Shown here piece after piece: positions 1 to 64,000 of a stretch of DNA of 64,000 bases (position 1 is the stretch's first letter; every line of letters begins with the position of its first letter). The position numbers and the translations under genes are program-made. Source of the stretch: Branchiostoma floridae (lineage: Eukaryota; Chordata; Leptocardii; Amphioxiformes; Branchiostomatidae); the NCBI RefSeq assembly GCF_000003815.2, contig NC_049986.1, forward strand, positions 752,864-816,863, written 5' to 3'. The notes under the pieces were generated by a model. The model did no database searches, was not told where the DNA came from, and saw nothing but the letters and a program-made list of their open reading frames with translations.

Positions 1-183
1 AGATAAGTCCAAGAATGCACTCAATTTGATCTACATCCTGTGTCTATTTTGGAACTGATTGAGGATCATTTCTAATTGTATATGAACAATAGACTTAAGT
101 ATTTTCATTACCATATCTCAATCACCATCATTATTGCGTTTCTTTTATATTGTAATAAAAAAAAAAAGTTAAAGTTTGCCCAT

Positions 184-446
184 GCATCTACAGACGCGTA
201 GGGTGGCGCCCATCCCCACTTCGAAGCCCTTGGGCCACACATGTGCAAGCCACTACAGCAGGGGGCTGGTCCGCTGGTAGTGATGTGTGTTTAACTTCCA
301 TACTCTTCCTCATTAGTGCTGAGTGCTAAGCAGAGAAAGCAGCATGTACCATTTTTAGAGTCTTTGGTATGACTCGGCCGGGGATCGAACTCACGACCTA
401 CCGAATGCAAGGCGAACACTCTACCCACTAGGCCATTGCACCGGTC
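184..446 (-). mobile_element. tRNA-derived SINE, reverse orientation
   Basis: Read on the minus strand, positions about 375-445 form a tRNA-like head with a pol III A-box-like TGGCCTAGTGGGTAGAG and a B-box-like GGTCGTGAGTTCGATCCCC, followed by a non-tRNA body. The host sequence TATATTGTAATAA occurs just left of the element (about 148-160) and again just right (447-459), which fits a target-site duplication from retroposition. A diverged relative lies at 58337-58500. It is not a functional tRNA gene because the cloverleaf arms do not close. Confidence 0.7.
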
Positions 447-920
447 TATATTGTAATAACAAACACTTAATTGTATTGTAAGACAGGGTGGGGTACATCA
501 TGTAGGTGTGGTTGGAGTATTGTTGTTTTGTTGAGAAAAGCTGACTGGTTGAGAAAGAAAATTAGCATGAAAATTTCTGTATGTTTGTATTAATGATTTT
601 TATCTACTCATAGAGTGTATATAAAGACCTAGAAATGTTTCAATGATTATCAATATCATAGTTGAAATGAATCACACTGTAACTCAAAATTCAAAGATAT
701 TACATACATTCAAACTTTTATTATTTGTTTTCAAGAAGTTATTAGCAAGACATGATGTATGGTTATATCAATTCTAGGCCTGGAATTAGTATTGAAAGTC
801 ATGGTGTACTTTAAGACAAGACATCAACGTGAACAGTGCACAGTGAAGCATATACATGTACACGTTTACAGCAAACAAATGTTAACACATCATAATGTTT
901 TGTAAATATCATTGTTGCAG

Positions 921-3900
921 GGTTGGAGGGAATGCTGCCTACATCCTGGGTACGATAGCGGAGAACGAGCTTGGTGCCGCGCGGGTTCTCAGCCTGACCA
1001 ATGGGAAGGCAGGGGAACAGATCCTGGATGACCTGACCAACATGCTGATGCTGACCGATGCAGAGTCAGTCATGAATGCTGCAGGGACCATTGGGACACT
1101 GGTAGGACCTACTTGTGGTCTCAGAACACAGTATTTATCCGCGACCCCCGTCCCCAAAAGTAGTTCGGGTTCAAATAGTGCACCGCTGTACTTGCAAAGG
1201 CTGTAGTTATTCTTCCGTGCACAGCGAGGTGGAAACTGTGGTGAATGGTAGAGGAACATGTCGGTGTTGATACGGTATAAGTTGGATTACGTTGCTTCTT
1301 CGGCCAGCGGGAATTTGCGCCTTGATACTGTTACCGGCACTTCCTGTTCGTCGCCTGCAGTTCCATGACCTCCGCTTGGGGTCAAATCAAAGTGTCTTTT
1401 ATAGAAAAACGAGCAGGCAAATCTATGCTCATTTTCAGATATTTTGTAGATTGTACCCTCGACTTCAACATACTAAATTCTTGTAAATTGTATCTGCACC
1501 TTTCTATAGGTTTTGAGTCGTCGAACCACCTCCTTTTGGGGTCCTTAACCATGTAAATCCCCATAGGCGAAAACTGTGTTCTGAGACCTTGTAGCTTGCT
1601 TGCAAAAGTTGTGTGTAATGCTGGATTGATGCTGCACTGATGCTGCATTGGTTCTTCATCGATGCATGACTGGCATTTGTGGCATAGATACCATCTTAGT
1701 CCAGATTCATTTTCAATCTAGTGATCAATCCTATGATCAATCCTACCAATTTCTCATTCAATCTTCTTAGACTGTAGCAAAGCATGATGTCCAAAATTAC
1801 TGTGAAATTACCATGGCAGTCTGCATCAATGCCAAACATCATCAAAACTTTGAGCATTAGGACAGTATTACCAGTGCTCAAAATACCCACTTGGCCACTT
1901 GAAAATATTGCAACCACATTTTGCTTGGCGCAACTTAATACTAAACCCAGGTTGCAGACTGCGCAACCTGAAATTTTGCAGATGTAACACTGCTTTTCTC
2001 CCACCTACGTGCAAAACATTGCTTTTTACTGTGGTAACATAAAACATCAACGTATAACTGGAAGAAAGGATAATGGATTAAGTAGCTGATTTGAAGAAAG
2101 TAACAACTTGAAAGTGGAGCAACCTGAAATGTTGTTGGCGCAACCTGGCTTTTGACTCAGGTTGCCACTTGGACAACCTGACTGAAAAAAGTATTTTGGG
2201 CACTGATTACATACCTCTTCTGTCTCATACAAAGTTTGTTTATCATGGGTACAGGAAATAAAGATAGAAATCTAAATGTATGTCAACAGTATAATTTCTC
2301 TAACCACCTGTTAGCATTCATTCCAGATGAATTGTACGTTGTTGATTCCAGGGTTGAACAAGTTTTCTAAAATCCACTTGTCCTATCGGGCAAGCACAAA
2401 AATGTGCTTGCCCGAGCCAATTTTTCACTTGCCCAAAATTCAAATGTCACTGTTACTAGTATATGCATTTTCACTTCCAGCAATGGAATTCTCTGTAGAC
2501 AATTGCTTGATGTCATGACTGTAAAAAGTAACAAGTATATCAAAATTGCACTGAAATCAATGGAAAAATCTTACTTGCCCGATCGGACAAGTGGGGTAGG
2601 ACATGCACTTGCCCGAACAGCACTTTCACTTGCCCTGGACAATAGGGCTAGTGGACTTGTTTATCCCTGGATTCTGATACATGATGTTTGTACCTCCCCA
2701 GGCTGAGAGTTCAGAGGGTAGAGACTGGATGCTAGGCGAGCCCCACCTGGACAACACTGTCAGTAACGTTACCAACCTTCTCACTTCCAACAACCAGTGG
2801 ATAGCCAGTAATGCTGCATTAGTGCTGGCCAGGTCAGTATACTCAAACAGGGATCGAAATACTTTTTTATTGCTACATACAAAATTGCAAGTTGGCAAAA
2901 ATTTTACGTGCAATTTAAAATATTTACATGCAAAATACAACTAGTCTATACTGCAATGTTCTAGCCAGCATCCATCATTCTGTACTTTGGTGGATTGTTG
3001 CTGCTCTGGATGGATAAGAATTTTGCCCATTCTGTCACTGTTGATGGACTGAAATTGGCACATGAAAATATAGACAGAACTGCAAATTTTGGAAAGATAT
3101 CCACATAATCAGCATGTTAGTTTGCAGCAAAGCCGAATTTGATTGTTTATAACACCTACTGACAAGCGGTGACGATCCCCGTCAGACAAAGGCATCGTGG
3201 CCTCAGTATTTTTACTAAAGGCCATGTATTTCCAACATGCAAGATTGCAAGTTCAGAAAATTTTTACATGCAAATCTCGAAAATTTTGTGCAAATTGCAA
3301 GTTAAGTATGTCTATTTCGAACCCTGTCAAATGCGTATCAAGTGCCAGATCAGGGCTCAAAATACTTTTTTTTCTGCATACCTGCACCAGTGCAGGTAAT
3401 ATTGAAAACTACCTGCACCAGACAAATTTTACCTGCACCGCTATGAATTTAGGAAGTACGGATCATAGTAAAATTGTTCAGGAACCATTGCTATTTTTTT
3501 CTTTTTATACTTTATAGGTGGTAACAGTCAATGCAGCTAACAACAATCCATATACAGCCATCATTCATAGGGCATTTATGTATAAATCCCGGCACATGGA
3601 CCAGTGCAGGTTAGGTGCAGGTAGACACCAGAAATACCTGCACAGCTCCAATTTTGCCTGCACTAACCTGCATATGTAGGTGGTATTTCATATTATGCAA
3701 ACTTCAAAAGTGACAAGAAGACGATCACACAGTTGAAGCTAGGGTATTTGAGAAGCATAAAAGTAGCAAAATTATTTACATCGAATTGATTGAAACCTGT
3801 TTAAGATCTGTATGATTTGTGCAGATTTGTCTGGTTTGCTAACTTGTATTCCTTTCATTCCTTACTGTGTAGATTGACGATATCAGAAACCGGCTGTAAC

Positions 3901-6900
3901 CGAATCCTGGACCACGAGAGCTCAGAACTGGTCCTCACCAAACTGGTTCTATCCCTGGGGGTGGACAAAGCTGGTAATTTCTTTTTTTCACATGGTATTA
4001 GGATTACAAAGTTTGGGCTTACATCATATTGTTGTTGTAATAAACCATTAAAATACATTAGATTAGTGAATTCTTGATGAAAACCTGCTTCTCAACTTCA
4101 TGGTATACTAAATAAATATATGTCACCCCGTAAGGGGTGGTATAACCCCGACGTGTGTAAACATGTGCGAACATGTGTGATCACGTTGACCGATGATGAT
4201 GAGGATGATGATGATGATGAAATAAATATTGTGAATTTCCTGGTAGGTCTGGGGATGAATTCTGCTTTTGCGGTGGGCCGACTGTGTGACATGGAGCCGG
4301 GGAGGTCACGGCTACTCAGCTTACCTGACTCTGAGAAAATGGTACAAACATTCTACATGGTCATGTATTAGATTTTAGAGTAGATATAGCATGTAGAGTG
4401 CTTTTTGAATTGGTAGCAGGGAATTGGATTATTTTGGAAAAACAACAAATTTCTCTTACATCAAGCTAAGGTACCAAATATTCCAGCATAGATAATAAAA
4501 GAGATATTGATCCAGTTTAGTTCAGTGAAGAGCTATTCTTCCACTGCTCATGACAGAGAAGACAGAAGAACAGTAGGTTCATTGTACTTGGAAAATTTCA
4601 ATTGCTCAACTTACAAGCACAATCATGTTTTAACATGATGTTGTCTTAAGGACTGCAACTGTTTCCGGTAGTGTGCATGTTGGGTGAGCGACTCAAACTC
4701 ACAGCTTCTGAGAGTAGGGTGGCTAACCACTATACTATGCATGCTACCTTAAGTGACATTTTCCTAAATAAGTTTCTTATTATTGTGCACCATATGCACC
4801 ATATTTATTTTACATGTTTGTAATACATTTATCTTCTGCCCCCCTCCCTAGTTTACCTCCCTTGGCAAAATGCTGTGCCACGGAGACACGGGATCCAGCA
4901 AAAATGCCTGCTTTGCCGTCAGTTGCCTAGCGACCAGCCCAGATGGCCACGCCCGGTTGCTAGGCAGTAGGAGTTGCAATGAGCTGCTAACGGCGCTAGG
5001 CCGTCTTCTGAAGGCTGAGGATGGGGAAACTGGATGGTTCGCTGCCATGTAAGCAAATAGTGGAATTCAGCTTGGTTATGTTCCCATCTAGCCTGGGTTC
5101 CGTCCAGATAGTACATGTAGTTCGCTCCAACGTTTATCATATAACACTAGTTCGCCTTTATCCCTTGGGTAACCTATATCCGTTGCTTTTAAAAACAGGG
5201 TATTTGGGGATATCACGTTGATGAACATTAGTTTCAAATTGCAATATTTTCAGGAAATTGCATTTTAAAACGATCACCCATCGACTTGATGTTCCTAAAT
5301 ACACTGCTTTTAAACAGCAACGGATATAGGTTACCCAACGGATAAAGGTGAACTAGCGTTACACTATATACAGTGGCTTCTCGCTCCGACTTTTTGATAC
5401 ATTATACAAAGTTGCTTCTATGCTATTCTGTCTGGGAACCTTGACATCTCTAACGTATGGAGTCCAGGTGCTAATTGGTCCCCACACATGAGCGAATTAA
5501 GGAATGAGCTCAAGCGCTAGTTCGAACAAACAGGCGTTCCAACACCCCGAAACACCCTACATCTTCTTGTGGGAGGGCCGGTTGTCAACGAACTTATGCT
5601 TTAGAACCCATTCCTTAATTCACTCATTAACTGACATCACTACCAAAAGTTTTGAATGTGCAGTTCTCTAGACGGGTCGCAGAAGCGGACTTAGGAGCGA
5701 ACCACTACCCGGATGGTACCCAGGATGGTTCCCTTCATTTGCAACAATAGAATTCCATATGATATAGAATATAAAAAAAATCTGTTGGTGTACACCATGC
5801 ATGACAAAGTAGTATATATCAAGACATATGGCTAAGTAAAGATATTGAGAACCTTTATGTTGTAGGAAATTTTGATTTTCAGGACAACACATGTCTACTT
5901 GCACTAATTTAGCCTATCACTAGAGGGAGCTGCTACACTGCATTATTGAATGGCACATTTCTTTTCTCTAGGACATTGAGGACACTGGCTAGTGTAGGGA
6001 AGGGTGTAGTTAGACTGAGAGACCATGCAGAGGTGCTCCGTTCTCTAAAGGTGAGACTTCACACACAAAACCTTTGCATATTGATAAGCCGTACAAGTCA
6101 GAAACAAATGAATTAAAGCACAAACACAAAGAGAAAAAGGTAACATGCAACACTTTGTCACAAAGAAAGGAACGGCTTTCGTTACCTTTAGAAAGTAGAA
6201 ACCAAATGTAATTTATGTAATTGCAAAGGATTCAGACCTCGCAGCAGAATACAACAACCCATTAATCAGCATGTAAGTGTCTCTTCTTTTGATTTGAAGG
6301 CATTTCAATTGAGTCATGTTCTTTTAAAAGGTCAGCCTGACCTAGATGTGTCTTGTTGATGCTTGTAGGAGATGGAGTCTAGGGAAGATGTCAGTCCAGA
6401 CCTGCGAGATGAAGTCATCACAACCTTAGAGATTCTTAAGAGGTTGGAGAGACCTGAAGCACCCAGGATAGAAGGTAACACTGAGTTTGGTATTATTCTT
6501 CATTTTGTTTTTCAAACCATCAATGATAGGTAGATATTACATAGTTAACCATTTATGTTATATTATTAAGTTAACCAGTTATATTATTATTTTTTTAAAT
6601 CTAAGTTCATTATTGTTATGGTTTGAGATCTCAGTTATATTACTTTTGAATCTAAGTTCATCATTGTTATGGTTTGAGTTGTCAGTTATATTACTTTTGA
6701 ATCTAAGTTTATTATTGTTATGGTTTGAGATCTCAGTTATATTACTTTTGAATCTAAGTTCATCATTGTTATGGTTTGAGTTCTCAGTTATATTACTTTT
6801 GAATCTAAGTTCATTATTGTTATGGTTTGAGATCAGTTATATCACTGTTGAATCTAAGTTCATTACTGTTACAGTTATAAGTTCTCATATTATTTTTTGA

Positions 6901-9900
6901 ATCTAAGTTCATTATTGTTATGGCTATATTGAAATCACTTTTGTTATTTCTGCTGTCATTTTGTTGGATGGTCCCCCAACTCTTCTTTGTCTTTGTTTAT
7001 TTGAAAACCCAATTTAAAAAAAAAAAAACCATTTATGTTTTTAAGACCCAGTCTGTGTCATCATTGTCTAGTGATTAGGATTTGGCACTCTCATGGGGTG
7101 TCTGTGTGGCACAACGGCTAGAGCGGTGGAATCGGAATCACTAGTTCGAAGTTCGATACTCGCCATACCCCTGCCCCCATGACGGTGGAGTGACACCCAC
7201 CAAGCCTCACAGCTAATCTGTCAAAAGAGTGGCCTGAAAACACCCACGGATTTGGTGTGCCAGAGTGTCAACATCTGCACACTTGCCACTAAGACCCATA
7301 ATTTTTTTTTTCACTGCCAAGGTCCGGATTCACTTCCCACACTTGGCTCCCGGGATTTGGCCCGCCAGCTCACAAAGCCAAATTGATATGAATTCACTAG
7401 GCTTGTCAGTGGTGCTTGGATTCCACTGTACAATATTGTGATAATTTGCTTGGGTTTATCATGATGATTAAAACATGACTGTGCAAAATGTATGTTAATG
7501 TGTGTTGCAATATGATGATATTGTGTACACTCATCTGTTCTACAGTCAGAGGGTCCCACTCATGTGAAGCTGCATGGGAAGCCAGTACAACCAAGAGTGG
7601 TCTCCCCATCACATATAGACTGTATGAAGGTATGTCCTTGTGAATTTGTCTTTAAAAACTGATAAATGATAAAAGTATGAAGCATTGAAAAGTTGCAATG
7701 ACAAAAGATGATTGTCCTGTTTTTGTCAGCAGGGCTAGCCCTTTGTAATAGCCACAGGCTCGTTAGGCAACCCTGGGTGTGTGTGCTGAACAGCCAAACC
7801 AATAGATAAATAGAGTCATACAATGTACGTAACATCCGGTTTAGCATCAGTTGTTCCACGTGTTGCAAGGGTTGGAGGTTGCAGAATGTCGTTTAGGTCT
7901 GATAGCTGATCAATAACACACTTAAATGTTTTTGTACTATACTGGGTAGAAGTTTTCATTACAGCAAAGAAAATATGATTTTCCACTCAAATTTCTTACC
8001 TTCCATAGGAAACAGAATAGCGTACCGAGGAGCTGATCTCCACTGTGTGGTGGATGGTTTACAGCCGTACACACAGTACAGCTTCAGACTACAGGCTGCT
8101 ACCGAGGGGGACGGGAGTCCGCAGAGCGACCCTGTCATCGTTAGGACAGAGGAGTCAAGTAAGACAACCTTATCATTGGTTGATATTAAGTTAAACCTTC
8201 TAGCGATCTCTTTGTTAAAAGTAGCTTTAGGTATGAAATATGTTTTGGGTATGGTGTCAGACGTCAGACAGCAAGCAAAAGCCAGCAAGGGACATACTCT
8301 ACTAATATACTATACCATTGGTTGTAGTAGTAGTAGTACAGTAGAAGCCGCTTAATTGCACACTCCATTTGCCAGTGTATTTTGTGCAATCATCCGAATG
8401 GTGCAAATGGTGAAAATTTGGGGGTTTAGTGCAATTAACAGATGTGTGTGATTATCCGTTGTGCAATTAACTGGCTTCTACTGTAATAGTATCCAGTATT
8501 TGTTTATACTGCTGCTGAGGTCCCTGACATGGGTAGGCAGCAGTCAGCTAGTCTTCACGCCACACTTCTAAGCAGCTATGTCCAGCGAGTTCAACCTAGT
8601 TAGGTTTGTTAGGTAAATACAGTAGTAAATAAAGGATCTTTGCAGAGTACAGTATTTAGAGATGTGTCATTTCCTGCTAGAAGTTCTGTCAAAATACAGT
8701 AAAGTTTATTGCAAATTTTTGCCCGTGGGCTAATTGCAGGTAACATAAAAGATTCATACAGCGTAAAAAAACAATATCACGTGTCTACTCTAATCTAAAG
8801 CTAGTAAAAGCTAACTTTAGATCCTGGGTTATTGGGTTTGACTCCTTTTTCGAACACAGTGAAAGACGAAAGATCCCACCTTTTCTATTATGTGTGGATT
8901 TTGTGATGTTTGAAGGTGAACTGTTTTCTTTTATATCACTGAACCCATTTCTCCCCCAGTCCCAGGAGAGCCCACAGGCCTGAGGGTGATCAATGCCACC
9001 ACTACCCAACTCAAGGTGTGCTGGTCCCAGCCTCTCAGGCCAAATGGTGTCATCAAGGGATATGCAGTATACCAAGGTGTGTGCACACTTTAGGAGAAGA
9101 TTTAGTTTACGTAAGAACATCGTAACTCATTCTGTATTGTCTTGGACAGTTCTTCTGGTTCTTCATAGGTTCAAATGACTGACACCATGCATGTTCTGAT
9201 AGTTCAGATGTCAATGTGCCTGTGAGAGTCTTAAATATTCTTTTTTTCTACATTTCTTGTGCACTTATGTAACTGTCTCATAATGTTACGTGTTAGTGCA
9301 TGCTGATACTGCTACATGTTATAAACAGTTTGCATGTTGTATCAAGCTTGCTGTAACTAACACTATCATTAGTATGACAGTATGAAAGTAACATCATTTA
9401 CAGTGTCTTTCTATTTGCAATATTTAAGGGAAAACAAACCTAAAATACACGAAGTTCAAGGCAAATATCACTGGTTCATTATAGTTTTGTTGATGTTTTG
9501 TTGTTTTATTCTACAGGTAAAACCCAGACAGAGTCCACACAGGAACTGAGCAGCATTATTTCGGGGCTGCAGCCACAGACAACCTATGATATACACGTAC
9601 GTCACATCTAGTTTCCTTCTCAATTTATGAAAATCCATATAGTTCAGTGAAAACAGCATTCTTACAGGTATATTGATCGAGAAGTCATTGTCAATTATGC
9701 ATTCCTCAGATTATGAATGTAAGAAATTTTGTGAGATTTATTGATAGGTTTATGCTTTTTGCCCTTAGGCCACAGCAAGTAAATTTTATGGATGACATCC
9801 GCGCGCTCATTAATTTTCGCCTGATTTCAGAAAAAAAAACAAGAATTTTTCTTCTTCTTAAGGGAAGGCCGAATAGACGAAAATGGGTAAAGATTGTGTT

Positions 9901-12900
9901 GTAACCTAATCATTGAATGTAGAATTGACACAAGAGTCTCATTCAACTCAGGACTGTAGTTGCAGAGGTGCAACTTGATAGATACAGTAGTTGTAAAAGT
10001 GGCACTATGGAAGCTATAAGTGTAGTTGCCAACATGGTTAATGATACTAGTCTACCATACTAGTGTCACTTTAACTACATTGGTGCACTTGTTAAATACA
10101 GGAATGAATGCCTTGTTGGCTGTGATGCTATATTTTGTCACTTCACTTAGTCTTGTTACAACGTCTATTTTGAAATTTGCCATCTTGTTTTTTTTGCCCA
10201 TCTTGTTTTTCTTTCGCCCTATCTCATTATTTTTGCAGTCTGCAGAGGATGTCATCCATAAAATTTACTTGCTGTGGCCTTATCAATCTCTCAATTATTT
10301 ATCTTTCTTTAATGATCTTTTTTTTCATCTCCACTTCTCAGGTATGTGCAATAACAAACAAAGGAAAGGGTCCTCGATCAAGTGTCAAGGGAAGAACAGA
10401 AGACCTTGGTAAGATCATATTATCATATCTTGAAATTACCAAATCCTCTTTCTTCATTGTTATTGACAGACCTTTTAAGTCTGTTAAATGACTTCCAATT
10501 AGACTTTGTAACAATTTGTAGTATTGGTAAGATTGGACTTTGTATTCTTTCCAATCACTGAGGAAATATAGCAGATGCTTCAATCTGAAACATCCAACCA
10601 TTTAAATTTTACAAAATGTTTCCAGTTCCTTGTAAGTGAGCTTTGTATTGTATACAGGGCTCGAAACACCACCTGCATATGCACGTTAGTGCAGGTAAAA
10701 TTGGAGCTGTGCAGGTATTTCTGGTGTCTACCTGCACCTACATGTAACCTGCACTGATCCATGCACTGGGTTTTATACATAAATGTCATGTGATGTTAGG
10801 GCTTTAGCCAGCTCAAATTTTTTTTCCGTCAACCAATTCCAATCGTCGTAAAAACCGCGAAAATTAATTTTCCCTATGACACTACAAAGTAGTAAATGTT
10901 GCCATTGAGACCTTGAAAAAACGGTTTTAATGAGATTATCGTATTCAAAAGAGCGCCGACACACATTGGCAACAATCATAGTAATAGCAAAACAAACTGG
11001 TTTGTGGCTTTCACCGCCGTGGACGCCGTCCCCAAGCCGCCCGTGGCTTCCACCAAAGATTTTTGTCCTTCAAGGTTGACGGATTGGTTTTAAAATTTTT
11101 CCGTCAGACGCATCAAATTTCCGTCAATTGACGGAAAAACGGACGCTGGCTAGAGCCCTGTGTGATGTACATGTAGGTGTATGTGGATTGTTATTAGCTG
11201 CATTGAATTTTACCACCTACCAAGTATAAAAGAAGAAGAAAAACAATGGTTCCTCAACAATTTTGGTATGATCCATACTTCCTAAATTCAGAGTGGTGCA
11301 GGTGAAATTTGTCTGGTGCAGGTAATTTTCAGTGTTACCTGCACCAGTGGAGGTATGCAGAAAAAAGTATTTCGAGCCCTGGTATATCTTATTACCTGGA
11401 CGTTAAACCTTCATCGACGTACATGTTGACTTCATAAGTCTTCATTAGAGTACAGTAAAAGTAAGAACTAAGATAATGATCTATATCCAGGTGCCCATGC
11501 GCCCGAGAAACCATCGTTGACAGTCCAGGGCCGTCACGAGGTGTTCGCCACCTGGGACCTGCCAGAGGTACTGCTGGGTCGTCTCACCAAGTTCGAGCTC
11601 CACGTGAACGGGAAGATCGTGTACTCCGGCACCGACAGGTCATTCAAGGTCACCAGGCTCAAACCTGACACTGACTACTCTGTCACTGTAAGTCATGACA
11701 AATATCCTATAATGAAATTGATTTTTTTCTTTTTCCCCCATAATTATGACTTATTGCTGTTTTCAGAAACTCCTAGGCTAGCAGAGATTTCTTACTGCTC
11801 CCTCCCCAGCTCTCAGTCACCAATATCCCCCAACCCAACCTCTGCTTGGAGAATACAATTTTGTATTGTTTTGTACCTATATGAAAATGTGGAGTAGGCT
11901 TGAGCACATGGCATGATGTATTTTAAACTTGATGTTTTACTTACTTATAACTACAGGTTGTTGCAGTGACCAATCAGGGGAAGTGTGAGAGCGAAGCGTC
12001 CAAAGTACGGACGGCCAAGGATGAATGTGAGTCACTGTACTCTCATAAGCTGTCTAACTAGTAAATGTTACACAAAATCTCTTTTACTTGGGGGGGAAAT
12101 GTCATATGTCATAAATATAGGTAGTTTAAACTGCTTTTTTTCAATTTGACAATATAACTCAAGCTGTGAATGGATGTTATTTGCATTATTTTGTTCCTTG
12201 CTACATTTGTATACCATTGCTAAAGGAATAATTGATGAAAGTTTTGGAAAATGTGCCATCTGGACTTGGCCATAATGTTGAAGTGCCACCTAGCAGGATG
12301 CTGTAGAACAGCAGGCCTACAATACTAGTGTTTTGCCTAGTTCTCAAACTTGCTGAAATGTTGCAGACTCCTCAGCATCAGGAGGACCCCTACATGTTCC
12401 CAAGCAGCTTCCTGTGGAGACAAAAGACTTGGATCAAGTCAGTGTCGGAGGTATGAAGGGTGTTCCTTTTTCTAAAATTGCCTGATCTACTATAATCATA
12501 CATTATTGTACAAACTTGAAGGCTTCTAAAGATGCATAAAGGCAAGATCGATTTTTATTACGATAGGAGAAAGCAAGAGCTAAATATCTGTACTGAAAGC
12601 TAGGCTACCTCAGAAGGGGAACTAGGAAAACTTTTCATTGATAAATGTGACTCCTTGTAACCATAGCCTGTTTCTTCACTTCACTTAACTTTACTTAGGA
12701 TTTATTTCTTTTTCTCAGGAGGTTCCAAGAAGAAGATGAGCCACACCTGGGATGGGCCCAAAACTAACCGAGTCAGCACCCCGACACGTGCACACAGGGT
12801 AAGTCTGGGGAGGGGGGTCCTCCAGTGACCTGTGTCTGCTATAGTTTAAAATTAGGTCAACTAATGTTGTGCTTCCAGTCAGAAATACAAAGTATACTAC

Positions 12901-15900
12901 TTTTTTTAAAGCTTGCTGATGAAAATGAATTTTAAAATGTAAGCATGTATTGGTATTGTATTGGTATGATCCATGTTGAAGTTTGTAAATTTCATTTAAC
13001 ACAAACAAATTGATTAATAGAATTTTCGGTCGCACATCTTTCAACCTATTTTGGAAGTGCTCAGAACAATTGGATCACCACTACTGAAGAAAGTATACAA
13101 GCTTCTTAAAATGGGTTGGTCAGACATACAAGAAGTCTGTGGTCATTACGTACGTGTACATGTGGGTATTCTACAATTTAACAGTACACTTTAATATCAC
13201 TTAAACACGGTATTTAAAAACTATGCTCAACAGCTTACAATTTTGTTTTTTCTACTAACTGCATGCTATTGCATGTTCACAAAGTTGTAACATGGAACAT
13301 TTGGTTGCTATATTTATGACCCTTGACTGTTACCCTTGCCCTGGTGTGTATTTTTCAGGAACGTGGGATGCACGCTCTGTACCTCGTACTGTCTGACTCT
13401 AACAGTAAAGTTAGTCTCTGTCCTAACTCCCATTCACATGCATGGACTTCATATGTCATACATTTTACATGAGACACCTTATATTTCCAATATGTAACCC
13501 ATTGACAATGAGTTAGAAAATCTAATTAATAAATGCATGGTCTATACTATAGCCCAATATCTAGAAATTTACCTTCCTAATGCATGGATAATCTTTTTTA
13601 GACTGAATTTGATTAATACATGTATCTTAATAACCTGATTCAAAACTACATGTAACTAACTGATCTCTGGTTCAAAACTACTAATAAATAATTATAGTAC
13701 TAACCAATGTTGTAATTATACTACTAGTACTAACATTGTAATCTGAGTTACATGTAGGATGTTTCCTCCTATTATGTTCCAACAAGATACATGTGTAATA
13801 AAAACTATGCATCTTGAAAAAAAATTGATGTTTTCTTATACTAATGCAGGGAAATTTTGGGGTATTTCAAGCACAGATATAAGGACCCAAATCTCCCTTC
13901 TCAACTTAGGGTTTTCCCATAATTGATAATGCTAATAAGGGGTGGTCAGGATACTTTTTTTATATCATTTTCATTCAGGGACCAAAATCTGAAACCAGAT
14001 ATGGAATACTGGCTGGAATCTTAAATCAGACTGCCAAATCTGAAACATAGCATAGCCTGGTATGATAACACTAAACTTCTTATACATGTGTCTACTAGAC
14101 TGAACAGATGAACAAACTTGAATCTGTATCTGTGTAGCTAGCGTAACCGCCCTTTGGTATAACACACCAGCTTGAATACAATGAAAAAAGCTAACACACA
14201 CACATAACACTGGTGAAATCCAGTTAGGCCTTGTACAACATACCTGGCAACATGCACCCTTTATCCTTACCTGATACTTCTTTAAACCTGCCACATGTTT
14301 TCATGTACAAACACTGGCCAACAGTGGAACAAACAAGCAGGTCACTTCAGAATCTATTATACCCCCCTCACATTAGGCGCGATTCGATCGGACGACGAGT
14401 CATGACCGTGATGCCGACGAAGAAATGGCAGAGTTCCCCCTTCCCGTCAGGGTCATGCCTCCTCGTAATTTAGAGCTCGCAGACTCGTCGTCCGATCGAA
14501 TCGTGCCTAATGTGAGGGGGGTATTACCACACACCAAGAAGTAAAGAAAAATAGGGAAAAAAAGGCCTGAACAGGGTTGGCAGTTGGCCAGCAAAACAAC
14601 ATGAACCTTTTTTTTCCTAATTGCCACTCTGACAGACAAAAAGCGAAGGTGTTGAAGTGCTGTAGACTTTAGAAGGTGAAGGCCTCACCTGGCTTGGTGA
14701 AGTGGTTGAGTAAACATTACCCTCACAATGGACACCAAACTGACCAAAGACGCTACCCTCAAAAACACTCAAAACCTTTCAGCACACAACAAACCAGGGT
14801 TGTAGCCAGCACCTGTCCTTCAGTCCTTTGAAGGAATTTTGGAGCTGGGGGCTGAAAAAAGTTTTCCCCATTCCGTCCCCAGGGACAAACAAAAATTGAT
14901 ATGTAAAGATATAAAAAAACTGAAACCCATGTGTTCTTCCTCACCAAAACAGATGACATTGAACAGCTTATAGTCTTCAAGCAAAATTTGCACCTCAAAA
15001 TGCAGGAAATATTGTTTCAGAGGGTCTAGGTTTCAAAATTTTCTGGGACCCAGACCCCCTAGAAATGACGCGCAACACCACTCAAAATCGAGGGGACTGA
15101 AAACGATTTCAGGCTGGCTACAACCCTGCAACAAACTGTAACGCACCCAACATCTTATGCTGACTTGTAGGCACGGTCTTACTAGGTTCTCTCTTCGTGT
15201 TTTGGCACGTAGGAGCGAGGGAAAACGATGAGTGCCAGCAGCAGTGGTAGCGGAGACAGCAGGAACCCGGAGAGGGTGACCAGATCCAAGTCTTACGACT
15301 CCGGCTTCTCAGACTACAAGGTAAGATTACAAGGTGGCCTTCATACTTGTTTGGCGGTCGTTGTGATGTGTTTAAGCTGCCGGACTAGGTTTCAAAACTG
15401 TGACAGAAATTTCTATAAGGAGCCATGTTTCAAGTCACCATTAGAGAACAAGAATTTCATGCCTCTACTTACACATCTCCACAACAAACAGTTAGGTGAC
15501 ATATACATGTAGTTCCCTCAGTTACTAGAAACTAAACAATTAACAGTACAGGTATATACTGTCTTGATTCTATTGTGTTTTCACTAAAAACATCGAGCAC
15601 GATTAAAATGGGGACTGAGCAGAGCACTTTGTAGTTTGGACTAATGCTTGTAGACTTTCACGGACTACACCTATATATCAGATATTTTGTGAAAATGTAT
15701 ATTGAAAGGGAATTAATATGTAGNNNNNNNNNNNNNNNNNNNNNNNNNNNNNNNNNNNNNNNNNNNNNNNNNNNNNNNNNNNNNNNNNNNNNNNNNNNNN
15801 NNNNNNNNNNNNNNNNNNNNNNNNNNNNNNNNNNNNNNNNNNNNNNNNNNNNNNNNNNNNNNNNNNNNNNNNNNNNNNNNNNNNNNNNNNNNNNNNNNNN

Positions 15901-18900
15901 NNNNNNNNNNNNNNNNNNNNNNNNNNNNNNNNNNNNNNNNNNNNNNNNNNNNNNNNNNNNNNNNNNNNNNNNNNNNNNNNATTCTCCAGAATTGACTTTG
16001 TTCCTGGGAGACATCTAATTGCATTCTACATATTAATTAGCTTTCAATATACATTTTCACAAAATATCTGATATATAGGTGTAGTCTGTGAAAGGCTACA
16101 AGCATTAGTCCAAAGTGCTCTGCTCAGTCCCATTTTAATCTGCTCGATGTTTAAAGCAATATGCATAATCTTCGATCATTAAATTGTCAGGAAACTGTCT
16201 ACCGGTAGTTCTAAAACCTGCAACCTTGGCACTGTTTCTGAGCTGACTTGAGTCATTTGTCTGTTTCTATCAGGATAAACCAGTGAGAGTCAAGTACACA
16301 ACAAAACCAACCCCCGTGCTCCAACCTCTCCCCATGGCCCAGGCCTCATCCACAGACCTGACTGAAGATCTCACATCCGTTCAGCCAGTTCACATAGAAG
16401 CTGTCAATCAAAAAGCTTACGAAGCCTTTGCCCGGCAAAACCGACCCGAAACCCCCAAGGGGGCCGCGGTGTCCAAGACTAAGGTACGTTCCTACTGGAA
16501 GGAACCGGTGAAGAATTCTGAAATGTACAAACCGAATGTGAAACTAGAAAAACTGAGGCCGTGGCCACCTGAGCTTGGTAATGGCAAGAGGGTGGTCTCA
16601 CCACCAAGTAGGAAAGACTCTTCATCGCCAAAACAAGAACAGGGTAAGGATCAGTCTCCCAAATATACTTCTCCAGCCAGAGTACAGTTCATTGACAACA
16701 AGAAAGGACATGAAAGCAAAATGGCAGAAGAAGACACAAAAAGACAAGTAAGAACTCGGGAAAGACCAAACGGCGCTCGGCGTCCGAGTAGCCAAGAAAC
16801 CTTAGAATCCAATGGAGGTCAACGGACTCCAACGTCACCTAAAGTAAGGACTTTCTCACCCGATATTCCACAACATAGAAAAGGATCAGGGAACCACAGA
16901 TATATAGCAGCTAATTCAGAAACTGGAGATTCACATGTACAGAGACATCACCGCGAGCATCTCTCATCGGGGCACCAGAACCATTCGGACGGAAAACGTT
17001 CACGTGGTTCAAGTGGTTCAGTGCACTATGTCACCATGGACACCATGTCATCATTTCCAGACAATAATGGGACTGGACAAGACAACATAGATGGTTTTCC
17101 ACAGGAAATGGGAGAGTTGCACGAGGCATTCAGGGACGGAAGGACGTGTGAACCAAGGGGTGATTCACGGAAAGGAAGCTGGGATTACGGAAGATCCTCT
17201 TCTGAAGACGTTAGAGCTGGCAACTCTTTCATAGACAGTAAAGATGGGAGAGTCTTCAACAGGTATACTTCTTTCTTTTGTCCTGACTTGTGTTTTCGTA
17301 CTACTACTACTAGGCATAAATTGTTACAGAAGTAGATACTGAAAGCTTTCATTTGCTACTGAAAGCTTTAAAGATATAACTAGAGTTCGGCGACCTCATA
17401 CCTCCATGAAAATTTAGAGCTTTTGTAAATTTCATGCAATTGACTAAGGCATTAACATAATTTATGCATGGTGTTGTTCATTATTGACAAACGTACACAT
17501 GTCACAATTATAAAATTCCCATTATTAATCATAAAGCGGTTTTGTAATTTTTACATAAATTATGCAAATAAGTTCCTCATTACCATATTTGGTATCTGCT
17601 TATATTCCACCTATCATAATTAACATATGTTACATTTATTGAAGTCCAGTTATTGAAAACAATAAAATCATACAATTTCCTCATTAATTATGCAAATGAA
17701 CTCCTCATTTGCATAACATATATATCATTATGAACATCTTTGCCTAAGGTACCCGCATGCCTAATATGATGCCAATCCGTGAATCCTTTCTGCAGTTATC
17801 CTCTTTGGAATATCTTGACAAAAACGCCCCTGCAGTTCCCAAATTAAATGTTAGGGGGCTGGAACTTGCCCCACTTTGTCATGACACTGAAAGCTATCTA
17901 CCAGCCAAATGTCAAGACCATATCATGTCCAAGACAATAGATACATAGAAAAAACTGCTATGATTGAATGTTGTCATTAATTATGCAAATTTGCTCCTAT
18001 TTTGCATAATTAGTATCTTATCTTGTACAACATTGTCTAAGGTACCTACATACCAAAAATCATGAAAATCCGCTGTTCCCTTCTTGAGTTATCCTCTTCA
18101 GAAGTTTTTGACAAAAATGCCCCTGCTATCCCAAAACTAAACGCTAGGGGGCCCAAACTTTTGTCATTTCTTCCTGAGCACAAGAGCTATCTAATACTTA
18201 AAAATGGTGACCATAGCATGTTCAGAACACCAAGATAGCAAAACCGGAAGTTGCGCTGCAGTACCAAGGGGAGCCGCTAGGGGGCCCAAAATCTAATCAT
18301 TTTCAGCTTTTATCACACCCTACCAACATACCAAGTATGAAACCAATCCACCCAACCGTTCTTGAGTTATTTTGTTTACACACACACAAACACACAGACA
18401 GACACACAGACGCGGGGTAAAATATAACCTCCATGACATTTCATGGAGGTAATCACCTTGTTAAGTGTTTGTTGTTCTTGTTGCTACTGTACCTTCTTTA
18501 ATGTAGTATGTTTCATATCTGTTTGTCCTACATGTAATTGTTCTGGCTTGTTCTGTTGAAGTACTAGACTTAGTCTGTTGTGTACGGACAATGTTTGTGT
18601 TTCTCCCACAGTTTGTGTTCCATGTTAACTGTCATCTAACAATGTCATCCTGTTGTATTTCCTCCCTGGCCCAGTCTGTCTGAAACAGAGAAAGCAAAAG
18701 GTGTCAAGAAATTTCGTGAGATGAGACTTCCCCATCCTAACCCTATAACCAGGTAGACCAACCGAGCACAAGAACGATCAGATGTGTTTTTTGCTTTGTT
18801 TTTATTTTTCATTAGAATCATTCTTTTCACGCATAATAACATTTCAGGACATGCGCCAATTGCTGTGGGTGTCTTCTTTTTTCATGCATAACATTTCAGA

Positions 18901-21900
18901 ACATGCTCAAGTTCCATTTTTAACATTTCAGGGTATGCTTACATTGCCGTGGTGTTTCTTTGAGTATGCAAAGCAGTCTTGTAACTATTCTGTACTATGT
19001 CGACTCTTCTTCTTATATACTTTTCTTCTTTAAACCATTCTGTCCAACTAACAAGTCCCTCTCTGTGTGTCAACAACAGAGGGCTGCATTTCAAATGAAC
19101 ATTTTTTTTTTAGTTTTCTTTTACAGAGTTCAGAGGTTACCTGCTATTGGTGTGGTTCCACTCAGTCACAACCATATTTTGTTTGTCTTGTTTATTTTGT
19201 TCTTTCATATCTAACATAATACCCCAACCTCCATCACTCACTTTCCCATGAAGCATATCATTGTTTGTTGTTTTGTGTGTAACTGCTAACTGTGGTGGCT
19301 ACAGCTGGTAATTTGCATATTGGTCAGGGTTATTCCATTTCTATTGTTAGGGGCATAGTAGGAAAAGACTGAAATTCCTTTGCAACTTTTTACCAAAAAG
19401 GAAAAAGTCTTGACCAGTGAATTGAGAGGAGGATTTGTGAGTTAAGATTACAGTCAAACCTGTCTATAGCGGCCACTCAAGGGACCAGACAAAGTTGGCC
19501 ACTATAGACAGGTGGCCTCTGTATAGAGGTGGTAACTTGTAGATAAAATACCCAAGGGACCGACAAAAAGTGGCCACTATGGACAGGTGGCCCCTCTGTA
19601 GAGGTGGCCCCTAATACAGGTTTGACTGTATAATGCACACAGCCTCCAACCTCTATCATTAATGGAATAGCCCTCAATCCATTGGTGGACCTAACAGCTA
19701 ATACTTAAAGCCTATTTTGTTTATCCTACAGTGTGACTTTTTGTTTGTCTCAGTTAACAGAATATGTTTTGCTATATCTATATCAGAATTTCACTTTTAG
19801 GAATAAGACTTTCTATACATACAATGTCATGTAAATGTCACATTAATTTTTTAAATTATTTTAGCATCTGAACATCTGCACACTATATTTCAAAGCAGTT
19901 ATCACACCTAACCATAGATGTATAAACTTAACCTCTTTATATCCTTCATTCTCCCCTCCTTGCCAGGGTTGGAGTAACATGCAATTAATGCCCTACTGTG
20001 ATGTTTTACAGAAGAACACAGGACCCTACAGTGGAGATCTCAGTTGGGAAGGGGTTTGCAGCAGTGCCCAGTAGCTATGTACAGAGGACTGAGGCCTTCA
20101 TCAAAACACACAGGTATGGTTTGTTGTTCAGATTTGAATGGCAAATAAGAAATACATCTTGTACTTGCAATGGTTTTCTAGCTGTTTGTGGTTTATCTCG
20201 CTTTGCAATGCTTCTGTTGTTTCAACTGATAACTCAAAGCATCACAAATAGAACTGTTCTTCATTTTCCCAGTCCAAGTTTCCAAGAATTTGAGTCAATT
20301 TGCCATAATCTGTTTAATTTTTAATATCATGCATTGAAGTTACATGTATATGCTGACAAGTTAAAGTTTTACCCCAAAAAATGTCAAAACTGCATGTTCT
20401 TTTCTTGTGCATTGCACTGTTGTACTCATCTGATGTTTATGATTCAAAATATGTTCCATTTTGAAATGATTTCTCCCATTTTGAAATACCATCTGAGCGG
20501 TGTTTTTTTTCAGGTTTTGCAGTGACCCTTACTGCAAGATCATGACACTGCAAATATGTGACTGTTTTCTTATTCTACAGTATATATAAAAGTGTAATAC
20601 ATAATTGTTTCAACCATGAACACAGCAGAAGCCTTCTTTTCCCTCCTATGCTAACATAAAACCATTGCGAAAGCAACTTTGATAATATTGCAGTAATAAC
20701 TAATATTTATGACATGTTATTTTTCCCTCTACTTGTGACTCATCAACAGTTTTTTGTCCTTACAGACCAGCGGTTAGAAAGTCCCTCATCTCCAACTTCC
20801 CCCCGACCCGGATAGTTCCTCCCCACAGCCTGGGGGTGGGAGGGAACAAGAGCATGTGGCAGCCTGAGTTCCCCTCCCGTCCCCTGGAGAAGAGCAACTC
20901 CAACAAGTTTGTACCCATGCAGTACAGAACCCAGCCCCTCAACATGCCCACACCAGGGCTGCACAGGGAGGGAACCATCCCAAACCTATTCAGCAAAAGT
21001 AAGATATAGTCTATAAATACAATTCAATCTCTACCACTGGATTAAAAATGGAGATTTTCTTCAGGATCTGGATATTTCAAGTGACATCCATCACTTTTCT
21101 TCAGCATCCCTAGAATGAACCGTTTTTTAAAATCAAGTTATAGAGATTGAATTGTATTTGAATATTGTTTTCCTGGATATCTAACCCACATAAATGTAAG
21201 ACTGAGTCTCCGGTAGAGATTTTTGAGGGCCTCAGGAATCCAAACCTATCATATCTCCAAAGCCTCTTCTTTACTTCTATCCTCTCCCCTATTTATGTAG
21301 AGGACAGAAGAGACTCTGGAGCTATGATAGGTTTTGGATACCAGGCTGATTTTTCATCAGATGCGGGATTATAAAGAAATATTGAGTAACAGACGACAAG
21401 TTATCTTTACATGTCAAGTTCATGTAATAGAAAAATGAATACTAGATAAATTACCAGCCAGGGTGCCATCTGATATTCTGCCGAGGCTTTAACATGACTT
21501 GTATACAATGCCCCTTCAGAGAGTAGATTTGTCTATCAACTTTATGTCTCAGTCAAAAATGTTTCTCAAAATCTGTAACTTCAACATTGTATTACTATGA
21601 TATGTGATTGCATTCTGTAAAGTGTTTTGATGTAAGACTTGAATGTGTCTCATTTCTGCCAACAGGTGCATTTCTACAGAAGTTAGAGGCCCTGGGGTAC
21701 ACAGGCTCCAAAACTAACCTCAGACCCATGTACGACAGCACCCCAGAAAAGAAACCTGGTGCGAAGGCAGCTACAACCGAGAAAGATAGGTAGGTAGATG
21801 TAGATGTATAGTTACGGTATTTCTTACCTAACTGAGATCTATTATTCTACTGTATAGATCGTGAACTCTGTTTTGGAATTGAAGTGTTTTCAGCACTCTT

Positions 21901-22184
21901 GCCTCATTCAAGAATTTGATTTTTTTTTCAGTTAGTTGATAGCAAAAAATTCAAAGATTTTTATGGATCTAACTTGCCTTTATTACTTCATCCTTAGGTC
22001 ACCTCCAGCCCACCTGAAGACCAGCAAGGATCCACACCTGCACGCCTCCTGTCAGTATTCCCCGGCACTGCAGCACAGCCTGACAGCCCACCACAACAGA
22101 CATGCAGTACCTGTAGTCACCGAGTCCGTCTGTGTCCCCACAACCTCCCCCTCCCCTGACCATGTGCTACAGAGCCCCAGTTGA
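921..22184 (+). CDS. Large armadillo-repeat / fibronectin type III protein (3' part, 23 exons)
   Basis: Exons: 921-1101, 2702-2832, 3873-3973, 4247-4341, 4852-5048, 5972-6050, 6369-6474, 7546-7629, 8009-8158, 8960-9076, 9517-9596, 10342-10408, 11491-11687, 11957-12026, 12367-12450, 12719-12798, 15213-15320, 16274-17262, 18675-18752, 20012-20113, 20766-20998, 21666-21789, 21998-22184. All junctions are AG/GT and phases match throughout, giving 1212 residues plus stop. The 5' end lies left of the window. Exons up to 6474 encode Leu/Ala/Asn-rich helical repeats of armadillo type (VGGNAAYILGTIA, NQWIASNAALVLARL). Exons 7546-12026 encode about three FN3 domains (LQPYTQYSFRLQA, LQPQTTYDIHVCAITNKGKG, LKPDTDYSVTVVAVTNQGKC). 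The rest is disordered Ser/Pro/Arg/Lys-rich sequence, mostly from the 989-nt exon 16274-17262. No signal peptide or membrane segment is seen in the visible part, so a cytoplasmic scaffold is plausible. The function is not recognised. Confidence 0.85.
2349..2669. mobile_element. TIR element, CAGGG family G (copy 1), 5-bp TSD GATTC
   Basis: The element starts CAGGGTTGAACAAGT and ends ACTTGTTTATCCCTG. The 5-bp duplication GATTC flanks it at 2344-2348 and 2670-2674. The interior carries repeated CTTGCCCGA-type motifs in both orientations and no coding capacity. A second copy is at 22246-22571. Confidence 0.75.
2848..3326. mobile_element. TIR element, CAGGG family F, 5-bp TSD TCAAA
   Basis: Termini are CAGGGATCGAAATACTT and its near inverse ending TATTTCGAACCCTG, flanked by TCAAA at 2843-2847 and 3327-3331. 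The subterminal regions repeat the motif TGCAAGTT. It lies 15 bp downstream of the exon ending at 2832. No transposase is visible. Confidence 0.75.
3351..3690. mobile_element. TIR element, CAGGG family D (copy 1, right end eroded)
   Basis: It begins CAGGGCTCAAAATAC. The body repeats ACCTGCAC / GTGCAGGT motifs and matches the complete copies at 10655-11381 and 40873-41224. The right terminus (expected TTCGAGCCCTG) has decayed after GGTGGTATTTCA near 3690. Confidence 0.65.
4665..4745 (-). mobile_element. tRNA-derived SINE head, remnant
   Basis: The minus strand reads AGTATAGTGGTTAGCC, then GTGAGTTTGAGTCGC, an A-box/B-box pair spaced as in a tRNA gene. Flanking sequence does not fold into a tRNA, so this is a SINE head within the intron between the exons ending 4341 and starting 4852. 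Confidence 0.5.
5141..5372. repeat. Inverted-repeat element in an intron
   Basis: The left arm (about 5141-5185) and right arm (about 5325-5372) are near-perfect reverse complements around GGTAACCTATATCCGTTG and CAACGGATATAGGTTACC. The 140-bp spacer shows nothing coding. A clear target duplication was not found. Confidence 0.65.
6580..7035 (+). mobile_element. Retroposon-like unit with an internal ~62-bp minisatellite and poly(A) end
   Basis: About five to six copies of a ~62-bp unit containing TCTAAGTTCATTATTGTTAT are followed by a unique ~110-bp tail ending in CCCAATTTAAAAAAAAAA. The same minisatellite (fewer units) and same tail ending in an A-run recur at 42545-42805. The shared body and A-rich end fit a retroposed sequence. 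The 137-residue Leu/Ser-rich reading frame across it is the minisatellite read as codons, not a gene. Confidence 0.65.
7084..7300 (+). mobile_element. tRNA-derived SINE, forward orientation
   Basis: The head at about 7088-7165 contains an A-box-like TGGCACAACGGCTAGAGC and a B-box-like AGTTCGAAGTTCGATACTC, followed by a C-rich body. It lies in the 1-kb intron between exons ending 6474 and starting 7546. The tRNA arms do not pair fully, so it is read as a SINE head. The right boundary is uncertain. Confidence 0.6.
8337..8485. mobile_element. Short MITE with TA ends, family L (copy 1)
   Basis: TIRs TACAGTAGAAGCCGCTTAAT and the inverse ending AACTGGCTTCTACTGTA enclose about 150 bp. A TA at each end fits the TA duplication of Tc1/mariner-type elements. 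A relative is at 27691-27874 in the LRAT-like gene. Confidence 0.75.
9768..10279. mobile_element. Harbinger-like MITE family C (copy 1), TSD TTA
   Basis: Long TIRs start GGCCACAGCAAGTAAATTTT and end with the inverse, flanked on both sides by TTA (9765-9767, 10280-10282). Full relatives lie at 22769-23286 and 61927-62464, each also flanked by TTA. A 3-bp TTA duplication is typical of PIF/Harbinger elements. No coding sequence is present. Confidence 0.8.
10655..11381. mobile_element. TIR element, CAGGG family D (copy 2), 5-bp TSD GTATA, carrying a nested insertion
   Basis: Termini CAGGGCTCGAAAC and TTTCGAGCCCTG are flanked by GTATA at 10650-10654 and 11382-11386. The element is split by family E at 10797-11160. 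Without the insertion and its duplicated target it is about 355 bp, close to the 352-bp copy at 40873-41224. Confidence 0.85.
10797..11160. mobile_element. hAT-like MITE family E (copy 1), nested, 8-bp TSD TGTGATGT
   Basis: Termini are TAGGGCTTTAGCCAGC and GCTGGCTAGAGCCCTG. A perfect 8-bp duplication TGTGATGT occurs at 10789-10796 and 11161-11168, inside family D sequence. 8-bp duplications and CAGGG-type ends are typical of hAT elements. The other copy is at 53911-54250 in RPL7A. Confidence 0.85.
13359..13404 (+). other. Possible alternative exon of the ARM/FN3 gene
   Basis: A good polypyrimidine tract and acceptor (TTTTTCAG) precedes GAACGTGGG, encoding ERG in frame with the exon ending 12798. 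The constitutive exon at 15213 also begins ERG. The available donor (13405, GTAAAG) leaves a phase that does not join 15213 in frame, and readthrough meets a stop. It could give a truncated isoform or be fortuitous. Confidence 0.3.
14360..14523. mobile_element. Harbinger-like MITE, TSD TTA
   Basis: Near-perfect TIRs (TACCCCCCTCACATTAGGC and inverse) continue for more than 40 bp through GATTCGATCGGACGACGAGTC. TTA flanks both sides (14357-14359, 14524-14526). The total is 164 bp and not coding. Confidence 0.8.
14795..15128. mobile_element. hAT-like MITE family I, 8-bp TSD CAACAAAC
   Basis: Termini CAGGGTTGTAGCCAGC and GCTGGCTACAACCCTG are flanked by a perfect CAACAAAC at 14787-14794 and 15129-15136. 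An internal segment (GCACCTCAAAATGCAGGAAA) is shared with family J at 43609-44000, so the two are related. Confidence 0.85.
15589..16152. repeat. Large inverted repeat spanning the assembly gap
   Basis: The left arm 15589-15723 and right arm 16026-16152 are reverse complements over about 130 bp (shared blocks include CTACATATTAATT, CACAAAATATCTGATATATA, CAAGCATTAGTCCAAA). A few mismatches and one small deletion separate them. They enclose the gap and 45 bp of known sequence, and look like the TIRs of one unresolved element. Confidence 0.85.
15724..15980. other. Assembly gap (257 N)
   Basis: There are 257 consecutive undetermined bases in the intron between the exons at 15213-15320 and 16274-17262. 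The flanking exons join in frame without it, so no coding exon needs to be missing. Confidence 0.99.
17390..18455. repeat. Dispersed repeat with CCTCCATG hairpin ends and degenerate internal duplication
   Basis: Both ends carry ACCTCCATGA-type sequence, and the right end forms a short hairpin (CCTCCATGACATTTCATGGAGG without its centre). Inside, the motif TTATGCAAAT / ATTTGCATAA recurs, a block at about 17745-17905 is repeated in diverged form at about 18040-18240, and a CA-rich stretch lies near 18375-18410. Reading frames here are short and decayed. A related segment, opposite orientation, is at about 29925-30310. Confidence 0.55.
19449..19630. mobile_element. Mariner-like MITE family M (copy 1), TA ends
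   Basis: TIRs TACAGTCAAACCTG and CAGGTTTGACTGTA enclose a body repeating GGCCACTATAGACAGGTGGCC-type blocks. The end-of-window sequence from 63770 is a second copy. The larger element at 50970-51816 shares the terminal 14 bp. Confidence 0.75.
21239..21338. repeat. Short inverted repeat in an intron
   Basis: CCAAACCTATCATATCTCC is mirrored by GGAGCTATGATAGGTTTTGG about 80 bp away, with the paired CCTCTTCTTTAC / AGAAGAG inside. A similar paired CTCTTCTGACCTCTCC / GGAGAGAACAGAAAAGAC block lies at about 26390-26440. Confidence 0.5.
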
Positions 22185-22245
22185 CAATGAGTCGTGCAAC
22201 ACCTTGCTATTCATCAAACATGAATCCCATGAAAGCCACAGGTTG

Positions 22246-22571
22246 CAGGGTTGGACAAGTCCACTGGCTCAATTTTCCTTGGCAAGTGAAAGGGCTGATT
22301 GGACAAGTGTTTGTCTTACCCCACTTGTCCGATCGGGCAAGTAAGATTTTTCCATGAACGAGATTTTGATATATTTGTTACTTTTCCCTGTCATGGCATC
22401 AAGCATTGTTCAAGACAGAAAATAGAGCCTATCATAAAAGAATTCTTTACTGGAAGTGAAAATACATAGAAAAATGTTTAGATTTCAGACAAGTGAAAAG
22501 TTCGAGCAAGTACATTTTTCATGTGCTTGCCCGATAAGAGAAGTGAATTTTAGAAAACTTGTTAAACCCTG
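22246..22571. mobile_element. TIR element, CAGGG family G (copy 2)
   Basis: Begins CAGGGTTGGACAAGTCC and ends AACTTGTTAAACCCTG, with the same CTTGCCCGAT interior motifs as 2349-2669. The flanks are GGTTG and GGTCG, one mismatch from a 5-bp duplication. Confidence 0.65.
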
Positions 22572-22768
22572 GGTCGTACCATTAGTCTCTATAGTTCAGC
22601 TTGCTTTTTGCACTGATTCTACAGTACCTGCCAGGCATCTAAAAGGTATTCCTTCTCTATATTTGTACATGATGTCTGCATATAGTGGCTACTATTATTG
22701 ATAGTCCCATTATAGACCTCCTATACCTTATTTTCTTAAGCCTGTATACATTCCATGAATGCACCTTA

Positions 22769-23286
22769 GGCCACAGCAAGTAAATTTTATGGATGACATC
22801 CGTGCGCTCATTAATTTTCGCCTGATTTCAGAAAAAAAAACAAGAATTTTTTTTCTTCAGAGATGGTCAACATGACGAGAAAGTACCAAAATGGGAAAGA
22901 ATGTTGTGTTTTAGCCTAATGATTGTACTTGTAGAAGTGACACTAGCCAGGTAGCCATGACTGTAGTTATAGACGTGAAACCAGCTGGATAAGTGGCACC
23001 ACAATGGAAGTCATGAGTGTAGTGGTCATATTGGTAAGCGATACCAGTCTACTACACTAGTGTCACTTTTGCTACACTAGTTCACGACTTGAAGACAGTA
23101 ATGAATGATTTGTTGTCAGTGCTACCTTGATTTGTCACTTCAACTCTTGTTTCAACATTTATGGTGTCAATTTTGAAAATCTCGCCATCTTTTTTTTTTT
23201 TTACCCATCTTGTTTTTTTTTCGCCCTATCTCATTATTTTTGCAGTCTGCAGAGGATGTCATCCATAAAATTTACTTGCTGTGGCC
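22769..23286. mobile_element. Harbinger-like MITE family C (copy 2), TSD TTA
   Basis: GGCCACAGCAAGTAAATTTT at the left and its inverse at the right are flanked by TTA (22766-22768, 23287-23289). It is 518 bp and lies in the probable 3' UTR. Confidence 0.8.
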
Positions 23287-23925
23287 TTACTGTAAATTTA
23301 TTACCTTGGTGATGGTAGAAAAGAGAGGTACATGTACACGAACATGATTGGATGAAATATTGGACAAACTGTTGAATATTTGTATATTAATTTTTGTACA
23401 TATTGGGGAAAGTTGTATATATCTTGTTAAAACACAAACGTTTTTGTAACTAAAGGTAATACAGTCAGATTGTTTAAGTAGAGTTTAACAGACTTTTTTA
23501 CTCAACACACCTGTTACAAACTTCTAAATGTAAAGGCAGTGAAATAAAAGCAGCTATTCTGGCTGCTGTATGTAAACCATTTAACACCATACTTCTCATA
23601 ACTAAGTTGAAAAATTAGGATAGATTCACTCAAAAAGCAAGTAATCATGATTGCTATTCTTTACTTTGAAGACAAAAATCATAACCCTCTGTTGCATATG
23701 ACATATTTATGTGACTAAAATGCAACTTTGATTGTATTTTTTATTGCTTTTTATTTTTAAGGAAATTCAAATCAGTGTTAGATGTATATTTAGTATCATT
23801 GTTAACCTATACTGTACAATGAATATTCTAGATGCAAAGTAAATACATGACTATGTAAAGTAAAATATATCTTTATAAATGGACTGTTGCAGTTCAAGTA
23901 ATAAACAGTTCCAATGTCCATGTGT

Positions 23926-26075
23926 GTGAGTGCTTTTATGGTTAAATATTAAATTATTTTACATTTGCTTGGCGCATGCCATATCCGAAGTCACACTCTA
24001 TTCACGTGAACAGAACATGAAGTTTAGGCCTAGGAAAATAATGTTATGTTTACTGTTTCAGTCCTGAAAAATTAGGGTCAGTAGATAGGGATTTTTTTTT
24101 CTTGTAATTTTTTTAGGCTGGTCAAAACTCTAGCGAAACATTAAAATACAGTTGAACAAAGTGAACTGAAATGCACGAGGACACTTGTCTTTCAATGTCA
24201 AAATAGCTAGTACATCTATCCTTCATTAGATAGGACAAGCTGTGTTTTACTTCAATAGGAAGCAGGCTGGATAGAAATTCTAACTGGAAGCTATGTGACT
24301 CCACTGCCCACCTAAAAAGCAGGTTTTTTCTACAGTAGGTAGGGAAACAATGTTCCATATATCTGCATAGTAGTTAGTGTGTGGTACAACTTAACTTAAG
24401 TTCTAGGGAGGTGAAGAAACATCACAAACACGTTAGATATTCTGCACTGCAGGTTGAGAAGAACTTGGATACACAGGACCTAGAAAAGGTGACACTTGAA
24501 GAACAATAATAATTACAGGTCAAGGGTTAAATATGCAGCAAGGCAGACCAGAAGTCCTTAACTGTGTTTGCTCTTTGTCTATACTTAGCCATTTGACAAA
24601 CTAACCCAATTGTGACACAGCACCATGGAAAATTATAGGTCAGTAGACTCTGCCTTACTGTGAGGTCAAAGGGAAATGTTACATGTATTTTGGGAGTATG
24701 TATACATGATGCGACATACATTGTATTGGGTACTGTCTGTTTCCCATGTGGATATGTAAACAATCTACATAGCTGGCCGCTGACTGTAGGCTTCCGTCCA
24801 CCCCACAAACAAGGTCTTACAGATTTGTGCTGAGTTTTGCTCGAGCCTTAAGTGAAGGGGTAGGTATGAGAGACTGAGTTTCTATAATTCTGTGGCTGTT
24901 AGCAGTTGACTTGAGCTTTGTGAAAAACTACATAATGTGTGTCTAGGACTGGCTAAGCCAGAAATAAGTCAGCCATGTGATTTGTAGTTGCACGTCAGCT
25001 ATGTAGTTCTCACAGTGACACATGATGATGGACAAACATACATGGTCAAGAGTTAAGCTTAAATGTTCTCCAGATCAGCTGCAGAAAAATAATTAGAAAC
25101 TGCTTTGTGCTCGTTGAGGTTTCATTGACACTACCTGAGTTAGTAAAAATAGGCTATCTTTCTAGAACAGATATGGCTGAATTGCACTTTAAGACCTACA
25201 TTTCCATTGTTATTGATTGGTTAAAGGGGTTGAATGTGGATGCTCAATTGTTCGCTTCTGATTGTGCAAGAAATTGAATGGAATTTTATTTGTTAACTTT
25301 GCCACAGAACGCAATAAGAAAGTCTGCGTAGGTTTAATCTCTCCAGAATGAGATATCCACTCATTGACAAATGATTACTCCCTTGTGTGGTTACGCATAT
25401 AAATAGATGATTACACTTATAGGCAAAGCTTGTTACCTAGGTATGAGCATTGGTTTCAATCCCTGGCATCTACTAGAAGCCTTGTTTTTAATCTCTCCAC
25501 CGACCACTGCCTACCCCTCCTCCCACCCCAAAAGACACTAGGTGAAGCTGGTATTGTGCATTGTCAACATAGGTAAGATCATTGAACCATACATTTTTCT
25601 TTGGTCATACAAAAAATGCAGTCTATTTGCAGTTGGTTTTTGAGGGCAGACAAGACACACAAAAAACAAGGTAGGGAGACGACAAACTTTCCTGACTTTC
25701 CCTTGCACATTGGTCGGTCTATTGAATATAGCACTTAACCTGGTAGCCTGTGTTTGCATAATCTCTCGCTGACTGGGGTTAATGGCCCCTCCTTTCTATG
25801 TGGTTTACTATAGGCTGCTAGGAGCGTGATTACAAGTAACAGGTAAGTGATGGACGTGAGTAGGCGTAAGCCGCTGCGGTACAAGTACTACAGTTGCAGT
25901 GTTGTGTTGTGTATATTTATTGTGTTAGACTTTGTTGTCGCCAATTTGTAACCTAAATCGCCTGACATTGGCGGCGGCTTGTTATACCGCGGAAGCATGT
26001 GACTTGTACGTCTGCCCGCCAAGACGGTCAGTGTCAAAATGTGAGGTTTCCCTTCTGGCAGGAAGGTTTAGGATA
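23926..26075. other. Intergenic spacer without recognised genes
   Basis: AT-rich sequence between the ARM/FN3 3' UTR and the LRAT-like gene. The longest open frames (about 70-95 codons, both strands) lack splice context, composition bias or recognisable motifs. No RNA gene or clear element was seen. Confidence 0.5.
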
Positions 26076-26287
26076 TACTGTAAATGCAAAAATGTTCGCG
26101 GTGGATTAATGTTCGCGGTTTTCGCGGTGACCACTTCACCGCGAATTTAACACCAACGCGAACATTTTTCTATTATGATATTAGATTACAGTCTATGGTG
26201 TTACCGCGAACTTAAATCCACCGCGAAAAGTCCTTTTTCCCGCTACCGCGAAATTAAATCCCCGCAAACTTAAATGCATTTACAGTA
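26076..26287. mobile_element. MITE family A with TA ends (copy 1)
   Basis: TACTGTAAATGCA at the left and TGCATTTACAGTA at the right enclose GC-rich palindromic blocks (TTCGCGGTGGATT, AATCCACCGCGAA). A second copy is at 27423-27634. TA termini suggest TA target preference. Confidence 0.8.
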
Positions 26288-26516
26288 TAACGTGATAGTA
26301 TTCTGAGCCGCGGCCGTTGGCGCGGCGTTCCACCCGGAGAAGTTTGGAAGGGTTCCGCCTTCTGGTATACTGCCGTAGTATAGCTCCCGAGTCTCTTCTG
26401 ACCTCTCCACAACAGAGTTTGCGGAGAGAACAGAAAAGACTGGCTATACCAGGCTAATATAGCAAGGTTGACCTGCTATTATGTTAAACCAAACAGTAGC
26501 TGGTGACATAAGAACC

Positions 26517-28092
26517 ATGGGAGACAGGCATCTGAAGCCATCTTTGGAGCTGGCAGAACAGGTGCAGGCCCAGCCAGGTGACAAGCTGTCCTACCGCACC
26601 TGGTCCAGATCTGACAACGATCTGTCCGAACATCACGTCATCTATGTGGGGAACGGGCAGGTGGTGCACTACAACGATGACCAACACATTGTAGGTGGAG
26701 TAAACTGCTTTAAATTTCCTTCATTTTGGATGGATCCTATTACTTATTCTACACACCTATTGTTACAGGATTGTAGTAACGTTATAGCCAAATTCCTTGT
26801 ACTATCATCCTTAAAAAAAGTAGGGTTGAAAGGTGAATATAACCAAGGATGCTATGTAAGATGTCTTTGAGTTTGATATAACGTTAACACTCACCAAAGA
26901 GGCCTGAATGACTGCAGAATGCTGATTTTTGCTGTGTAGTTGTGTTTTGTAGTAGGTCAAGGAAAATGAGGTTTGGGGACTCTTTGACATTGAAACGATT
27001 TGCAATGGAAAGGTCATTTAGATTTGTAAACTATATATATGAAGAAACACAGCAAAATCTTCAAAACCAACACTACAAAACCAAGCTCCTTGACAAATCT
27101 AATAGTGATTCGTTCAGTTTTAAACCTTACTAAAATTCATCAAACTTCTACAGTTGTCTACAGTTGGTTGACTCGACTCTTCGTATACTTTCTTGCAGGT
27201 GGTAAAGGCATGGTTGAGTCAGGTAACTGCAGGGGGTAGGACCGAACCAGTGAACCTGAAGGGAACGTTTGTGACGTACTCACAAGCCGAGGTGGTGACC
27301 CGTGCCGAGAGACTGGTGGGCCACTCCTACAGATACGACCTGATGTTCTCCAACTGTCAAAACTTCGCAAACTGGTGCCAAACAGGGAAGGAACAGACTG
27401 GTGGGACTCAGGTAATTGGTGATACTGTAAATGCAGAAATGTTCGCGGTGGATTAATGTTCGCGGTTTTCGTGGTGACCACTTCACCGCGAACTTAAATC
27501 CATCGCGAACATTTTTCTCTTATTGCATTAGACTGCAGTCTATGGTGTTACCGCGAACTTAAATCCACCGCGAAAAGTCCTTTTACCCGCTACCGCGAAA
27601 TTAAATCCCCGCGAACTTAAATGCATTTGCAGTTTCTATATGTCAAAAGTGGAATTTTTAAATTTGATAATAACTTGGCAATTTTGCTGCTGAGCTAGAA
27701 GCCGTTTAATTGCACACCCTATTTGCCAGCGCATTTTGTGCAGTTATCCGGATGGTGCATTAAAGCGAACTTATCCAGCTGGACTACACTACCTTAGGAT
27801 TTGGGGATTCCGTGCAATTAGTAGAAGTGTGCGATTATCGATATCCTGTGTGCAATTAACTGGCTTCTAATGTACGTGTTCTATTGGTTCAACCAAGGAG
27901 GTTAAAAAACAATTGTTTTTTAACCTCCTTGGTTCAACCATAAAACAATGAAATATACTGCCAGTCTTAACCACAACCTTTGACATTGATTTTATACTCA
28001 AACCGTTATTTCAAATATAGGTCATGACCTACATCATGGGACTGGGTACAGTTGCTGTCGTCGTCTTCATCTTGCATCACTTCTTGAAGTAG
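26517..28092 (+). CDS. LRAT/PLAAT-like acyltransferase with C-terminal membrane anchor
   Basis: Exons: 26517-26690, 27199-27411, 28021-28092, all with GT-AG junctions and in phase. From 26517 the product is 152 residues; an upstream in-frame ATG at 26481 would give 164. I prefer 26517 because it sits in ACCATGG, while 26481 has poor context. The protein shows an H-box-like motif (SEHHVIYVGNGQVVHY, with two conserved His) and an NCxxF active-site motif (SNCQNFANWC, Cys about 111 from the second ATG). It ends in a hydrophobic segment TYIMGLGTVAVVVFILHHFL. This matches the LRAT/NlpC-P60 fold of vertebrate PLAAT (HRASLS) thiol acyltransferases/phospholipases, which use Cys-His-His chemistry and are tail-anchored. 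The substrate is not predictable. A 5' noncoding exon could exist. Confidence 0.85.
27423..27634. mobile_element. MITE family A (copy 2)
   Basis: The same TACTGTAAATGCAGAAATG start and GCGAACTTAAATGCATTTGC end as 26076-26287. It begins 12 bp after the donor of exon 27199-27411, in intron 2 of the LRAT-like gene. Confidence 0.8.
27691..27874. mobile_element. MITE family L (copy 2)
   Basis: GCTAGAAGCCGTTTAATTGC and TGCAATTAACTGGCTTCTAA match the TIRs of 8337-8485. The terminal TACAGT has mutated, so this is an older copy. Confidence 0.65.
27891..27934. repeat. Perfect 44-bp palindrome in the LRAT-like intron 2
   Basis: AACCAAGGAGGTTAAAAAAC continues into its exact reverse complement with no spacer, centred on AATT at 27911-27914. 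It is not the end of a recognised element. Confidence 0.85.
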
Positions 28093-28658
28093 GACAACTG
28101 CACCTGTTTGTGCACGAACTGTCTGAAGGATGATACAGAACCGATCGATGAGTGCATTTAGATTTAGCATTCGACTGTTTAACTGCCATACTTAATGTTA
28201 TGTCATTTCAAGTATCATAATATCACTAAATACTGAAGGTTAGACTATAGTTTACAGAGCTGTGCATTATATATAACGTTATCCTCGATCATATGTGCTG
28301 CATATGTATGATCATGTATGTAAATCAAGGCAAATACCAAGGACATTTATTTTGATAAATACCAATTTTTTGTTAAAGTTTTGTTAACAGTCAGTTCTCT
28401 TACATATTGATTTCCTAATTCGAATCTCACTATCATAATTTAACACCACAAATTGATATATTGTTATGGGTACTGGAATTGTTTCACAAGGGGTAGGCAA
28501 TTAATATTGTGAGCAGGAAGATTAGAATTATCATGATGGTAAGAAAAGTGAATAGATCCCTTTGATAACAATGCAAATATTTTTTGATTTTGCATTATAT
28601 CTTTTATTTTTGCTATATTGAAAATACATATTAAAATTACCAAATGTTATTATCTTTT

Positions 28659-29380
28659 CCTTGTCGAGATATTCTTGAGTATGCGGACTCTATTTGGGCG
28701 CAACCGCTAGCTACATCTTGAAAACACCGCCTGTCACGGCAGCGTGTAGGGACTTAATACTGAGATTGTAGCTTAGGCTTTAAGTTGCGGCCCGGCAAAC
28801 TTGGTATGGGTGGAAAGGTCGCTTAGCTATAGTAAGGAATTGAAAGATGAAAACCGCAGTCCAATCGAATACTTCCTTGTCGAGATATTCTTGAGTATGC
28901 GGACTCTATTTGGGCGCAACCGCTAGCTACATTTTGAAAACACCGCCTGTCACGGCAGCAGGTAGGGACTTAATACTGAGCTTGTAGCTTAGGCTTTAAG
29001 TTGCGGCCCGGCAAACTTGGTATGGTTGGAAAAGTCGCTTAGTAAGGAATTGAAATATGAAAACCGCAGTCCAATCCGATACTTCCTTGTCGAGATATTC
29101 TTCAGTATGCGGACTCTATTTGGGCGCAACCGCTAGCTTTGGCTATAAGTTGCGGCCCGGCAAACTTGGTATGGTTGGAAAGGTCTCTTATATGAAAACC
29201 GCAGTCCAATCGGATACTTCCTTGTCGAGATATTCTTCAGTATGCGGACTCTATTTGGGCGCAACCGCTAGCTACATTTTGAAAACACCGCCTGTCACGG
29301 CAACGGGTAAGGACTGAGATTGTAGCTTGGATTGGTTGGATAGGTCCCTTGGTAGCCTACTGTAATCCACAAACCGATTT
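28659..29380. repeat. Tandem array, ~210-bp unit
   Basis: The anchor CCTTGTCGAGATATTCTT occurs at about 28659, 28875, 29085 and 29220. The first two spacings are about 210-216 bp. The third unit lacks about 75 bp, giving a 135-bp spacing. Units share CGGACTCTATTTGGGCGCAA and GTTGCGGCCCGGCAAACTTG. An 86-codon frame at 29057-29317 is the unit read twice, so it is not taken as a gene. Confidence 0.85.
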
Positions 29381-29384
29381 AAAA

Positions 29385-29925
29385 TATCGTGCTTTGTTGC
29401 CGAGATATTCGCGATTGAATGGTCCCCTGAGGTAAACGCTACCGAACCCTTCGGTAACCGCTAGGAAAACCCTTATGATCGAACTTCCACAATTTTAACT
29501 TTCTTTCGGGGGGTGGAACTTGGTATGGTTGGATAGGTCCTTTGGTACCCTATTGTAATCCTTAAGTACGCATTGAAAGATCGTGCTTTGTTGTCGATAT
29601 ATTTACGGTCATAGTGTCCCTTGAAGTAACCGCTAACGAACCCTTCGGTAACCGCTGAGCGAACCCTTAGAAACGAAGTTCCGCAATCTTTAACTATCTT
29701 ACGGGGGGTTGAACTCGGTATGCTTTGATAAAAGCTCCTTGGTATGGTTGGATAGGTCCCTTGGTACCCTATCGTAATCCTTAAACCGCATTGAAGTACT
29801 AGTAACCGCTAGCGAACCCTTCGGTTAACCGCAAAGCGAACCATTACGATCGAACTTTCGCAATCTTTAACTATCTTTCGGTGGGCTGAATTTGGTACGG
29901 TTGGATAGGTTTTTTTGGTACCTAA
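29385..29925. repeat. Second diverged tandem array, ~200-bp unit
   Basis: Three diverged units share GAACCCTTCGGTAACCGCT and AACTATCTTTCGG, and GGTATGGTTGGATAGGTCC near each end. GGTTGGA-containing sequence also occurs in the preceding array, so the two probably share an origin. Confidence 0.75.
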
Positions 29926-29956
29926 ATATCTCCATGAAAATAAGAGATATAGTTGT

Positions 29957-30008
<52 letters not shown>

Positions 30009-30310
30009 CTGTTTGTCTTTCCGGATATTTTGTGAACTTGGTATAAAAACCTCTGGATGAATTACGATGATATTTGGTCCGTGGGCAGGGGAAGGTCATG
30101 GTGAATTATGTGCCCTCTGGTATGTGACCTTGGTACTGCAGTAGAAATTCCGCTATTTGTATCTTTTGACCTGGATGTGCTATGGTCTTCATATTTGGGT
30201 GGCCGATAACGTGTGACGTGAGGAATACATGGTGTATGTTTGACCCTCTGGTAGGTTTCTTTGGAACTGTAGGGGCGCTTTTGTCAACTTCTTCTAAGGA
30301 GGACAACTGG
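29926..30310. repeat. Dispersed repeat with (GT)n microsatellite
   Basis: TATCTCCATGAAAATAAGAG is followed by a GT run at about 29959-30006, then TGTTTGTCTTTCCGGAT and a body with GACC-rich motifs. It resembles the reverse orientation of the repeat at 17390-18455, where CA-rich sequence precedes the CTCCATG end. Confidence 0.55.
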
Positions 30311-30849
30311 ACAAGGGAATGACAGATTTAGATGATATTTGCTAATTGTCAAGTGCAACTTAACCCAACCGGGCTCTTAATTTGCATATTTGATGAGGAA
30401 AATCTATATTTGCTGTGTTTTCTATTATAGGACCTAAATACCCGTAATGTACTTAATTTGAGGCTGGTGGAGCATTAACAGATACCAATTATGCAAATAC
30501 GTCCCTAATTCGCCATAATTCCTCTAAGTGGTAAATGATTGGACAATCAACATTGTGACTGGTGCAATGTACTAAGTATTTAAAGGTGTACATAACCAAG
30601 CATAGATTTTCTTAATGTGGAAGTTATTATTATTATTAATGTGGAAATTTACATAATCAGTCTTCGAACTCTTGTCATACTAGAACTACTTTTCTTTCGA
30701 GGGTTGACTGAGTGACGATAACAATTATTAGAAAATTCCTGTTATGCACTTCTGACGTGAAGCAGAGATTGTATCTCACAGTGCATTTTATGGATGACAT
30801 CCTCTTCAAACTCAAATCTGACGTGAGAGAGCGCCAAAAAACAAGATGG

Positions 30850-32460
30850 ACAAAATAAACATGCCAACACCTTCTAATTTAGAATTAGAGACCATACTAG
30901 TCACCATAGTAACAAGAATTGAAGCGATGGAGCATGTAATCACAACCAATCTTATTCTTGTATTCAATGGTACAGTACTATATATATAATAGTAAATGAA
31001 ACTGGTATCAACATCTAAATCGTTGAACAGAATGAGACTCTTATATCTATAACAAAGAACGCATAGACTATATTGAAATATAATGACCAAGTGCAAAAAC
31101 TTGTAAGCATGCCCGCATGTGATATTGTACATCTATTATAGTTTGGGAAACAATCACGTTGAAATCATCAGTAAATTCGTATTGCAACCAGACTGAAATG
31201 GACAAACCTAATTTGTATATTCTAGGATCGTTTCTTTTCTTATCAGCTACAAGAACATGTAAGCATGCCAACTTATACTTGTGCATCTAGTACAGTCGCG
31301 GGTACAAAATTATTGTAGTCGCCAATAAGTTCTTACTCCAACCAGACTGAAATGGATAAACTAAATTTGTATCTTCTAAGAATCGTTCTGATGTTTGTTG
31401 TCTTTTTCCTGCAAACATGAACATAAGTACTTATTCTATTCTATGCACTGCAATCACTTTGCAGTTTGTCTGTAAGTATTCTTTTGAATATTGTGGCCAC
31501 GTATTTGCAAATGTACATCAGTACAAGTAGGCAATTTGATATCCTCCCCACCGTTTTTGCTCTTCTCAGATATAGGAATATAATGGTCAACTTAAAAAAA
31601 CGGCATGTAAACATACCCACGTGTAAACATGTACATCTAGAATTTTGGGTACAAACATGTTGAAATGGTCAGTACTAGTAAATTCTACAACAAAAGTAAA
31701 ATGGATATACTATATTTGTATATTCTGGGAATCATTATTATAGTGTTTTTCCACAAACATAAGCATAAGTACCTTTTCCGTGTATCGCAATTACATCGCA
31801 CATTGTCTGTATTTATTTGAATATTGTGGCCACGAATCTGCAGATGTACACCGGTAGAGATAAGCAATTTAAGATGATATCCTCGTTTTTGTAATAGAAA
31901 ACTCCGAACGCATTGACTAGTCAAATACAATAATATAGGTAAGAGTACAATGTACATGTAACATCTAAACAGTTTTGGGTGCGAATCGCCAATAGATTCT
32001 TACTAGAAGTATGCAGGCTGAAATGGACAAACAAAATTTGTATCTTCTAGAAATTGTTCTGATGTTTTATATTTTTGCAAACTTAAACATGTGTAAGTAT
32101 TCTGTATATTAGTAAGTATTATTTTGATTTTGTAAAGGGACATAGGTAGTAATTAGAGATTTTAGATAAACCCCTTCCCGTTTTCAAAACAAACTCCGAA
32201 TTAACGCAAAGACTACTGAAATAAACTGGCCAACTACAAAAACATGTAAGCATGCCAATGTGTACACTTGTACACCTACTACAAGTCGGGTACAAACGCA
32301 TCGAAATCGCCAGTTGATTCTTCTACAATCAGACTGAAACGGACAAATTAAAATTCGTTGCAATCGTTCTACTGTTTTATTTTCTTACCGACATAAATAT
32401 GAATACTTATTCTATGCACCACAATTGCTCTGCAGTTTGTCTATAAGGATTTTACCACGA
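30850..32460. repeat. Degenerate long tandem array
   Basis: Anchors close to CAGACTGAAATGGACAAAC recur near 31188, 31343, 31694 (weak), 32014 and 32330; ACATGTAAGCATGCC recurs near 31105, 31256, 31603 and 32242. Spacing is about 155 bp once and about 315-350 bp afterwards, so the array may be a dimerised ~155-bp unit. Short frames here are not coding. A fragment with the subterminal sequence of family C precedes it at about 30785-30860. Confidence 0.7.
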
Positions 32461-32719
32461 CTCTTCAAAACAAAAACGGTAGAAATACGCAATATGAGAT
32501 GACTATGAGCAGAACTACCATCGGTAAACTAAGAATGCGAATTGAATCACGAGAGCATGACCGGACTCCTTAAGTTTTAGCAAAACAATCTATCAAGTTT
32601 GAATCTAAGATACCGTAGAGAATGATTTGAACTTAATTGAAGATTATACTATCTAATACGTGAACTCTCGCGAATTTACGTTCTGAAGTGATTGGTCATC
32701 ATTATTGATCATGAAGAAG

Positions 32720-33187
32720 GGTAACAGGTTGTTTCGCAACAATGTCAGTTCGCAACCGTCAGTTCGCAACAAGGCAAGTCTTTTCGCAACAATTTACAAG
32801 TCGTTTCGCAACATTTGAATGTTATCAATCTATATAGCCTAATGATATTAGAAATTGTATTCCTAACACAATTATACTCCTTCCGCGTAAAAATCTTACC
32901 GGGTGTGAAAGACAACCCCGGCGGCAGAGGAACAAGGGGCCGCATGGACCTTTCAGCCCCATGATTTTCATACGCCGGGGCGAGGCGGTACAGTTTCATA
33001 CGCGGCATGCACAGGTAGCAATATAATTATGTTATGAATATGATTTCTAATACTATCAGGCTTTCAAGTTTAATAACATTCAAATGTTGCGAAACAACTT
33101 GTACCTTGTTGCGAAACGACTTGTACATGTTGCGAAAAGACTTGTACCTTGTTGGGAACTGACATTGTTGCGAAACAACCTGTAACC
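32720..33187. mobile_element. TIR element family O, 8-bp TSD TGAAGAAG
   Basis: Termini GGTAACAGGTTGTTTCGCAA and TTGCGAAACAACCTGTAACC are flanked by a perfect TGAAGAAG at 32712-32719 and 33188-33195. Each arm is itself built of about four or five ~20-bp units containing GTTGCGAAAC and CTTGTA. The central ~170 bp is unique. No transposase is seen. Confidence 0.85.
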
Positions 33188-33421
33188 TGAAGAAGTTACA
33201 GTGGTCGTTGAAATTTTGATCCGTGTATACCTTTGTGTTGGAAGAAAAGTTTGCATTGTACTATAATATGCAATGTCTGTGATACTAATATACTGTTTAG
33301 TTATTATGTACTCATAGAAAGTGAATCCATTATTCAAATATATGCGTAGCACGCGATACGTATACTCCTCATTTGATAAACTATCTTGCTAAATCCGCAC
33401 AATTTATATTTTCAGCACTAA

Positions 33422-34650
33422 AGGCCCCCTCTCACTAGACGTGCGGCACGCTTGCGGCATTGCTGCGTTCGTTCACTGCGGCACTGTTGTGTTAATTTCG
33501 CCGATTTTGCCTTGCACTCACACTGACGTGCGGCACTGTTGCGTTTCTAGACTAAATGAACATGTTATTGACAATTGCAGCGTTGTCAATTTATGAAAAA
33601 TCACCGTAAAATGATGAGAATGCCCCAAAATGATATTTATAATGAAAAGATTTCCCTTATGATAATGAATTATATGGTACATATGCTATAATAAATAACC
33701 TTGAAAGACTTTTACAGTAAAGGAAATGACCCAAATGAACGGACACGAACTATATACCAGATTTCACTCGATGTGTACGTTTTGCACCATGTAACGTTAT
33801 GTGTAATTATGTATGTTTATATGTTTATTCACCAATTTTGCAAATTTTTAAAATGAAAATGTTTGATATTTCATACTTTTTTTGTATGACGCTGAGTATT
33901 TTCATTGTCGGCGGATGGCTTGCCAGCCTATTGATGTCTAAGTCTATCATATTTGTAAAAAGTGAGAAAAATATGGCCCATGGGTCTGAATGACTGCAAT
34001 TTTGTATTTTATCGGTGGCAGGCTACCAGCAATGATTAGCTTGTAACGTTATAACGCAAACGCAAACTCGTTATCATCCAACATATTTCTTTTTGAACGT
34101 TGTACGATAACCTTTATCTCTACATCCGTAGGTTAATCGATAAACCAGTTACTTTTTTTTGTTTTCAAGTATAAAATACTGACCTACTTTCCATTAAATA
34201 AATCAAAAGATGTATTTTTAAGTTAACTCTGAATACGGATACAAGGTAAGTTTTCTGGAATTCGCAGTGTTTTAACTGGATCGAAAACCGCTGTAAAATT
34301 ATCAGAAATGCATCTAAAATAGTTTTTCGGTGATAAAATGATATTTACTTTTGATTCTTGGTGTAAAATAGGCAAAATATATCCTTGATACTGTTTGGGG
34401 CATGGTGGCGGCACTGTTGGGGCACCGTTGCGGCACTGTTGCGGCACTTTTGCGGCACTGTTGCGGCATCTTGCCACTTGCGTTATTTTTAAACTTTTTA
34501 AAAAACGTCGCGCTTGCTTGCGGCACTTCTAGGTTTGCTTGCGGCACCTCTAGGTTTGCTTGCGGCACCTCTAGGTTCCGTGGCGGTACATCTGCGTTTT
34601 CGAACGCAGCAATGCCGCAAGCGTGCCGCACGTCAAGTGAGAGGGGGCCT
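33422..34650. mobile_element. Long-TIR Harbinger-like element, 1.2 kb, TSD TAA
   Basis: TIRs begin AGGCCCCCTCTCACT and continue for over 50 bp through GTGCGGCACGCTTGCGGCAT. TAA is duplicated at 33419-33421 and 34651-34653. Subterminal GCGGCACTGTTG-type motifs recur on both sides. The interior is AT-rich with no transposase-like frame, so the element is non-autonomous. Confidence 0.85.
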
Positions 34651-34653
34651 TAA

Positions 34654-35120
34654 CAAGGAGCAAAAAGAAGCCGAACTTATATGCTACGACTAAGATATTC
34701 GTACCGATATTTGTATACTTATAAACATGTCTGTTTTCTGACCTGCATTTGCCCTAGTTGGACAAAAATCCACAATGAATGTCTTCATTGATTCATCATA
34801 CGTTTAAGTCACATTAAACATTAAACAACATTTAAGTCCATGTATTGCAGTTCCGTGTTGTATGGACAACAACAATGTTTTGTCTAACTCTGTGGATCAT
34901 GTCAAGTGACTGAATAATCTTGAGAACATATAGTACATATACAAACAAACCTACCTCTGTCCTTGTGACTGGGTGATGATTCGCCGCACTTGCAATTGTC
35001 ACGCTCCTTGTCGAAATTAATCACTTTTCCTATATCTACTTATTCATTCATGAATGCAGTTCTTGGGGAGGTCATAAACTCTACAAACTTGTTTTACTGT
35101 CTCGTTTCTTGGGAAGGTTC
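34654..35120. other. Spacer downstream of the GPCR gene
   Basis: AT-rich, no reading frame of note. It presumably contains the minus-strand 3' UTR of the GPCR gene. No convincing poly(A) signal was fixed. Confidence 0.4.
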
Positions 35121-36524
35121 TTAAGACGTTTCCTCCTGCAGTGACACATCATCTTTAGGTTTGCCCTTTGTCGCACTGACTTGTATACCTTTCTGCCATG
35201 CTATCTTCGGACACGCAGTTGATTTCTTTAACGCGGACTGGTCCATAGTGTTCCCCACTGTTGTGTCATCGGTCCCCGTGTTCAACATCGATGTGGGGAC
35301 GTCTATGGAGTCTGCATCCAACTGCCCGGGAAGAGTTTCCGAGGAGAATGGTGTCGGTTCAGCATGTACATCTGCCCGTACTGTTAGCCGGAATGATCGC
35401 TGTGAAGCGGTCTTGTAGCCACGGTACTCTGTGCAAGGCGCCGGGCCTGGTCTCATGTCTGCCTGTGTGGTCTGCCACTCTGCTTGGTCTGAATGCTTCT
35501 CTACAGAGGCTTGAGCTTGCGTAAGTTCTGTGGCCGGTGCACCTTGCCCAGGACCACTGATAGCGGCCATCTCCATGTCACGATGCCGCCGTGCCGGTAC
35601 CGCAGGTGGGGTGTTGGTCTGCAGTCCACACAGCTCCTTACAGGCTCGACGGAACTCTCGGAGCCGAAAGCTGTAGATGATGGGGTTGGCAATGGATGAT
35701 ACCGTCAGGAACAGGAGGATGCTCACATCATCAGCGACCATCATGACATATTGTAACCTCTGTTCTTTACTGATCACAGATCGTGCCATGGCCACTCGAA
35801 AAATGACAGTGGCTACGGAAATAGCCCAAACACTAACGTGCGGCGCCATCATCTTGAATGCCTTGGTCTGGAAGATCCACAAGTCCCGGTTCTCATCTCT
35901 TTCCTGTTGTCTCCTGGCTTCCTTGAAGACGCGGTAGTAGAGCGTTTGGATGACGAAAGCGACAAGGAAGAAGAGAAGGAGGTTAATGGTCCTGAAAATG
36001 GCAGAAGAGGAGGCACTGTCCAGAGAGTCAGTCTCGCACCGCACGCTGTATTCGGGCAGTCCGCTGAACGCAGTAGGCCCCAGTCCGATGCCCACAGCCA
36101 CACGTTTTGTGGTGACTTTGTCATGGTAGTGTAGGGGATCGCACACAAAGTAGTACAGATCTACCGCCATCATGAGGTACGTACAACTAATAGATGTCAG
36201 ACATGGGGTCCCTACCACTAACCATGCCGAACACCATGCATGTTCACCGCTAACATCTTGCCGGGAAAGTGCGTAGATACGGATGGGAATCAAGCAACTG
36301 GTGAAGATGATGTCGTCTACAGCTAGATTGCAACGTAAATAATTACTGGGCCTCTGTAAGTGTTCTTTTCTCCAAACCAAGAAAATAAGAAGCAGTCCGC
36401 ACCCTACCGACAGTACCAGGCTGGTGATGAGGTATGCTGTCTGAAGATCGCGAAATGTTGAGCCCAGAGATGGAACATGGTCGTAACCATCCTTTTCTGA
36501 CGGATCATCGACTTCTTCTTCCAT
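35121..36524 (-). CDS. Intronless rhodopsin-family (class A) GPCR, orphan, atypical motifs
   Basis: 467 residues from the ATG at 36524-36522. Seven hydrophobic segments can be placed: TM1 about 28-51, TM2 61-86, TM3 97-128, TM4 140-157 (short), TM5 175-200, TM6 222-247, TM7 259-284. Class A marks that remain: Asp in TM2 (NLAVDD, 70/71), Cys98 before TM3 and Cys163 in the second outer loop, PLHY after TM3, and NPIIY (280-284). Marks that are lost: Asn in TM1, the Arg of DRY (DLY at 122-124, in the exact DRY context), Trp in TM4, and the TM6 Pro after Trp233. The cytoplasmic tail is long (about 170 residues), Ser/Thr/Gln-rich and probably disordered. An extracellular N-terminus of about 27 acidic residues has no signal peptide or clear N-glycosylation site. 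The ligand is unknown. Confidence 0.85.
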   Translation of the reverse strand: MEEEVDDPSEKDGYDHVPSLGSTFRDLQTAYLITSLVLSVGCGLLLIFLVWRKEHLQRPSNYLRCNLAVDDIIFTSCLIPIRIYALSRQDVSGEHAWCSAWLVVGTPCLTSISCTYLMMAVDLYYFVCDPLHYHDKVTTKRVAVGIGLGPTAFSGLPEYSVRCETDSLDSASSSAIFRTINLLLFFLVAFVIQTLYYRVFKEARRQQERDENRDLWIFQTKAFKMMAPHVSVWAISVATVIFRVAMARSVISKEQRLQYVMMVADDVSILLFLTVSSIANPIIYSFRLREFRRACKELCGLQTNTPPAVPARRHRDMEMAAISGPGQGAPATELTQAQASVEKHSDQAEWQTTQADMRPGPAPCTEYRGYKTASQRSFRLTVRADVHAEPTPFSSETLPGQLDADSIDVPTSMLNTGTDDTTVGNTMDQSALKKSTACPKIAWQKGIQVSATKGKPKDDVSLQEETS

Positions 36525-36707
36525 ATTGATACCGGACAGACGCTGCTTAGCCTGGAAAAAATGTCATTCTTATAAGCCACCTTAACAGACAAGCAGTAGT
36601 ATACTCAATGACAAGTATACGTACTGGCTTTAGCCACTCAGCAGCGCGGTGACGTGATATCTTCGGGAGAAAAATGTTGTTGATGGCATCCTTTGTGTAT
36701 TAAGGGC
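36525..36707 (-). promoter_or_regulatory. Probable GPCR 5' UTR / upstream region
   Basis: Sequence immediately upstream of the GPCR start codon on the minus strand. No strong TATA element or initiator was identified, and a 5' noncoding exon is possible. Confidence 0.25.
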
Positions 36708-37025
36708 CCTATTCAGTGGCTGATCTTTACATGGTGTTTTCGATGACCCCTGTAATTAGAGACCTTTTGGACCTGAAGCTATCGCCGTCAATCATCCCAG
36801 ATGTTTTCGTACTATGAAATAAGGCTGTGTTGTCAAAGACGTAGCAAGGATCTATTTCAAACTGCTCTTTTATTTAAGGACCCCTCTAACGTCCATAGTA
36901 TTCAGTGGCTGATCTTTACATGATGTTTTCGATGACCCCTGTAATTAGATACCTTTTGTACCTGAAGCTATTGCCGTTAATCATCCCAGATGATTACGTA
37001 CATATGAAATAAGGCTCTGTCGTCT
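36708..37025. repeat. Two-copy tandem duplication upstream of the GPCR gene
   Basis: A ~130-bp block (TTCAGTGGCTGATCTTTACA to ATGAAATAAGGCT) at about 36712-36836 recurs at about 36900-37023, offset about 188 bp, with about 90 percent identity by eye. No gene is in it. Confidence 0.8.
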
Positions 37026-38394
37026 TTCTCGAGTTTCTCCTCATTCCCCCTTATGGGGGGTCATTTATTCTATTGAAGCTTTACAATGAAGAAAATTAGT
37101 ATGGTGACGTAGGATAAATAAGACATCTTAATGATAGATATGACTCATTGATCAATCGTTTGTTTTTGTTTATCAAGAATCTGGAGTCCTCTTGCTTTGA
37201 TACCATACATAAACCGTCGGCTACCATGCATAATCGCCGGTTGAACATGAAACTGTTGGTTAAACCAGAGACCACGTACGAGCGCCTCCTACCGGAATTA
37301 ATTCAACACGCACGTAGTACTAATCCAGCAATACACGGCTAATCTCTATTGAGGTGAATGGTGTGACACTGTGGCTATTAAAAGTTCCTGGTCAGATATA
37401 TTCGACTTGAGTCACTGTTGTCAGAGCGGTAACAGTACTGCAGTGTTAGAGACTGTAGGAGACCTCCTGCCTTTTACACATACATACACAAAACACACTG
37501 AAAATACATAGCAAAGAAACACTGCAATCCCATGTAGGATACAAAGTGAATTTAATGCATGAAAACAGGACACTCCTCAAGTGCAAAATCATCGCGATAA
37601 TGTCATGATATCTTTTGTGTTCTCCCATCATCCCATGTAAACAACTGATGTAAACACATAAAGGTGTATTAGTAATGCTCAAGTTTGATACAGTATCACA
37701 CTCCAGCATTTCATACAAAATATTAAGAGGTATCAAACTTCTAGAGTTGGCCTCTGAAAGTAAAAAAAAAAAAAAATTTACCCACTGAACACACAAACAA
37801 AACATACATATTAACAAAACCCAGAATAGAGACTGGGACTACTATGGTCTTTATGTAGTAAGGTTGCTGTTGCAAAGCATCTACACACTGTATATGCTTT
37901 CCCTTCCATGCCATCTATTAGCTTGTACCTACTGAAGCTGATACTAAAGGGTTATCATCTCAGTGATACTAAAGCTAATACTGCAAGTTCTTCATGCACA
38001 AAGCTGCATTGGCCTTTGCAATGCATTCAGTACAAGTTGTTGGCTTTGATACTGAGACAAATTCATATGAAGAAATAAAAAAAAAAGAAATTTGACAGCT
38101 TAGAAGATTGATGGAGTACTCTATTAAATGTGTCATATACATCAAAATATGACAGTTTTTATAGTCATCCAAAGATGCAAACTGATACACATCTGATGAT
38201 GACAACAAAAGAGCTGATTCCTGACAAATAATCTATTAACTAATAATATATACACAGATATGTAACACAGGATGCATCAGACAAACCCCACACACTAGCA
38301 TAACTAAATAAAACATACAGAGCAAACATTGAAATTGTTACAATGGTCACAGCTGGCTATACAGTTAATCAGTCATCATCCCTAACACGTATGG
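37026..38394. other. Spacer and probable PFDN6 3' UTR
   Basis: The left part is unassigned AT-rich sequence. The right part, on the minus strand, should hold the PFDN6 3' UTR. Open frames up to 123 codons have no motif or splice context. Confidence 0.4.
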
Positions 38395-41300
38395 TTATGC
38401 CTTGCCAGCCTTAGCCTGGGCCTGCTGGAACTGCTGTTGAAGAGTTGTCAGCTCCTTTCTGCTCTTCTCCTGCTTCTCTTCAAAATCCTTAATGGTCGCA
38501 TCTTGACGTTTACTGCAAAACAGAATAGTTACAGTCAGGCTATTGTCTACTTTTTCACACATCAAACTGCATCTGTCTGCCTTGTCGCAAAACCCACACA
38601 TTACAGAAAAAGTAGGATCTTTTGTCTTCCACTGTCTCAGAAAAAGAAGTCAAACCCAGTAAGTTACATCTTTAACTAGTTTAAGTTAGACTAGAGTAGT
38701 TGCTTAACCATTATGTCTTTTTTGTCACTTGCAATTAGCCCTCAGGCAAGAATTTGCAATAAAAATCTATATCACGTTGAACGACCTCACCCCTATACTA
38801 GTAACGTTACATATTTAGAAGTAAGCATTAGGTCATGTTGATTTAAATATATGGATGACAACATCTGGGAACCCAAAAACAAGCACCAAAAAAACAGTTT
38901 GAACAAAAAGATAATTGCCTTCATGAACTCTGAGAGGTCAGGAAGGTTGAACAAATGACTGAACACACAAAAATGGCATACCTAAGAATAATTTCTTTAC
39001 TTTTGCTCTTTCACATCTTCTTTGACCTTGGAATATTCTATGACATTAGTATACGTTTGATTTTGGATATTTGTTCTTGCAATCCATGCATATATTTGCT
39101 TATTTTGAATCTGCTTCGTACGATTTATAGTATTTTTGAAAACTTGATTTTTTTTGGAAACGGCTAAAAATTGATGTGTGCGTGGGTTTCATCCATATAC
39201 CAGTAATCAATTAAATATGGCCTTACTTAGAATTTAAGTTAACTAGTTCTACTAGTTCCACTTTACAACTGTTTTACTAGTAGGCATTAATGTTTTGTCA
39301 GAAGTTCTGAAATTTCAATACATTATCATTGTATTTTCTCATAGAATCTGATCTTTGCACACAGATATCGCATGGCACTGTACTTCTTGTTTGGCACAGA
39401 GACAACTTGAAGAATAGAAACATTGCAAATTTCGTTGTTCCATTTAATCTACAGATGTAGTAACTTCAGTGAGTCAAATGCTTACATTTCCCCTTCGATG
39501 TATTCTATTCTCTTGCCGACATTGGCCTTGGCCTCCTCCAGGTCCTGTTTAACCAGTACTGGACCTGTCAGCTTGTACACGTTAGAGTCTGTCTCCAGTA
39601 GTTCCAGCTCCTGTGGGATATCAACACTGATGTTACATCATATCAACAGAAAGTAACGTGTAGTACTGGCTTCGCATGGACAGCTACAAGACGTCAACAG
39701 CCATAGATACCTGGTATGTACTAGTAGCTATCAGAAAACTCAGGGTTCTAGCCAGAATTTTATTTCAGCATAATAGTAATCTACATCGTAGGGGGAGTTG
39801 AGGTCCCGGGTTAGGGCGGGCAGGCCGCCTGCCTGGCACAGAAGCACTCAACGTTGGGAGCACTTACAACCGTGCTAGGCAGATTGTTCCACTCAGGTAT
39901 CGTACGCGGAAAAAAAGATTTTTTGTATATGTCTGTACGGCCAATATGGGCTGGTATATTTGTACAGGTGTAGTCGTGACTACCCCGGGTGTGCCTTTTG
40001 GCAGGCTTGAGGATATTGTTGGCGTCTATATTAATATTATTATTGGCATGGTAAAGAAGAGACCAATCAGGGTTTATGTGCACTTGTTGGGAGATGGGGA
40101 TCGAAATTTGTATGTTGATGAAATGCCAAGATGAAAGTTTTCTCCTTGAACCAGTTTGGATCACCAAAAATTGAGCAATTCTTCCACTAGTTAAGGAGAC
40201 AGATGCTATGTGCTAGTACAGTTTTTACAGGTTTTTTTTTGTACCAGACAAATTCCCTTAGCTCTTGTCAACAAGCACAATCAACAGTGGACCATAGTTT
40301 AACAACCCTTCCAAAGTACTGTAGTGTAACCCTTTCCAGTAGCGTGCAAGTCAGGTGAATGACACGCTCGCATGGGGCCATCATTCTAAAATGTGCAATG
40401 TTTTACTTTATTTCTATTTGTGGGGAAGGAGTCATTGCATTATCACCTTTCTACCACACAAGTTTACATCTAACCAATTTTATCAAGAGTTGGTTAACCC
40501 CTCCGCTGCGCCCAGCTGGTAGATGAGTGGTCATTTCACACTCAACAAGGACTCTGATAAATGTAATAACAATGAAAGCTATGATCTAGCCATGTTTTGG
40601 CCTCTTGTTTACAACTGTATGTAACATCGTAATTCGTAAGGCATGGGGAGAGATCTGTACGAGTTTTGAAAAGATTTTGTGACGTTACTTGGGCTTCACA
40701 GATGATCGATCGTGTGTTGACTTTCCGGAGTAAGCATTTCCATATGTCATTGATGAAATATATTCAAATAGACCTGGAATAATCTTGTCTTTGTTTGATT
40801 GGACTTGTGTATGGTCTTAGGTTTCCAGAAATGTATAGTTTTACATGTCTAGCGCTACTGTGAAAGCAACTGCAGGGCTCGAATTACATTTTTCTACATA
40901 CCTGCGCTGGTGCAGGTAACATAGAAAATTACCTGCACCAGACAAAATTTACCTGCACTACCCTGAATTTAGGAAGTATGGATCATACTAAAATTGTTAA
41001 TCGACCAGGAACCATTGCTATTTTGTCTTGTATACTTTATAGGTGGTAATATATAGTAATAACAGCTAATAACAATCCACATACACCTACACCATATGAT
41101 ATTTATGTATAAAACCCATTATATGGACCAGTGCAGGTTAGGTGCATGTAAACACCAGAAATACCTGCACAGCTCCAATTTTACCTGCACTAACCTGCAT
41201 ATGCAGGTGGTATTTCGAGCCCTGAACTGCAATCCCCAAACACCACTGAGGTCGTTCCGGTTACTAGTAATTTCTACATTTTACACTAAATTCCTGAAGC

Positions 41301-41925
41301 AGGGTGTAATTTTATCCAGCAGCAGAAGGGTTAAATCATGTGAGAAATGACATCATTCAATTTATGTCATACTACTACAGTACTAGTACTGTGGAAAATT
41401 GTAAAACCTCACATCTTTCACAATTCTGTTTTCATTCAGCTGTACATCCAGTTGGCTCCTAGTCGAGGCTGTCTTCTGTAGGTCTGCAGAGGAAGGGAAA
41501 ATGGGTTAAGTGGAAAACAATCTGTCAGTGTAATGTTTGAAAGCTATCATTTCACTAGCTCTCAAACCATATCATATCCATACTATAGAATCATAGTTTG
41601 GGCAGAATTGTTCAAATTAACAGAAAACACGCCAACCCACGTTCACCGGAAAGAACGTTACCCACAAAATACATGTACATATAATTTGATCGGCTAAACC
41701 AAGCAAAAAATGTGCTGCCCATGGTAGTTCCGCCCCCCTCCCCACACATGTCTTCGCGTGTCCTGAGTTCAATCCGTCCGTTTTGCAGGTTTTCAGGAGA
41801 CACAAAGGTACCTGGCAGTTCAAGGGATCTCCTCAAACTTAAATATTGGTGTTACCTTTCTGGACTCCCTGAAATTCCTTCAGTTTTTTCTCCAACTGGT
41901 TCCGCATTGTCTCCAGAGCCGCCAT
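38395..41925 (-). CDS. PFDN6: Prefoldin subunit 6
   Basis: Four exons on the minus strand: 41925-41856, 41483-41413, 39610-39486, 38512-38395. They join in phase to 127 residues plus stop, close to the 129 of human PFDN6. The product is a beta-type prefoldin: an N-terminal helix (METMRN-like, LEKKLKEFQ), the hairpin region with VYKLTGPVLVKQDLEEAKANV, and a C-terminal helix (TLQQQFQQAQAKAGKA). The two helices pack as a coiled coil. Prefoldin is a cytosolic hexamer that passes unfolded actin and tubulin to the CCT chaperonin. For exon 2 the acceptor is CTGCAG at 41484-41489; the nearer CTACAG would shift the frame onto a stop. The long introns hold a LINE fragment and a family D element. Confidence 0.95.
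39811..40160 (-). pseudogene. Non-LTR retrotransposon (LINE) 3' ORF fragment
   Basis: About 115 codons in PFDN6 intron 2, on the minus strand, end in a segment with KKSFFPRTIPEWNNLPSTVV, the conserved tail of many LINE reverse-transcriptase polyproteins (SFFPRTI..WN.LP). No reverse transcriptase core is present, so this is a 5'-truncated copy. Confidence 0.75.
40873..41224. mobile_element. TIR element, CAGGG family D (copy 3), 5-bp TSD AACTG
   Basis: CAGGGCTCGAATTAC and TTTCGAGCCCTG ends, flanked by AACTG at 40868-40872 and 41225-41229. It is 352 bp and uninterrupted, so it serves as the reference for the split copy at 10655-11381. Confidence 0.85.
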
Positions 41926-42544
41926 GGTGATGATGATGATAAGTGGTACAGTCCATGCGGGGTCATTGACCCAAATTAGTAATCTCCAAGTAGATGTTGG
42001 GTAGAGCAAGAATATATTGGGTAGAGGGTATAGTAACATTAAGTGATAGATAGTCTTGTCTTTAATGTGATGAGATGTACCCATGCCATACAGTCACAAA
42101 TGTTATGATTTTTCCACCCCAGCATTTTCTAGAAAATATTTAATCTCAAAGCAGATCCTATGGTAGCATAAGATAGTATCAAAAGCTGGCAGAGGAGTGA
42201 AGCCGGCCTAGGAGTGTGTTTGGCCTAGGAGTGTGTTTGGCTACATGGCAAATGGCTGACTACACTCCTTGGCCAGTTTTGTACTATTTTATGCCATTGT
42301 AGGATCTGCTTGGAGATTAGAAAATATTAACAAATAGGTAATGTCAATATTGACAAATTATCCAGTGTGGCATTCTATATTATCATCATTATCTATTTTT
42401 GCTCCTATGTACCACTGTTTTGTTTATTTGGTTACACCACCACCACTGGTCACACAAGGGTAAGGCCTCTGATTCTGTCCCTAAATTTGTCTAGCATTGT
42501 GTAGATGTAAATGTAGGAGTAAAGAAATGGTTTATATTACTTAT
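41926..42544. other. Region upstream of PFDN6
   Basis: Probable PFDN6 promoter near the left end, and an inverted repeat at about 42140-42330 (GATCCTATGGTAGCATAA / TTATGCCATTGTAGGATC, with GTGTTTGGCCTAGGAG repeated inside). No gene is seen. Confidence 0.45.
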
Positions 42545-42805
42545 ATACAGTTATATTACTTTTGAATCTAAGTTCATTATTGTTATGGTTTGAGATCTGT
42601 TATATCACTGTTGAATCTAAGTCCATTACTGTTACAGTTTTAAGTTCTCATATTATTTTTTGAATCTAAGTTCATTATTGTTATGGCTATAATGAAATCA
42701 CTTTTGTTATTTTTGCTGTCATTTTGTTGGATGGTCCCCCAACCCTTCTTTGTCTTTGTTTATTTGAAAACCCAATAAAAAAAAGAAATAAAAAAAGAAA
42801 AGAAA
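42545..42805 (+). mobile_element. Retroposon-like unit, second copy
   Basis: Two to three minisatellite units (TCTAAGTTCATTATTGTTAT) plus the same tail as 6580-7035 (TTGGATGGTCCCCCAAC, then CCCAATAAAAAAAAG). The A-rich end supports retroposition. Confidence 0.65.
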
Positions 42806-43608
42806 TGGTTTTGCAATCTAGACGCTTGATTTAGATCTACAGACTACACCTACCGACTACCGTATTTGCATATAGAGAATAAACACCTGAATAAGGAGAC
42901 ATAGAAGTTACACACTGTATGTAAGGCACAATCAGTGTGTAAGAAAGTATTTTTAGTAATCATAACTTTTCCCATAGTAAACACTCATACTTTGAAATAA
43001 AGACAGAAAACATTACAACATAGAATACTTTTTATTTAGTAAACTTAATTCGTGTTATTGAAGGTTGATGTATTTGTTTATATTGATATGAGTACATTTT
43101 TTTTACTTAATTTCTGAATGCATTTTGCTTCTTACATCTACATTTGTATCTACAATACAAGATACAACAAGTTGTCTTTCACATTTCTATTGCACCTAGT
43201 TCAGTTTCAAAAGCAATTGTTTGGTCTTATACCATAAGGCATTTTATAGCTGCCACTGCAATTTTGCCAGGCTGTTCATATTTCTTAATTCTACATGTCT
43301 GAGTACAAGAAGTTCATGTCACTCAAAGTCCTTGAAATTGAGATCTGCAAAAGTCTGATAGCCAAGTTATCATAAGTTCCATATACATTGCAATAATGAC
43401 AGAATGACCTTATAGCTACTATTATAATAGTCTTATTTCATGGTCAGAGATGCCAGCAACATACAAACCCCTAGATGTAAAAGTGAAGCAGATTGTTTAT
43501 TCGTGTCATTTTATATGCATCTTGTTTCCAACTCAATGCTGATATGATTACTGAATCCATGTTCATATTCTAGGCTAAATTACAATAGAATATTCCATGA
43601 TACAACAG
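42806..43608. other. AT-rich spacer, nothing recognised
   Basis: No reading frame, RNA gene or element was recognised. It may include the distal 3' UTR of TMEM183 on the minus strand beyond the inserted element. Confidence 0.4.
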
Positions 43609-44000
43609 CAGGCTTTTAGCTAGGCATGCGTCAACGCGTCATTTAGACGCACTGTCCTAACAAACATAAGAAATCGGACGCAATACTTTTAAGCAAGACG
43701 CACTACGGACGCCCAAATTTTTGGCTGAATTCTACAAAATATGCACCTCAAAATGCAGGAAATAGCATTTCAGAGGGTTATGATTTCAAAATTTTCTGGG
43801 GGGGGGGGGACCCCCCTATAATGCTCGCGCCTGCAGCGCTCGCCTGCACGGCTTCGCAGCCCAGATCACTCCGATTACTTTGGACACCCGAAAATTTATT
43901 CCGGGGGGGGGGATACCCCCGGACCCCCCTATAATGCTCGCGCCTGCAGCGCTCGCCAGCGCGGCTTTGCAGCGCAGATTAATTCCTAGCTAAAAGCCTG
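43609..44000. mobile_element. hAT-like MITE family J (copy 1), 8-bp TSD TACAACAG
   Basis: Termini CAGGCTTTTAGCTAGG and CTAGCTAAAAGCCTG, flanked by a perfect TACAACAG at 43601-43608 and 44001-44008. The right duplication ends exactly next to the TMEM183 stop codon (44011-44009). GC-rich direct repeats (AATGCTCGCGCCTGCAGCGC) lie inside. A second copy is at 59965-60318. Confidence 0.9.
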
Positions 44001-44008
44001 TACAACAG

Positions 44009-45169
44009 CTAGCCAGGATACTTGTATGGATACTGGGGATGCCACCAGTGTAAGACCTGAATACTTTTAACAGGGTCCAGTATCACTCTTTCACCCAGCA
44101 TGGTCGAACAGTTAGCTTTAGTCCTGGCCCTGTTCGAAGCATTAGCTGCCTTCATTTTCTTCCTTGTTGTGCACAGCTGATCCGAAAAGTGCATCATGAT
44201 ACAATGGTTCTGCATGTTTCCGCTGAGAGCAAGTTTGATGTCAGCCATGACTTTTCCCATAACAGTTCCCGGTACAGCGATAAAGTGGGGTGCCACGATA
44301 CGGAGTACGCAGTAACCGTCTTCCGGGTTCAACAGGGCATCATCGTTATCTTCATCCACATCCCACAGCTTCCTCCTCCTGGGATGATATGCCCCACCTG
44401 GCAGATTACCAGGGAGCTGCAGCTTGAAGTAGAAGACCCAGACATCCCTTATTCCAGACTGGGTGGTGAGACATGTGCGCCCCTTGGAACACCAGCTGTA
44501 CATGCACCTGCTGCCGATGATGCCGTTAAACCTCTCCTGGTCCACAGGTGCTCGGGTGTTCACCTGCAGCTGAAAGGGTGCGTACAGGTGGAACAGGGAG
44601 CGGATGACGCATGTCCGCAGACACACGGTTCTCTCCATACACTCACGCTGGAGTCTCTCCGGCAGCTGAGCAGTGGACAGGTAGTACCTGTTGTACAGCC
44701 TTCGCCAGAAGCCAATGGTTCTTGTAAGGAGCCAAGTATTTCTACATATTGCAGCAAACCTTCCAATATCTTCTGGCCTGATATAGGGTGCAAGCATAGA
44801 CCATATGTCCATCGGATATTCAACTTCAGGCTCTGCATCATCGTGTGTTTGACTGTCATATCTACTGTAAACTTGGTTAGATGTGATCAAGTTTTCTTCA
44901 GTGTCACTGTCCACATGACTTTCTTCTTGGTCACTATCCCAGTCTTTCTCATACCAAGGGACTTCTTCTTCCATCTTCAACGTCTCTGACGGCTGGCCGT
45001 GACAGAGAGCCTTGGCTTGCCGGACGAAGGCGTTACCTTCTCCCTTACCGACCCTACCAGATGGTGGTTGAGAACCACCGGCGTCGGCAAACTGTTGAAG
45101 GGTCACATCCGCGTCTGGGCCCGCCAACTTTGCACGCCTCCTCCTGGTCTTCTTTCCTCTCTTCGGCAT
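44009..45169 (-). CDS. TMEM183: TMEM183 orthologue, intronless
   Basis: 386 residues in one exon from the ATG at 45169-45167. The start matches the basic MPKRGK opening of the vertebrate family. Landmarks: acidic disordered region 67-116, EYPMDIW at 117-123, RPEDI at 131-135, an F-box-like helical stretch about 118-165, the CVIRSLFHLYAPF block at 187-199, and the C-terminal VILDP...WWHPQYP. These identify the protein securely; its function is poorly known. The segment at about 305-335 that should be the membrane span contains Lys and Asp and is not convincingly hydrophobic. A hAT-like element sits directly after the stop codon. Its start lies 525 bp from the SURF1 start, head to head, which suggests a shared promoter. 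Confidence 0.9.
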   Translation of the reverse strand: MPKRGKKTRRRRAKLAGPDADVTLQQFADAGGSQPPSGRVGKGEGNAFVRQAKALCHGQPSETLKMEEEVPWYEKDWDSDQEESHVDSDTEENLITSNQVYSRYDSQTHDDAEPEVEYPMDIWSMLAPYIRPEDIGRFAAICRNTWLLTRTIGFWRRLYNRYYLSTAQLPERLQRECMERTVCLRTCVIRSLFHLYAPFQLQVNTRAPVDQERFNGIIGSRCMYSWCSKGRTCLTTQSGIRDVWVFYFKLQLPGNLPGGAYHPRRRKLWDVDEDNDDALLNPEDGYCVLRIVAPHFIAVPGTVMGKVMADIKLALSGNMQNHCIMMHFSDQLCTTRKKMKAANASNRARTKANCSTMLGERVILDPVKSIQVLHWWHPQYPYKYPG

Positions 45170-45694
45170 GTCCTGTTAGTCTCTGTGTTATAACACGCAT
45201 GTCAGCTTACACAGTATTGACTTTTGCAAGATTCAGCGACTTATCTGTACGACTAAAGATGAAGTTTTGGACAGGAGGTGCTCACTCCCACCAACAGAAG
45301 CCATGATGACGCTTGGATGTTCACTTGGAGGAAACCACTAAGGTAAGTGGAGAGTTAATGAATTTTTTATTACCATAGACTGATAAGTTCTGATACATCT
45401 GCATGAATTTTAATAAGCGTAAAAGTATATCTATGTAATAATTTTATTACTGTTTTATTCTATTGATTGCAACGCTATTAACTTTAGCTTCAAATTTGCT
45501 TTTTTCTTACGATTGTACCCTATCATACATAGTGGTTAGCTCCATCTTATATCGACCTTTGACCTTAAACATTTTATGCAACCTTATTCATGCATGATAT
45601 TCCAGGGGTTATTTAGTACTTGACCAGGCCTTTCTGTGAAGGATTTCTGTGATAAAACTCTGACCGGTGGACAGTTGAAAAAGCTGCAGACAAA
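45170..45694. promoter_or_regulatory. Bidirectional promoter region, TMEM183 / SURF1
   Basis: The 525 bp between two divergent start codons must hold both 5' UTRs and core promoters. No TATA box is evident. The sequence near 45260-45310 (AGGTGCTCACTCCCACC) is GC-richer than the rest. Transcription starts cannot be placed from sequence alone. Confidence 0.5.
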
Positions 45695-48600
45695 ATGAGC
45701 CCATTTTCTTTGAGTAGAGCCACATTACAGTGCGTCAGGAAAGGGTCACAGGTAAGTTTACATGTGACGTTATATTATTTGCTCTGACCACCGTGATGAG
45801 CTTTTTATAGGAATGGTCCTATAGCTATGTATATACCTGTATTCAAGTGAAATGCAAGTAGGGATCTTGATTATTCTGTGATCTTCTCCAATAGTTCAAA
45901 GTTATATTCAATAATTTGTGTATCTGAGTTTCAATTTATGCTTTGCTTTTTTTCAGTGTGGCTTGTTTGCAGCAAAGAACAGGACTTTTTGTCCAGGTAA
46001 GACTAGAGTTGTAATGTTTTTTGTTTGTTTTTATCATTACATCGACTCATAAATGATGAATTATGATTTATATTTGTTGTGAGTCTCCATCTTTCATCAA
46101 TTGATTTCAGCAATATCTTGCTAGAATTTCCTTAGCCAGACCCATTAGATCTGACAGGCTCACAAGATCATAATAACATTATAGTACACCTTTAAATGTC
46201 AGAGCCATTTGCAAATCCCATCCCTACTTCTATCCACCTAATGTGACTTCGAGTACATAATCATATTTATCTGTAGCCTGGGTACTACGTACCACGTCTG
46301 TAACGTAGCGTTGTTATTAGGGGTGGGTACTGGTACAGAAAATTCAGGTCCAGGTCCGGTTCAGGTCCAGAGGATCAGGTCCAGGTTTGAACCTGAACCT
46401 GATTCAGTATGTGAGAACCCTTTGAATGGACGATACTCAAAACATAGTCCATTTCTTGACAACAAAAAAAGTATGCTTTGTGGCGTATTTGACCAAGTTA
46501 CCATTCTAAAATATTACTAGTACTTAAACCTAAGGATTAACTGTCTCTGTATGATTGACTGTAAAACTTTGTGGAAATTGCTATTGCTCCGCTCTTGCTA
46601 TTTTCTTCGACCAGAAAGTACCAAAATGTGTGAATTCATGATCATATAATCTTTTTTTTTTTTTCTAAAAGGTCCAACATCCGGTTCACTGAATTTTTTC
46701 AGGTCTGGTTTTTCCGGACCGGTCCTGATAAGAAAAAAGGGTTTTGTACCGGTACACCGTACGGTACCCAGCCCTAGTTGTTGTAGCAAGCGAAAGTATT
46801 TAGCCAGCAGTTACTAAGGAGGATGGTACTCAGGCTAATTTATCTGACCAAGAAGCTTTAAACAAAGTTGATGAAAGCTCCTTGATCTGATACTTCCAGG
46901 ACTGATGAACTGGTCTATCCTTTCCCTAGGTACCAGATCTGCCAGTCAGACAGCCTCCAGGTCCAGCTCCCTCCCCCCTCCCCATGCCTGGTTCCTGCTG
47001 TCCATCCCTGCTGCAGCCTTTGGGCTGGGCACATGGCAGGTCCAGAGGAGACAGTGGAAGTTAGACTTGATTAAAGACATGGAGGCCAGGACAAGCAGAC
47101 ATCCTGTTCCTATACCCTCGGAGTAAGTAGTTATGTTTATAAAGAACTGAACACACTTGAGAAGAGAATCTATGGTCAGGTGTGCTTGACTTAAAACAAG
47201 AGTCATGGCAAGGCCACATTGCACTGATAGTAGAGGGTCTGCATGGGGGGTCCCGACAACGATTTATGCTGAATTCAGAAGAACCCACTATGTATTACGC
47301 TAAATCAAGAAAGGCAATTATGCTAAATTTGGTGGCCTTGCTACGGATTACGTAGATTACGGTTTTCTCTACAACTTACAGGAAATAAAAATAAGCTGCA
47401 TGGAGACCCTCCTAGTAGGGGTGGGTACAAGTATAGAAAATTCAGGTACAGGTCTGGTTCAGGCCCAGAATATCAGGTTCAGGTTCAGATCTGAATCTAA
47501 TAGTTAATAAAAACTTGTTGATGGCAGATACTCATAACAATGGTCCAATTTTCTGCCAAACAATCAATTGGCAGAGTATCCGACTCCCACTGTCTTCATG
47601 TAAACTCTGAAGAGGAGGCCATATATGAGAGAATATACAATCCCACCCTCAACAGAAAAGGGGGGCTACGTATGGAACTTTCCGGCACTTGGGACATAGC
47701 ATTACCCCCCCCCCCCCCCCCCCAACAAAACTTTTAGCTCCTGTAACTAAAACAACAGGAGCTAATTGACTCATTTGCATTAACTGTGTCTTAGCCTTGA
47801 TATCCTTTGAAATCCAAATTGTCTTCAGCTTGACTTTGGCTTAGCTTTGTTTTCTTTGGAATCCAAATTGTCTTCAGTCTGAATTGTCTTACAACCTTTC
47901 CTATTGGACATCTGAAATTGTCTTCATTCATAGTTAGAGTATAAAAGACCTGTTTCTTGCAGATCACTTCAGTGTCACTGACGAAGGAAAGTGGATTCTT
48001 TCCGAAACGTCTGACCGTTTCAAAACCATATCCAGTTGCTTGAGTAACTATTTTTGGCGTAAACTCTGAAAGTTTGATTGTAGAAATGACTATAAATGCT
48101 ACGCTAGTTTGCTCTCATTATTTTTTCAACCACATTTTTGTACTCATTTCTTTTTTCAGGCAACAGGACCTTGAGACAATGGAGTACAGACCAGTCAAAA
48201 TTAGAGGTAGCTTTGACCACTCCAAGGAGATGTACCTGTTACCCCGTTCCCTGAACACCCATGACACAGGAGGGGGCATGGGAGCCAGGGCACAGTCAGG
48301 GGCTCAGGTGGTCACACCTTTCCACTGCTCTGATACAGGGTAGGTGCCATCCAGGTCTTCTGCTTTTTTTTTTTGCTGTTTGCTCCATGACAATTGTGGC
48401 ATAGTAGTCCTACATTTTATCAGTCTAGAATCTACTACGGCATATAAAATATATATCCTGGGTGCATTCCAATTACTTTTGTGGCTCTACACTATCCCTT
48501 ATTTTGTGAAAACTGGTAGTGCTGTAAAGATCAAAATAATAAAACCCTTTTGTTGATGCTGATCCTACGATATTCATTTGATGGCCTTGACTTTGAGCAT

Positions 48601-50791
48601 ATTGAGATTTAAAGGTACTTTATCAGATTGTTCTTTGCTTCACATATAGGACAATTCTAGTGAACAGGAGATGGGTGTCCAAGGCATGCTAATTCTTTAA
48701 TATCCATTCAAAGACCTTGAGCAAAGGTAGTCTATATTTGATTGCTCTTTGATTCACACACAGGAGGACAATTCTAGTGAACAGGGGATGGGTGTCCAAG
48801 AAAAACATCAACCCAGCAACAAGACCAGATGGCCAGGTCAGTACTAAGATATATTATGTTTTGAGTATTAGATGTTTGACAGTTAGAAGCTACTTTGTTT
48901 GTGTAGACCAACATTTCAATACACGTTCAAGTTCCAACCTAGGTTTACAATAACTTGGGGTTTTCAAGTAACCATGTGGTCACTGAAAGATTGGATCTCA
49001 GAGGAACTCTGAGATAGATTTTTGGTACAAACATGTCTCTTGCTGTTCTCGTTTAGCTATCTTTCTAACTCTCCAAGCAGAGGCTCCGGCTGTTTTTTAA
49101 CGGGTTTTTTTAGTCGTTTTTATCGGGCTTTCTATTTTGTCATTTTTCTTGAAGTACGCCAGCCAGTTAGGTTTTGACACAGCAAGATAAAATTTAAAAA
49201 AAAAAAAGCCTGATAAAAACGACTAAAAAAAGGAGCCTAACCTCTGCTTGGAGAGTAATCTTTCTCACTCACTCGCATTTAGCCCCACTTTAATATCAAG
49301 AGTATTTGAGTATTCGGTTCTCACTAGGGGTTTTCTCATTGGACCAGTCCAGAAAAAACGGACCTGAAAAAATTCATTGGACCGGATGTTGGACCTATTG
49401 GAAAATGTACTGACTATATGATCAGGCATTAACAGGTTTCTGGGCTTACTGGTATAAGCAAATAACAAGAGGGAAGTAGAGTAGAGTCTTAAGTTATTTC
49501 TACCAAGTTCTACAGTCAACAGTACAGAAGCAGTTAGCCCTATGGAATTTTGTAAGTGGGATTCGAATACTCCACAAAACAGATTTCGCTGTTGCGAAAT
49601 GGACCATTGGTTTGACTATTGTCCATCCACAAGTTCTCACTCACCGAATCAGGTCCAGTTTCAGGTCCGAACCTGATCCTTTGGACCTGAACCAGACCTG
49701 GAAGTTAAATTTTCTGTGCCGGTACCCACCCCTAGTTCTCACTGATTTTGTGTTCGCTACAGGTTACAGGAGAGGTGGAAGTTACAGGATTAGTGAGGTT
49801 GAATGAAAAGGTGAGAAATCTATACGCGTTGTACTGCTGTGCTTGGATATTACATTGTATCAATTAAAAGATCAGTAGAGGCCCGTTAAAAGCAAAGGAG
49901 CTCTAAGTCAAAACAATGTCAGATGTGTAGCATGACTTGAAATGTGTGTGGAGATGATCTTCCCTTTAATGTGTTCTGAATGTAGGTCTCTCTAATTTGA
50001 TTGTTTCATTCCCTCAGAGAGCACCATTTGTCCCCAAGAATGACATTGCACACAACAGATGGCACTACAGGGATGTGGAGGCCATGGCTCAGATAACGGA
50101 GGCTCAGCCCATCTATATAGAAGCAGTTGGAGGTATAACTCTGTTTGGTTCCTGAAATATAGCCAGTGTTGTAGCATCTCTAGATTCATTTTGATCTTTA
50201 CCTTATCTGTGATAACTTATTTGATCTTTGTTATCAGTGGTAAATGTCAGTAGCCTGGGCGCCATCCTTTGTACTGACCGCAGGGTCAATCCGTGTTGGC
50301 CAGCAAGAAGATTGAGCAATGTTCCATGTTAGTACATACCCCATATAAAGGTTTCAATCATAAGTCTTTACCAAAACAAATAGGAAACTGTTTGCTGTCA
50401 CTGAACAACGATTACAGGACGTTTATCAGTTTTTATTAAATAGCTCCTGCCTGATTTAACAGTTAATTTTTCTTCTTTCACAGGGAGCACTGTACCAGGT
50501 GGACCCATAGGGGGTCAAACCAGGGTGCAACTCAGAAATGAACACATGCAATACATCCTCACATGGTATGTACTATTATTGTATACATGTACAAGTGCCT
50601 TCTGAAAATTTGGACTTGGTAGCATTGAAGATTGGAGGATTATTACCTTGTCTGCAAGGCTGTTTCACTAACATGTATATGATATTCGTTCAGATTTTCA
50701 CTTGTTTCTTGGATGTTCTTCCAGGTACTCATTGAGCATCTTGACTGCCATTGGCTGGTATTGGACCTACTTCAAGAAGGTGCCAAGATAG
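45695..50791 (+). CDS. SURF1: SURF1, cytochrome c oxidase assembly factor
   Basis: Nine exons: 45695-45751, 45957-45996, 46930-47122, 48160-48339, 48764-48836, 49763-49810, 50018-50132, 50484-50565, 50725-50791. All phases agree, giving 284 residues (human 300). The basic, Ser-rich N-terminus fits a mitochondrial presequence. The first membrane helix ([15 protein letters not shown], about 53-68) is followed by [12 protein letters not shown]. The intermembrane domain contains RGSFDH, the signature VNRGWV and [15 protein letters not shown]. The second helix ([13 protein letters not shown]) lies near the C-terminus. SURF1 sits in the mitochondrial inner membrane and assists early COX1/haem a assembly of complex IV. 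Its introns carry three copies of one TIR family, a ribozyme-like retroelement piece and a pseudo-exon. Confidence 0.95.
46318..46776. mobile_element. TIR element family K (copy 1), 8-bp TSD
   Basis: Starts TAGGGGTGGGTACTGGTAC and ends GTACGGTACCCAGCCCTA. Flanks are GTTGTTAT (46310-46317) and GTTGTTGT (46777-46784), 7 of 8 identical. The subterminal region repeats AGGTCCAGG / CCGGACC motifs. Confidence 0.75.
47416..47560. mobile_element. TIR element family K (copy 2, left end only)
   Basis: TAGGGGTGGGTACAAGTAT followed by the family's AAATTCAGGTACAGG region. The right end was not found, so this is a truncated copy in SURF1 intron 3. Confidence 0.55.
47974..48015 (+). ncRNA. Hammerhead-like ribozyme motif in a Penelope-like remnant
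   Basis: In order: GTCA, core CTGACGA (47978-47984), a 6-bp stem GGAAAG / CTTTCC, GAAAC (48004-48008), GTC, then TGAC pairing with the first GTCA. This fits the hammerhead scheme CUGANGA - stem - GAAA - helix III - GUC, with helix III reduced to the palindrome ACGT as in small Penelope-associated ribozymes. The surrounding 47745-48065 looks like a retroelement piece with diverged repeats of AAATTGTCTTCA. Activity is unproven. Confidence 0.5.
48570..48800 (+). repeat. Local duplication creating a SURF1 pseudo-exon
   Basis: The acceptor region and first part of exon 48764-48836 (ACAATTCTAGTGAACAGG, GATGGGTGTCCAAG) occur also at about 48651-48690, about 115 bp upstream. The intron flank is copied too (TTTGATTGCTCTTTG against GATTGTTCTTTGCTTC). 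The upstream copy lacks the rest of the exon and any donor in place, so it is a decayed pseudo-exon. Confidence 0.8.
49069..49255. mobile_element. MITE with ACTCTCCAAGCAGAGG ends
   Basis: TIRs ACTCTCCAAGCAGAGG and CCTCTGCTTGGAGAGT surround a T-rich/A-rich palindromic body (AACGGG...TTTTAGTCGTTTTTATC and inverse). A shorter relative is in the MED22 intron at 57275-57388. Confidence 0.75.
49325..49734. mobile_element. TIR element family K (copy 3), 8-bp TSD GTTCTCAC
   Basis: TAGGGGTTTTCTCATTGG to GTACCCACCCCTA, flanked by a perfect GTTCTCAC at 49317-49324 and 49735-49742. It ends 28 bp before the exon starting 49763, close to the branch-point zone. Confidence 0.85.
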
Positions 50792-50855
50792 TTTAGGCAG
50801 GGCCTCGATGTGAAGCTTAGAGTAGGACCTGCAACTTGAGCTGAGATTGATCTTC

Positions 50856-50861
50856 ATTAAA
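50856..50861 (+). terminator. Candidate SURF1 poly(A) signal ATTAAA
   Basis: ATTAAA lies 65 bp after the SURF1 stop codon, ahead of the large TIR element at 50970. A typical AATAAA is not closer. Confidence 0.4.
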
Positions 50862-50969
50862 ATTATTGTAACAATGTGGTAATTTTGTCAAATTTAGATT
50901 CTGCAATTAATTTTATGTGTGAATGGATACATTATATACGTCTTACTTCGGCTAGCTGTTCAACACAAT

Positions 50970-51816
50970 TACAGTCAAACCTGCCCGAGCGACCACCTCT
51001 TCTCAGCGACCACCTGGCCATTTCGACCGCTTTTTCTCGGTCCCGATTTTTTTCCCCATTGACGTAAGCATTAAGCGACCTTTTCTCAACGACCACCTGG
51101 CCAACGCGACCGCGACCGGCCCAAATTGGGACCCATAACGACCGCATCATTTTCAAAATTGAGGTTTTCATCGATTTTTGATGATAACTAGCGCGATTTT
51201 GTGCCGAAATCCTTGTAAGAAAATCCGAATCTAGTTGTTACATTTAAAAATCTATATCATTATAAAGTGAACGAATGCTGAAACGTATATAGCCTCATAC
51301 TCTTTAAAGAAAGATCTGTGTAGCTCATACCTTTTTACGAAACGTGTGAGTGCTTTTGTCCATCTGTACTGTACTGTACATTCAGCCGTGGGTAAGTACG
51401 CTATCGGGACGTACCGGGCATCGAATTCGAAAGGTGCACCGTAGTTATTTCAGATCAAGAACATAGCGACGCATTAAGGCTTGTATGGTAGTTAACTGAC
51501 AGCATCAAAGTTCCCTTACTGTCTAAAACGTTAGTGTACAAATACTTGAGCTTTAAAACACTGTATCGTATAAAAATTCGATAAAAGCTTGGGGTTAAAT
51601 TTACAATTTACAGTGTGCGTGTTGTATTTGACATTAAATACCTCGCTTCTTTGCGTGCGTGCAGTGTGCTTGCTATTTGCCATTCAACACAGCGGAAACC
51701 ATTTATACTTTGCATCGGGCATGTTTTAAGTCGATACTCCTCTCAGCGACCACCTGTCCAAATCGACCGTTTTTTTCCGGTCCGCCGGGTGGTCGACTTG
51801 GGCAGGTTTGACTGTA
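50970..51816. mobile_element. Mariner-like TIR element family N, 0.85 kb, between SURF1 and RPL7A
   Basis: TACAGTCAAACCTGCCCGAG and GGGCAGGTTTGACTGTA ends, with TA at both borders. Subterminal blocks repeat CGACCACCTGGCC / AGCGACCACC. The terminal 14 bp match family M (19449-19630). The central ~500 bp is AT-rich and noncoding. It occupies most of the 1.27 kb between the two stop codons. Confidence 0.8.
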
Positions 51817-52011
51817 TATCATTTAGTTATCTTGAGCCTTTGCTAGAATCAGAAGGTAATAAGTAATATCCTGTCCACAGCTCTTTTTGTGTAAATCTAA
51901 AGAAAGAAATAAACCAGTCTTCACTAGATGTCTTGCCTGTCTTTCTCCTTATGTGATGAAATTGAACACATGTAGACACAAGTACTAAAACACATATTTG
52001 GGATGGAAATG

Positions 52012-52017
52012 TTTATT
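52012..52017 (-). terminator. RPL7A poly(A) signal AATAAA
   Basis: AATAAA on the minus strand 41 bp after the stop codon, giving the very short 3' UTR usual for ribosomal protein genes. Confidence 0.7.
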
Positions 52018-52057
52018 ACATTTTTTAGAGCTTTTCCTCTGATAAATCTGTGGATGT

Positions 52058-55000
52058 CTATCCCATCTTCTGAGCAAGCTCCTTGGCCTTGGCCTTCTCC
52101 AGTTTGGCGATGCGGGCGAGGGACTTGTTGCCCATGATACCGCCTCCCCAGTGTCGCCGGATCTGCAAACATGAAACAGAAATGCTCAAAAGTTGAAAGC
52201 ATCAATTTACCCTACAAGCCGTCTGCATAGTGGTATGTGCTAAGGTAAGAATGCTCAGAATTACCCACATGGTAACAACAGTTATAATTTCTGACATTGC
52301 GCACTGTGTCATCATAGCATTCGTGGCAAGAAACACTGGGAAAGACCATTTAGACAGTATGGTGTCACATAAATAATTGTAAATAATTACAAGTATTTGT
52401 ATGTGTTAATTTATGTCGTGTGTATTTTTATATATGTCCAGGAAGACTTGCAGTGTAAAATATTTGGTATCACAGGTAATGGACAAATGAAGCCTCTCAA
52501 ACATACTGACCTCGTCAAATCTTTCGTTGTAGTTGTTCTTGACAGCGTCAATCAGCTTGGCTAGTTGTCCCTTGTCCTCACTATACAAATGGAAAGAATA
52601 TGAAATTTGGTCTTTCAATGTTATGCCAGGACTGCATACAAAGAAGTTTGTATCAGGCTTAACTTGTATACACGACACACAATAAAATGACATTGACTGT
52701 GGCTGCTCAGTATTAAAAAGCTCGATTTTTTGTTCATCAAAAATCTTCAGGTGAAGAAATTCATACATCACAGCAGCCCAGTAATTGCAATACACTTTGC
52801 CAGTAAACTTCCCTTAATTTTTTCAGAAAAACCATATTCCTAATGATTGTACAAAAAGCATACAACAAAATCATAAGAATGTGAAGAACTTACGGGTTAA
52901 CTTTACTGAAGGCTACACAGGTGCAGGTCTTGCGGTGCACCAGTCTGCCGAGACGTGCCTTCCCTTTCACAATGCAGTAGGGAACGTTCATTTTCCGACA
53001 CAGGGCTGGCAAGAAGAGCACCAACTGTTGAGTAAAAACACCATATCTCAGAATGGAGGACAAAGCAAGTTGTACATACAGTGCATTCAAGCCAGAAAAG
53101 TTTCCAAACTCCTCCCAGTGGGTTCCTTGCGTATTCCTTGTTTGTTGGTAGGCTGCTCAGCATTAAAAAGCTCGTATTATTTGTTCAACACAAAACTTCA
53201 GGTGAAGAAATTCAATCATCACAGCAGCACAAGGACCAAAAAAAATCATTTCAGGCCCAATCAAGCCTTTATCAACCGATACATTATTTACAAAAGTTCT
53301 AGAGCTTACTTTTATCTGTCAATGTCATTACACTGGATTTACTAACATGAATATTGAATACCAAATAAACAGGTTAACAGATGGAAGCTATGAGTTGTAT
53401 ATCAAACCCATACCTCAATAGGGTCGACATCATGAGCGATGACCACCAGCTGTGCCTTCTTGGACTCCACCAGGGTGGTGACCGTGTTGACACCAGAACG
53501 GATGACAGCGGGACGTTCTGTTGGGACATCCTCCTTCCCAGACACGCGCTTCTTAGCACGCTCCATCAGACGCTTCTTCCTCTCTGCTTTGGTCTCGGGG
53601 CGGTACTTCTGAGCTAGGCGGAACAGCTGAGTAGCTGGAGAGATAAGGAATACATCATTCATGAGGATATGGCAGGCAAGCATATAACCCAAAGCTGTTC
53701 TGTGCACAATTTAGTTTTTGTGTCATAACTGTCTAGTGCCCATACATTTATATGTACACCTGAAATCTTGTGTGGAGGAGCATTACATGATTTAAAGCAT
53801 GGTACACTGCAAGTAGAGTTTCATGCTAAGCAGCCTTGGTGTTCCCTAAAGGTTACCATATGAAGTATTCTAGTTATGATCTCACTTGTAGACAAAATCT
53901 GAGGGTCAATCAGGGCTCCAGGCAGCGTCCGTTTTTCTGTCAATGGACAGAAATGTGCTGCGTCTGACGGAAAAATTTTAAAACCAATCCGTCAACCTTG
54001 ACGGACAAAAATCCTTGGTGGAAGCAACAGGCAGCTTGGGGATGCTGTCCACGGCAGTAAAAAACACACACTGTTTGTTTTACTATTGTTATGATTGTTG
54101 ACAATGTGTGTCGGCGCTCTTTTGAATACGATAATCTCATTAAAACCAGTTTTTCAGGGTCTCAGTTCAGTCCTTCTAATTGATTTTCGTGGTTTTTGCG
54201 ATGATCGTAATTGGCTGACGGAAAAAAATTTCGAGCTGGCTAAAGCCCTGGGGTCAATACTAGCAATCTGCAAAGAGCAATAGAGTACAGGAATCATACA
54301 CTTTTCAAATATAAAACTAGTAGTAGCCACAGTATTCAGATCGGCGAGTGAAGATACTGTTTTCCTCACCACACAAGTGTGAATTGGACATCCATTCATC
54401 ATGTACTGTGGCTAAAAATACTTGCTCACATTTAACATTCAGTACCCAAACATCAAAAGAATACTTAAAACCCTTCTACCCCATCATCTGATTTTCAAGC
54501 AGGCTTATTCTAACACTACGCCAGCTACAGCTACACCCCGCAGGGTTCTAGCCAGGATTTTATTTTAGCGTAGTGGGAATGGCATGGTAGCGAAGCGACT
54601 TATCAGGAGATTGGTGTGGAAAGGGGGTCTTGGTCCTTCCACAGTGAGATTTGAAGATATAGAGTTAAGAGTTAGGATTTTTAGTTCAGTTTTGAGTGGC
54701 ATATTATCATTTTTCATTGTTCAGACATTGATTAGTCATTGTTGAACAAGCAAATGACAGCAAAGCACCACTACACTAGTTAAAAATTAGCGTAGTGGCC
54801 CTTATTTTAGCGTAGGGGTCACAAATTTTAGCGTAGGGGCCCACTACGCTAAAATGCACTGGCTAGAACCCTGAACTGTCCCCTATGTTTTACATGTAAG
54901 AGGACACAATGTCTCCGTACCTGTCTGCCTGTCTAGCGCCTGTGTGAACTGGTTGATTGGTGGTGGAACCTTCAGACGCTTGTACAGGATGGCCCGCTGA

Positions 55001-56349
55001 CGCTGGAGGCGGACATACTTGGGCCAGCGCACGAAACGGCTCAAGTCGCGCTTCGGCTGGATGTCCTGGCCTGTCAACACATTTACATTTGTCATTACAA
55101 CACATTTTCTTTCACCATTTTGGTAGTAAAGAATAAGACTGTCACTTAAGTCATTGTGCCTCAGCGATCTTGGTGGTTGTGGTTGATATCATTGACGCAT
55201 CAACTAGCAAATATTGGGATCATCACTGGCACCTAGAGATTTTCAATCTTTGTAGAGCAACAGACATTAAACAGGAGAATTAAAAAATGACATTACCTTA
55301 CTTTAATTCCTCCTGTGCACGCACTTATGCTAATTCTTCTTACACACACAAATCGACACAGCTTTCTTATAATGTTGGCAGAGAAACACAGATTTCTTTT
55401 CCAAAATATTTGTCCATACCGATGCCATAGTTGCGAGGCCTCTTCTCGAACAGAGGGTTCTGTTCCTTCTTCTTAGGCTCAGCCTTCCTCGCCACCGCTG
55501 GGGGCGGGGCCACCTTCTTCCCCCTCGAGCGAGCAACTTTTCCCTTCGGCTGGGGAGATCAAGAGATGATACTTATTTTTATAATCAACAAAATATTGCA
55601 TGGTAATGAACATGTATGAATATGAATATGATTTACCTCAGCTTTAAAATTCTTGCAGTCAAAGTTTTGGTGCTGTCTTTGTCATAAAAAAATGTCTTTC
55701 AATTTCATGGAATATTGTACAGGGTTGGAAAAAATAATTGATTTGACTGTTCGTGTAACAAATTATTTTGAGCATATAAGCAGCCACAGTATTCAGATCG
55801 GCGAGTGAAGATTCAGTTTTCCTCAGCACACAAGTGTGAATTGGACATCCATTCATCATGTACTGTGGTTTACAATTTTTTCTTGACACTATACCTACTA
55901 GCAGAATAATTTTAGAATATCTGAGTTTTCAACATGTGATTGTGATAGTTAGAAACACAAGGTTCATCTGTTTTGACTATGGCGGATAGGGCCAACTTTT
56001 TATGTCTTTCCAACTAGCCATACAGCGTTTACAAATTCAATGCGTTACATGCAGGTACAAAAGCACAATGCTGACAAATCTCTAAAGGTGTAACATTTTG
56101 GTCTGGGCCTCGTCACAAAAATTATGCTGTTTTCCACCCCGGTCCATGCTGAATCCGGCATCTCCATCCACCTACAAAAACGCCTTTGTTTCCGACTCAT
56201 TTTCACAACCATCGACCAAAATAACACCAGGGAAAATATCTTCATCACTTTGGGCTTCAGTATGAACTAAAATATGAGCAAGTATGTGAGGAAATAGCAA
56301 GGATTTCAGTCGATTCATGTTCCGATGTCAGATTTTCAACACCCACCAT
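52058..56349 (-). CDS. RPL7A: Ribosomal protein L7a (eL8), host of six snoRNAs
   Basis: Seven exons, minus strand: 56349-56347 (ATG only), 55549-55420, 55070-54921, 53634-53414, 53024-52894, 52580-52511, 52162-52058. Phases agree, giving 269 residues (human 266). The protein has a basic N-terminus ([14 protein letters not shown]), [20 protein letters not shown], the strongly conserved [17 protein letters not shown], the L7Ae/L30e RNA-binding fold ([20 protein letters not shown], then [18 protein letters not shown]), and a basic C-terminus. It is a structural protein of the 60S subunit. The first exon contains only the start codon, and a pyrimidine-rich 5' TOP tract lies just upstream. Every intron carries one box C/D snoRNA. 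Confidence 0.97.
52249..52322 (-). ncRNA. Box C/D snoRNA in RPL7A intron 6 (predicted 18S guide)
   Basis: Terminal stem GAATGCT / AGCATTC (7 bp), box C ATGATGA and box D CTGA. Directly before box D stands GTGGGTAATT, which from memory complements the conserved 18S rRNA segment AATTACCCAC (10 bp). The fifth-nucleotide rule would point to the A of ATTACC. The snoRNA 3' end is about 86 nt from the acceptor, a usual distance. The family name is not assigned. Confidence 0.8.
52701..52778 (-). ncRNA. SNORD36: SNORD36-like box C/D snoRNA, RPL7A intron 5
   Basis: Terminal stem GGCTGCT / AGCAGCC, box C GTGATGT (one change from consensus), internal D' CTGA and C' TGATGAA, box D CTGA. The D guide ATCGAGCTTTTTAAT complements 18S ATTAAAAAGCTCG. 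The fifth-nucleotide rule lands on the first A of the A-run, the site methylated by vertebrate U36. It is a paralogue of 53151-53228. Confidence 0.88.
53151..53228 (-). ncRNA. SNORD36: SNORD36-like box C/D snoRNA, RPL7A intron 4
   Basis: Core stem GCTGCT / AGCAGC, box C GTGATGA, D' CTGA after GAATTTCTTCAC, box D CTGA after ACGAGCTTTTTAATG. The 18S guide is the same as in the intron 5 copy. The internal region differs (TTTTGTGTTGAACAAATAAT), so the copies have diverged between the guides. Confidence 0.88.
53911..54250. mobile_element. hAT-like MITE family E (copy 2), 8-bp TSD GGGTCAAT
   Basis: CAGGGCTCCAGGCAGC and GAGCTGGCTAAAGCCCTG ends, flanked by a perfect GGGTCAAT at 53903-53910 and 54251-54258. 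It lies in RPL7A intron 3 between the snoRNA and the acceptor. The other copy is nested at 10797-11160. Confidence 0.85.
54326..54412 (-). ncRNA. Box C/D snoRNA, RPL7A intron 3 (predicted 28S 5'-end guide, copy A)
   Basis: Stem GCCACAGTA / TACTGTGGC, box C ATGATGA, box D CTGA. The guide CTTCACTCGCCG ends two bases before box D. From memory it complements CGGCGAGTGAAG near the 5' end of eukaryotic large-subunit rRNA. The D' position is degenerate (GTGAGG) here, whereas the intron 1 paralogue has an intact CTGA. Confidence 0.8.
54541..54873. mobile_element. TIR element family H in RPL7A intron 3
   Basis: CAGGGTTCTAGCCAGGATTT and TGGCTAGAACCCTG termini. Subterminal TTTTAGCGTAGTGG and inverse are repeated. 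No matching target duplication was found. A single related left end is at 39747. Confidence 0.7.
55157..55231 (-). ncRNA. SNORD24: SNORD24 (U24) box C/D snoRNA, RPL7A intron 2
   Basis: Stem TGCC / GGCA, box C GTGATGA, box D CTGA. Both antisense elements of vertebrate U24 are present: ATATTTGCTA before the D' position, and ACCACCAAGATCG before box D, matching neighbouring sites in 28S rRNA. Vertebrate U24 also lies in an RPL7A intron. The 3' end is about 86 nt from the acceptor. Confidence 0.93.
55783..55868 (-). ncRNA. Box C/D snoRNA, RPL7A intron 1 (predicted 28S 5'-end guide, copy B)
   Basis: Stem CCACAGTA / TACTGTGG, box C ATGATGA, internal D' CTGA, box D CTGA preceded by the guide CTTCACTCGCCG. 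About 95 percent identical by eye to the intron 3 copy, including the stem, which points to recent duplication between introns of one gene. Confidence 0.82.
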
Positions 56350-56724
56350 TTTGACGAAGGTCCAAAAAGGAAGAGCAGAGGATTGTGGGTGCTATTGTCT
56401 CGTTGAATCTCACGTGATGTCACGAGATCTTGCTGTAGACTCTGCCATTACTCTTAGTGGGTGCGTTAGTGCGCGTGTTCACGTTCCTTAAATTTCTGAA
56501 ACATATTCTTATCCTTCTAGATAAAATAATACAAAAGAATATTACAGCTATTTTAGTATTAGCTTGACAATGCATGCTTTCGTCACGATAGATAGCTATA
56601 TCATAGACTAGGTTGCGTTAAAACCCCTTGACGAAAGTGGTTCCAACCAAAGACGACAAAGCGGGAAGTAAGATGGTAGATTTGTGGTACTGTTGCTCAC
56701 AAATCACAGAATTTAGGTGTTGAG
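56350..56724. promoter_or_regulatory. Bidirectional promoter RPL7A / MED22 with 5' TOP tract
   Basis: 375 bp separate the two divergent start codons. On the minus strand CTCTTCCTTTTTGG (about 56376-56363) lies 14 bp upstream of the RPL7A ATG and fits a 5' terminal oligopyrimidine start. On the plus strand GCGGGAAGTAAGATGG (56661-56676) combines an ETS-like and a YY1-like motif before MED22. A TCACGTGA E-box palindrome lies near 56411. No TATA box is obvious. Confidence 0.6.
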
Positions 56725-58133
56725 ATGTCACAACAGCGAGGTATAACACAGAGCAAAGAGTCACTACTCAAGTCTTACAACAAGCGCCTTAAAGATGACG
56801 TCAAATCTATCCTGGATAACTTCACAGAGATACTCAAGGCGGCCAAGGTAAAACCACTCACACTATAAATTGTGACAGATCCGTTGCTTTGTCGTTCTGT
56901 CCTTTCTCTGTGTGAACGTTTTCTGTAGCCCTTTCTGCACTTCAAACTGTAATTTGCAAATGATGTAGCGTTTTCTAGTAGTTTTGTGATGAAAAAAATA
57001 TTTTTTGTCGTGACCTGTGACCTAACTTCAAGCAGGTGACATTATAGCCTTACATGCATCTACTTGGACATAATTTAAAGTGTTAGCCAAAAGTTAATGA
57101 TAACAATAATAATAATACATCTGCTTGGATGTTTTTTCCCATCTCCTCAGGTGGAAGAACAGAACCAAGTGTCGACCCTGACACAGTCAGACCAGGCTCG
57201 GTACGAGATGCATGTCAGAGCCGCCAATATTGTGAGTATCAATACTCATAGTTTCTTGACTGTTGAAGCCTTTAATTCTCCAAGCAGAGGTTGAGCCGCA
57301 GAGATGTACGTAGTAGTAGTCAGGATTTTTACCAGTTAAAGCCCCGACTACTACTATATCTCCACAACTCAACCCCTGCTTGGAGAATGGTAGTATCCAT
57401 TCAACACAATGTAGCTCTAAGTCTAACAGACTGACATTTTTACCTTTTGTCAGTAGTGAATGGAGGTTTTGTATCTGTGTCTGTGTGACAGTGTCTGTTT
57501 TTGTTTGCTTCTGCAATCTGCACGTTTGAGTCGTTGTTTTCCCCATATTACTAGGCACATCGTGAACACGGACAGGTTAGGTCAAAGGTCCCAAAATAGG
57601 CTATCTTGTTTCTTCTCTTTGATTCCCTGCAATTTGCCTTATGAGACTTGAGAACTAGTGGAGAAATCAATTTTAATCAAGAAATGGACAAAAACTGAAA
57701 AAGGGTTATTCACAGAGACTGAAAATATTACTGGGAGCTATGAAATCTTTAATCTTCATTTGAATTTTTATCAGTCTGTATTATATTATGTATTAAGACA
57801 GACTTTTGCAACTCCAGCTATACTGTACTAGTACTTGTGACTTATTATATAAACAGATGATAGAAATAGCTTTTTTTCTAATCTTGTAAAAAGCGTGTTG
57901 CAATTCTTTTTTAGGTCCGAGCCGGTGAGTCGCTCATGAAGCTTGTTTCTGACCTGAAGACATTCCTCATTCTTAATGACTTTCCTTCTGTAAACGAAGG
58001 CATCAACCAGAGAACTCAGCAACTCAAGGCCATCCAGGCGGAGTGTGACACAAAACTGTTGGCTCTGAGAGATGACATGGCAGCTGACTTGTACGACTTA
58101 GAGGAAGAGTACTATTCCTCAAGATATAAGTGA
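56725..58133 (+). CDS. MED22: Mediator subunit 22 (SURF5)
   Basis: Three exons: 56725-56847, 57151-57231, 57915-58133, all in phase 0, giving 140 residues. This equals the short vertebrate isoform. The sequence is almost entirely the conserved helical core: [62 protein letters not shown] and a terminal [15 protein letters not shown]22 belongs to the Mediator head module in the nucleus and heterodimerises with MED11. The long C-terminal tail of the larger vertebrate isoform is absent. It is divergent from RPL7A and convergent with the ALDH gene. Confidence 0.96.
57275..57388. mobile_element. Short MITE in MED22 intron 2
   Basis: ATTCTCCAAGCAGAGGTTGA and CAACCCCTGCTTGGAGAAT ends with an inner AGTAGTAGTCAGG / CCCCGACTACTACT pair. 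Same family as 49069-49255. Confidence 0.75.
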
Positions 58134-58336
58134 CATTTGAGACATAGTCAGTGGATTTTTTGTGTGAAAAATTCCTTTAAAGTGTAAGACTTCATTTCGC
58201 CATGTGAGAAAACGGAGGTAACGATGGTGTTCATAGTGTGCACACATTGTGCAGTGTGCAGTACTTAAGTTAACATTATTTCTGCCTTTTGATGTACAGG
58301 AAGGTTAGTCCACCAGAAGTGGACTGTGCTTTTAAT

Positions 58337-58500
58337 TAGTTTCACATAACGTGTATATGTGCTGAGTGCTAAGCTGAAAATATAACCCGTATGTTCAATT
58401 TTGAGGTCTTTGGTAAAACCTGGTCGGCGTGTAAACCTGCAACCTTAAGCTTCCGAATACAAAGCTCTGCCCACTAGGCTGTTACATCAGTAACATCCAA
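58337..58500 (-). mobile_element. tRNA-derived SINE remnant in the MED22 3' region
   Basis: Shares GTGCTGAGTGCTAAGC, GAGTCTTTGGTA-like sequence and CCCACTAGGC with the SINE at 184-446, in the same order. The B-box has decayed. Confidence 0.55.
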
Positions 58501-59713
58501 AGTGGAGAGGTAACCACAAAAAACAGACATTGCACAAATACATGTACACTGTCAATATTTTAAATCCATAGTGTGAATTAAGAGTTTGTGTTGCTCCAGA
58601 CATCGATGTACCTTCAATCTTTTCAGTTAGAAGGTAACTATTTTTTTGTTTCCTATAGATATTTCATCATTTTCTTGCGTTGACAAGAAACAATCATGGC
58701 TCCCAGTCGAGAAGGACTGCAAGGATGATAATTTGAAATGGACTCTCAGAGTACAACTTTGTAACAGTTCAGAGCAAAGCTAAACTTTAGCCCATTGAAG
58801 GGCACATGTACATAAAAACCTCAACCAAAAACTATGTGTGGTTTGTTTTAGTGTTTTGTAAGTTGTTTTGCTTTACACATACAAAGCTTATACATATTGA
58901 CTAGCTAGAAGAGATAAGAATGTATTATCAAAAACGAAAAGAAAGACCACCTAAAGACAGTGGCATAAGATGCTTTAAAAGTCAATTTAATACATCATGA
59001 ACATAAGCATAATTGCACAATGAATTAGTTGCAACAAGACCATGTTACATCATCCAGGGCTGCCTCACTGACAACAGATATAAACTTGTCAACATCAGCA
59101 AAAAACATGCTGCCTTTTCTCTCTATGTGTTAAGCTAATTAACTTCTAATTAATTTGCGTTATATTAAGGCACTTTCAGACAACACATAATTATGAATGG
59201 CACAATGTAGAGATTAACATAAGAGAATTTTTATCTTCATTTTAACAACTGTCATCTCTTTTCTTTAGTATTTTTAACTTAAAAGACTATGCTCTACCAT
59301 CCCGCTTGCCCACATGTATACTGGTAACAGCTACTGATATGCAGGAACATGGTAGGTGATTTTCATACTAAGCACAACAGCTCTTACATACTAGCATGCA
59401 GTATTAGTTCTTTCTGCAAGCATGATAAGTATTGTATTTTTGTCCTTTTGGATTAGCTTTTTTAGTTTTAGAAATGGTAAATTGTTTTAAAGCAGTCAAT
59501 TGAAAGGTTCTCAATATCATTATAAGGCAGCTGGAATGCATTAGATCACTACACAGGTTTGGAAGAAACGTCACTGAAATCCCTGTGAACCTAGTGTTGT
59601 TGATCTCTTAGCCTTTGAATACACAGTCTCTTGCTGGCATGGATAGGGGCCTGTATCTGTCTGGTGGGCCACCTTGAGTGCGATTTCATCAGGCCAATCT
59701 TGGATGGTGCGGC
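58501..59713. other. Convergent 3' UTR region of MED22 and ALDH
   Basis: AT-rich sequence between two converging stop codons, presumably holding both 3' UTRs. No reading frame or element of note. Confidence 0.4.
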
Positions 59714-60699
59714 TTACATCTTCCCTGGAAGCTTGACTGTAACCTGTAATAGCAAACAATCGTAAAGTCATGATTTCTTGGGTCAGGGGGTCCCTAAAGG
59801 GGGCATTAAAAAAGTAATTGGCACAAAATTGAACAAAAAGGCACACTTACTGTCTTGACCTCACAGTACTCCTCAAGAGCATATTCACCCCTGAAGGAAC
59901 ATAAAAGTAATACTTCTTATAGTGTCAAACAATTAAGTCTACAAAGTTTCCCAATGGTTCTCAGCAGGCTTTTAGCTAGGATTTTATAATAGGGAGTTCA
60001 AACTTATTGGTGAGTCGTGGTAAGTGACTATTGTAGGGGGGTCCGGAGGCATCCACCTTTCATGGTGCAGAGTTTTTCATGATTTTAAGTTAAAACAGTG
60101 CATTCTAAGGTATCCTAAGATGCAAAAATACTGTTCCAGAGGTCACAGTAGAAGACTGTGACCACAGATGACCTGGTTGCATGCCTGGTCAATCAGAATT
60201 TCATGCTTGTAAGAGGATTTACTCCCCAGTATAGGGAGTCCAGGGGCATCAAATTTCTTGTTATTCTAAGAAAAGGGCGTCCAGATGACTCGTTGACGCA
60301 TGCCTGGCTAAAAGCCTGATTCTCAGTGATTCTGTATCTCAATCACAGAAGAAGTGCTTTATACACAACCAAACTGTTGCTGATGAAAACTTTCTCACAA
60401 AACATCAATGCCATAGTATGGAACTTGAATTCCACATTAAGAAATAATTTGTGATTACCTAAAATAATCATGTCAGGGTTATGAAAAATACTGTAAAACA
60501 CTGGTACCAAATTCCAAAATGAATAGCTTTATATTATATATATATATATATATTAAAGGAATTCATATATCCAAGACTAAAATGATAGGTTAAAACATTG
60601 GAAGGATTATGTTGGAATACGTACAGTTCACGGCCGTTTCCAGACTGCTTGAAGCCTCCAAACGGAGTTTGAGGGGTTATGGCATTGTAGCAGTTCACC
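59714..60699 (-). CDS. ALDH1/ALDH2-type aldehyde dehydrogenase, last three exons
   Basis: Minus-strand exons 60699-60625, 59890-59851 and 59743-59714 join in phase and end in a stop. The upstream gene lies beyond the right edge, because the first 3.3 kb to the right contain no further exon. The encoded 47-residue tail, with [39 protein letters not shown] and TVKLPGKM, is the conserved C-terminus of cytosolic ALDH1A / mitochondrial ALDH2, which takes part in oligomer contacts and closes the substrate tunnel. These enzymes oxidise retinal or other aldehydes with NAD+. Retinaldehyde dehydrogenase cannot be separated from ALDH2 on this piece alone. Confidence 0.9.
59965..60318. mobile_element. 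hAT-like MITE family J (copy 2)
   Basis: CAGGCTTTTAGCTAGG and CTGGCTAAAAGCCTG ends. Flanks GTTCTCAG and ATTCTCAG agree at 7 of 8 positions. It sits in an ALDH intron. Confidence 0.8.
60534..60553. repeat. (AT)n microsatellite
   Basis: About ten AT units in the intron before the exon 60699-60625. Confidence 0.8.
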
Positions 60700-61299
60700 C
60701 TGGGGTAGAAAAACAAAACGTACAAGTCGTCCATGAATATATCATGGCTACATTGATACTCATATGACATATCCTTGTCAAGTTAGATAAAAAGATTTCC
60801 ATTGTAAATCGTTGAGAATTTGTGCTAACTGCTAAGTGTATTAAAATTGAATGCAAATCTTAGATGTTTTGTCAATACTTAGACAGGACTGTCATCCATT
60901 TTTTAAGTTGAGTGCCGGATAATTCACTTGCAAGATCAAGACTCCATGAACAAGATGTGTTGTCAGACATCGAAAATTTAGAGATATGTTCCTTGGCTTT
61001 AAAAACTGTCATTGTTTTGACAAAAACTTCAGACATATATCTATGTATGTTGCAGATGTTGGGATGGAAAATCATAGTGTTTTAAGCCACAAGTTTTCTA
61101 AATTGCAGTCATCTAAATAACAGAAGACACTTTATTTTTGGAAAGTCACCAGCAATTTGGAAAATTCCTTAATGCAAACTGTAAATCTTTCAGCAAGGTA
61201 TCAATTGAAAGCTCTCACTCTCAGATACTTACTCATGTGAAAATTGATTGTGGGTGATATTCATAACTCTAGATATGATTGATTGAAAATCCATGTGCC

Positions 61300-61600
61300 C
61301 ACTATGGCAGGGAGTCTTGCCCAGTGGGCCAGACTCCTGGCCCACATGTGTAGGATTCCAGGACTAGTGGTCTAAGATCTGGGACAAGTGGGCTGCCCCA
61401 TGATCCCATGTGGTCACAGCTCCCTAAAACAACACAGACCAGTGGGCACACTCTGCCCAGTGGGCGGCTAAGGAGGCATGTAACCTGCAATTTTCCATGA
61501 CTCCACTAGGGTCTAGCTCAGATCTGGCCCAGTGGGCAAGACTTCTGGCCCACTGATACTAGAATCTAAACCACTGGGCCAGCCTTCAGACACACAGATT
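61300..61600. repeat. Cluster of CCCAGTGGGC near-palindromes in an ALDH intron
   Basis: Motifs close to GCCCAGTGGGC or its inverse occur near 61318, 61437, 61454, 61527, 61547 and 61570, with GGCCCAC and AAGTGGGC variants between. The stretch is more GC-rich than its surroundings and has no coding frame. Confidence 0.6.
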
Positions 61601-61926
61601 CTAATGGAAATGGTAGAGGCACATGTTGAATGTGTGCTTATGCTACATGACTTGTGTTATAGTAAATGTTAGTTTTGAGTCAACTATCTGTTTATCTACT
61701 TAAGGATAACGCATGTTTTCCTGATAGAGAACTAACAACAACAGGAAAAAGCAACAACAAATTTTTGCATGATTTGGGCAAATGTGCTGCTGGTTCATTC
61801 ATGTTTTGTTCAAAGGCAAGTCAAAACAAACAAGTCAGCAGTGGTGTTTGGAGGCAAAGTTTAAGGTTCTGTCAGCACACAACCTTGCTGTGACATGAGG
61901 AGATACAATGTACATGATTGTACTTA

Positions 61927-62464
61927 GGCCACAGCAAGTAAATTTTATGGATGACATCCTCTGCAGACTGCAAAATAGTGCGATAAGGCGAAAAAAAAAC
62001 AAGATGGGTGAAAAAAAACAAGATGGCTACATTAAAAAAAATAGGCACCATTAAGTTGTGATTAATGTTGTAACAAGAATTAAAGGGACAAAACATGATA
62101 TCAGAGCCAACAAGGCATTCATTCCTGTATTCAATACATGTACTGGTGTGGTAAAAGTGACACTAGTGTGGTAGACTGGCATCACCAACAAAGTTAGTAA
62201 CCACACTCATGGCTTCCATATTGGTGTCACTTTTACAAATATCCAATAAGTCTTATTACTACAACTACAGTCCTGGGTACTTCGCAGGTGTCACTTCTAC
62301 AAGTACAATTATGAGGCTACAACACAACATATTTGCTCATTTTGGTACTTTATCGTCATGTTGACCCTCCCTGCAGAAGAAAAAAATCTTGTTTTTTTTT
62401 TCTGAAATCAGGCGAAAATTAATGCGCGCGTTGATGTCATCCATAAAATTTACTTGCTGTGGCC
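61927..62464. mobile_element. Harbinger-like MITE family C (copy 3), TSD TTA
   Basis: GGCCACAGCAAGTAAATTTT and inverse ends, flanked by TTA at 61924-61926 and 62465-62467. 538 bp, no coding. Confidence 0.8.
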
Positions 62465-62467
62465 TTA

Positions 62468-63769
62468 TGTGTCAATGGGGCACAGGCCAAGAAGGGAATC
62501 AATTTTTAAAAAAAAAGCAGCTCTTGGCTGTGATCACATGACATGTTCCAACATTCTCAGTTCAACTGTGGCAAACCAATTGGCTCTGGCAGGAGAGGAG
62601 GCAAATTCAACTTTTTTCTGTCAGACCATCATGTAGGATATTGTAAGATAGTGTTACAGTAAATGTTAATAATAATAATAATAAATTTGAAACAATTGTC
62701 TAAAATGTACTTTTCTGTCAATGCTGCTATATTGATTCAGCATACCTTACACTGGAATTCCAGACAGGTCTTCCACAATGAAATTGACTATCCTAAATTG
62801 AGTCTAAATCATTATAACTTTCCTATGCACCCCATTACTAAGTGACCAAAATGAGACAGAAAAAAATGTGACTTTCTCCAACCAAAGCGGAAGAGTCACT
62901 ACCCCCATGCAGCTGTATTCAAATATTGGAGACAGAAGTGGTGGCCAAGCTAAAATCAGATAGTCACGGACCAGTATAACTTTCACCCTTTCTAGGGCAC
63001 TGGCAGAAGGGTCAAGAAGAGGTTACCATGCCTGTGAGCTGTTAGGGTCACAAAGGCCAAACTCAAATCCCAAGGCTGTCTCTGTGTTGTGTAGATTTCT
63101 CCAGAACCAGCAGGCCTGAGAACCAGAGTATCTCTTGTCAGTTCTTTTCATAGATCTTATAGAGTTTGTAAGGCCAGCTATGAACGGTTGGTTCCATTTT
63201 AGGTTGAGGATGGATATTTCCTTTAAAAAAATCCCCCCCCCCCAAAAAAAAAAATCACGAAAAATCATTACAGTCTTAAATGATAGATATAACAAAGAAA
63301 ACCAACAATATTGGCTTTCGACTTTCATTTAAATCATATTTTGACTTTGTCTTTGTAACATCAATCCCTAATCATGGTTATGCCTTCCAAGACTTGCTAC
63401 ATAGCTATATATAGCTGTACATATATATATCACATAGGGACGGACAAAAACTGAAATGTGTCAGTGTCATAGAAAAACAGTTGCTGGGAAAGACAAACTT
63501 ATTATTCACTAAAACGCTACATAACATTTTTTTCTTCAAATTGTAAGAAAGTATGTTTGATGAGTTTCACTATTTTCACTCTTGCTTTTCACCTATTGGT
63601 CTACACATAGCTTCCAGTTAGAGCTTTTATTAAGCCTGCTTCCTACTGCTTGTCCTAGCCAATGAACGATAAATGCCATGTTTCTATTATGCACAACATT
63701 CTAGTTTGACATTGAAAGATACTTAGTGTCCTCATGCATTTCAGTTTACTTTATTCAACTGTATTGTAA
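62468..63769. other. Presumed ALDH intron, nothing recognised
   Basis: No exon matching the expected upstream ALDH sequence (ending before the Trp codon split at 60699) was found. No element with clear ends was found either. Confidence 0.4.
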
Positions 63770-63840
63770 TACAGTCAAACCTGTCTATAGCGGCCACTCA
63801 AGGGACTAGAGAAATGTGGCCACTATAGAGGCACTATAAA
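63770..63840. mobile_element. Mariner-like MITE family M (copy 2, left part)
   Basis: TACAGTCAAACCTGTCTATA and GCGGCCACTCAAGGGAC match 19449-19630. The right TIR was not found, and sequence diverges after about 63836. Confidence 0.65.
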
Positions 63841-64000
63841 TGCTGATCAATTGATCATGAGCGATAAGTTATACAATACATGATTTCTGTACCCACAAAT
63901 CTTTCTCACCAAGTAACATTGTCTCGATCATCTCAAAACTGACCCCGCCAAAGTTAATCTACCAGAAATGATTGATATTGCCATGCGCAATGTTGGTAAA

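Follow-up and report, generated by a model that had tools for sequence, protein, structure and literature searches.

Each of the six introns of amphioxus RPL7A contains one candidate box C/D guide snoRNA

In the Branchiostoma floridae RPL7A (eL8) gene we find a single box C/D snoRNA candidate per intron, always on the sense strand. Very probably, all six are guide snoRNAs of the box C/D type common in animals, and their host gene has no empty intron. RPL7A lies within a stretch of 64 kb, all of which was analysed and which we call the window; the coordinates are collected in Table 1. All of its introns have GT..AG borders, and the translated product of 269 aa matches PDB eL8 (1e-142) with Ribosomal_L7Ae as its Pfam domain. 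RPL7A looks single-copy in the genome, since all six exon stretches of a genome search map to this one locus.

Table 1. RPL7A and the candidate snoRNAs in its introns (positions in the window)
Feature	Position	Strand	Basis or detail
RPL7A (eL8) coding region	52058..56349	minus	7 exons and 6 introns; splice sites, translation
RPL7A exon 1	56347-56349	minus	ATG
RPL7A exon 2	55420-55549	minus	
RPL7A exon 3	54921-55070	minus	
RPL7A exon 4	53414-53634	minus	
RPL7A exon 5	52894-53024	minus	
RPL7A exon 6	52511-52580	minus	
RPL7A exon 7	52058-52162	minus	
Intron 1 candidate snoRNA	55784..55868	minus	motif scan; no Rfam family; closing stem 8 bp
Intron 1 candidate, box C ATGATGA	55859-55853	minus	
Intron 1 candidate, box D CTGA	55796-55793	minus	
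Intron 2 SNORD24	55157..55231	minus	Rfam RF00069
Intron 3 candidate snoRNA	54324..54414	minus	intron 1 paralogue; no Rfam family
Intron 4 SNORD36	53152..53227	minus	Rfam RF00049, 63.7 bits
Intron 5 SNORD36	52702..52776	minus	Rfam RF00049, 73.4 bits
Intron 6 candidate snoRNA	52249..52322	minus	motif scan; no Rfam family

The candidates were identified with a strict scan of both strands of the window for box C (RUGAUGA, at most one mismatch), box D (CUGA) and a closing stem, which returned 7 matches at a stem cut-off of 5 pairs, a value set by the weakest of the six and chosen after their inspection. Six of the 7 are the RPL7A introns, one each and on the sense strand, upholding the claim of one box C/D snoRNA per intron made in an earlier sequence-only reading; the antisense strand of these introns gave no match. 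"Exactly one" is here a box C/D test, H/ACA RNAs having been checked through Rfam alone, where none reached gathering anywhere in the window. When the six introns were dinucleotide-shuffled 400 times, a mean of 0.035 introns scored and never more than 1, with a per-intron chance of a strict match of 0.0025-0.01. With looser settings the window yielded 42 candidates, and those with at least 10 nt of rRNA complement beside box D are confined to the six RPL7A loci (9 rows, of which 3 repeat an RNA with another choice of box C). Box C, box D and closing stem are present in all six candidates, as are guides of 10-15 nt at most 2 nt from box D or D′, where complementarity was scored against human 28S and the genome's own 18S. 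Among the other CTGA sites in the window, 4 of 575 reach a 10-nt rRNA complement, 2 of these 11 nt. Fold energy was dropped as an snoRNA test: introns 3 (z -3.6), 4 (z -2.5) and 5 (z -2.3) fall below shuffles, whereas introns 1 (z -1.59), 2 (z -0.57) and 6 (z 0.36) are not set apart from them by this measure.

The covariance-model check proposed with that reading succeeded for half of the set. Rfam gathering was passed by intron 2 as SNORD24 (50.1 bits, gathering 41) and by introns 4 and 5 as SNORD36 (cut-off 30), whereas the candidates in introns 1, 3 and 6 matched no Rfam family in positions 51000-57500, even when E values as high as 5 were admitted. Inside these last three introns, the lone weak Rfam match is to snoR28 on the other strand at 55596-55662 (E 2.3). 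The intron 2 RNA carries two guides to 28S, with predicted targets at C2338 and C2352 in the human site names (PMC3412847). Introns 4 and 5 each encode a predicted double guide, in which the D guide points to 18S A668 (A626 in the genome's own 18S) and the D′ guide to A3703 of 28S (human numbering for A668 and A3703; the name A3703 from PMC2653536). The intron 5 box C, GUGAUGU, has one mismatch, and its final base is u as in the Rfam SNORD36 consensus. A genome search for RF00049 reported only these two matches, with 70 of 95752 candidates scored. According to a table in a paper on chicken snoRNAs, yeast snR47 shares the double guide (PMC2653536). Since it is common to amphioxus, chicken and yeast, the double-guide SNORD36 looks like the ancestral form, and its division in human like a later step.

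Introns 1 and 3 encode a putative guide-RNA family with a shared D guide, TTCACTCGCCG. A third copy lies between exons of eEF2, elsewhere in the genome, and a search of 513 Mb located the guide joined to its box D at exactly three places (none for the reversed control). Conserved in every copy are the 11-nt guide, both boxes C and D and the closing stem, which is 11 bp in intron 3; the differences fall elsewhere. The intron 1 RNA has two internal CTGA motifs, which need not be functional, since they are missing from the other two copies; for the same reason, and because the guides beside them are just 5 and 6 nt long, a D′ guide for this RNA was rejected. The eEF2 copy retains the internal hairpin through one compensatory and one G-U change, but a covariation claim was abandoned because there are 3 sequences and 148 of 500 shuffles were equally good. 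A 9-nt complement to 5.8S in introns 1 and 3 was also set aside, being not box-adjacent and absent from the eEF2 copy. Assignment to SNORD26 or SNORD81 was likewise not favoured, as their target probably lies elsewhere in 28S. A loose scan of the long intron 3 for additional C/D RNAs returned only the known RNA with two box C choices. As a comparison host we took RPS8, where 5 exon stretches were located and gave no Rfam gathering match and 1 weak C/D motif; this comparison is weak, since the scanner misses longer unpaired offsets and missed the eEF2 copy at the same offsets. Full occupancy is a statement about one gene, RPL7A, and not a survey of B. floridae host genes.

Both duplicated pairs described in the sequence-only reading are real: introns 1 and 3 are identical at 91/98 positions (93%), with similarity that stops a few bases or less from the closing stem, and introns 4 and 5 at 72/81 (89%). 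The remaining 13 of 15 intron pairs score no higher than the best of 30 shuffles. The SNORD36 copies are also nearer each other (68/76 columns) than the Rfam consensus (60/81 and 60/80 columns). These similarities would fit a set that arose mainly through recent copying between introns inside RPL7A, an origin we consider doubtful. The eEF2 copy indicates that copying of the intron 1 and 3 family crossed genes, and neither the intron 2 nor the intron 6 RNA has a paralogue within RPL7A. A matching SNORD36 pair in adjacent chicken RPL7A introns suggests that this duplication may be old, the pair being perhaps ancestral and homogenised. The proposed spread by intron-to-intron copying therefore receives only partial support, from the paralogy within RPL7A. 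Because family members sit in two translation genes, movement within and between hosts can be tested in related amphioxus genomes.

The intron 6 RNA has a box C ATGATGA, a box D CTGA and a closing stem of 6 bp, and has one match in the whole genome. Its assignment depends on one 10-nt guide, GTGGGTAATT, a length attained as well at those 4 of the remaining 575 CTGA sites; the guide pairs with the genome's own 18S at 443-452, with a predicted target at A447 (human A489). A second complement of 14 bp (3 G-U) lies at 349-362 of the same 18S, roughly 80 nt 5′ of the D target, and human 18S interrupts this pairing by one base. We therefore considered whether this RNA assists in folding or processing 18S by binding it at two sites, instead of guiding methylation, which is improbable: of 299 random segments of 51 bases drawn from the window, 1.7% reached 14 bp including 11 Watson-Crick pairs, and 5.0% had 11 Watson-Crick pairs.

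For introns 1 and 3, the predicted target is 28S G91 (human numbering), reached by box D alone, in the widely conserved motif CGGCGAGTGAA. The 28S motif recurs unchanged in two printed primers, one nematode and one fluke, and in a printed oomycete sequence, and the 18S target sequences of intron 6 and of SNORD36 are found in the genome's own 18S. The 28S targets were read from human 28S and printed fragments, since no 28S of this genome turned up: a genome search with a 124-base query gave no match, and a 13-base pattern gave 5 matches, none of them 28S (reversed control, 6). The 28S motifs are also absent from 12 stretches at 18S copies, 6 of which contain at least 5000 N, and a 28S search in IMG/VR gave 2 contigs, neither with an Rfam gathering match. 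The predicted sites appear to differ from those of SNORD26, SNORD81 and SNORD16, the known RNAs considered for introns 1, 3 and 6, whose sites we take to be 28S A398, 28S A400 and 18S A484. Tentatively, and with somewhat less than even confidence, we propose that the RNA of introns 1, 3 and eEF2 represents an undescribed snoRNA family methylating 28S G91, which lies near the 5′ end in the widely conserved AGTAACGGCGAGTGAA, and that intron 6 methylates 18S A447. We know of no vertebrate methylation at 28S G91 or human 18S A489; if the proposal is true, two conserved rRNA positions left bare in vertebrates would be modified in this lineage.

If the six RNAs are expressed, each intron would be spliced out and debranched, and both of its ends removed as far as the closing stem; the core proteins 15.5K/SNU13, NOP56, NOP58 and fibrillarin would assemble on boxes C and D, and the antisense stretch beside box D or D′ would pick the rRNA nucleotide for 2′-O-methylation. 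An improbable alternative is that only introns 2, 4 and 5 work in this way, the others being chance motifs or decayed copies: the lack of Rfam matches, the long distances to the 3′ splice site in introns 1 (~235 nt) and 3 (~690 nt; 86-127 nt in the other four), the missing internal CTGA boxes of intron 3 and the unremarkable folds of introns 1 and 6 would agree with it, but the rarity of strict matches by chance, the conservation of boxes, guide and stem across three otherwise diverging copies, and the probable dispensability of boxes that two of them lack argue against it.

In non-coding host genes such as GAS5 and SNHG1/UHG, almost all introns hold a single C/D snoRNA; RPL7A differs from these in being protein-coding, with a conserved product. 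Human RPL7A hosts four snoRNAs. Of the human RNAs, U24 is in print for intron 2 of RPL7A (PMC3412847), as are U36A and U36C, which are reported to split the two U36 sites (PMC2653536). Amphioxus shares with the vertebrate cluster both the host and the families U24/SNORD24 and U36/SNORD36, and U24 occupies intron 2 in amphioxus and human alike. The RNAs of its introns 4 and 5 are each predicted to guide both sites that human U36A and U36C reportedly divide. These two adjacent double-guide copies resemble chicken GGgCD18a/b, which lie in adjacent RPL7A introns and each guide 18S A668 and 28S A3703 (PMC2653536). That paper assigns chicken U24 to intron 1 and U36 to introns 3 and 4; an offset of one in the numbering, perhaps owing to the intron after the ATG, would bring these into line with amphioxus introns 2, 4 and 5. 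Unlike the vertebrate cluster, amphioxus introns 1, 3 and 6 also host candidate snoRNAs, and these have no Rfam family. A literature search in which subscription journals were thinly covered gave no paper on amphioxus RPL7A snoRNAs among the matches listed, and the gene can serve as an invertebrate-chordate reference. The full occupancy for which the sequence-only reading called it a "complete snoRNA factory" has a precedent: U17 is described in all six introns of a Xenopus laevis ribosomal-protein gene, named S8 in the source (PMC7601244 and the title of its reference 54). Both are six-intron ribosomal-protein genes with an snoRNA in every intron, the Xenopus gene carrying one H/ACA-class RNA six times and amphioxus RPL7A four different C/D RNAs. 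The layout is of a known kind, and what is new is the added members, including the intron 1 and 3 guide RNA that has no Rfam match.

Each of the six RPL7A introns carries one candidate box C/D snoRNA on the sense strand. We scanned both window strands for box C (RUGAUGA, at most 1 mismatch), box D (CUGA) and a closing stem and observed 7 strict matches: one in each of the six RPL7A introns, and a seventh on the minus strand at 14944. The introns read in antisense had 0. When each intron was shuffled 400 times with its dinucleotides preserved, a strict match arose with a chance of 0.0025 to 0.01 per intron and no shuffled intron set had more than one matching intron, figures biased in favour of the candidates because the stem cut-off was fixed after a first look at the introns. 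A looser scan of the window gave 42 candidates; filtering for a box D rRNA complement of 10 nt or longer, or for a stem of 8 or more, reduced them to 9 rows, namely the six RPL7A loci plus three alternative box C choices. The claim of the sequence-only reading that every intron holds exactly one candidate is therefore borne out by both scans and the shuffles.

Coordinates of the RPL7A locus, its candidate snoRNAs and a related copy (window positions unless stated)
Feature	Position	Strand	Remarks
SURF1	46905 to ~50790	plus	end part by Pfam on pieces; start read by eye
RPL7A coding region	56349 to 52058	minus	seven exons, GT..AG introns, 269-aa product
MED22	ATG at 56725	plus	Pfam on pieces
Candidate snoRNA, intron 1	55784-55868	minus	
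SNORD24, intron 2	55157-55231	minus	Rfam gathering
Candidate snoRNA, intron 3	54324-54414	minus	
SNORD36, intron 4	53152-53227	minus	Rfam gathering
SNORD36, intron 5	52702-52776	minus	Rfam gathering
Candidate snoRNA, intron 6	52249-52322	minus	
Third copy of intron 1/3 RNA	L037 5023-5111 = contig C2 28077022-28077110	same as flanking eEF2 stretches	

The RPL7A product matches PDB eL8 / L7a over its full length (best 1e-142), with the Pfam domain Ribosomal_L7Ae; the C/D core protein 15.5K belongs to the same L7Ae family. RPL7A looks single-copy, since all six exon stretches found by searching the genome (513,431,437 bases, 431 contigs) fall inside the window. The Surfeit order at 46905-58133 is SURF1 (+), RPL7A/SURF3 (-), MED22/SURF5 (+), the same as in human, and the RPL7A and MED22 start codons are divergent with ~380 bases between them. 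Repeats also occur here: a 333-base MITE-like stretch in RPL7A intron 3 (54541-54873) whose 15-bp terminal inverted repeats CAGGGTTCTAGCCAG are perfect and which has more TTTTAGCGTAG repeats internally, a ~850-base transposon-like stretch between SURF1 and RPL7A (50970-51816) with 20-nt inverted ends TACAGTCAAACCTGCCCGAG (95%), and a long imperfect hairpin with 34-nt arms (82%) in an apparent MED22 intron (57275-57388).

Covariance models support half of the set: the RNAs of introns 2, 4 and 5 reach Rfam gathering, the only such matches in the window, and those of introns 1, 3 and 6 match no Rfam family (E up to 5). Intron 1 also gives a weak snoR28 match, away from the candidate RNA and on the opposite strand. 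The SNORD36 of introns 4 and 5 were the only two reported in the genome, with 70 of 95752 candidates scored.

Targets were searched in human rRNA (18S of 1869 bases, 28S in pieces); the predicted 2'-O-methylation target is the fifth base counted from box D. Both SNORD36 complement human 18S A668 through the D guide and 28S A3703 through the D' guide (site name from PMC2653536), and the intron 2 RNA has both SNORD24 guides, for human 28S C2338 and C2352 (site names from PMC3412847). The RNAs of introns 1 and 3 share the guide TTCACTCGCCG two bases ahead of box D, an 11-nt complement of human 28S CGGCGAGTGAA, with 28S G91 as predicted target. Elsewhere in the window there are 575 CTGA sites; 4 of them have a 10-nt or longer rRNA complement, of which 2 reach 11 nt. 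The genome's own 18S (15 matches; L012 331-2146 full length by Rfam) includes the SNORD36 target site and pairs at 443-452 with the intron 6 guide GTGGGTAATT at box D, giving A447 as predicted target. A second intron 6 complement of 14 bp (own 18S 349-362) is equalled by 1.7% of 299 random window stretches. For 28S, a 124-base query had 0 matches in the genome, a 13-base motif had 5 places, none of them 28S (reversed control, 6), and twelve stretches at 18S copies on several contigs held no 28S motifs, 6 of the 12 having at least 5000 N. We take the motif AACGGCGAGTGAA as present in this animal's 28S because it is printed in published work on three organisms: as part of a 28S primer for a nematode (PMC10176109), of a primer for a fluke that its paper labels 18S (PMC11784040), and of rDNA from an oomycete (PMC10623814).

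Two of the 15 intron pairs exceed their own shuffles, introns 1-3 (91/98 identical) and 4-5 (72/81), as expected from the two duplicated pairs previously proposed. In both, the likeness stops at the closing stem, give or take a few bases, a boundary that would suit either duplication of the RNA itself or strong selective constraint on it. Introns 4 and 5 agree at 68/76 columns, vs 60/81 and 60/80 against the Rfam SNORD36 consensus, a closeness compatible with a recent copy as well as with an old pair that was homogenised. The intron 6 RNA matches only itself in the genome. Besides introns 1 and 3, searching with the intron 1 RNA found one further place, on contig C2 (82% identity). Since matches to eEF2 residues 548-606 and to residues 608-689 flank the C2 copy in the same orientation, its position suggests that it is intronic in eEF2; human eEF2 hosts SNORD37, a different RNA. 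The proposed spread by intron-to-intron copying is only partly supported, since the intron 1/3 family also extends to another gene.

All three copies keep box C, guide, box D and closing stem, and TTCACTCGCCGANCTGA occurs 3 times in the genome (reversed control, 0). The RNA is read as single-guide because the internal CTGA motifs of intron 1 are missing from the other two copies. An internal hairpin, CACAC-TT-GTGTG, is CATGC-TTCG-GTATG in the eEF2 copy, one two-sided change that rests on three sequences and is no test of covariation. The 20 bases starting at box C (ATGATGAATGGATGTCCAAT, 55840-55859, minus strand) are identical in all three and may, beyond box C itself, have a second function; an rRNA scan (at least 9 pairs) located no complement inside them.

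By established knowledge, each intron would be released by splicing and trimmed by exonucleases down to the snoRNP, whose guide would position fibrillarin on rRNA. The RNA ends 86, 127, 121 and 86 nt upstream of the 3' splice site in introns 2, 4, 5 and 6, ~235 nt in intron 1 and ~690 nt in intron 3, measured from loose-scan ends a few bases off the tabulated coordinates.

The literature already distinguishes cis- from trans-duplication of snoRNAs (PMC2653536, PMC3412847). U24 is described in human RPL7A intron 2 but in RPL5 in sponges (PMC3412847), so its move into RPL7A would date back at least to the divergence of this animal and vertebrates, if no parallel move occurred. The SNORD36 pair resembles chicken GGgCD18a and b, which are reported in adjacent RPL7A introns with the same double guide; human U36A and U36C are reported to divide the two sites (PMC2653536), whereas each SNORD36 here carries both guides. 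Full six-intron occupancy is shared with a Xenopus ribosomal-protein gene (PMC7601244) and is thus already on record; what is new here is three candidate RNAs that match no Rfam family, together with two sites of predicted methylation.
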